The notes beneath the pieces were generated by a model. It was given only the letters and a program-made list of their open reading frames with translations. It did no database searches and was not told where the DNA came from. A stretch of 34,801 nt of DNA from a virus, in IMG/VR virus record IMGVR_UViG_3300008952_004029, positions 1 to 34,801 of that record; one strand, given 5' to 3'. The position numbers and the translations under genes are program-made. Positions 1-34,801 of the stretch are shown here, piece by piece (the first letter of the stretch is position 1; each line of letters starts with the position of its first letter).

Positions 1-39
1 AACTACGGCATCGGAGTTCCTTGGGTTCCAGGTGGATAA
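1..39 (+). CDS. 3' end of an unidentified protein (partial)
   Basis: Reading frame 1 is open from the window edge for 12 codons and ends in TAA at 37-39. The residues are NYGIGVPWVPGG. The Gly/Pro/Trp-rich tail would suit a phage structural protein, but 12 residues are too few to name a family. It is called as coding only because the frame is open from base 1 and about 165 non-coding bases follow before the next start. A TATAAT hexamer at 89-94 in that gap could serve the next gene, but it has no convincing -35. Confidence 0.35.
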   Translation, partial: NYGIGVPWVPGG

Positions 40-204
40 TACCCTAAATATCTAGATCTCTAGATCATATTAAGGCTTACTCCATACTTATAATTGATAC
101 GCTACCAGCGTCTCTGTAGAAGGTTAGTCTGTCGTTCTCGTTAAATTTGTTTGGTTGTTGTACGTTTAGTTACCAACTAAAAAATAGACAGTAGGAGAAC
201 AGTC

Positions 205-636
205 ATGGCTGAAGATACAAATAGATTATGTTCTGAAATTTTGGCAAAGATTTCAGCACAGGGGGTCACCCTTGAAACCATTAATACACAGGTCGGAAAA
301 CTTCAAGACGAAATCGTCGATGTTAAAAAAGAAGTAGGGCACGTTAGTCTTAAGATTGTCGAAATTGATGGCAAGGCTGAGAACGCTAGCGAGAAAGCCG
401 GAGATGCCCAGCAGAAGATTAACGACATACAGGCAGATGTAAAGAAGCTAGAAGAACGAGCGGATAGACTACATACACAAATTGTGGAAGCTCGATCACA
501 AGTACCTGAGGGACTTGTAGCTGGATTTGCAGTACTACAATCTGACATGAAGAGAATTACAAATATGGGTTATCTTATCGGCTCAACCGTAGTAGTATTG
601 ATAATTAAGGCGATCGTACCAATGCTTGGAGGGTAA
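205..636 (+). CDS. coiled-coil protein with C-terminal membrane anchor
   Basis: A 143-residue protein. Residues about 20-100 are heptad-like and rich in Lys, Glu, Asp and Ala (IVDVKKEVGHV, KINDIQADVKKLEERADRL), which predicts a long coiled coil. Residues about 121-140 (MGYLIGSTVVVLIIKAIVPM) form one hydrophobic segment at the C-terminus, so the protein is probably tail-anchored with the coiled coil in the cytoplasm. The architecture recalls small holin-associated (XhlA-type) phage proteins, but I see no sequence signature that proves this. The start is supported by a good Shine-Dalgarno, TAGGAGA, just upstream. The next gene begins 1 nt after its stop, so the two are probably translated together. 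Function unknown. Confidence 0.8.
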   Translation: MAEDTNRLCSEILAKISAQGVTLETINTQVGKLQDEIVDVKKEVGHVSLKIVEIDGKAENASEKAGDAQQKINDIQADVKKLEERADRLHTQIVEARSQVPEGLVAGFAVLQSDMKRITNMGYLIGSTVVVLIIKAIVPMLGG

Positions 637-637
637 T

Positions 638-997
638 GTGAAACTTTGGAAGCCGAAATTTATAGAGAATAGTAGGGTGCCAATATGGCTTAGCAAGCTA
701 GCACCTATTGATATTAATGCCATCAGCTTTGGTTTTTGGGTGTGGTGCCGGGGTGAGATGTCAAAAACAACTCGCAGGCATGAAACAATACACTACCAAC
801 AACAGCTTGAACTTCTATTTATAGGTCAGTGGGTTCTTTATGGTCTTTTCTATTTAGTCGGCCTGGTTAGATACCGCGACGGAAAAAAGGCATATCGAGA
901 AATTCCGTTTGAAAGAGAAGCATACTCAAATGAAAGAAAGTTTACATATCTTGAAAAAAGAAAAAGATATGCTTGGGTAAGCTATATTCGAGATTAA
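638..997 (+). CDS. small membrane protein with HExxH metallopeptidase-like motif
   Basis: A GTG start at 638 is chosen because GGAGG at 628-632 sits 5 nt upstream. A TTG at 626 would overlap that Shine-Dalgarno. The product is 119 residues. RHETIHYQQQLELL (about residues 47-60) carries H48-E49-x-x-H52, the zinc-binding and catalytic motif of many metallopeptidases. A possible third ligand lies in FEREAYSNE (about 91-99). One hydrophobic span (about 60-77) follows the HExxH helix directly. Seen: the motif and the span. Known: HExxH plus a downstream Glu suits gluzincin-like peptidases. Inferred: a membrane-associated protease, possibly in lysis or envelope processing together with the upstream tail-anchored protein. 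The family is unnamed to me and activity is uncertain. Confidence 0.75.
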   Translation: MKLWKPKFIENSRVPIWLSKLAPIDINAISFGFWVWCRGEMSKTTRRHETIHYQQQLELLFIGQWVLYGLFYLVGLVRYRDGKKAYREIPFEREAYSNERKFTYLEKRKRYAWVSYIRD

Positions 998-1103
998 TAA
1001 ATAATTTTGACTTCAACATGTACATTAATAAGACAATGCTTATATTTACCCTTAAGCAACATACATTGTAGGTGATCACACCACTTATTAAGGAGCATTT
1101 TAG

Positions 1104-1547
1104 ATGAGCACTATTTTTCCAATTAGTCGATTCAATCTTTCCAATCCAATTTCTGGAGATTTCGAGACATTGATTGACGCATTTTTTAACACACCTCTCC
1201 GCACCGCACGTGCCGAAGACTCTTTTTATTCTGTACCTCGAGCAAATGTAAGCAAGGCGGATGATGCATATACCATCCAGCTTGCAGCACCTGGTTATAG
1301 CCGCGATGACTTTAACATCACCGTTGAGAACAATACTCTTACTATTTCTTCTACTGTCGAAATGAGTGAGGACTCTGTCACTTATACTACTAGGGAATAT
1401 TCCTACTCTGGCTTTAGTCGGTCATGGAGCCTCCCTAAGGGTGTAACAGCAGATGGTATTTCGGCGCGCTATGATGCCGGTATTCTTTCGATCGTTGTCC
1501 CAGCGTTAGCAGAGGGCACGCCATCAGTAACTGTCAACGTCGACTAG
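1104..1547 (+). CDS. HSP20 / alpha-crystallin small heat shock protein
   Basis: A 147-residue ATP-independent holdase chaperone. A variable N-terminal arm (about 1-45) is followed by the alpha-crystallin beta-sandwich (about 46-135): VPRANVSKADDAYTIQLAAPG, DDFNITVENNTLTIS, then YSGFSRSWSLPKGV and ISARYDAGILSIVVP. The A-x-x-x-G-I-L-[ST]-[IV]-x-[VI]-P signature is seen as ARYDAGILSIVVP. Small HSPs are frequent in T4-like marine phages, where they are thought to protect virion or replication proteins. AAGGAG at 1090-1095 supports the start. A strong intrinsic terminator follows 45 nt after the stop, so the gene probably ends a transcription unit. The conserved C-terminal I-x-I tail motif is weak (SVTVNV). 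Confidence 0.93.
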   Translation: MSTIFPISRFNLSNPISGDFETLIDAFFNTPLRTARAEDSFYSVPRANVSKADDAYTIQLAAPGYSRDDFNITVENNTLTISSTVEMSEDSVTYTTREYSYSGFSRSWSLPKGVTADGISARYDAGILSIVVPALAEGTPSVTVNVD

Positions 1548-1591
1548 GCATTAGCCACACTATTATTCACCGCTAATACTTTAGACGTTGC

Positions 1592-1619
1592 AAGGGCCCC
1601 AACCGGGGCCCTTTTTTTT
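1592..1619 (+). terminator. Rho-independent terminator after the HSP20 gene
   Basis: AAGGGCCCC (1592-1600), loop AACC (1601-1604) and GGGGCCCTT (1605-1613) form a perfect GC-rich stem that runs directly into eight T residues (1612-1619). This is the only textbook intrinsic terminator I found in the window. Confidence 0.93.
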
Positions 1620-1675
1620 GATTATGTATTAGACTATAATTTTCTTACCTACTTATTGGTAATGGGAGATTACCT

Positions 1676-1882
1676 GTGCCAAACAAGAGCCTTACGATAT
1701 CGCAAAAGCGATTGCTTAGAGATAAACTTGATAAGGCCGGTGCAGGTACAGAACAGAATGTTGCAGATATGGTACAGGTTCTAGATGAAGCTGGAGATAA
1801 GCATAATGCCCTTAAGCTTAAACAGGCTTTATTGTCATTCAGGGTAGTGTATAATAGGGCTAGACTAAAGTTACGATCATGA
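1676..1882 (+). CDS. small basic protein of unknown function
   Basis: A 68-residue protein starting at GTG 1676, with GGGAGA at 1664-1669 as ribosome binding site. It is predicted mostly helical and basic (QKRLLRDKLDK, YNRARLKLRS) with no cysteines or membrane segments. Its stop overlaps the start of the next gene as ATGA (1879-1882), so the pair is translationally coupled. A TATAAT hexamer at 1635-1640, just after the HSP20 terminator, may be its -10. I do not recognise a family. Confidence 0.7.
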   Translation: MPNKSLTISQKRLLRDKLDKAGAGTEQNVADMVQVLDEAGDKHNALKLKQALLSFRVVYNRARLKLRS

Positions 1883-2169
1883 AACTATCTTTATTACGAA
1901 AAATAATAAGAGAAGAAATAATCAATACCTGGCAGCATAATGTTGCGACCAGAAATAATGAGCCTTATTCATATGAAGATTATCCTGAGGTCGATATCAA
2001 TACCTACATGGATGCTAGTAATGGTGGATATGTAGTTTCAATTGAGTGCGAATTTGATCCAACGTTATCTGAACCAGAACGAAGGTTTCCATCCGAGCTA
2101 GATGCAGACGCGTATGCTAGAGAAAAAGCTGATATTATCCATCGGGCTTATCTCGCAACACAAAAATAA
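1879..2169 (+). CDS. small protein with N-terminal LRxxIRE tag
   Basis: A 96-residue protein. The first residues, MKLSLLRKIIREEI, form an amphipathic helix very like the termini of four other proteins in the window (6274, 6901, 7536 and 7984 genes). The tag contains I-R-E followed by Glu, close to the [L/I]-x-E cleavage rule of the T4 prohead protease. The rest (NNEPYSYEDYPEVDINTYMDA, GGYVVSIECEF, then an acidic/Ala-rich helix) is an unknown small fold. It overlaps the preceding gene by ATGA. I infer a possible virion-packaged protein, but the body of the protein has no recognisable activity. Confidence 0.72.
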   Translation: MKLSLLRKIIREEIINTWQHNVATRNNEPYSYEDYPEVDINTYMDASNGGYVVSIECEFDPTLSEPERRFPSELDADAYAREKADIIHRAYLATQK

Positions 2170-2192
2170 TGTAAATTTATATTGTCTTGCTA

Positions 2193-2198
2193 TACAAT
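2193..2198 (+). promoter_or_regulatory. candidate -10 box directly upstream of an SD-less start
   Basis: TACAAT lies exactly 6 nt before the ATG at 2205, and there is no Shine-Dalgarno between the two. Transcription would start at or within 1-2 nt of the start codon. No convincing -35 is seen. A near-identical string, TACAATCTATTAAT, lies upstream of the 3554 gene. Confidence 0.35.
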
Positions 2199-2204
2199 CT
2201 ATAA

Positions 2205-2492
2205 ATGGCTAGAAAGAAAAAGAAAATAGTCTCCGAACCAATTGGCCCACAGGAACACGCCGGCTATAAGGTCGGAGACAAGGTTATGTGCCTCAGATAT
2301 CCAGACGAAAAGCTTAGTTACGGAAAGATAACTCAAATCCACCTTAACGATAATAGCGGTGAACCATGTTTTTCATTTGCATGTGAAATGGCTGGACAGC
2401 ATCGGCTGGCTATGTTTGAGAAGATTATTGATGAACCAACAGAGCAACAGATCAAAAAGAAAAACCGTTCAAGGTCTGCGCTGTATCGTTAG
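2205..2492 (+). CDS. small Lys-rich protein with SH3-like barrel features
   Basis: A 95-residue protein. A very basic N-terminus (MARKKKKIV) precedes a beta-rich core, YKVGDKVMCLRYPDEKLSYG then KITQIHLNDNSGEPCFSF. The G-D-x-V and G-x-I-x-x-I pattern is typical of small SH3/KOW-like barrels. A helical, basic C-terminus ends RSRSALYR. This suggests a nucleic-acid or protein-binding adaptor, but I do not recognise a named family. There is no Shine-Dalgarno, and TACAAT ends 6 nt before the ATG, so the mRNA may be leaderless. It converges with the protease gene on the other strand, with only 3 nt between stop codons and no visible terminator. Confidence 0.72.
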   Translation: MARKKKKIVSEPIGPQEHAGYKVGDKVMCLRYPDEKLSYGKITQIHLNDNSGEPCFSFACEMAGQHRLAMFEKIIDEPTEQQIKKKNRSRSALYR

Positions 2493-2495
2493 CGA

Positions 2496-3419
2496 TCATT
2501 GTATCTGATAGGGTTTTACTAGATCTTTAATTGCCTTAAACCGAGGTCCACCGGCAATATTGGCTTCCCATCCCATACGAGGGTGGATTGCCCATGGATA
2601 TCCGTGAGAAACGATAGAAACTATTTCACCGTATTCATTTAAGACCGGTGAACCTGATGACCCGGGTCCCACAGGAAATGAAAACATATGAAACCCATTT
2701 GGTCTAAGGCCGGTAATATACCCTTCAAACGTTATAACGGCACCTGGAACGCTCAGAGCCCTAGGGCTGGCAATATTATATACCTTTGAGTTGAGAGGTG
2801 CTGGTGCGTCAGCTACCTTTATTGGCGTGACATCTGGAATGTGCGTTGCCTTTAGTATACAAACATCATTATCCGGATCACCCCGTAGAAACTCAGCCCG
2901 ATATCGACGGCCGCGGTAATCAGTGACGGTATGTCGATTACCAACTTCCAGTATTAGGACATGAGGAGGAATATCAACTCCCTCTTTTTCTTTTTTAATG
3001 TCAATCATTGCACCTAAAAACTTAGTGCCCTCTAAGTCGGCGCAGACATGATATGCTGTTAAAATATAAGACTCATTAAGCTGTGCATTGTGACCTATCA
3101 AGGATCCGGAACTCGATGCTACTCGCGAAGTGGGTGTGGGATCCGGATCGATTCTTCCATCCTCATCCTCATCATACAGGGCACAAGGATTATCATCGGT
3201 TAGCGGAAGGCATGCTTTTTGTATATGAATGATCTGGCGTTCAACAAATATAAAAGACTCAACAGGATTTTGGGCCGTTGTATAGTTCGGAATAACATTG
3301 CTAGTTACATTGACTTTTGTCAAAAATACAGTAGCGGCTGCTATGGTAATTGTAGCAACTACAATTGTTAGTCTCTTCAAATATTTCTTTATCATTTCAT
3401 TTTTTGGCACATCATTCAT
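2496..3419 (-). CDS. membrane-anchored trypsin-like serine protease
   Basis: A 307-residue protein. A basic N-terminus and one hydrophobic segment (about 17-34) form a signal anchor, which would place the enzyme in the periplasm or outside. The chymotrypsin-fold triad can be read: His124 in LTAYHVCAD, Asp185 in DPDNDVCILK and Ser255 in GPGSSGSPV (the GxSG nucleophile motif). YGEIVSIVS after the Ser is the usual beta-strand pair. An acidic DEDEDGRIDPDPTP stretch (about 84-96) could bind calcium. Known: this pattern is S1-type (DegP/V8-like) without a PDZ domain. Inferred: cleavage of host envelope or competing phage proteins. GAGG lies 7 nt before the ATG. It is one of only two convincing minus-strand genes here, so it is probably a separate, perhaps acquired, transcription unit. 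Confidence 0.85.
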   Translation of the reverse strand: MNDVPKNEMIKKYLKRLTIVVATITIAAATVFLTKVNVTSNVIPNYTTAQNPVESFIFVERQIIHIQKACLPLTDDNPCALYDEDEDGRIDPDPTPTSRVASSSGSLIGHNAQLNESYILTAYHVCADLEGTKFLGAMIDIKKEKEGVDIPPHVLILEVGNRHTVTDYRGRRYRAEFLRGDPDNDVCILKATHIPDVTPIKVADAPAPLNSKVYNIASPRALSVPGAVITFEGYITGLRPNGFHMFSFPVGPGSSGSPVLNEYGEIVSIVSHGYPWAIHPRMGWEANIAGGPRFKAIKDLVKPYQIQ

Positions 3420-3553
3420 TTTTCGCCTCGGTGTATATTAGTAAATATTTGGACGAATAGCAATTCAGCAAAAAAGGCGCCATGAAAGCAATGTACAATC
3501 CTTGATCTAATCATACAATCTATTAATCCATTACATGGGATGAGGATAATACT

Positions 3554-3790
3554 ATGAATAATGAACAACTACGCCCCGTTTTAGTTTCAATTGCAGCATC
3601 ACATAACCGTAGAAGAAATTCCGGCAATTTCACAACGAAGGAAATGCCAGTTGTACAAGAGCTCCTACAAAGAAAGTATGTAATGCTTGAAGATGATGAT
3701 CGTCCTCCCTATAGCCACTGGATCTCTCTAACAGAATCTGGTGAGGAAAAGCTAATGGAACTCAATAGACTTTTTATAGGCCGGCGTTGA
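3554..3790 (+). CDS. small protein, possible winged-helix fold
   Basis: A 78-residue protein with GAGGAT as ribosome binding site upstream of the ATG. The C-terminal part, YSHWISLTESGEEKLMELNRLF, matches the wing and last helix of MarR/PadR-like winged-helix proteins, where S-L-T-x-x-G-x-x-x-L is typical. The N-terminal half (ELLQRKYVMLEDD) can be read as the recognition-helix region. This makes DNA binding plausible but unproven. It is divergent from the protease gene across a 134-nt gap and lies 11 nt upstream of the tRNA pair, so it may be cotranscribed with them. TACAAT in that gap is a candidate -10. Confidence 0.65.
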   Translation: MNNEQLRPVLVSIAASHNRRRNSGNFTTKEMPVVQELLQRKYVMLEDDDRPPYSHWISLTESGEEKLMELNRLFIGRR

Positions 3791-3801
3791 TAATTTATCA
3801 C

Positions 3802-3877
3802 GCCATCGTAGCTCAGTTGGTAGAGCAGCTGATTTGTAATCAGCCGGTCGGAGGTTCAAGTCCTCTCGATGGCTCCA
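3802..3877 (+). tRNA. tRNA-Thr (anticodon TGT)
   Basis: A full cloverleaf is visible. The acceptor is GCCATCG/CGATGGC, the D stem GCTC/GAGC, and the anticodon stem GCTGA/TCAGC with loop TTTGTAA (anticodon TGT, reads ACA). The T arm is GGAGG-TTCAAGT-CCTCT, followed by discriminator T and an encoded CCA (3875-3877). Length is 76 nt. Confidence 0.96.
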
Positions 3878-3895
3878 TAGTTGACAAAGCGGGAA

Positions 3896-3968
3896 TGGGG
3901 TGTAGCATAACTGGCAGTGCACTCGGTTGTTACCCGAGCGGTTGGTGGTTCGAATCCACCCGCCCCAG
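3896..3968 (+). tRNA. tRNA-Asn (anticodon GTT), CCA not encoded
   Basis: The acceptor TGGGGTG pairs with CGCCCCA, the D stem is GCAT/GTGC, and the anticodon stem CTCGG/CCGAG has loop TTGTTAC (anticodon GTT). The T arm is GGTGG-TTCGAAT-CCACC. The unusual T1-A72 pair and discriminator G73 are the expected tRNA-Asn identity features. After G3968 the DNA reads CCC rather than CCA, so the 3' end needs a CCA-adding enzyme, and one is encoded at 7984. It lies 18 nt after tRNA-Thr. Confidence 0.94.
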
Positions 3969-3984
3969 CCCGTGAGGATATAAT

Positions 3985-4509
3985 ATGACAGTAAAAATTG
4001 GTGATAACGTCACAATCGGAGATAGCGTTTTCAATAACTCTACTCTAATTGAAAAGAGAAAGCAAATGGATCTCAAGGTGGGCTTCACATGTGGCGCATT
4101 TGATATCCTGCATACAGGGCATGCCCTAATGCTAGAAGAAGCAAAGGCTGCGTGTGATTATCTAGTTGTAGGAGTACAATCAGATCCTTCAATTGATCGG
4201 TCGGAAAAAAATAAACCGGTCCAAGATTATCAAGAAAGAATTTTGATGGTCCGCGCGATAAAGTACGTTGATGAAATAGTACTATACGAGACGGAGGAAG
4301 ATCTTTTTAATCTACTTGAGCAGCTTAAGCCTGATGTGCGTATCCTTGGCGCCGACTGGGAGGGGAAGAAATTCACCGGTTGGGATCTTCCTATCGAACA
4401 TTATTTCAATTCTCGTGATCATACATACTCGACCAGCTCCTTGCGTAAGAGAATATTTCGCGCGGAATTAAATCTGCATGTTTCGAATGAACCTTACGAA
4501 ATGACTTGA
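3985..4509 (+). CDS. TagD-like cytidylyltransferase family protein
   Basis: A 174-residue protein of the HxGH nucleotidyltransferase superfamily, which transfers a nucleotide from CTP or ATP to a phosphorylated small molecule. GAFDILHTGHALMLEEAK (about 37-54) holds the H43-x-G-H46 signature. YLVVGVQSD and the C-terminal STSSLRKRI are the family's second nucleotide-binding elements (R-x-x-x-I-S-T/S-[ST] type). Closest known types are glycerol-3-phosphate cytidylyltransferase (TagD) and the RfaE/HldE nucleotidyltransferase domain; I cannot choose between them. About 30 N-terminal residues precede the usual domain start and could be an extension or a mis-set start (internal Met28). GAGG at 3974-3977 supports the upstream ATG. 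A role in activated polyol or sugar synthesis for surface glycans would fit the genes at 29-34 kb. Confidence 0.88.
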   Translation: MTVKIGDNVTIGDSVFNNSTLIEKRKQMDLKVGFTCGAFDILHTGHALMLEEAKAACDYLVVGVQSDPSIDRSEKNKPVQDYQERILMVRAIKYVDEIVLYETEEDLFNLLEQLKPDVRILGADWEGKKFTGWDLPIEHYFNSRDHTYSTSSLRKRIFRAELNLHVSNEPYEMT

Positions 4510-4535
4510 AAATTATGTACAGTTTAGTGTATTAT
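4506..4535 (+). promoter_or_regulatory. candidate sigma70-type promoter for the helicase
   Basis: TTGAAA (4506-4511) and TATTAT (4530-4535) are separated by 18 nt. Predicted initiation falls at about 4541-4543, on or next to the first possible ATG of the helicase. This is the best -35/-10 pair I found. Confidence 0.45.
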
Positions 4536-4542
4536 TGTACAT

Positions 4543-6189
4543 ATGAATTTAGCTCATGAGGGTGACATGTACGATTTTGAGAAGTACTTTCCATATGATG
4601 TACCAAGAGAATGTCAAGTCGAAGCAATTAACTTTGCTTTAGATTGCTTCTTAAAACAGAATAAAAAGATTGTCATTATTGAAGCCGGTACCGGTGTCGG
4701 AAAATCCGCCATTGGTCTTACAGTCGGTCGATATCTTAAAGATACACTACCACAGACGCTTGAAGTAGAATATAAAAAGGGTTCATACTTCCTTACAACG
4801 CAAAAGATCTTACAAGAGCAATATGTTAAAGATTTTGGTTGTCCTGGAAATATGAAGTCAGTTAAGTCTTCATCAAACTATCAGTGTGAGTTCAATAAGC
4901 AAAGCACATGTGCTGAAAGCTTGCGTGCACTTAAGGTTGCTGAAAAGGGATCTGCATTTTGGAAAAAGTGTGTATTTGACTGTAGCTATAAGAAAGCAAA
5001 AGAAGGATTTCTAGAATCACCAGAGAGTGTTACTAACTTTCCTTATTTCCTTGCTGAGACGCAGTACTCTGGTAAGATCAAACCAAGACAATTACTGGTT
5101 GTCGATGAGGCTCATAACGTCCCAACCGAGTTGAGTAAATTTATTGAAGTTACCGTTACGGAACGATTTGCTAAGCGTATGCTTAAGCTTGATATACCGG
5201 TATTGGCTTCACAGCTTCAAGCGATCGTTTGGATTCGTGACACGTATGCGCCGAAGCTAAAGTCATATACTAAGCATGTTGAGAGCATGCTTGATAAGTA
5301 CCAGGGCCTTCGAGAGAAACTTAAGGAGTTTGCCAACCTAGCCAAACAATACGACCTCTTAGACAAGCATATGTGCAAGATTAATAGGTTCCTAGAAATC
5401 TATGATAAAGACAATTGGGTTTTTAATGTCGTTCCTGCTGACGGCCGAAGCGGCCAGAAGATTGAATTCAAGCCGATTGATGTTTCGTATTACGCAGAAG
5501 ATATGCTGTTTCAGATGGGCGAAAAGATCATTATGATGTCTGCAACTATCCTGGATCCGGATGCCCTTTGTGAAATGCTCGGCCTAGATAGAGATCAAGT
5601 TGGATTTATTTCAATGCCATCTCCATTCCCTGTTGAGAACCGGCCGGTTTTTCCAGCCAATATTGGAAAAATGTCTGCAGCAGAAATCGATAAGACGCTT
5701 CCGAAATTAGCAGAAGCCGTCAAGGCTATTCTTGAACAACATAAGGATGAAAAGGGGATTATCCATTGTCACACATTTAAGATCGCAAAGTACCTCAAAT
5801 ATAATGTACGTGATAAAAGGCTATTGATCCACAACTCTGATAATCGTGAGGAGATTTTTCAGAAGCACCTTAGATCTAAAACGCCTACTGTACTACTTTC
5901 TCCTTCAATGACTGAGGGTGTTGATCTGTTTGGGGAAAATAGTCGATTTCAGATTCTGTGTAAGGTGCCTTATCCATACTTAGGAGATAAACTCATTCGA
6001 AAGAGAATGAATAAATGGAAGTGGTGGTATCCACTTCAAACGGCTAAAACGATTGTACAGGCAGTCGGTAGAAGTGTAAGAAGTCATGACGATTATGCTG
6101 TGACGTATATCTTAGATGCTGACTGGGATCGTTTTTATAGTCGTAACCGCTCTTTTTTCCCGGCTGGGTTTAAGGCTAGCCTACAATAA
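4543..6189 (+). CDS. DinG/XPD-like superfamily 2 DNA helicase with Fe-S cysteines
   Basis: A 548-residue ATP-dependent helicase. Motif I is EAGTGVGKSA (about 47-56) and motif II is VVDEAH (about 186-191). Motif III is MMSATIL, and motif VI is QAVGRSVRS near the C-terminus, followed by ILDADWD. Four cysteines at about 115, 123, 143 and 147 lie between motifs Ia and II, where XPD, DinG and FancJ bind a 4Fe-4S cluster. Known relatives unwind DNA 5' to 3', including R-loops and damaged DNA. Likely roles are phage DNA replication or repair. Start: ATG 4543 is 7 nt after a -10-like box. A second ATG at 4567 has GAGGG (4558-4562) upstream and may be the true start on a 24-nt leader. Confidence 0.92.
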   Translation: MNLAHEGDMYDFEKYFPYDVPRECQVEAINFALDCFLKQNKKIVIIEAGTGVGKSAIGLTVGRYLKDTLPQTLEVEYKKGSYFLTTQKILQEQYVKDFGCPGNMKSVKSSSNYQCEFNKQSTCAESLRALKVAEKGSAFWKKCVFDCSYKKAKEGFLESPESVTNFPYFLAETQYSGKIKPRQLLVVDEAHNVPTELSKFIEVTVTERFAKRMLKLDIPVLASQLQAIVWIRDTYAPKLKSYTKHVESMLDKYQGLREKLKEFANLAKQYDLLDKHMCKINRFLEIYDKDNWVFNVVPADGRSGQKIEFKPIDVSYYAEDMLFQMGEKIIMMSATILDPDALCEMLGLDRDQVGFISMPSPFPVENRPVFPANIGKMSAAEIDKTLPKLAEAVKAILEQHKDEKGIIHCHTFKIAKYLKYNVRDKRLLIHNSDNREEIFQKHLRSKTPTVLLSPSMTEGVDLFGENSRFQILCKVPYPYLGDKLIRKRMNKWKWWYPLQTAKTIVQAVGRSVRSHDDYAVTYILDADWDRFYSRNRSFFPAGFKASLQ

Positions 6190-6262
6190 GGGCGGTTGGA
6201 AATTAGAGAATTATTCTAGAAGGAGATACAAATCACGACAATGTGAGCTCTAAGATCCTATT

Positions 6263-6268
6263 TATAGT
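6263..6268 (+). promoter_or_regulatory. candidate -10 box directly upstream of an SD-less start
   Basis: TATAGT ends 5 nt before the ATG at 6274, and there is no Shine-Dalgarno in between. The same TATAGT-N5-ATG arrangement occurs at 33208-33219. No clear -35. Confidence 0.33.
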
Positions 6269-6273
6269 TTGAT

Positions 6274-6849
6274 ATGAGTAGTCCACTTTATATATTTGAC
6301 TTTGACGATACCCTGGTTTTCTCCGGGGCTGCTGTACATGTAACACATGCTGACGGTACGGAAGAATCACTTGAAAGTCATGAATTTGCAACATATGTTG
6401 AAAAGCCTGGTGATGAATTTGACTTTACCGAGTTTGACACCTACCCGCCCGACGGGCAGTTAATCCAAAAAACTTTTAAGGCTATGCAGAGGGCTATAGC
6501 CTCATTCGGTGTCGGGTCCGTTGTGGTCCTTAGTGCACGTGGTGAGGCCGGGCCGATGCGAAAGTTTCTTGTCGATAGCGGCTTATCAGCGGATATAGAG
6601 ATTGTAGGTGTACAAGACTCGAACCCAGCCGCCAAAGTAAGGTTTGTAGATCAAAAATTATCAACTGGAAATTTTGATGAAGTGATTGTATATGAGGATT
6701 CGATAGCAAACATTAATGCTTTACGCACCCTAGTCGCTGATCAATATCCCGACATCACATTCCAGTCTCACCATGTACAAGCTGAGTCATTATTACGGAA
6801 GACAATATCTAGAATTCTAAAAGAATCATTTTGTGTTGCAAAAAAGTAA
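6274..6849 (+). CDS. HAD-superfamily phosphatase with C-terminal LRxxI...LKE tag
   Basis: A 191-residue protein. FDFDDTL (8-14) is HAD motif I, with nucleophile Asp9 and acid/base Asp11. VVLSARGE is motif II, with the phosphate-binding Ser. KVRFVDQKL supplies a motif III Lys candidate and VIVYEDSIANI is motif IV. The order suits a small-molecule or polynucleotide 3'-phosphatase like the phosphatase half of phage polynucleotide kinases, but no kinase domain is present. The C-terminus, SLLRKTISRILKESF, is nearly the same helix as the N-terminal tags of the 1879 and 7984 genes and ends L-K-E before Ser. There is no Shine-Dalgarno, and motif I sits so close to Met1 that no later start is possible. 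It heads the cluster of nucleotide/RNA enzymes running to 9.3 kb. Confidence 0.88.
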   Translation: MSSPLYIFDFDDTLVFSGAAVHVTHADGTEESLESHEFATYVEKPGDEFDFTEFDTYPPDGQLIQKTFKAMQRAIASFGVGSVVVLSARGEAGPMRKFLVDSGLSADIEIVGVQDSNPAAKVRFVDQKLSTGNFDEVIVYEDSIANINALRTLVADQYPDITFQSHHVQAESLLRKTISRILKESFCVAKK

Positions 6850-6900
6850 TTACACTTCTTAAAAAGATACTTAAGATATGATTGTTTGAGGAATAGTACT

Positions 6901-7560
6901 ATGTCACCGTCTAAGTTAGCGCTTAAAAACTACATAATGGAAGTTTGTGGTGGCAATGATGCAGAAGCAATTTTATCGACAGCCGAGCTAGCTCATACCG
7001 GTCAAATGAGGCGCAGTGGTGAGCCATACATAGAGCACCCAATTGCTGTGGCAAACATAATTAGCAAGTATTATCCCGGGGAGCGGCTACTTTGTACAGC
7101 CGCTCTTTTACATGATACGCTTGAAGATGCGGTTGAGAATGGAAATTTTCGTGATGAGCAGGAACTAGTCGACACAATAAAATCATCATATGGCAATCCA
7201 GGTGAAGGAATGAAGGTACTCTCAATAGTCTATGCGTTAACACACGTAAAAGATGTTGAGTATGGTGACTATGTGCTTGATCTATTGACGAACCCAGATG
7301 CGCTTAAAATCAAGCTGGCAGATATGTTACATAATTTGACTAGCAGTCCCAGCGAGAAACAGGCAAAAAAATATGAAACAGCAATTACATCATTAGAACA
7401 AGCTGCTAACGGAGTACCACCCGGAGTTTCCTTGGAGCACTGGGATGCTTTAAAACATGCGGTTAGCAATACTATAGTAACTGAGGCTTTACGAGAAGTT
7501 GTGCGGGTAATAATTAATGATGAGGAAAGTGCCGAGTGTCCAGGCAAAAAAACAGATTAA
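6901..7560 (+). CDS. SpoT/MESH1-like HD-domain (p)ppGpp hydrolase
   Basis: ATG 6901 is chosen because GAGG (6888-6891) lies 9 nt upstream; a TTG at 6886 would overlap it. The product is 219 residues. HTGQMRRSGEPYIEHPIAVA (about 32-51) and AALLHDTLEDA (about 67-77), followed by KIKLADMLHNL (about 136-146), are the ordered metal and substrate residues of the RelA/SpoT HD domain: H32, H46, H71-D72, E75-D76, D141. There is no synthetase or TGS domain, so this is a stand-alone small alarmone hydrolase type. Predicted reaction: removal of the 3'-pyrophosphate of ppGpp, which would blunt the host stringent response. Other MESH1-type substrates, such as NADPH, are possible. KLALKNYIMEV at the N-terminus resembles the local tag. 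Its last 25 nt overlap the Nudix gene. Confidence 0.9.
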   Translation: MSPSKLALKNYIMEVCGGNDAEAILSTAELAHTGQMRRSGEPYIEHPIAVANIISKYYPGERLLCTAALLHDTLEDAVENGNFRDEQELVDTIKSSYGNPGEGMKVLSIVYALTHVKDVEYGDYVLDLLTNPDALKIKLADMLHNLTSSPSEKQAKKYETAITSLEQAANGVPPGVSLEHWDALKHAVSNTIVTEALREVVRVIINDEESAECPGKKTD

Positions 7561-8003
7561 TACGAGAGTTCATACAAATGGTAATAGCCCAGACACCCTC
7601 TAAGCCAGGGGCAGGAATTATAGTCGTACAGAGATTCACTACAGGGTGGAAGGTTCTTGCCCTAAAAACGCCGGGAGGTATTCTGGACATTCCTAAGGGG
7701 GCAATCGATGATAATGAATTTCCTCTTGAAGCTGCCCTAAGAGAAACAGAAGAAGAAGCCGGTATTACAAAGCTGGATTTCACGTGGGGTTTGGGCCACG
7801 TGGTCAATGGCGATATGACATGCTACATAGCACAAACCACAGAAGAACCTACAATTTCTGCGAATCCTCATACTCATATTGTTGAACATGTTGAGGCTAG
7901 CTGGGTAGATTGGAATTATCTTGAAGAAAATACATATGACTTTCTTAAGCCATGTATTAGGTGGGCCCAGGAGATTGTAGAAAATGAAAACCAGTGTCCT
8001 TAG
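7536..8003 (+). CDS. Nudix hydrolase
   Basis: A 155-residue protein starting at GTG 7536, inside the end of the HD gene, with GAGG at 7522-7525 as ribosome binding site. The Nudix box G-x5-E-x7-REUxEExGU is complete at about 55-77 (GAIDDNE ... RETEEEAGI). IVVQRFTTGWKVLALKTP before it and VEASWVDWNYLEEN after it are the usual strands; the C-terminal Trp/Tyr part resembles diadenosine-polyphosphate and bis(5'-nucleosyl)-tetraphosphatase types. It cleaves nucleoside diphosphates linked to another moiety; possible substrates are Ap4A, NAD-capped or triphosphorylated RNA 5' ends, or (p)ppGpp. An N-terminal NRLIREFIQMVI segment (about 6-17), absent from standard Nudix domains, matches the local tag. 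The stop overlaps the CCA-adding enzyme start by 20 nt. Confidence 0.92.
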   Translation: MSRQKNRLIREFIQMVIAQTPSKPGAGIIVVQRFTTGWKVLALKTPGGILDIPKGAIDDNEFPLEAALRETEEEAGITKLDFTWGLGHVVNGDMTCYIAQTTEEPTISANPHTHIVEHVEASWVDWNYLEENTYDFLKPCIRWAQEIVENENQCP

Positions 8004-9279
8004 AAACTATATTCAGGTTATTCTAAAAGAAGGTAGCGGAGACCTTACCGATGAACAATCTAATGCAGCGCTAGATTTAATCTCTAATCTAATTTCATCC
8101 AGCTCACAATTTAGAGGAAAGGTATACCTGGCCGGTGGAGCGGTTCGAGATGAAATCATGGGAAAGACTAGCCATGATATTGATATTGTCGTTGCACTTA
8201 AAGATGGTGGAATAAAGTTAGCTGAGTGGTTATCACAACGTGCACGCACGAAACATCGGCCGACAATATTCGAGCGATTTGGTACTGCAATGTTATCCAT
8301 GGATGGGGTTGAGCACAATGGAGTTGATCTGTCCGGAGTAGAAATCGAAATGGTTCAAACCCGTGCAGAAAAATATGATCCGGAATCTAGAAAACCTTCT
8401 ACATCTTTCGGAACAATTGAACAAGATGTAATGAGAAGAGACCTAACAATCAACTCATTACTTAAAGATCTTACCACCGGTGAGGTACTCGACCTTACAG
8501 GTAAGGGCTTACAAGATATTAAAGATGGTACCGTACGTACACCGATGGATCCTAATGAGACGTTTGATGATGATCCCCTAAGGATCTTGCGCGCAGTTAG
8601 ATTTACTAGTCGTTATGATTTTCATATGACGGAAGAGTTAGCGGCGGCCATGGTTAATAATGCCGATCGGCTCAAGATTATATCTAAAGAAAGAATACGA
8701 GATGAGCTAGGAAAGATCTTAACAGGAGCTAATCCAGAAAAGGGAATGGAGTTGTTGGTTGATCATGATCTAATTCGCTATGTCGTACCAGAGCTAGTAG
8801 GTAAAGAAAATCAGTTAACTAATTTAAGGTTTACTGGATCTGATCTCATTACCAACATGGCTAAATTACTTTCATTAACAAATGATCAGGCAATGAGTAG
8901 CGCTAAGCAGTTACGATTTTCAAATGAAGAAGCTAAGCAAATTATGACATTAGCAAACTTTCGAAATCAGATGATTCAGGATCCTTCAAACAAGAATATC
9001 CTTAAATCATCCCTTCCCGTGTACGCTAGCGGTGGTGGAGACTATGTCTTAGATGTAATTGATGACCTACCTTCAAAACGTGATGCCGAGGCTCTAAGTG
9101 AATTCTTGGGAGTCGAGCCTACATTATTTTTTTCCGGAGGAGACTTGCTTAAGACCTTTGAACTTAAGCCGGGCCCACAAATTGGAGAAATTATTAAGCT
9201 CCAACAAGAGTTATGGTATGAAAATCCTGCCGTTACACAGGCAGAAGTACGTTCAAAGATTGAAAATTATTTAAGTTGA
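7984..9279 (+). CDS. cca: tRNA CCA-adding enzyme / poly(A) polymerase family
   Basis: A 431-residue class II nucleotidyltransferase. VYLAGGAVRDEIMG (about 47-60) carries the GG-x-VRD signature. SHDIDIVV (about 63-70) gives the metal-binding pair Asp65/Asp67. RRDLTINSL (about 151-159) and DDPLRILRAVRF (about 196-207) are the ribose/base-recognition and neck motifs. The C-terminal body is helical. The family adds or repairs CCA at tRNA 3' ends; poly(A) polymerase I is the main alternative. The neighbouring tRNA-Asn lacks encoded CCA, which favours CCA addition. The first 19 residues, MKTSVLRNYIQVILKEGSG, precede the normal fold and look like a T4 capsid-targeting peptide, including L-K-E before Gly. 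AGGAG (7969-7973) supports the start. Confidence 0.92.
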   Translation: MKTSVLRNYIQVILKEGSGDLTDEQSNAALDLISNLISSSSQFRGKVYLAGGAVRDEIMGKTSHDIDIVVALKDGGIKLAEWLSQRARTKHRPTIFERFGTAMLSMDGVEHNGVDLSGVEIEMVQTRAEKYDPESRKPSTSFGTIEQDVMRRDLTINSLLKDLTTGEVLDLTGKGLQDIKDGTVRTPMDPNETFDDDPLRILRAVRFTSRYDFHMTEELAAAMVNNADRLKIISKERIRDELGKILTGANPEKGMELLVDHDLIRYVVPELVGKENQLTNLRFTGSDLITNMAKLLSLTNDQAMSSAKQLRFSNEEAKQIMTLANFRNQMIQDPSNKNILKSSLPVYASGGGDYVLDVIDDLPSKRDAEALSEFLGVEPTLFFSGGDLLKTFELKPGPQIGEIIKLQQELWYENPAVTQAEVRSKIENYLS

Positions 9280-9319
9280 ATTCACTATACTAAACAAACC
9301 CTCTGTATTGTGCAATATT

Positions 9320-9325
9320 TAGTAT
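9320..9325 (+). promoter_or_regulatory. candidate -10 box directly upstream of an SD-less start
   Basis: TAGTAT ends 4 nt before the ATG at 9330 within ATATTTAGTATAGTC. No Shine-Dalgarno is present, and no -35 is convincing. It may start the mRNA for the YhbH-SpoVR-PrkA module. Confidence 0.3.
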
Positions 9326-9329
9326 AGTC

Positions 9330-10508
9330 ATGTCTATTTTCAAAGAACATAAAACGTCTGCAGATCGTTCCGCATCCGACCGGCGTCGGCATAAGCAAAA
9401 AATCGAAAAAGCTATCCGTGAAGGCGTACACCATATTGTTGCTGATGAAAGCATAATAGGCCAGGATGGTAAAAAGAAGATTCGCATACCCGTGCGGGGG
9501 ATTAAAGAATATCGATTTGTTTATGGTGAGAACCCAAAGAATAAACGTGTAGGGAATGCTCAAGGAAAAAATATTGGCCGGGGACAGCAGATTGGAACTA
9601 ACAAGCCCCAGCCTGGCCAAGGACAAAAAGCAGGATCCGAACAAGGCGTTGAATATTATGACGTTGAAATAACGTTAGACGAGCTGGCTGCATATCTATT
9701 CGATTCTTTAGAGCTACCAGATCTAGAGCGTAAACACATTCAGAAAATTTTAGAAAAGAAAATGCAACGCCATGGTTACCGAAGTGATGGCATTCGGCCG
9801 AGGTTAGACAAGAAGCAGTCGATTAAAAAGAAGCTTAAAAGAAAAGCAGCGGCAAAGAGAGTCGGCACACACAATGAAGATGAAGATGAAAGATTTCCAT
9901 TTCATAAAAATGACCTTAGATATCGCCATATTAAGCCAGTTACCAAAGAGACCAGCAGCGCCGTAATCTTTTTTGTGATGGATATATCCGGATCAATGGG
10001 CCAACAAAAGAAATTTCTGGCGCGGAGCTTTTTCTTTTTGCTGTATCAGTTTATTAGGTACAGATATGAAAGTGTTGATTTAGTTTTTATTGCTCATGAC
10101 ACGCATGCGTATGAAGTGAATGAGCAGCAGTTTTTTACCCGTGGTCAGGGTGGAGGTACTATAGTCTCATCTGCACTTGAGATGGTACTCGATGTTGTAG
10201 AAAAGCGCTATAATCCGGAGTCATGGAACATATATGCATTTCATTGTTCTGATGGAGATAACTGGCCGAGTGATATGGAAAAATCTATATACCTCTCTGA
10301 ACGTATACGAGACTTAAGCCAAATGTATTGCTATAGCCAGATTGTTCCAGAGGAAGATACCGTACGATGGATTCGGGACGATGAACAAACGTTAGCGGGT
10401 GTATACGCACCTCTCGAGCGACCAAACTTCAAAATAGTAAAGATTCAAAAAAACAGTGATATATGGCCAGCATTTAAGACATTATTCGGAGGGAAATTAG
10501 GTGTCTGA
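9330..10508 (+). CDS. YhbH/YeaH family (DUF444) protein with VWA-like domain
   Basis: A 392-residue protein. The N-terminal part (RRRHKQKIEKAIREGVHHIV, then KIRIPVRGIKEYRF) matches the DUF444 start and looks closer to Bacillus YhbH than to E. coli YeaH. A Gly/Gln-rich linker follows. The C-terminal half is von Willebrand A-like: VMDISGSMGQ gives the D-x-S-x-S MIDAS, and RGQGGGTIVSSAL and HCSDGDNW complete the metal-site loops. Members partner with the PrkA/YeaG AAA+ kinase and SpoVR/YcgB; the complex's target is not settled. Here all three partners are adjacent. No Shine-Dalgarno precedes the ATG. The stop overlaps the SpoVR gene by 8 nt. Confidence 0.93.
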   Translation: MSIFKEHKTSADRSASDRRRHKQKIEKAIREGVHHIVADESIIGQDGKKKIRIPVRGIKEYRFVYGENPKNKRVGNAQGKNIGRGQQIGTNKPQPGQGQKAGSEQGVEYYDVEITLDELAAYLFDSLELPDLERKHIQKILEKKMQRHGYRSDGIRPRLDKKQSIKKKLKRKAAAKRVGTHNEDEDERFPFHKNDLRYRHIKPVTKETSSAVIFFVMDISGSMGQQKKFLARSFFFLLYQFIRYRYESVDLVFIAHDTHAYEVNEQQFFTRGQGGGTIVSSALEMVLDVVEKRYNPESWNIYAFHCSDGDNWPSDMEKSIYLSERIRDLSQMYCYSQIVPEEDTVRWIRDDEQTLAGVYAPLERPNFKIVKIQKNSDIWPAFKTLFGGKLGV

Positions 10509-11808
10509 TTGGGACTTCAAAATGTTAGAGGAATGGGATGAAAAAATCTGTGAGCTAGCTAAAACAGCTGGCTTAGACTGGCATCCTATTATCTATGAGA
10601 CATGCGACTATTATGAGATGATCGGAAATATGGCATACCACGGCCTGCCTAGTCATTATAGCCACTGGTCATTTGGAAAGTCTTTTGAGAGAACACACCA
10701 GCTTTATAATGCCGGAGTTGAAGGTTTGCCATATGAACTAATCATTAATGCAAATCCTTCAATTGCATATCTCATGAGAGAAAATCCTGCATATCTACAA
10801 CTGCTTATCATGTGTCACTGCGTTGGCCACTCTGATTTCTTTAAGAATAATAGAATGTTTGCGCATACTCGACCTGATCAGATAACGTTGAGGTTTCGGA
10901 ATGCCAGAAACAGAATCCAGAAATATATTGAAGATCCCAGCATCGGTATAGAGAAAGTGGAAAATATTTTAGATACCACTCACTCTATGAAATACCAAAT
11001 TAATCGATTTCATATTGCCCGGCCCTCACATGAAGAACTTAAAGAAGAATATACACAAAAAATCAAAAATGATGAAGATGGGCTGTATGCAGACTTTGAT
11101 ATTGAAAAAATTCCTCTAGAGCCAGATTTCGATATTATGAATTTTCTAATACATCATGCCCGACACCTTAAGGATTGGGAGCGCGATTTATTAGAGATCG
11201 TACGGGACGAATCATACTATTTTATGCCTCAAATTCAAACAAAGATTATGAATGAAGGATGGGCTAGTTTTTGGCACTATCGCTTAATGCACCAGCTTGA
11301 ACTTCCACAAAAGTTTCATATTCCGTTTCTAAAAAGTCACAATCAGGTAATTAGACCACACATCGGTGGCGTAAACCCCTATCATTTAGGGTTTTATATG
11401 TTTAAGCACATTGAAGAAAAATTTGGAATTGAGCGATGCTTTAAGGCTAGGGAAGTTTGTCATGATGCTTCATTCTTACGAGAATACTTAGATGAAGATA
11501 TCTGTTATGAACTTAACCTATTTTCTTACTCTAAAAAGAAGGCCGGATATTCAATTGACGAAATTTCTGACTCTGACGGGTGGAAAAAAGTCAAGAATGA
11601 CCTTATCAAGGGAGTGGGAGATGGTACAATTCCAAGGATATATGTAGAAGAAGTGTTACCAGGAAACGTTTTAATGCTAAAACATGAGCACGATGGCCGA
11701 GACCTTGAGCTTAATTATGCTGATGAAGTTATTAAGAATGTCCGGGCGCTTTGGCGTGATGAGGTAAAATTAACAACTATAGTAGAAGAAGAACCGTGGG
11801 AGATCTAA
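10501..11808 (+). CDS. SpoVR/YcgB family protein
   Basis: A 435-residue protein starting at GTG 10501 with GGAGGG at 10488-10493. Family hallmarks are visible: YEMIGNMAYHGLPSHYSHWS and FGKSFE near the N-terminus, MCHCVGHSDFFKNN (about 103-116), and MNEGWASFWHYRLM (about 249-262). GGVNPYHLGF and the C-terminal barrel-like part complete the fold. It is slightly shorter than bacterial SpoVR/YcgB (about 470-510). In bacteria this family is linked to sporulation cortex formation (Bacillus) and stationary or nitrogen-stress responses (enterics), but its biochemistry is unknown. The conserved His/Glu sets suggest a metal site. It is translationally coupled to the YhbH gene and lies 36 nt before the PrkA gene. 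Confidence 0.94.
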   Translation: MSDWDFKMLEEWDEKICELAKTAGLDWHPIIYETCDYYEMIGNMAYHGLPSHYSHWSFGKSFERTHQLYNAGVEGLPYELIINANPSIAYLMRENPAYLQLLIMCHCVGHSDFFKNNRMFAHTRPDQITLRFRNARNRIQKYIEDPSIGIEKVENILDTTHSMKYQINRFHIARPSHEELKEEYTQKIKNDEDGLYADFDIEKIPLEPDFDIMNFLIHHARHLKDWERDLLEIVRDESYYFMPQIQTKIMNEGWASFWHYRLMHQLELPQKFHIPFLKSHNQVIRPHIGGVNPYHLGFYMFKHIEEKFGIERCFKAREVCHDASFLREYLDEDICYELNLFSYSKKKAGYSIDEISDSDGWKKVKNDLIKGVGDGTIPRIYVEEVLPGNVLMLKHEHDGRDLELNYADEVIKNVRALWRDEVKLTTIVEEEPWEI

Positions 11809-11844
11809 TTATATTAGACACGGCTTACGATAGGACGGTAACAA

Positions 11845-13785
11845 ATGGCTAAACAGAAGGATACAAAAAACTTTCTTGATATTATCAAGGATCAACGGCT
11901 TAAGTCAAAGAAGGAAAAGTTTGAAGGATCTTTTCTGGAGTATCTTGAGTTGGTGCGATCTAATCCGGATATTGCAAAGTTATCTCATAAGAGACTATGC
12001 GATGCCCTAGAGGCTCATGGTATTTCCGAGATGTCGGACGACGACTCTAGAAAACATAAGCTCTTCGGTGGCGATAACATAAAGATATATGAGTATTTCA
12101 ATAATGAATTTTTCGGAATGGAAAAAGTAATATACAAGATAATGCGGTATCTTAAGTCGGCAGCCCTTAAGGGTGAAGAGAGCCGACAGGTGTTATTATT
12201 GATGGGCCCTGTGGGCGCAGGAAAGTCTGCGCTAACAGAACATATTAAAAGAGCCCTCGAGGGAATTTCGTATTATCATCTTAAGGATGACCCGCAACGT
12301 GGTGAACCTCTACAATTAATACCCAGAAGTCTCCGCGGGGAGTTCGAAGATATTTTAGGAATCCGGATTGAGGGTGACATTAGCCCCGTGGCGCGCCACC
12401 GATTGCTGGAAGAGTATTCAGGAAAATATGAAACCTTCCCTGTGGTTGAAACAACATTTTCTCAGCGCGCACGTAGGGGTGTAGCTGCGGTGCCGCCGAT
12501 GGACGCAAATAGCCAGGATACTAGTGTCCTTATTGGCTCAGAGGATATATCAAAGTTAGATCTATATCCAGAAGACGATCCGCGGGTTCTATCACTAAAT
12601 GGTGCTTTTAACGTTGGTAATCGTGGCTTAGTTGAATTTATTGAGTTATTCAAGAATGAAATTGAGTTTCTACATACAATTATTACTGCAACGCAGGAAA
12701 AGCGGGTACCATCCCCCGGTAGAAGTGACATGATATTCTTTGATGGTGTTATTTTAGCGCATTGTAATGAGGCTGAATGGAATCGATTTAGGGCCCAGCA
12801 TACTAATGAAGCAATTTTAGACCGAGTTGTGAAAATTAATGTTCCCTATGTACTCGAGCTTGATCAAGAAATCAAAATTTATGAAAAGCAATTGGCCCGG
12901 TCGGACTTCGACGCCCACATTGCCCCACATACTATCAGGGTCGCATCAATGTTTTCTGTGATGTCACGGCTTAAGCCTTCCCAAAAATGTGATATTCTAA
13001 CCAAGATGAAAATCTATAATGGCGAGGATGTTATAGAGAAAGGCAGGGTTAAGAAAATTGACATTAAAGATCTTCGTGAAGAATCTCGAGATGAGGGAAT
13101 GAATGGCATCTCAACACGATTTATTATGAAGGCAGTTGATAATGCATTGGCAGATGCCGAAAAGAATATGATTACGCCTGTTTCAATTATTAATTCCCTT
13201 ACCAAGCAAGTCAAAGAGCAATTGGTGAATGAAGAATTTAGAGTTTATTGCCTCGAATTGATCCAGAAGGTTGTTAGAGAAGAGTATCTTAGTATTTTGG
13301 AAACCGAGATTGCAAAAGCTTTCATTACTGCGTATGAGGAACAAGCCCAGTCATTATTTGACAATTATCTAGATAATGCAGAAGCTTTCACCACGCGCCA
13401 AAAGATCAAAGATAAGATTACTAAAGAAGTTCGTGAGCCTGATGAAGAATTCATGAGATCGATTGAAGAACAAATCGGTATCGTCGGATCAGCCCGGGAT
13501 GGATTTCGAAGCGATGTTACTGCATACATGTTTGCCAGCCTCCGGCGGGGAGAGAAGGTTAACTATCAAAGCTATGAACCTCTTAAAGAGGCAATTGAAG
13601 GTTATCTAATTGGATCTGTCAAAGACATGGCTCGAATTGTAACTAAGTCGAAGACTAGGGACGATGATCAGAAAAAGAAACATAACGAAATGGTTGAGGT
13701 TATGATGAATGAGTATGGTTATAATGCAGATTCCGCTGAAGAGATCTTAATCTTCGCTAGCAATAATCTCTGGCGTGACAGCTAA
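11845..13785 (+). CDS. PrkA/YeaG family AAA+ serine protein kinase
   Basis: A 646-residue protein, the usual length for YeaG/PrkA. GPVGAGKS (121-128) is Walker A. SEDISKLDLYPEDDPRVLSL and GLVEFIELFK, followed by HTIITATQE and DGVILAHCNEAEW, are PrkA AAA-domain signatures with Walker B and sensor regions. LDRVVKINVPY is the arginine-finger side. The C-terminal third is the kinase-like and helical region. In Bacillus PrkA was reported to act as a kinase and protease-like regulator; in E. coli YeaG acts with YeaH under stress. Encoded right after YhbH and SpoVR homologues, it completes the three-part system within one likely operon. The ribosome site is weak (GGACGG about 10 nt upstream). A phage version could rewire host stress metabolism. 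Confidence 0.95.
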   Translation: MAKQKDTKNFLDIIKDQRLKSKKEKFEGSFLEYLELVRSNPDIAKLSHKRLCDALEAHGISEMSDDDSRKHKLFGGDNIKIYEYFNNEFFGMEKVIYKIMRYLKSAALKGEESRQVLLLMGPVGAGKSALTEHIKRALEGISYYHLKDDPQRGEPLQLIPRSLRGEFEDILGIRIEGDISPVARHRLLEEYSGKYETFPVVETTFSQRARRGVAAVPPMDANSQDTSVLIGSEDISKLDLYPEDDPRVLSLNGAFNVGNRGLVEFIELFKNEIEFLHTIITATQEKRVPSPGRSDMIFFDGVILAHCNEAEWNRFRAQHTNEAILDRVVKINVPYVLELDQEIKIYEKQLARSDFDAHIAPHTIRVASMFSVMSRLKPSQKCDILTKMKIYNGEDVIEKGRVKKIDIKDLREESRDEGMNGISTRFIMKAVDNALADAEKNMITPVSIINSLTKQVKEQLVNEEFRVYCLELIQKVVREEYLSILETEIAKAFITAYEEQAQSLFDNYLDNAEAFTTRQKIKDKITKEVREPDEEFMRSIEEQIGIVGSARDGFRSDVTAYMFASLRRGEKVNYQSYEPLKEAIEGYLIGSVKDMARIVTKSKTRDDDQKKKHNEMVEVMMNEYGYNADSAEEILIFASNNLWRDS

Positions 13786-13805
13786 ACATTCTCTCTGTTA
13801 ATTAT

Positions 13806-13819
13806 ACTATAGCTATAGT
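13806..13819 (+). promoter_or_regulatory. 14-bp perfect palindrome, candidate operator/promoter
   Basis: ACTATAGCTATAGT is its own reverse complement and lies in the 54-nt gap between the PrkA gene and the next start. TATACTATA (13803-13811), which overlaps it, recurs at 19100-19108. Either a dimeric regulator site or a -10 element. Confidence 0.3.
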
Positions 13820-13839
13820 TTAACTACCGGAGGTGTGTT

Positions 13840-14181
13840 ATGAAAAATATCACGATCGGATATCCAGAATTTTTGCTAGTCGCCGGCTGTGCATTATGTG
13901 TTTTTAGCCCGGGCTCATTGGCATTAACAATCGTTTGCCTATCAATTGCTAGTGCTGTCATGCGCGCATCACTCAATATTAATTCTAAAAATAAAGAAGA
14001 TGAGCGAAAAGATAGAGAAGAAGAGCGACGTGTAAGATCAGAACAGCGTGTTGATAACGTTATTGATCAATTAGTAAAAGCAAATCAGTATCAAGCAGCT
14101 GCACAGTATACTTCTATTATGGGCGGACGGTTTAATCCAGGAGATGATGATGGTAGCGATAACGGCGGATACAACCACTAA
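13840..14181 (+). CDS. small membrane protein with charged C-terminal helix
   Basis: A 113-residue protein with CGGAGG 6 nt before the ATG. Residues about 10-43 are hydrophobic (FLLVAGCALCVF then LALTIVCLSIASAV), forming a membrane hairpin or one long span. KNKEDERKDREEERRVRSEQRVDNVIDQL (in two parts, about 50-78) is a highly charged helix or coiled coil. The tail is Gly/Asp-rich (GDDDGSDNGG). The shape resembles small phage holins or membrane adaptors, but nothing proves this. It follows the PrkA module and overlaps the chaperonin-like gene by 32 nt, so it may act with either. Family not recognised. Confidence 0.78.
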   Translation: MKNITIGYPEFLLVAGCALCVFSPGSLALTIVCLSIASAVMRASLNINSKNKEDERKDREEERRVRSEQRVDNVIDQLVKANQYQAAAQYTSIMGGRFNPGDDDGSDNGGYNH

Positions 14182-15541
14182 TTTTGTCTCTGTCCAGAAA
14201 CAAAAACATGTCTTAGATCAAGTTAACTCATTTGTAAGTGAGATAGAAAAAGATCTCTTAAAATCGCTACGTAAGAATGCATACTTAGCTGCACCCCATG
14301 ATCTTATTACGTTAGCTGCATCTGACTTTCGACATATATTGCAGTCTAAAAATGTTAAAGGCATTGAGCTGTGCATTAGAAATATATTGCTCGAATCAGT
14401 TATCAAGCTTGAAAGAAACTCCGGGATGTCCGGATTGATCGCCGGCCTAACTTGTATCCAGCTTATAAAAGATCAGATCTTTAAACATCATCTCAATGTA
14501 CCGATAGAACAACCGGACATCACAGATAGCTTACACATGTTTTCTAGCATGTCTAGGCATACCAACATTAATACCATAGGGGAAACCATGGGTATGTACT
14601 TAGGTGACCCATGTGTAACTTCTATGGTCATGCAAGCATACCAATTAGCAGGGCATAGTGGCCAGATCTTTGTTGACAAAGAATATGCTGCGGCAACATG
14701 CATTGAGCTATTAAATGGGTATACGTTTCCATACGGAATAAACCCAGAGTTTATAGTCAATACTAAGACACAGATCTGGAAGGAATCCGGTGTAAAGTGT
14801 CTAATAATTGACGGAACAATAGAGACAGTCTCAGAAATTCACCATGTGTTACAATATTTTTTCGAAGAAAAATGGCCCGGAATCATTATTGCTCGAGGAT
14901 TTGGAGAAGAAGTATTAGGCACGCTGATATCGAACTATAACAGGCAAACACTTAACGTCTTGCCCATAGCTGTGCCTTATGATCTAGAGGGTGTCAATGC
15001 ATTAGTGGACATAGCTGTTACATGTAACACGGATGTCATTTCAAGCATTAAAGGAGAACTAATCTCTTCTATAGACCCTGTCGACATTGCTACGGTCGAA
15101 AAAGTTACACTATCTAATAAGCTTATTATTTCAAATCCGGTGGCAGAACATAATGTACGATATCATTTATCACAGATTCTAGATCAAAAAGAATCAGCAA
15201 TCCAGAGTAAAAAAGAGCTACTTGATAAGCGGACAAAATCACTATCATCTGTATGTGTACATTTCAAAGTAGATAGTCATCAAAAAAACCGCGGTCTATA
15301 TTTCAGTAGAATTGATCATGGCATCAAGTTGTTTAGAGAAATGTCTGCTCATGGAATTGTACAGTTAGAGAATGCTGTAAGACAATTACAGGATAAAAGC
15401 ATACGGAGTATAATGCAATCTTTTCTTGACAGTGGTTACCAGCAGCTACCGGCTCAGAGCTTAATCTTAGGGTGTAAGGTCGGGGAAGAAATAGCTAGCT
15501 CAATATTGTCTTCAACGGTGTATTTAGTATTAGATCAATGA
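14150..15541 (+). CDS. highly divergent GroEL-like (HSP60) chaperonin
   Basis: The third of three tandem ATGs (14144, 14147, 14150) is chosen because AGGAG ends at 14143; the product is 463 residues. The middle aligns by eye with the GroEL intermediate and apical domains: GQIFVDKEYAAATCIELLNG then YTFPYGINPEFI; WPGIIIARGFGEEVLGTLIS; LNVLPIAVPYDLEGVNALVDIAV; TDVISS. Later, LLDKRTKSLSSVCVHFKV and SRIDHGIKLFREMSAHGIV match the returning intermediate domain. Asp389 lines up with catalytic Asp398 of GroEL. The equatorial ATP motifs (LGPKGR, DGTTT, GGG) are not recognisable, the DGTTT position reading about RNSGMSG, and the C-terminal equatorial part is short. I infer a phage chaperonin with altered or absent ATP use. 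No GroES homologue lies in the window. Confidence 0.8.
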   Translation: MVAITADTTTNFVSVQKQKHVLDQVNSFVSEIEKDLLKSLRKNAYLAAPHDLITLAASDFRHILQSKNVKGIELCIRNILLESVIKLERNSGMSGLIAGLTCIQLIKDQIFKHHLNVPIEQPDITDSLHMFSSMSRHTNINTIGETMGMYLGDPCVTSMVMQAYQLAGHSGQIFVDKEYAAATCIELLNGYTFPYGINPEFIVNTKTQIWKESGVKCLIIDGTIETVSEIHHVLQYFFEEKWPGIIIARGFGEEVLGTLISNYNRQTLNVLPIAVPYDLEGVNALVDIAVTCNTDVISSIKGELISSIDPVDIATVEKVTLSNKLIISNPVAEHNVRYHLSQILDQKESAIQSKKELLDKRTKSLSSVCVHFKVDSHQKNRGLYFSRIDHGIKLFREMSAHGIVQLENAVRQLQDKSIRSIMQSFLDSGYQQLPAQSLILGCKVGEEIASSILSSTVYLVLDQ

Positions 15542-15559
15542 TTTTGATGGGTGGATTTG

Positions 15560-16027
15560 ATGAACTTAAATACAGCATCATGGTTTGATGGATCAGGCAA
15601 TAATATTCAATTTTCTGATGTGTTGAAAAATGTTGCGGCGCAAAGGCATACCCACGAGGTACATGTTGGGGGCGACTCCCAACCATATTATGACTATGTA
15701 GTATTTGCAGTTACAATTTGCTTATATTTACCCGGCCGGGGGGCCGTTTATTACGTAATACGAAAAAAGTCGAACAATAAAGCATATAAGAATCTAGGGC
15801 AGCGACTGCAACATGAGTCTGAGCTAGCATTGCTGGTGGCTAATCACGTTAGGGAAAGTCTAGCAATCAATGATATTACCATTCATGCAGACCTTAGCCC
15901 AAACCCAGTCAACAAAAGCTTCAAATATGTCAAGTCAATACAAAACTTTGTACAGTCAATGGGATTTCGGTGTATTGTTAAGCCAGATTCATGGGCTGCG
16001 TGGGTTGCGGATAAGCATGCGAAATAA
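15560..16027 (+). CDS. YkuK-family RNase H-like protein (DUF458)
   Basis: A 155-residue protein if ATG 15560 is used, with GGTGG (15550-15554) as a weak ribosome site; GTG 15551 has none. The RNase H-like fold is suggested by VHVGGDSQPYYDYVVFAVTI (first acidic strand, Asp in GGDSQ), a following helix with E in LQHESELALLV, and ITIHADLSPN (second acidic strand). SWAAWVADKHAK at the C-terminus is the last helix with an Asp/His. This order matches the Bacillus YkuK family, which is common in large phages. Substrate and activity are unknown; an RNA or RNA-DNA nuclease role is inferred. It follows the chaperonin-like gene by 18 nt. Confidence 0.82.
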   Translation: MNLNTASWFDGSGNNIQFSDVLKNVAAQRHTHEVHVGGDSQPYYDYVVFAVTICLYLPGRGAVYYVIRKKSNNKAYKNLGQRLQHESELALLVANHVRESLAINDITIHADLSPNPVNKSFKYVKSIQNFVQSMGFRCIVKPDSWAAWVADKHAK

Positions 16028-16087
16028 GGGATAACTGTTTACTCACGCACGTGGGTATGATATTCTTGGTAAGCAAGGAGATATATT

Positions 16088-16327
16088 ATGCCTAATTTTG
16101 AAGCGACATTATTTAACACCCTTAAGGACCTGGCGTCTGTAACGAAAGTTAATATGGTGCAGACCCTAAATACCGCTATAGCGAACGGCACGCTAACATT
16201 AGATGAGAATGCACTTCATACTGTCACTAATATTTTTAGATCTACAGTTGATGCTAATTTAGATGTAGCACATAGTCAACTGCTAAAAATTGCCGATCCA
16301 AAGACAAAAAAGAAGACCACCAAGTAG
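16088..16327 (+). CDS. small helical protein of unknown function
   Basis: A 79-residue protein with a clear AAGGAG about 8 nt before the ATG. It is predicted all-helical (EATLFNTLKDLASVTKVNMV, ENALHTVTNIFRSTVDANLD) with a Lys-rich tail KTKKKTTK. No membrane span, cysteine or known motif is seen. The basic tail could contact nucleic acid. First of a run of four small same-strand genes before the tmRNA. Confidence 0.72.
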   Translation: MPNFEATLFNTLKDLASVTKVNMVQTLNTAIANGTLTLDENALHTVTNIFRSTVDANLDVAHSQLLKIADPKTKKKTTK

Positions 16328-16337
16328 AGATTACTAG

Positions 16338-16814
16338 ATGCAAGGATTTAAGCACTTAATCCAATGTCATTGTATTTTGCCTCAATATCGAAATCGGCCA
16401 GATCCAGTGTTTCATCAATTTGTTGTTTTTTCTACAATCGATGATAGTGACACTGTATCGCCAAAGTACGTACAATGTAATAATTGCAGTGTAGTACACA
16501 AAATATACGACTTATGTAAGTCTGAAATTATAGCCGGCAAAGACGAACTGAATTCAGTAAGTACAATAGATGACGTCATATATACTATACCGGAAGATAT
16601 TCGGGGAGTATTAGAGAACTATGATGTAGATCTTCCCACATGGGAACACACACAGTTCGTTTTGCAAAATAAAGTGTGGGGTACCGCGGTCATTTTGACA
16701 AGGGATGTTTTAGAAGATGAAACACAAGGAAAGTTATTAATGATCAAGGGTCCTAAGGAGTTTAACATTGAAACGTTTATAGTGGAAAACTACATTAATG
16801 GAGAACAAAAATGA
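16338..16814 (+). CDS. zinc-ribbon-like phage protein of unknown function
   Basis: A 158-residue protein. QCHC (Cys10, Cys12) and QCNNC (Cys47, Cys50) make a likely four-Cys zinc site around a beta-hairpin, VFHQFVVFSTIDD. A helical, acidic middle and a second alpha/beta part follow (WEHTQFVLQNKVWGTAVILT). The overall text resembles a hypothetical protein I associate with T4-like marine phages, but I know no function. The ribosome site is weak (GAGAT). The stop overlaps the next start as ATGA, so the two are coupled. Confidence 0.75.
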   Translation: MQGFKHLIQCHCILPQYRNRPDPVFHQFVVFSTIDDSDTVSPKYVQCNNCSVVHKIYDLCKSEIIAGKDELNSVSTIDDVIYTIPEDIRGVLENYDVDLPTWEHTQFVLQNKVWGTAVILTRDVLEDETQGKLLMIKGPKEFNIETFIVENYINGEQK

Positions 16815-17050
16815 GTATTGCCAAGTTTGGACAAACTGATTTCGAAAAGAAAGCTAGTGATAGCCAAAAGTCTAGGGAGATCGTCGCGGAGATCCTTAAC
16901 TTTGGAGTCTCGCAGCAACAAATCCTTCGAATCGCATACTTATTATCACTTGAATTAGAGAATGTAGATGCAATGAAAAATATTTCCCAGTGTATAAAGA
17001 CTTACATAGAGGGATTAGAAGAACCAATTAAGAGTGTCATAGAGACTTAG
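16811..17050 (+). CDS. small helical protein of unknown function
   Basis: A 79-residue protein starting at the ATGA overlap with the zinc-ribbon gene. Helices SREIVAEILNFGVSQQQILR and IAYLLSLELENVDAMKNISQ suggest a compact helical bundle. No cysteine cluster or membrane span. The strict coupling suggests it works with the upstream protein. Family not recognised. Confidence 0.75.
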   Translation: MSIAKFGQTDFEKKASDSQKSREIVAEILNFGVSQQQILRIAYLLSLELENVDAMKNISQCIKTYIEGLEEPIKSVIET

Positions 17051-17061
17051 AGAGGAAAAAC

Positions 17062-17259
17062 ATGAGTAACACAATTGTTGATAGCTGGAATAACATCAAG
17101 GTATTGGTTGAAAGCCTTGAGCTCGATGTACATAAGAATGCCAACGGAAATCGGTCCGCCGGTGTTCGTGCACGTCGCGGTCTTAGACAGCTTAAGAAAG
17201 AAGCAGCCAGTTTAGTAAAGTTAACTATCGAAGAGGAAAAGAACAAGAGTGCAGATTAA
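17062..17259 (+). CDS. histone H1-like (Hc1-type) DNA-binding protein
   Basis: A 65-residue protein with GAGG 7 nt upstream. The core, HKNANGNRSAGVRARRGLRQ then LKKEAASLVKLTIEEE, matches the bacterial/phage Hc1-like pattern G-N-[KR]-x-A-[GA]-x-R-x-R-[KR]-x-[LM]-x-x-[LV]-K-K. A preceding helix (SWNNIKVLVESLELDV) is also typical. Such proteins bind and compact DNA without sequence specificity. Its position 12 nt upstream of the tmRNA and in the same direction as the tubulin gene hints at shared transcription; a nucleoid or DNA-organising role beside a tubulin is notable. Confidence 0.83.
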   Translation: MSNTIVDSWNNIKVLVESLELDVHKNANGNRSAGVRARRGLRQLKKEAASLVKLTIEEEKNKSAD

Positions 17260-17270
17260 TAATTAACCAT

Positions 17271-17635
17271 GGGGGCGAAACGGTCTCGACGGGGTAATGA
17301 AGGATGAAGGTGCAAGTAGCCAACTGTAACACATGGCTTGACAGTGTTTCAAACTATAATTGCTAACGATAACGTTGCATACGATTACGCACTAGCTGCA
17401 TAATCGCGGGGTTTCCGATGACCTTGTTTTCCAATATCGGATAAGTGGTTGGTCCCACCGAAAATAACAAGACCAAAATGGTACCCTGCTATAGCAGGTG
17501 GACTTCCAAGGCCACATAGGAAACGGGAAATTTGTGGATAGGAATTCTGGACACCGAAAAAGTCCAGACAAACTTGTGAATGACCTGATTTTAGAATTGT
17601 TTCGGACGCGGGTTCGACTCCCGCCGCCTCCACCA
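17271..17635 (+). ncRNA. ssrA: transfer-messenger RNA (one-piece tmRNA)
   Basis: The 5' end GGGGGCGAAACGGTCTCGACGG is the tmRNA signature. It pairs as GGGGGCG with CGCCTCC (17625-17631), followed by discriminator A and encoded CCA (17633-17635). The T arm is GCGGG-TTCGACT-CCCGC. The tag frame runs from GCT 17362 to TAA 17401-17403 and encodes ANDNVAYDYALAA, ending in the ALAA degron recognised by ClpXP-type proteases. The RNA rescues stalled ribosomes with SmpB, which is presumably from the host since no smpB is seen here. It is a standard unpermuted form. The tubulin gene's ribosome site starts at the next base. Confidence 0.97.
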
Positions 17636-17646
17636 GGAGAATTATA

Positions 17647-18789
17647 ATGGGAAGTACACTTGGGAATATCCAAAAGTTTAGAAAAAGAGGAAACAAGATG
17701 AGTAACAAAAAAGAAGACGAACAACCTCAGGATGATACATATATCAATCCTCAAGATGATGATTGGGGGTTTGTATCTGGTCTAGACGAAGATACTGGAT
17801 TTGTCGATGAGCGCCTATTACCAGAAAATACAGCAGCCTCAGCGCTGAATGTCGGTTTCGTAGGCGTCGGTGGTGGCGGCGGAAAGCTGGCAAAGTCATT
17901 TTTAGACTTAGGGTTTAATAAGACATTGTTGGTCAATACTACAGCCAAGGATCAACCAGGTGGTTTGGATCCTAATCACTTTTTACAGATCCCGGGAGCC
18001 GATGGCGTCGGAAAAGATGTCAACTTGGGAAAAAAGATCCTTAGTGAAAACAGTGCGCTGGTTGAAGATGCGCTAAGATCAAGGTTCGGAAAGCTAGATT
18101 GGCTATTTGTTTTTGCCGGTGGTGGAGGCGGGACTGGGTCTGCATGTCATTCACTCCATGGAGCGTTTGATCGGTATCTTAGATCTCTCGAGGCGGAAGG
18201 CGCTGTCGTATACGTTGTGACAAAGCCTTCGGCACAGGAACTTTTGAATCCTTCGATTAAAGAAAATTATGAAAGTGCCATGGCGGATGTTAGTAGTCAC
18301 CCCCATATTGTATTAGACAATGAAAGACAACTACAGCTGCTCCGTGGGAAGGTCGGGATGCTAAACATGTACCCAGCCGCCAACGGCCAGTTCGCAAAAT
18401 TGGTGCACCAGGTACTTAAGTTAGCAGACCAAAGTTCAGATATATCTGCATTCGACTCTAATGATCTTGAGAGATGCCTGCGTACACCGGGCCGTATATT
18501 TATGGGTAGTACTATAGTGAAGGATACGAGTGGTCGTGACCTCGGATCGACAGTATTCCAAGGGTGTATAAGGGGATCGGCATGCCCTGCCCCCACAGGC
18601 AATCCTGAAACCGGGGTGCTATTATTATTGGTAACATCTAGCATGGCATCTGACCCGGACGTAAGCAATAAGCTTGAAGCAGCAACAACATATGTTGGTG
18701 GACGCACAAATACACTTTTCTCCGGAATTTATCTTAATGATAGAATTCCAGGGTTAATTGCGCTAACGATGTTCGGCGGAATGAACTAA
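17647..18789 (+). CDS. FtsZ/tubulin-superfamily GTPase
   Basis: A 380-residue protein. NVGFVGVGGGGGKLAKSFLD (about 68-87) is the T1 loop. LLVNTTAKD (about 94-102) is T2 and FAGGGGGTGSA (about 156-166) is the tubulin/FtsZ signature G-G-G-T-G-[ST]-[GA]. VVTKP follows as T5. NERQLQLL aligns with FtsZ NDKLLKVL. FDSNDLERCL supplies Asp270 and Asp273 where FtsZ has NVDFADV, so the T7 catalytic acids seem present. About 65 acidic residues precede the domain, and the FtsZ C-terminal peptide is absent. It should polymerise with GTP; phage tubulins (PhuZ, TubZ) move or centre DNA. GGAG at 17636-17639 supports ATG 17647; a second ATG at 17698 also has GAGGAA. Confidence 0.9.
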   Translation: MGSTLGNIQKFRKRGNKMSNKKEDEQPQDDTYINPQDDDWGFVSGLDEDTGFVDERLLPENTAASALNVGFVGVGGGGGKLAKSFLDLGFNKTLLVNTTAKDQPGGLDPNHFLQIPGADGVGKDVNLGKKILSENSALVEDALRSRFGKLDWLFVFAGGGGGTGSACHSLHGAFDRYLRSLEAEGAVVYVVTKPSAQELLNPSIKENYESAMADVSSHPHIVLDNERQLQLLRGKVGMLNMYPAANGQFAKLVHQVLKLADQSSDISAFDSNDLERCLRTPGRIFMGSTIVKDTSGRDLGSTVFQGCIRGSACPAPTGNPETGVLLLLVTSSMASDPDVSNKLEAATTYVGGRTNTLFSGIYLNDRIPGLIALTMFGGMN

Positions 18790-19055
18790 AGCTTAAGGTC
18801 TGATTTATTCAATAGCTTCTTGAAAATTAATTTTTCTATTTGGCATATTCTCATACGAGTTACGCCAAACATATCGCCAATATCTTGGAGCGTTTTTTCT
18901 CCATCCCTAGCTGCTATTTGAATACAGTTTTGATATTTTTCAGAAGAGTGCCAATAACGGCATTCTTCTTTTTTGCATGGTACTTTGTACTTTTCGTGTT
19001 CATTATGACATGTCGTGCCTATTAAGACCAAGTCATTATCTTTCTTTTTTGCCAC
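18786..19055 (-). CDS. sigma-70 region 4-like DNA-binding protein
   Basis: The C-terminal half, GEKTLQDIGDMFGVTRMRIC then QIEKLIFKKL, is a sigma region 4 helix-turn-helix (T-L-x-x-I-G-x-x-x-G-V-T-R-x-R-[IV]-x-Q-I-E). The N-terminal half carries four or five cysteines (GTTCHNEHEKYKVPCKKEEC, then YQNC), a possible zinc site. Sigma regions 1-3 are missing, so it may be a region-4-only late factor, an anti-host adaptor or a transcriptional regulator that contacts the -35. GTG 19055 is chosen for the GGGG 7 nt upstream (89 residues); ATG 19079 adds eight residues without a ribosome site. It is convergent with the tubulin gene (stops overlap by 3 nt) and divergent from PhoH. Confidence 0.82.
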   Translation of the reverse strand: MAKKKDNDLVLIGTTCHNEHEKYKVPCKKEECRYWHSSEKYQNCIQIAARDGEKTLQDIGDMFGVTRMRICQIEKLIFKKLLNKSDLKL

Positions 19056-19094
19056 AGTTAACCCCGTCGATAGGAACATGTTACATGTACGTTC

Positions 19095-19115
19095 ATACTT
19101 ATACTATAATCAATA
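19095..19115. promoter_or_regulatory. candidate divergent promoter between sigma-like and phoH genes
   Basis: TATACTATAATC (19100-19111) contains TATAAT on the plus strand and TATAGTATAAG on the minus strand, placed between the divergent genes. ATAATCAATA here recurs upstream of the epimerase gene (32160-32169). No clear -35 on either strand. Confidence 0.35.
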
Positions 19116-19155
19116 AGCGGGGAATGGATATTTTAGAACTCCAGGAGCACAGTTG

Positions 19156-20466
19156 ATGAGTAAACGCAAACTACTAGTAATAGACACGTCAGTACTACTT
19201 TATGATAAAGCTGCCATTCACTCTTTCCCAGGAAATGATGTCGTAATTCCACTTACGGTATTAGATGAACTGGATCGGTTTAAAGAAAAACCTGGGTTGT
19301 TAGGCGAAAATGCAAGATATGTCAATCGTTTTCTTGACACACTTCGAGAAAATGGTAGCCTACACCAAAAAATAATGTTAGAAGAAGGTAATCAATCCAT
19401 TCGGGTAGAAATAGAATCTGATTCTGATATAACGGTACCTGATGGGTTGAATCGAAATTATGCAGATAATAAGATATTGGCTACTGCACTTTTCCTAAAT
19501 AAGAAGCATGCCAACAAAACCGTTAAGGTCATTACAAAGGACATTAATCTTAGGGTTAAGTCAGATGCCCTGGGCCTTGCCGCGGAGGATTACTATAAAG
19601 ATCACCTCAGCATCTCAGACGCAAATGCCTATACCGGTGAGTCAACGGTGACATTAAGTGATGAAATGCTTGATCGGTTTTTTGATGAAGGGTACCTGGA
19701 TGTTAAGGATCTTGAGTTAACTCAGGAACTATATGAAAATCAGTTTTTGATTGGAAAGGGCCCATCAGGTGGATCAATGCTAGGAATGTATCAAAACGGT
19801 ACAATTAAAAAGCTTGTTGAAAGTGAGTCTGATTCTTTTGTGGGTGTCAAGCCGCGAAATAAAGAGCAAAAATTTGCGCTGCAATTATTGAATGATCCAG
19901 ATATCCAGTTAGTTAGTCTCACTGGCTTAGCTGGATCCGGAAAAACTTTCTTAGCACTTATGGCGGCGATGGGTAATCTCAATCATGAAAACTATAAGAG
20001 AATTGTATTTACACGATCAATTCAACCGGTGGGTCGCGATTTAGGTTATTTACCCGGTGACATGGATGAAAAAATGGCGCCATGGCTAGCGCCAATTATC
20101 GACAACTTTAGACATGCATTTGGTGACCTAACATACTTTGAGGCAATGATGCATAAGGGCCAAATTGATATTGCGCCGTTATCGTATATCAGGGGAAGAA
20201 CATTTAATGACTCATTCCTTATTGTTGACGAAGCTCAGAATGCAACAATCCATGAGCTTAAGACGATTATTACTCGAATAGGAAAGGGCTCAAAGGTAGT
20301 ATTACTTGGAGACACCGACCAGGTTGATACACCCTATATTGATAAGAAATCTAACGGCCTAACGATCGCGGTAGAAAAGTTTAAAGACTCGCCGCTAGCT
20401 GGTCATGTGAAGCTAAGTCGAGGACAAAGGTCAAAAATTGCGACATTAGCGTCTAAGATTCTTTAG
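19156..20466 (+). CDS. phoH: PhoH family PIN-ATPase (PhoH2/YlaK type)
   Basis: ATG 19156 is chosen, with AGGAG (19143-19147) 8 nt upstream, giving 436 residues. The N-terminal PIN nuclease domain (about 5-140) shows LLVIDTSVLLYD (catalytic Asp10), LDELDRF, and the third acid in NRNYADNKILATAL. The C-terminal PhoH ATPase has Walker A GLAGSGKT (about 257-264), GRDLGYLPGD, Walker B FLIVDEAQN (about 355-363) and LLGDTDQVD. PIN-PhoH fusions unwind and cut RNA in some bacteria. Phage PhoH is widespread, and the usual link to phosphate starvation is not proved for phages. It is divergent from the sigma-like gene. Confidence 0.96.
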   Translation: MSKRKLLVIDTSVLLYDKAAIHSFPGNDVVIPLTVLDELDRFKEKPGLLGENARYVNRFLDTLRENGSLHQKIMLEEGNQSIRVEIESDSDITVPDGLNRNYADNKILATALFLNKKHANKTVKVITKDINLRVKSDALGLAAEDYYKDHLSISDANAYTGESTVTLSDEMLDRFFDEGYLDVKDLELTQELYENQFLIGKGPSGGSMLGMYQNGTIKKLVESESDSFVGVKPRNKEQKFALQLLNDPDIQLVSLTGLAGSGKTFLALMAAMGNLNHENYKRIVFTRSIQPVGRDLGYLPGDMDEKMAPWLAPIIDNFRHAFGDLTYFEAMMHKGQIDIAPLSYIRGRTFNDSFLIVDEAQNATIHELKTIITRIGKGSKVVLLGDTDQVDTPYIDKKSNGLTIAVEKFKDSPLAGHVKLSRGQRSKIATLASKIL

Positions 20467-20490
20467 TTTCGCCGGACTTTATTCTAATCG

Positions 20491-20514
20491 CCCAATATTT
20501 ACTAAAGTATTGGG
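20491..20514 (+). promoter_or_regulatory. hairpin overlapping the ribosome site of the next gene
   Basis: CCCAATA (20491-20497) pairs perfectly with TATTGGG (20508-20514), and the inner TTT/AAA can extend the stem with one bulged G. The last GGG is also the start of the Shine-Dalgarno GGGAGG (20512-20517) for GTG 20524. There is no U tract, so it is not a terminator. Possible translation control or 5'-end protection. Confidence 0.4.
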
Positions 20515-20523
20515 AGGTTCGTA

Positions 20524-20871
20524 GTGGCTCATACTAGATTTACAAAAAGAGATCGTAATAGATATAAGAAGATTTACCCATTCGTTAAGCGTACCCCTAG
20601 ATGGGAATATGCTAGCCCTGTTGACTTCCAGATGGAAGTAGGAGAGGTTGATTTCGAGGGTGAAACCTATCTATCATTTACGTTTGCAGAAGCCTTTCCT
20701 GCACCACCAGAGAACCCACCTATCATTACTGCAACATCATTGGATCCTGAACATGCAGTTAACGTTACAATATTCAATGTTTCCCATAAGGGAGCCGATG
20801 TTAGTGTAACGAACCCATATTATGGAAAGGTGGTATGGCATGCAATATGGATCGAGTGTTCGGACTGTTAG
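20524..20871 (+). CDS. lectin-like small virion-associated protein
   Basis: A 115-residue protein starting at GTG 20524 with GGGAGG 6 nt upstream. After a basic N-terminus (FTKRDRNRYKKIYPFVKRTP) the core is beta-rich: QMEVGEVDFEGETYLSFTFA, EAFPAPPENPPIITATSLD, NVTIFNVSHKGADVSVTNPY, GKVVWHAIWIE. The pattern of a strand with F/A then P-P-x-[IV]-[IV]-T-A followed by paired strands is like the H-type lectin fold found in phage fibre-associated proteins. The gene directly downstream has the same plan, suggesting duplication. Probably a fibre tip, adaptor or decoration protein. Identification is by pattern only. Confidence 0.72.
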   Translation: MAHTRFTKRDRNRYKKIYPFVKRTPRWEYASPVDFQMEVGEVDFEGETYLSFTFAEAFPAPPENPPIITATSLDPEHAVNVTIFNVSHKGADVSVTNPYYGKVVWHAIWIECSDC

Positions 20872-20878
20872 GGATATC

Positions 20879-21157
20879 ATGGGACTAGTAGATACAAAGT
20901 TGACTGTACCTGAGTGGGCTATAGAAGTCGATACTGTTAATATGTCTGGGAAATATCGAACCCAGCATAAGTGGAAGTCATACTTTTCTTCACCCCCTCA
21001 TGTGGTAGCGACATGTATGAGCCCAACCGGTGTGCCGTTAGGCAATGCCAGCGTACACATAATATCAGTATCAGTAAAAGAGATCGATTTTTCGATCAAT
21101 GCGTATGTTCCAGGAATGTATGTTCACTTGCACGCTATCGGAAAGTGGCGAGACTAG
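20879..21157 (+). CDS. second lectin-like small protein (paralogue of the preceding gene)
   Basis: ATG 20879 is preferred over an upstream frame-open ATG at 20822, because that one sits inside the previous gene and adds 19 residues unlike the domain. AGGGA ends 4 nt before 20879, and the gap to the previous stop is 7 nt. The product is 92 residues. VPEWAIEVDTVNMSGKYRTQ, KWKSYFSSPPHVVATCMSP, SVHIISVSVKEIDFSINAYV and MYVHLHAIGKW repeat the strand order of the preceding protein, including the S-P-P-x-V-V-A-T element. It probably forms part of the same receptor-binding or fibre substructure. The next gene, the giant fibre, starts 12 nt later. Confidence 0.68.
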   Translation: MGLVDTKLTVPEWAIEVDTVNMSGKYRTQHKWKSYFSSPPHVVATCMSPTGVPLGNASVHIISVSVKEIDFSINAYVPGMYVHLHAIGKWRD

Positions 21158-21169
21158 GAGTTAAAGTAA

Positions 21170-24100
21170 ATGGCGTTCGAAAATAGACCTAAAGACTTTT
21201 TTGCCAAGCAAATTAGATCTTCACACCTGATTGCTTCCGGAGGAATTATTGATCCGGAGTCTTCTGACTGGGATGAACAATTACCCCATCTCCGCTTGAT
21301 GATTTACCCGCGGGATACGCTGGAAGTTGATACATCCACAGGGGCAACAGAGTATATCGACGGTGCGTTCGAGGGAATTATTCCTCCGACCCTGTTAAAC
21401 GATGTCAAGTATAATGACGATGGCCAGGTGGTCGGAGGCTCTGGTCTCAAAGTAGGCCAGGACGTCTGGCTCTTTATTTCAGGTGCTCAAGGTACCACTC
21501 ATATGGATCATGATGGCGATGGCGAGTTAGATCTAAGTGAGATGGAAAGACGGTCCGATCACGGCGTCGTTCTTTTTGGCGGTGATGTTGTCGTTTCTGG
21601 TACACTGTTCGCAGAACGACAAGTCATTGAAGTCGACTTATCACATGAAGGTCAACTGTTTGTTTCCGGAAACCTGAGGGCTCAGGACTACAATAGAGAT
21701 ATTAACTTTGTCCAATTTAGAAGCCCGGGCTACAGAGAAGATATACAGTATCCGGATCTATGGTTGAGTGGTGAGGCGGCAATGCTTACACACTTGGGCT
21801 CACATGCTAATCCAAAAATGTGGATAACCGATACCGGTGTTATGACTGCAGAAGAAGCAGGTCACACCGGATTTTTCGAGGCCCCTGCCTACGCCGATGT
21901 TGTCATTGGTAGTTCAACAATAAGGTTCACCGCCGGTACAGGATATGCCGGAGTGGCAGGAGATGATGTACGTATTAACTTCCTCGCAGGGGCCGGGACA
22001 ACGGAGGAAATGGCTGGGGATTTTCTATTGGTTACAATTGAGGATGGTGCTACAAGCATTGCTGATATCGTTGCTGTCGGGCCGGAGTCGAGTGAAGTAG
22101 TGATCTCTTTACTGGTTGATGGGGGCGACACAACCACGCCGATCAGCACTAGTGATCACGATGATCTGGTTGCGTTAGCATCGGTGGAACTAACTAACGG
22201 AGATCAGTTTGGTACAGCAACTGCCGGTCGAGTAAATGGGTCTGCAACAACCGCTGATCCAGATGGAGATGGGTCACCGGTCTCTGGTTATATTGCCTGC
22301 ACAGAAGCCCAGTGGGCCCTGTATGCTAAAGGTGGACCGTATGTCAACAAGACACTAAGCGCGATACATTCATCAGACGCAACTATTAAAGTAGGTAGTG
22401 ATAATTTTATAGTGAGTGATAAGATTGACATTAATGGTACCGAGCTGGTAGCTGATGCTGTTTCGACGTCGAGTGGTCAATTCCTTATTGTCGTTGGAGA
22501 TCCGTCCGGTCAGGCTGCGGAGATTGGTGCTGCCATTATAGCAACCACCGTGCTAAGTGATAATATGACAGTCACTGTAGATGACACCATTGTTACAATA
22601 GCACCGAAGGTAGCATTCTTTGGGGATGCAATTGAGTTCACATGGACACCTTCTGTGGCCGGTGACTATGATCATGTTTTTACTGACGGTGTTGTTGGTA
22701 TCCCTGACGCAGATGGTACCGTACTCAATTTAACAACTACTAATACAGCCTTTGATGGGACGACGGGTATAGCATTAAATGATTTACGAGATGACTCCGG
22801 TACGCTGGTTGATCCTATTGTATATTATACTATTGAACAACTCAATGCAGCAATTAGCCAAGCTTCCGGTGCTGTCTTTGCGAATCGCAATGATGCCATT
22901 GAGGCCGGCGCAGCATTCCTATCCTTCAACCCAGGCGACACACTAGCAAACAGTAGTGTTATCTTCAATGTTGACTCAGTATACGAGCAGGTAGGTATCA
23001 ATACAGCTATTCCCTCTGCATCACTAGATGTGAGACGCCGGCAGGTCAGAAATGATAATAACCGATCAACTGTCCGCTCTGATGGGGACTGGCTGAACCA
23101 AGGAAACGAGCAGGTTACATTCTTGCTGCACGCGGATGACGAAATCGGGCACCCACTTTCGGATCATTCAAATCCCTTAAGCGATGCTAGCAACCAACAC
23201 GATGATGTTGCATTTTATGTGTGGGGCCGACCAGGAGCTAAATCAAACTTTGCAGGAGCAACTGGAGACTTTGCCGATATTGAAGATGCTGCATTTCCTG
23301 GACAACAAAAGTCAGTCGCTGCATTCGGTGGTGATGTTGTAGTTTCAGGCACGTTATATACGGAAGGCGGGGATATCGACTTTGGTACACATCGTCTTCA
23401 TATTACGGGAGATGATCTTACAGATACATCAAATGTGTGGGTTGCAGGGGGCCTTGAGGTTCCCGGGGCCCTTCACTCCCTTAAGTTCACAGCGACTGAA
23501 ACAGTCAGCGGCTTCTCAGCTACTGCAGCCAAGATTGAAGTTGAAGCAGCTGATAGCTGGTCAAGTCCCAGTACTTCACCGGCTCGGATGAACTTCTATA
23601 CCGATGATGATACAAATCCTGCTTTTACAATTGCTAACGACGGTGATGTGGGAATAGGTACAGAAGATCCGGATGCACAATTAGAGATTATTCAAGACTC
23701 AACCACTGAAGCGACATTGCGTATGTCTTATGAAAAGACGGATGGTACTGACGCTACACATTATGCTGATTTCGAAATCGGCACGGCCTATGATGGGTAT
23801 GGATCTGTAACTGGTGATCTTAATATTCTTCTACAATCCACCTACGAAAACCGGGTCAGGATTGCCGGCGTGCCCGAGGAGCGAGCGATTCTACAACTGC
23901 AGTCTCGCGGGACTAGCCCCACCAATGATGCACTACTTCAATTCGACATTACCGGTGATGGTACCGTGGCTTGGGGGGTGGGTGTTCATGATCACAGCGA
24001 CTCATTTAAGATAGCTCCTAATGACGATCTCAGTACCGATACCGCGGTGACAATATTACACGGAAATCAAAATGTAGGTATCGGAACAAATACTCCGGAA

Positions 24101-27100
24101 AATAAGCTTGATGTTTTTGGTAGTTTAGCTGTTGGATCAGGCGGGACATATGCCGGCACCTCCGCTGGACCGACAGATGGTGCAATTTTTGAAGGCAGCG
24201 TCGGCATTGGTAATAATGCCCCTAATCATGCCAAACTTCAAGTGACAGATGATGCGGTACCACAATTTCGAATTGAAAGAGAAGGCTCAGCACAGTATGC
24301 TTCTTTTGAGATTTCCGATCTCGGATCTGACGGTGAGTATGAATTAAAGGTTGAAACAAATGTCGGTGATATTATTTTAGATCCATCGACCGGTATCATC
24401 CGGGTTTGGGGTACTGATAATACTGGTGGTATAGTCCGGCAAGATCAAGCACAGGCTTTCGATGGTGACGGGCTTCTATTAACAGACCAAAGTGGAAATG
24501 GAATTAAAATATTTGATCAAGGAGGTATCGATATTGCCCCAACTTCGATTTTAACCGGCGGAATTTCTTTGCCGGCATCGGCCTCGACAGTTCTAAATCC
24601 TGCGCAGTTGAATATTGTTTCATATGCACCCCATGATCAAGCTGGAACAACTCCTCCTACGTACCCGATCTTTTGGCCACTAGCACACCAGCCTTCCGGT
24701 GCAGATGATGGGCAGTGGAGCGTCGGCGGTACCACCGCTAACCACCCGCTTCGGATCCACGGTCTAAAAGAAGACAATACAAATTATCACCCTACTACTC
24801 CTGGAGACGCATGTATTCAACCTAAGGTATTAGTAGCCGGCCGGGATGGTCATATCATGTACACTGAGTCTGTGTTAGGTCGATTGGGCCAGGACAGGGA
24901 TAGCCGGTATTATAACTCAGACGAGTCCGGTGGTGCACAATGGCCAGATGGTACGGAGATGGGTGATGATGCGGCCGATGTCCCGGGCATTCCCTATGAT
25001 AATGGCTATATAGTCCCTGTATACACAGATCATGATACAAACGTCAACACGCCGAATGTGCTGATTCAAGGTTGGGATGGAGATACTCCTGTCGGTCATG
25101 CAATTGATGACTTGAACCATGGACTTAGAGAATTAGACGAAAATAATGCATGGAACTGGAATGACACAGATGGTATTGCCGGTGGGGATGAGGTAGTCCT
25201 TAAGGATTCTTCAAATCTTGTTGGGATAGGCACATCACGTCCGGACTCAAAACTCCATGTGGCCAGGCTTGAAGGACAGGACATCGATATTAAGATTGAA
25301 GGCTCTCAGTTTGAAAATCAAGATCCAGCTTCAAACCCAGCAATAACAAACTCCCAGCCGATCGATCGCCTCGAGTTCTCTTTTGACTCTCAGTACTGGC
25401 TAGCCAAGGCAGCTTCGCATGGGCCGGCCGGCGACGATAACATGGAAAATGAATATGCAGCGTTGGTTGCATCAACTCCGGCTCTGAGCGTTGCTGCTAT
25501 CACCCGCTCAGGATTCCAGGCAGATGATATTGTTGATAGCATAATTCAAAATGGCCGGATGGGTGGAGACATTGTCTTTGCAACACAGCACTATGGTAAC
25601 GTTATTGATGCAATGGGGAATGATATAGAGACTAACCTCGGGCATTATCGTGATGATCCTAATAATCCGGTAATCCCAGGGACAGCTGATGCAGGTACAT
25701 TGACACCCTTGAAAATCCGTGGTGCCACCCATAGAAAAGATCTACAGGTTCTCATTTTATCAGGCACTACAACGTTGGGCGATGCCACAGCTGCCGATCC
25801 AAAATATTTCTCGGACGTAAACTTCTTCGTTTCTGGTTCTAGGGACTGCGCAGCTACTGCTGCTGCCCCGCTGGGAAGTGGTATCCGTGGTGCTGCATGC
25901 TTTGGCGGAGATGTTGTAATTTCTGGTACGCTTTATACCTCTAATATTATTAATACGTCGACGATTAGCGCGCCGCACGTGCTACACTTTGAATATCCTG
26001 CTGCAACGTACTCACATGTAGTAGGGGAAGCTGATCCACCAATTCCTGCACTTGATAGTATTCAATTTCCTGGCGCTATAATCCATCCATGGAGCGGCCT
26101 TGGTGATGACCCGGATGTGTCTGCGGACCCTGCAGGTATCGGGGCGGACAGTTATAAAAATAAGTTACAAGTCTTCGTTAACGGCCAAAGAATAAAGTCA
26201 GATGAATACATAATCGATGGTAGTTCACCGGATCGTCTTAAGCTGAAGACCGGGATACATCCCGCTGATATCGTAACAGTTGATGTGCAGGGTGATCCCA
26301 ATAGCTGGGGTGCCACCGTTGGACTCCACTTAGGTGATATATTAGACGTACGTACCGATCAGATGGCTAGATGGACCGGTCAATTCGGCACCACTTCGGA
26401 TGATACAATATCATTCACCTACGTCGGCGCAGTAGGAGCAATTGGCAATAATGTACCGATTAAGATTACTCATGATGTAGTCTATGAGAATGGTGTACCC
26501 GATCCTGATGGTGTCGAGGTTACATGGGATAATACAGGCCCAAGTGGCGCTGGCCTGGAAATTACGTATATGCCTAATACCGGAGCAGAGCCATACGGGC
26601 CCACACTATTAGATATTAGAAATGCGGTAATGGCCAAGACGTGGACTACCGAAGAGAAAGATGTCCACGTAAGTGCCGATAACGATGGCACACAGTTGTG
26701 TGCTGAGCCCCATGTCGATGATTGTGATGGAGACCCAACGACAGGCCCGGGTACAGTATGTGGTGATCCCGACTCACCCAGTGCCGGCGCGAATAATAAT
26801 CTATACGCTTTTACTGGAGGGATCGACACTACTGCTGAGGGTGGATCGATCAGGTGGAGTAATGAAGCAAATGTCTGGTTTGTATCTGATGATTCGAATG
26901 ACGGCGGCGGTGGCGGTGGTGGCACCGCAATCATGATCCAAGATGAAGGTATACCAATTGATAACTCACCGGCCTATATCAATTTTCAAGGTGCTGGAAT
27001 AGAAGCCGTTGTCGACGGCGGAGGCGTGCATGTTACGGTAGGTGGAATATCAACAGTTGATGATATCGGTGATGTATATGCCGCGGCACCTGCGACCGGC

Positions 27101-29284
27101 AATATTCTTAAGTATAATGCTGGTGCTCACGCGAAATTTGTAATGATGGATGTATCTAGTGATGCCGTGATTCAATTCGACGTAGTAACTATCGGATCTT
27201 TCCATAACAGTACCTTTGTTAATCCGATACAAGACGCCACCATGAGCCCGGGCACAGTCGCTATTGATGCGTCGACGCCGGGTGTCATTGCAATATCTGC
27301 TAATTGGCCGACTGTTGCTGGATCTGATGTCACTAGTGCATGGGCTAGCCATGCAATAAATGCAGTTGTAACTACAACATGTGGATCCTTCTGTGGTTCA
27401 ACTTTTTCAACGGCACCGACAGGGGGGAATTTAGGTAGTACAGTACTGGGGGGTGATCCTGGATGGTATCCAGAAGCCGATGCGACTGGAACAGATACAA
27501 CTGTCACAATCCAAGAAGAAGGTACTGATGTAGTAACTGCAATGGAAGTCCTGAATTTCGAAGGATCAGCGGTTACAGTAACCGATGTTGGGGGAGTTGC
27601 GACTGTCACAGTCGACACAGCATCCACACTAAGTGATCTAAGCGACGTTTCCTTACCAGGACCGGCAAATGGCGATTCACTTATGTTCGATGCATCAGCC
27701 GGAGGAGGATCTGGAGGGTGGACACACTCAACACCGGTTAGTACGCTAGCTGGTCTCACAGATACAGATACTGCTGGCTTAGCAACCGGTAATATACTAA
27801 AATGTATTGATGGTGTCAACTGGATGCCGGCTCGGAATCTTATTGCCTTAGATACTATGACCATGGTCAACGCTGACTATGAAACACCGGTACCCGGGAC
27901 GCCCGGGGGTGAAGTCGAAGCGATCGCTGGTAAGATAGGAATGATGGTCGGAGGTATGGAGCAGCCGGCAGCCGGTGTATTAGAAATAACAAAGAAACAC
28001 GTGGCTCCCGGGAGTGCCAGTTTCACTTATGATGCAATGCCGGCACATTATGAAACTGTTGATCTAACTGGAAGCGGTGGTGCAGGGGACACTATACAAT
28101 TATTTTACGTTGCTGAAACTCCTCTCGGTACAAACGGAAATGGCGTAACCGTGACAGTCACGACCGTTTCCAGCCCGGGCGTAGCATATGGTGTTAACGT
28201 ATCATGGGATGACGTAGCTAAAATATTAAGTATTGAATATGCATATGACACCGGCTTGACTGACGTACAAGACATCTTGGATGCGGTTAATGGTGTCTCC
28301 TACGACTGGTGGGCAGTGTTAACGGACAGCACAATGCATGCCGATAACGTAGTTACCCAAATTGATCCCGGTGGCGTAACTAGTGGTGGTACAGACGGTG
28401 ATACATTCACAATATCCACAAATGCAAATGTAATCGATGCAGCCGGAGTACGAATTGAATTTGCCGCGGCTGTATACGGGGCACCGGTAAGTGTTACATT
28501 CGAGCGGGCCAACAGAGACGTCGGTATGCCGGCAGAATCTAGGCCGATGGATATTTATACTATCCATATGGATACATCTGATGTTGCAGTTACTGCAGTA
28601 GAAATAGAAACAGCAATTAATAATTTCCAGGTGGCCACCGTCGGGGACGTTAATATGCTAGATGTGTCGAGCCCTTCCTCACCTGGTGGCATCATAGAGC
28701 ACCGATATCTTCCAAATTATGATCATTCAATGCACGTAGGGGGCCCGGGTGAAACACAACCACATGTGGTTGGTGAAGTTTTTGCGTACATCATGTTTGA
28801 TGATACCACAGGGCCTGGTTGGTCGACTAAAGCTGGATCCTGGTCAGGCCTAAGTACGGCAGAGGGATATACACCTATTGCCTCAACGGATCTGGTCACG
28901 AAAGAATATGCATTCACCCCCGTACGGGCAACACCCGTTACTGAAACACCAGATCCAACAGTGCCGACACAATTGTTAGCCATGTATGACGCTACTATGA
29001 AACGTTGGCCACAGATTATTCCAATTAGATCTGACAATACCGGCCCAATAGTTATTATGCTGCCACCGGCTGATCATTGGGCCCTCTACGGTGCTCAACA
29101 ATTTATCTTTAAAGATGAAGAAGGTAATGCTGCTACAGCACATGCTGCGGGACATACGATTATGATCATGCCATGGTATGATGATACTATCGATAATTAT
29201 AGTATGGCAGCCCCAGTTCAATTAATTAATGACTATGATAGCATTACTGTGTACACAGACGGGACCAATTGGCATCTAATCTAG
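21170..29284 (+). CDS. giant modular fibre-like structural protein (2704 residues)
   Basis: GGAG 9 nt before ATG 21170 sets the start. The protein is Gly/Asp/Thr/Val-rich and repetitive. F-G-G-D-V-V-[VI]-S-G-T-L-[FY] occurs three times (about residues 135, 718 and 1578). V-G-I-[GN]-x-x-x-P-x-x-x-L-x-[VI], typical of tail-fibre shafts, occurs five times (nt about 22992, 23648, 24072, 24200, 25219). Residues 113-124 (DHDGDGELDLSE) are a complete EF-hand calcium loop. The C-terminal third has duplicated units: I-Q-[DE]-E-G (26930s and 27506), L/I-x-D-[LI]-x-D-V, and beta units near 26400 and 28090. It has no signal peptide or membrane span. Likely a trimeric long tail fibre or virion surface protein. 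No endosialidase-type intramolecular chaperone is recognised at the C-terminus. Confidence 0.88.
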   Translation: MAFENRPKDFFAKQIRSSHLIASGGIIDPESSDWDEQLPHLRLMIYPRDTLEVDTSTGATEYIDGAFEGIIPPTLLNDVKYNDDGQVVGGSGLKVGQDVWLFISGAQGTTHMDHDGDGELDLSEMERRSDHGVVLFGGDVVVSGTLFAERQVIEVDLSHEGQLFVSGNLRAQDYNRDINFVQFRSPGYREDIQYPDLWLSGEAAMLTHLGSHANPKMWITDTGVMTAEEAGHTGFFEAPAYADVVIGSSTIRFTAGTGYAGVAGDDVRINFLAGAGTTEEMAGDFLLVTIEDGATSIADIVAVGPESSEVVISLLVDGGDTTTPISTSDHDDLVALASVELTNGDQFGTATAGRVNGSATTADPDGDGSPVSGYIACTEAQWALYAKGGPYVNKTLSAIHSSDATIKVGSDNFIVSDKIDINGTELVADAVSTSSGQFLIVVGDPSGQAAEIGAAIIATTVLSDNMTVTVDDTIVTIAPKVAFFGDAIEFTWTPSVAGDYDHVFTDGVVGIPDADGTVLNLTTTNTAFDGTTGIALNDLRDDSGTLVDPIVYYTIEQLNAAISQASGAVFANRNDAIEAGAAFLSFNPGDTLANSSVIFNVDSVYEQVGINTAIPSASLDVRRRQVRNDNNRSTVRSDGDWLNQGNEQVTFLLHADDEIGHPLSDHSNPLSDASNQHDDVAFYVWGRPGAKSNFAGATGDFADIEDAAFPGQQKSVAAFGGDVVVSGTLYTEGGDIDFGTHRLHITGDDLTDTSNVWVAGGLEVPGALHSLKFTATETVSGFSATAAKIEVEAADSWSSPSTSPARMNFYTDDDTNPAFTIANDGDVGIGTEDPDAQLEIIQDSTTEATLRMSYEKTDGTDATHYADFEIGTAYDGYGSVTGDLNILLQSTYENRVRIAGVPEERAILQLQSRGTSPTNDALLQFDITGDGTVAWGVGVHDHSDSFKIAPNDDLSTDTAVTILHGNQNVGIGTNTPENKLDVFGSLAVGSGGTYAGTSAGPTDGAIFEGSVGIGNNAPNHAKLQVTDDAVPQFRIEREGSAQYASFEISDLGSDGEYELKVETNVGDIILDPSTGIIRVWGTDNTGGIVRQDQAQAFDGDGLLLTDQSGNGIKIFDQGGIDIAPTSILTGGISLPASASTVLNPAQLNIVSYAPHDQAGTTPPTYPIFWPLAHQPSGADDGQWSVGGTTANHPLRIHGLKEDNTNYHPTTPGDACIQPKVLVAGRDGHIMYTESVLGRLGQDRDSRYYNSDESGGAQWPDGTEMGDDAADVPGIPYDNGYIVPVYTDHDTNVNTPNVLIQGWDGDTPVGHAIDDLNHGLRELDENNAWNWNDTDGIAGGDEVVLKDSSNLVGIGTSRPDSKLHVARLEGQDIDIKIEGSQFENQDPASNPAITNSQPIDRLEFSFDSQYWLAKAASHGPAGDDNMENEYAALVASTPALSVAAITRSGFQADDIVDSIIQNGRMGGDIVFATQHYGNVIDAMGNDIETNLGHYRDDPNNPVIPGTADAGTLTPLKIRGATHRKDLQVLILSGTTTLGDATAADPKYFSDVNFFVSGSRDCAATAAAPLGSGIRGAACFGGDVVISGTLYTSNIINTSTISAPHVLHFEYPAATYSHVVGEADPPIPALDSIQFPGAIIHPWSGLGDDPDVSADPAGIGADSYKNKLQVFVNGQRIKSDEYIIDGSSPDRLKLKTGIHPADIVTVDVQGDPNSWGATVGLHLGDILDVRTDQMARWTGQFGTTSDDTISFTYVGAVGAIGNNVPIKITHDVVYENGVPDPDGVEVTWDNTGPSGAGLEITYMPNTGAEPYGPTLLDIRNAVMAKTWTTEEKDVHVSADNDGTQLCAEPHVDDCDGDPTTGPGTVCGDPDSPSAGANNNLYAFTGGIDTTAEGGSIRWSNEANVWFVSDDSNDGGGGGGGTAIMIQDEGIPIDNSPAYINFQGAGIEAVVDGGGVHVTVGGISTVDDIGDVYAAAPATGNILKYNAGAHAKFVMMDVSSDAVIQFDVVTIGSFHNSTFVNPIQDATMSPGTVAIDASTPGVIAISANWPTVAGSDVTSAWASHAINAVVTTTCGSFCGSTFSTAPTGGNLGSTVLGGDPGWYPEADATGTDTTVTIQEEGTDVVTAMEVLNFEGSAVTVTDVGGVATVTVDTASTLSDLSDVSLPGPANGDSLMFDASAGGGSGGWTHSTPVSTLAGLTDTDTAGLATGNILKCIDGVNWMPARNLIALDTMTMVNADYETPVPGTPGGEVEAIAGKIGMMVGGMEQPAAGVLEITKKHVAPGSASFTYDAMPAHYETVDLTGSGGAGDTIQLFYVAETPLGTNGNGVTVTVTTVSSPGVAYGVNVSWDDVAKILSIEYAYDTGLTDVQDILDAVNGVSYDWWAVLTDSTMHADNVVTQIDPGGVTSGGTDGDTFTISTNANVIDAAGVRIEFAAAVYGAPVSVTFERANRDVGMPAESRPMDIYTIHMDTSDVAVTAVEIETAINNFQVATVGDVNMLDVSSPSSPGGIIEHRYLPNYDHSMHVGGPGETQPHVVGEVFAYIMFDDTTGPGWSTKAGSWSGLSTAEGYTPIASTDLVTKEYAFTPVRATPVTETPDPTVPTQLLAMYDATMKRWPQIIPIRSDNTGPIVIMLPPADHWALYGAQQFIFKDEEGNAATAHAAGHTIMIMPWYDDTIDNYSMAAPVQLINDYDSITVYTDGTNWHLI

Positions 29285-29472
29285 ATCTGGTTTAGATAGA
29301 ATAAAGTAAATAAAGAATACTAAGAAGCTGATAACTTAGTAGCTGATTTACAGTATCCAGATTCAGATCCTGATCTATAGTAGCTGTTCTCTGTAAAATG
29401 TATATGGTGTTGTACAAAAAAAATTCTAAGGGTAAATTCTAACTAAGCTGGTAAGTTTAGGAGTTTAACCCA
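29285..29472. other. 188-nt non-coding gap after the fibre gene
   Basis: AT-rich, with no tRNA, hairpin-plus-U-run or long repeat. AAATTCTAA occurs twice (29421-29429 and 29434-29442), and AGCTGAT occurs twice near 29325-29350. AGGAG at 29459-29463 is the ribosome site of the next gene. A promoter is likely here, since the genes on either side differ in role, but I cannot fix it. Confidence 0.5.
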
Positions 29473-31407
29473 ATGTTCAGTAGTCCGTTTGATCAAACAT
29501 CAAGTAAAAAAGCAACTGTCACAATTCCTCAGGACTGTGACATTATTTTTGTCTCAGATTATTTTTCCTCAGAACTAATAGGTGGAGCTGAACTTACCTC
29601 TGAGGCATTAATTGATAGTAGTCCTTTTAATGTATTTAATTTACATGCACGCCACGTAACGGTCGAATTGCTTGAGCAGGGTCAGGCCAAGCATTGGATC
29701 TTTACAAATTATGCATCGATGAATCTTCAGTTAATTCCGTCGATTGTTGCTAATCTTAATTACTCAATTATTGAATATGACTTCAAGTATTGTAAGTATC
29801 GATCTCCGGAAAAGCATGTTGCTTTAGGTAATGTACCATGTGACTGTCATGAGGACATTCATGGTAAAATGATATCCACATTAATGTATGGTGCTAAAAG
29901 CATCTGGTGGATGTCAGAGGCCCAGATGGACACGTATCATGCGCTATTCCCATTCTTGGCTGAGAGAGATAACACAGTACTAAGTTCTGTATTTGATGAT
30001 AGGTTTTTTGCAACTATCAAGCTATTGAAAGAACAATCAGGTGATGCTGAAAGAACCGGCTGGCTAGTATTAGGATCAGATAGTTGGGTCAAAGGTACTC
30101 AGGATGCTATCGACTATTGTACAGAGAATAAGCTTGAATTCGAAGTACTTTCCGGTTTAGAATATGAAGAAGTACTTCAGAGATTTAGTATGTCAGAGGG
30201 ATTTGTATATCTGCCACGTGGTGCAGATACATGTCCGCGGATGGTTATCGAAGCCAAGTTGCTAGGGTGTGAGTTACATATTAATGATAATGTTCAGCAT
30301 GCTAATGAAATATGGTTTGATACTGATGACAATTTTGATACCGAGGCTTATCTTTACGCTGCACGTGAAAGATTCTGGAATGGTATTAAGCATGCAATGA
30401 GCTATCAGGCAACGCTGTCCGGATATACGACTACATTAAATGCGATTGATAATCAATATCCATGGAAGCAATCAGTTGAATCGATGCTTGGATTTTGTGA
30501 CCAGGTTGTTGTTGTTGATGGTGGATCCACGGATGGCACCCTCGAAGCCCTTAAGACCTGGGCAGACACTGAACCACGTCTAACTGTAGAATTAGTTGAA
30601 CGTGACTGGTCACATCCACGGTTTGCAGTTTATGATGGTATGCAAAAAGCCGCTGCACGTGCACTATGTACAATGCAGTACTGTTGGCAACAGGATGCTG
30701 ATGAGGTTGTTCATGAAGATGATTATGAAAAAATTACGCGTCTCCTGACCGTATTTCCTAATGAGGTTGACATTGTATCGTTGCCAGTTGTAGAGTATTG
30801 GGGTGATACAAAAAAGATTCGAATCGACGTTACACCATGGAAGTGGCGCGTATCTCGTAATAAGCCGAATATCACCCATGGAATTCCTGCACAGTTTAGA
30901 CAAACAGACGTCGACGGTCATCTATATGCATTGCCTGGTACGGACGGATGTGACTACATTGATAATGAGACCCATATGCCCCTTCCACATGCTAGTTTTT
31001 ATAGTCATCAAGCCCATGATGCCCGGGTCGCAGCAATGAGTGGAGATGAAGAAGCTCTAAGCGCCTATCGAGATTGGTTAGGTAGCAACCTTAAGATGCT
31101 GCCGGGCACATATCATTATTCATGGTTTGATTTAGAAAGAAAGATTCGAACATATCGCGACTACTGGTCCCAACATTGGCAGAGTCTTTATAACATCCCG
31201 CAAGAAGATACCGCAGAAAATAATATGTTTTTTGATAAGCCGTGGTCTGAAGTATCAGATAAAGATATTACTTCATTAGCTTCGAAGCTTGGCAAAAAAA
31301 TGGGTGGCTGGGTTTTTCATGAAAAGGTTGATTTTTCGAAGCCCACCCCTCACCTCGGTCTAGAATTAGCTGGTCCAGCAATTATGAATAATGATGAAAG
31401 CAAATAA
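29473..31407 (+). CDS. double glycosyltransferase (GT-B-like half fused to GT2)
   Basis: A 644-residue protein with two parts. Residues about 15-290 look GT-B/GT4-like: CDIIFVSDYFSSELIGGAEL resembles the N-terminal nucleotide-sugar domain, and YLPRGADTCPRMVIEAKLLG carries the E-x7-E-like site (only one acid, Glu, is plain). Residues about 310-560 are GT-A/GT2: YPWKQSVESMLGFCDQVVVV then DGGSTDGTLEAL, and QQDADE as the DxD metal motif. The remainder is helical with many aromatic residues. It probably adds sugars to a surface glycan or to virion proteins. Its position directly after the fibre gene makes fibre glycosylation possible; LPS or capsule modification is the alternative. It overlaps the next GT gene by 14 nt. 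Confidence 0.85.
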   Translation: MFSSPFDQTSSKKATVTIPQDCDIIFVSDYFSSELIGGAELTSEALIDSSPFNVFNLHARHVTVELLEQGQAKHWIFTNYASMNLQLIPSIVANLNYSIIEYDFKYCKYRSPEKHVALGNVPCDCHEDIHGKMISTLMYGAKSIWWMSEAQMDTYHALFPFLAERDNTVLSSVFDDRFFATIKLLKEQSGDAERTGWLVLGSDSWVKGTQDAIDYCTENKLEFEVLSGLEYEEVLQRFSMSEGFVYLPRGADTCPRMVIEAKLLGCELHINDNVQHANEIWFDTDDNFDTEAYLYAARERFWNGIKHAMSYQATLSGYTTTLNAIDNQYPWKQSVESMLGFCDQVVVVDGGSTDGTLEALKTWADTEPRLTVELVERDWSHPRFAVYDGMQKAAARALCTMQYCWQQDADEVVHEDDYEKITRLLTVFPNEVDIVSLPVVEYWGDTKKIRIDVTPWKWRVSRNKPNITHGIPAQFRQTDVDGHLYALPGTDGCDYIDNETHMPLPHASFYSHQAHDARVAAMSGDEEALSAYRDWLGSNLKMLPGTYHYSWFDLERKIRTYRDYWSQHWQSLYNIPQEDTAENNMFFDKPWSEVSDKDITSLASKLGKKMGGWVFHEKVDFSKPTPHLGLELAGPAIMNNDESK

Positions 31408-32122
31408 ATTCAGCATTATAATGCCTGTTCGGAATGCCGAGCTCGAGATAGCGAGGTCGCTATATTCTATATGGTGCCAGACACACCCTAATTGGAGAAT
31501 AATCGTAGTTGATGATGCTTCAGAGGATGGCACATTAGCTGAAATTGAGAGATTCCAGTCTAGATTTAGTATGGCTGAAGATCGTTTGACAGTTATTTCA
31601 AATGAGACACAGCGCTATGCGCTACCGAACCTTCTGCGCGCAATTGAAGAATCTGATGATGAAGACATCATCTGTCATGTCGATGGCGATGACTGGATAT
31701 GTGATATGGATGCGCTAACGATGATCAATATGCGGTATGAGAAATCCCCAGAAATTCAGGCATTATGGACTGCGCAGCGATGGGGATTTTCGCACTATAA
31801 TATTAGTGGCCCCCTTCCAAAAGACTCAGATCCTTATCTTCACCCTTGGGTAAGTTCTCATATGAAAACGTTTAGAGCCGGCCCCTTCCGCGATATCAAA
31901 GATGAAAATTTTAGAGATGAAAATGGTGAGTACTTTCAAAGAATAGCCGATCAGGCATTCTATCTGCCGGTTCTGTATAAGGCAGCCGGCAATTGGTGTT
32001 ATGAACCAATTACTGCATATCACTATTCTATCGATATGCAAAAAGACACATTTCATAATGACGATGCAAAGTTCCAGAAACGCGAAGCTGATTTTTTGAG
32101 AATTCGTGGATTTTTAAGTTGA
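31394..32122 (+). CDS. family 2 glycosyltransferase
   Basis: Two adjacent ATGs (31391 and 31394) lie inside the end of the previous gene. Neither has a good Shine-Dalgarno, so translation probably depends on coupling. The product is about 242 residues. FSIIMPVRNAELEIARSLYS, then WRIIVVDDASEDGTLAEIE, is the GT2 N-terminus with the VDD-x-S-x-DG motif. ICHVDGDDW carries the DxD metal site and ADQAFYLPVLYKA is the acceptor-side acid region (ADQ). Inverting transfer from a nucleotide sugar is expected. It is smaller than processive synthases and lacks membrane spans, so a cytoplasmic single-sugar transferase is likely. Confidence 0.9.
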   Translation: MKANKFSIIMPVRNAELEIARSLYSIWCQTHPNWRIIVVDDASEDGTLAEIERFQSRFSMAEDRLTVISNETQRYALPNLLRAIEESDDEDIICHVDGDDWICDMDALTMINMRYEKSPEIQALWTAQRWGFSHYNISGPLPKDSDPYLHPWVSSHMKTFRAGPFRDIKDENFRDENGEYFQRIADQAFYLPVLYKAAGNWCYEPITAYHYSIDMQKDTFHNDDAKFQKREADFLRIRGFLS

Positions 32123-32154
32123 ACTCTTGAGTTCGTGTAAGTATTATTGATTTG

Positions 32155-32163
32155 TGATATAAT
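32155..32163 (+). promoter_or_regulatory. candidate extended -10 promoter for the epimerase
   Basis: TGATATAAT is a perfect TGn-TATAAT extended -10. It precedes AGGAG (32171-32175) and ATG 32184 in the 61-nt gap after the GT2 gene. No clear -35. Confidence 0.45.
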
Positions 32164-32183
32164 AATCAATAGGAGAAGTTGTA

Positions 32184-33176
32184 ATGTCAACAGTTTTGAT
32201 TACAGGCGTCGCAGGATTACTGGGCGCAAATTTTTCGAGGCATCTTCTAGACAAGGGATATACGGTTGTCGGTATCGATAATCTATCCGGTGGATATGAG
32301 TCTAGTGTAGATGAAAGAGTTGAGTTTTATCGAGTTGATCTTTTAGACGCAGACACAGTCAATAAGGTCTTTGTAGATCATAGTCCGGATTACGTGTATC
32401 ACTTTGCCGCATATGCCGCAGAGGGTTTGAGTCCTTATATTCGAAAATTCAATTATATGAATAACGTAGTTTGCTCTGCAAACGTTGTAAATGCATGTGT
32501 CAATACAGGGGTGAAGAAGCTAATCTTTACATCTTCAATGGCGGTATACGGTGAGGGTAATCCTCCCTTTACTGAGAATCAGCCCCAGGCTCCGGAAGAC
32601 CCATATGGTATTGCAAAGTATGCAGTGGAGATGGATCTCAAACTAGCACATGATCAGTTTGGGCTTGAGTATACGGTTGTCCGGCCACATAATGTGGTTG
32701 GCATTTATCAAAATATCTGGGACCGGTATCGGAATGTTATTGGCATTTGGATCCGGCAATCAATGAATAATGAGTCTCTAACAATCTTTGGCGACGGAAC
32801 GCAGACTCGGGCATTTTCCGATATCGAGTTCTATATGAAGCCGTTCGAGCAAATGATGAAAAATCATCATGGCGAAACATTCAATATCGGCGCCGACAAG
32901 TATTGGACTATCAATGATGCATGTCAATTAGTTCAAAAGGTAGCTGCTGAATTTAACAATCATGTCGACATCGTACATCTAGAAAAGCGTAATGAAGTTC
33001 ACTCAGCATATTCAGATCACACAAAAGCAAAGGAGTTGCTAGGGTTTAACGACAATACTGATTTAGAGACCACGATTCGAGAAATGTATCATTGGGCTCA
33101 ATCTCAACCAAATCGAAATGTAGAATACTTTGATTATGAGATTGAAAAGAATTTATACAGTTTCTGGAGGAAGTGA
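32184..33176 (+). CDS. NAD-dependent sugar epimerase/dehydratase (SDR, GalE-like)
   Basis: A 330-residue extended short-chain dehydrogenase. TGVAGLLGANF (about 7-17) is the G-x-x-G-x-x-G NAD site. GIDNLSGG is the adenine-ribose Asp loop and VYHFAAYAAEG follows. FTSSMAVYGEG gives the catalytic Ser, and DPYGIAKYAVE (about 139-149) the Y-x-x-x-K (Tyr141, Lys145). TVVRPHNVVGIYQN is the substrate-binding turn. UDP-glucose/UDP-GlcNAc 4-epimerase is the closest type; a dehydratase or GDP-sugar epimerase cannot be excluded. The product would feed the flanking glycosyltransferases. AGGAG lies 8 nt before the ATG. Confidence 0.92.
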   Translation: MSTVLITGVAGLLGANFSRHLLDKGYTVVGIDNLSGGYESSVDERVEFYRVDLLDADTVNKVFVDHSPDYVYHFAAYAAEGLSPYIRKFNYMNNVVCSANVVNACVNTGVKKLIFTSSMAVYGEGNPPFTENQPQAPEDPYGIAKYAVEMDLKLAHDQFGLEYTVVRPHNVVGIYQNIWDRYRNVIGIWIRQSMNNESLTIFGDGTQTRAFSDIEFYMKPFEQMMKNHHGETFNIGADKYWTINDACQLVQKVAAEFNNHVDIVHLEKRNEVHSAYSDHTKAKELLGFNDNTDLETTIREMYHWAQSQPNRNVEYFDYEIEKNLYSFWRK

Positions 33177-33207
33177 TCAATCGGTATTACTGAACATCAC
33201 TTTAGCA

Positions 33208-33213
33208 TATAGT
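33208..33213 (+). promoter_or_regulatory. candidate -10 box directly upstream of an SD-less start
   Basis: TATAGT ends 5 nt before ATG 33219, with no Shine-Dalgarno, matching the arrangement at 6263-6274. No clear -35. Confidence 0.33.
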
Positions 33214-33218
33214 AATAC

Positions 33219-34070
33219 ATGACTGATTTTCCCACCAACAAAGCACACGTTTCTTATTCTGAGGTTAAGAACTGGAAAGAGTGCCCTTTTCGTCATAAGC
33301 TTCTTTATATCGATAAGCTAGAGACGTTTGAGGATTCCCCGTACTTAGACTACGGAACAATCGTACATAATGCGTGTGAGCATTTTCTTAAGACTCGCGA
33401 GCTAATCATTGACGAAACTGTACGTGATCTAAGGGCAGCATGGGAAGAAAAGGGATTCGATTCTAAGGAGTTTATCGACAAGATGACCGCCCGGGCCAAC
33501 AGTCAGGGGTGGAAGTATCGTCATAATAAAATCGATGACTGGTGTGACTGGGCTACAAATTGCTTAAATGATTTGCCCAAGTTTATGGAAAAAGAATTTC
33601 CAGGTTGGGAGACCGTTGCAGCAGAATATCCCCTGATGGAGTCAGTGTATCAAGATGACTCAATGAAATTTAAGGGATTTGTCGATGCGATTATTAAGGT
33701 CAAAGATTCCCGCGGCAAGCTAAAGTGTTTTGTTATTGACTGGAAGACCGCCGGCGCTCGAGGATGGAACAGAGATAAGCAAAGTTCATTTTTGACCCTA
33801 GCACAAATTGCACTATACAAAAATTACTGGAGTAGAAAACTAAATGTTGATCCTCGAGATGTATATTGCGGATTCGTTTTACTTAAGCGGGGAGGTACCC
33901 CCGGTAAAACATGTCAGTTTCTAAAAATGTCGGTTGGGCCAAAGACGGCCAAGAAGGCAGATAAATTAGTTACTAGCATGATATCGACTGTTCGGCGAGG
34001 ATTTTTTCCTAAGAATAGGGATGCATGCAAATTTTGTGATTTTAAGAATACAACACACTGTCCAGAATAA
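33219..34070 (+). CDS. Cas4/RecB-like PD-(D/E)XK nuclease with Fe-S cysteines
   Basis: A 283-residue protein. VSYSEVKNWKECPFRHKLLY (about 11-30) is the N-terminal helix and first Cys (Cys22), and LDYGTIVHNACEHFL gives the His motif. An acidic strand, AAEYPLM, is followed by KGFVDAIIKV (Asp) and CFVIDWKTAGARGW, the D-x-K core (about Asp174-Lys176). A Q-x-x-x-Y helix follows (LAQIALYKNYW). CKFCDF and HCPE at the end give Cys270, Cys273 and Cys281, which with Cys22 would hold a 4Fe-4S cluster as in Cas4 and AddB. Likely a single-strand exonuclease in recombination or host DNA breakdown. There is no CRISPR context. SD-less start. Confidence 0.92.
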   Translation: MTDFPTNKAHVSYSEVKNWKECPFRHKLLYIDKLETFEDSPYLDYGTIVHNACEHFLKTRELIIDETVRDLRAAWEEKGFDSKEFIDKMTARANSQGWKYRHNKIDDWCDWATNCLNDLPKFMEKEFPGWETVAAEYPLMESVYQDDSMKFKGFVDAIIKVKDSRGKLKCFVIDWKTAGARGWNRDKQSSFLTLAQIALYKNYWSRKLNVDPRDVYCGFVLLKRGGTPGKTCQFLKMSVGPKTAKKADKLVTSMISTVRRGFFPKNRDACKFCDFKNTTHCPE

Positions 34071-34079
34071 GGAGAAATT

Positions 34080-34801
34080 ATGAGAAAAACTATTGGGATT
34101 ATTGGTCAAGGATTTGTAGGATCTGCAATCCGTGAAGGGATGCAACATGCCTTTAACGTTGAGACGCTGGATATTGATCCAGCTCAACCATCGACTGTTG
34201 AAAATACTAGTGAGCTAGTTGATCGGGTTGATGATGTTATCTTTGTTTGTCTTCCTACACCTATGAAAAAGAATGGCCGATGTGACACGAGGATTGTTGA
34301 GACTGCAATTAGTGATATTAATGATGCGAATAAGCGGCTTAATAAGAGTGTAATTGCCGTTATTAAGTCAACGGTAGAACCAGGTACAACGGATAGGCTA
34401 AATAATCGCTACTCAGATGTTACCGTCATTTTTAATCCAGAGTTTTTGACTGAGGCGAACAGCTTCAATGATTTTAAGAATCAAAACAGAATTATTGTTG
34501 GAGGCCCCCGGCCGGCATCAACGATAGTAAAGACGATGTATCGGCGTGCCTTTCCAAAGGTTCCTATTATTAAGACAGGAGCCAATGTTGCAGAGACCGT
34601 AAAGTACTTCATTAACTGTTTTCTAGCAACAAAGGTTTCATTTGCGAATGAGATGAAGCAGGTTTGTGACAATATTAATGTTGATTATGATAAGGTGGTA
34701 GAATATGCGTTATACGATGACAGAATTGGCAATTCACATCTCTCAGTACCCGGTCCTGATGGAAGCCACGGTTTTGGTGGCCATTGTTTTCCTAAAGATC
34801 T
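34080..34801 (+). CDS. UDP-glucose/GDP-mannose dehydrogenase family (3' truncated by window)
   Basis: ATG 34080 follows AGGAG (34069-34073). The frame stays open for 240 codons to the window edge. RKTIGIIGQGFVGSAIREGM is the Rossmann G-x-G-x-x-G. VIFVCLPTPMKKNGRCD and VIKSTVEPGTTD, followed by IFNPEFLTEAN, are signature segments of the family. AETVKYFINCFLATKVSFAN carries the Lys/Asn substrate helix, and GGHCFPKD contains the catalytic Cys. It oxidises a nucleotide-sugar C6 alcohol to a uronic acid, using two NAD+. A homologue with this sequence could use UDP-glucose, UDP-GlcNAc or GDP-mannose. With the epimerase and two GTs it forms a surface-glycan set. Confidence 0.93.
   Translation, partial: MRKTIGIIGQGFVGSAIREGMQHAFNVETLDIDPAQPSTVENTSELVDRVDDVIFVCLPTPMKKNGRCDTRIVETAISDINDANKRLNKSVIAVIKSTVEPGTTDRLNNRYSDVTVIFNPEFLTEANSFNDFKNQNRIIVGGPRPASTIVKTMYRRAFPKVPIIKTGANVAETVKYFINCFLATKVSFANEMKQVCDNINVDYDKVVEYALYDDRIGNSHLSVPGPDGSHGFGGHCFPKD

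Follow-up and report, generated by a model that had tools for sequence, protein, structure and literature searches.

A previously unrecognised and diverged tubulin/FtsZ-superfamily GTPase with an N-terminal extension in large ocean phages of the T4 plan

Tubulins of phages have been described in two settings: nucleus-forming phages, which have PhuZ, and plasmid-like partition, which uses TubZ (PMC7950403). An open reading frame (ORF) with FtsZ-like nucleotide loops in a virus fragment raises the question of whether it belongs to either setting, and of what such a protein may do for its phage. The window, that is, the whole stretch of DNA analysed, is a 34.8 kb fragment (34,801 nucleotides; IMG/VR record IMGVR_UViG_3300008952_004029). 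The features around and within the ORF are as follows.

17271..17635, + strand: tmRNA gene, tag ANDNVAYDYALAA (Rfam RF00023, E 3.6e-42), 11 nt upstream of the ORF; context, with no demonstrated functional part.
17635..17639, + strand: Shine-Dalgarno AGGAG of the long-form start (duplex energy -7.4 kcal/mol), overlapping the final base of the tmRNA gene by its first A.
17647..18789 (stop codon included), + strand: tubulin/FtsZ-superfamily GTPase, long form of 380 aa (ORF list, profile matches, predicted fold).
17647..17697, + strand: basic segment of the long form only, residues 1-17; it begins M-G-S-T, in agreement with the M[AGPT]S[STG] tip of the family.
17687..17691, + strand: internal Shine-Dalgarno GAGGA of the putative short form (sequence, family statistics).
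17698..17838, + strand: putative short-form start ATG 17698 (MSNK) and acidic, predicted disordered region, residues 18-64 (composition, AlphaFold).
17863..17883, + strand: T1 nucleotide loop GVGGGGG, residues 73-79 (sequence, alignment of relatives).
18115..18144, + strand: T4 or G-box loop AGGGGGTGSA, residues 157-166 (alignment of 61 members).
18451..18468, + strand: T7 catalytic loop FDSNDL, residues 269-274 (FDxxDL in 61/61; aligned to the FtsZ T7 loop).

The ORF encodes a diverged GTPase of the tubulin/FtsZ superfamily. Its match to Pfam Tubulin (PF00091; 28.5 bits, E 2e-6) lies under the gathering cut-off of 33, as does that of phiKZ PhuZ (31.8 bits), and a relative in genome G004 exceeds it (35 bits); superfamily membership thus rests on fold and motifs. 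The structure prediction called for in the preliminary description gives a confident tubulin/FtsZ fold when AlphaFold is supplied with 60 members (pLDDT 87.5, pTM 0.82); an earlier model from 7 sequences had a pLDDT of 52. Foldseek aligns this fold with FtsZ, TubZ and CetZ at E ~1e-20, and the GTPase fold is accompanied by the GGGTG[ST] signature and the T7 acidic pair. TubZ (4ei7, 2xkb, 2xka) ranks beside FtsZ in this comparison and provides the highest query-normalised TM-scores (0.67-0.70), as would suit a filament that partitions DNA in the manner of TubZ and distributes phage genomes during long or pseudolysogenic infection. The sequence, however, is nearer to FtsZ in the PDB (E 5e-8 by single sequence, 1.3e-9 by profile) than to TubZ-type 4ei7 (E 0.0021), and an unsystematic look at the neighbouring genes noticed none that is TubR-like; we consider a partition filament unlikely.

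Conservation of the active site provides insight into how the protein may work. The three motifs noticed at the outset, GVGGGGG, AGGGGGTGSA and FDSNDL, are present at the residues given above and kept across the family; they are largely invariant in 60 aligned relatives, and so are not due to chance. GGGTGS occurs in 61/61 members, followed by the A or S that replaces the final Gly of the FtsZ G-box in each of them, and the T7 loop is FDxxDL throughout. The T3, T4 and T6 nucleotide loops rank among the most conserved stretches of the family alignment; the T7 stretch taken as a whole is only moderately conserved (0.85, with 27% of core stretches of the same length equally conserved). All 61 chains stop right after the last beta strand, 219-224 residues on from the T4 loop. 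With nothing beyond that strand, linker and peptide are both missing at the C-terminus, and the early remark that the FtsZ C-terminal peptide is lacking holds for the whole family. From the conservation of the active site we argue that the protein would polymerise: subunits are predicted to line up head to tail in dynamic filaments, where each GTP site would be completed by the T7 aspartates of the neighbouring subunit.

The gene is phage-borne, as had been supposed. Single-protein tblastn recovered no relatives among 50,697 phage records, and FtsZ matches in the phage collection were set aside as host-like sequence outside the family. Viral contigs provided 8 close relatives by search and at least 190 contigs confirmed by alignment, 80 of the 190 being kept for further work. 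Among the matches listed for the cellular genome set there was one, in a Flavobacteriaceae MAG; its contig is a phage with terminase and portal, and Flavobacteriaceae as host was rejected. In a tree of 19 members, 7 FtsZ, 2 FtsZ-like and 6 PhuZ sequences (TubZ and CetZ were left out), the family forms one clade (support 92/86), with PhuZ apart (100/99) and the FtsZ side at 94/99. This tree, with seven FtsZ references, rejects recent capture of a host FtsZ and supports the new branch that the preliminary description had envisaged. By eye the protein had looked more like FtsZ than like PhuZ, and this is borne out by the family profile (38.8 bits for E. coli FtsZ vs 11.6 for the best PhuZ) and by Foldseek. 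Diverged FtsZ-like proteins are also encoded on Pseudoalteromonas and Marinomonas plasmids (L094 and L095). Since bacterial FtsZs are the closest solved relatives, the phage protein might interfere with host division: by co-assembling with the FtsZ of the host, or poisoning it, it would let the cell grow longer without dividing. Identity to FtsZ of only ~20% and the long branch that separates the two make mixed protofilaments unlikely, and the phage FtsZ inhibitors known so far are small proteins, which counts against such interference; we regard it as decidedly improbable.

The relatives also identify the type of phage that carries the gene. Gp23 capsid (PF07068) is found in 9/10 large contigs bearing the gene, at E about 1e-65, but not in phiKZ; locus L015 has a Portal_T4 match, and every large contig searched holds one Tubulin-domain gene. 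The carriers are T4-type (Gp23) jumbo phages, an attribution that extends to the window itself through its relatives. The closest cultured capsids are at most 46% identical, the top one being that of Flavobacterium phage immuto, and the capsid of an uncultured 484 kb phage is 48% identical. The tubulin-like gene is not universal within the wider phage group: it occurs in only 2/14 viral contigs picked by capsid similarity, in one of the two with internal stops, and is missing from a 257 kb contig. A family match at L215 (G023 C1:73615-74733) has six internal stop codons, through either a sequencing error or decay of the copy. Some genomes have two Gp23 capsid genes in tandem (G003 C1:176509-180120; G005 C1:139350-142938).

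Centring a phage nucleus is what known jumbo-phage tubulins do, and the PhuZ profile phrog_4733 weakly matches 4/7 members (best E 0.0015); the window protein has no match to it at E<=1. Against such a PhuZ-type spindle, the chimallin profile (phrog_4795) matches 0/10 large contigs of the relatives, which are possibly incomplete, with phiKZ as positive control at 1.8e-232. The window record being a fragment, this result covers the large contigs of its relatives. The phage-nucleus setting, for which a chimallin search had been suggested, was thus not found in these 10 contigs. An Rpb1_5-type RNA polymerase is likewise unmatched, in a comparison with a weak control (phiKZ itself reaches only 7e-4), the carriers have a T4-type capsid, and PhuZ is distant by sequence, fold and tree. 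A spindle of this kind is very improbable here.

The surroundings of the gene differ among lineages. In one set of lineages it sits in a head/neck block, where a head-tail-adaptor-like gene lies downstream, mostly directly, in 19 loci (L001, L008, L015, L016, L019-L023, L039, L044, L055, L063, L066, L069, L070, L073, L079 and L081); the order is the same in L074, a truncated copy. Of the 19 loci, 14 have Gp23 on the upstream side (L008, L015, L016, L019, L020, L021, L022, L023, L039, L044, L055, L069, L070 and L079), separated from the tubulin-like gene by 0-2 ORFs in 11 of these, by 3 in L022 and L023 and by 5 in L021. No Gp23 is seen in L001, L063, L066, L073 and L081 because the available sequence begins close by; their downstream genes are present. 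In L015, the locus in which neighbour identities were checked, the order is portal gp20, protease gp21, Gp23, a small ORF, the tubulin-like gene, adaptor, head closure, gp15-like and sheath. The other lineages, with the window among them, have tmRNA/PhoH or different neighbours: the window-type order is PrkA, HSP60-like, small genes, tmRNA, tubulin-like gene, PhoH, and a tmRNA lies at most 200 nt upstream of the tubulin-like gene in 20/63 loci.

Several other genes of the window deserve mention. YeaH-type (DUF444), SpoVR and PrkA genes stand in series at 9330-13785 (+) and are kept in the window-type arrangement. The tubulin gene is preceded in 18 loci by the gene of a very diverged HSP60/GroEL-like protein (14144-15541, + in the window; phrog_5725, E 4e-17); co-occurrence of tubulin and HSP60 has been reported in jumbo phages (PMC7824862). 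Downstream of the tubulin gene and antisense to it, 18786-19079 (-) encodes a 97-aa sigma-70 region 4 protein, found in 15 loci, and the overlapping paralogous small genes at 20524-20871 and 20822-21157 (+) recur as a pair in relatives (cluster 15). A stretch of the LRxxIRxxL type, possibly an address tag, recurs at the N-terminus of many proteins; G003 has 11 of them, and the stretch was noted at L113, L115, L123, L124 and L127 of that genome and at 7984-9279 of the window. The T4 late promoter TATAAATA was discarded as a signal, with 3 occurrences in the window vs 3.03 expected.

Location in the head/neck block, in the lineages that have it, would also suit a protein that forms no filament, either a GTP-binding factor of head/neck assembly or a minor component of the virion. 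A short peptide may point the same way: head-closure proteins (L015:12460-13143 and homologues) end in S[SA]FY[ADGS][DES], and a resembling FYAD is found in the extension of six members (L044, L055, L063, L073, L079 and L081). FYAD is counted 13 times vs 1.9 expected, but in few independent families, and its use as a general virion tag is unsupported in two large contigs; we treat the candidate link between the tubulin-like extension and the neighbouring head-closure C-terminus as a lead only. Against such a role, all 61/61 members retain both halves of the inter-subunit active site (T7 and the nucleotide loops), and the head/neck location is not general; it appears improbable to us.

The extension in front of the core sets the family apart. 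It had been described as about 65 unusual acidic residues; the acidic front region stands, in the form of an acidic, predicted disordered extension of ~65 residues. Residues 18-64 contain 14 D/E and 3 K/R, the first 17 residues are basic as described (5 K/R, 0 D/E), and residues 1-50 have a mean pLDDT of about 50 and are predicted disordered. An upstream extension that starts M[AGPT]S[STG] or similar is found in 40 members; about 20 have the short form alone. Judged from its sequence, the extension itself is translated: a pooled pN/pS of 0.53 shows that in relatives it has evolved in the way of coding DNA. The two starts proposed earlier are strongly supported: 17647 and 17698 each have a Shine-Dalgarno sequence, and an internal in-frame start with Shine-Dalgarno is kept in 40/40 extended members. 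If the internal start is defined as the last in-frame ATG at least 30 residues ahead of the core, 39 members qualify, and 37/39 of these ATGs have an anti-SD duplex energy of <= -5 kcal/mol vs 27% of in-frame core ATGs. The difference in strength (Mann-Whitney p 1.7e-10) and the excess of internal SDs over the prediction of synonymous recoding (p 1.2e-9) were both calculated with related loci treated as independent, so these p-values are optimistic. An internal GTG start follows AAGGAG in L042 and AAGGAGGT in L070, and an internal ATG follows TAAGGAG in L013. Taken by itself, the window has an internal SD of a strength that its K/R/G codons would give by chance; the evidence for two starts is comparative. 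On this evidence two lengths of protein appear to be made from one gene in most members. A membrane-anchoring amphipathic helix at the tip was rejected as a general feature (5/40 members at p<0.05).

We propose, with about even confidence, that the protein is a GTPase that forms filaments in T4-type jumbo phages with no chimallin found, docked by the tip of its N-terminal tail, made as two isoforms and acting in assembly or positioning. Attachment would run through the N-terminal linker, which is disordered, mostly acidic and differs in length among members, the C-terminal end being bare. Internal initiation would give a short form without the conserved tip M[AGPT]S[STG] beside a long form that has it, and the long-form tip may dock the filament to a partner. 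Given the head/neck position of the gene in some lineages, its most likely job would be to place or move capsids or the phage DNA while virions are assembled; the protein probably acts in virion or DNA positioning. A more elaborate version is tentative and rather doubtful: T4-type ocean jumbo phages may possess a mirror-image FtsZ cytoskeleton, attached N-terminally, with attached and unattached isoforms from two starts, and this cytoskeleton, in phages that form no nucleus, may place or deliver capsids together with the head/neck machinery, with which it shares the FYAD-type peptide.

The family is previously unrecognised and widespread in large ocean phages of the T4 plan. In a 2022 survey of marine jumbo phages, the phiKZ-like cluster was the only one reported to have tubulin (PMC9123017); the present family is usually under the Pfam cut-off and would escape such survey annotation. 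A third, separate phage tubulin lineage in T4-type phages with no detected nucleus would mean that a virus-encoded cytoskeleton needs no nucleus, and it suggests that the carrier phages possess a cytoskeleton of their own, so far unsought.

Among known systems, the family has in common with FtsZ the fold (Foldseek E 1.9e-20, TM 0.75 by target length), the T1-T7 loops and the best sequence scores, but it forms its own clade at the low identity given above, ends its G-box in A/S where FtsZ has G, and scores 27.9 bits against the TIGR00065 equivalog cut-off of 295.2. PhuZ (Chimalliviridae) is likewise a phage-borne tubulin-superfamily GTPase of large phages, yet it is the more distant in sequence and in fold (Foldseek E about 1e-10), its clade excludes the family, and its phages are of a different type. 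TubZ is alike in fold (TM as above) and weakly similar in sequence. The best viral structural match is A0A6J5RW92, an 'FtsZ Cell division GTPase' of an uncultured Caudovirales phage (BFVD; E 2.6e-22, TM 0.73 by query length); at 16% identity and 452 aa it is compared by structure and not as a demonstrated family member. FtsZ attaches to its partners by a C-terminal disordered linker and peptide, both lacking in 61/61 members. A precedent for an N-terminal tether is OdinFtsZ1, an Asgard FtsZ with an N-terminal amphipathic membrane helix (PMC12583498). Both would be FtsZ-fold proteins attached through the N-terminus, by an amphipathic helix in OdinFtsZ1 and, in the phage family, where amphipathicity is not general, putatively by a long acidic linker with two translation starts.
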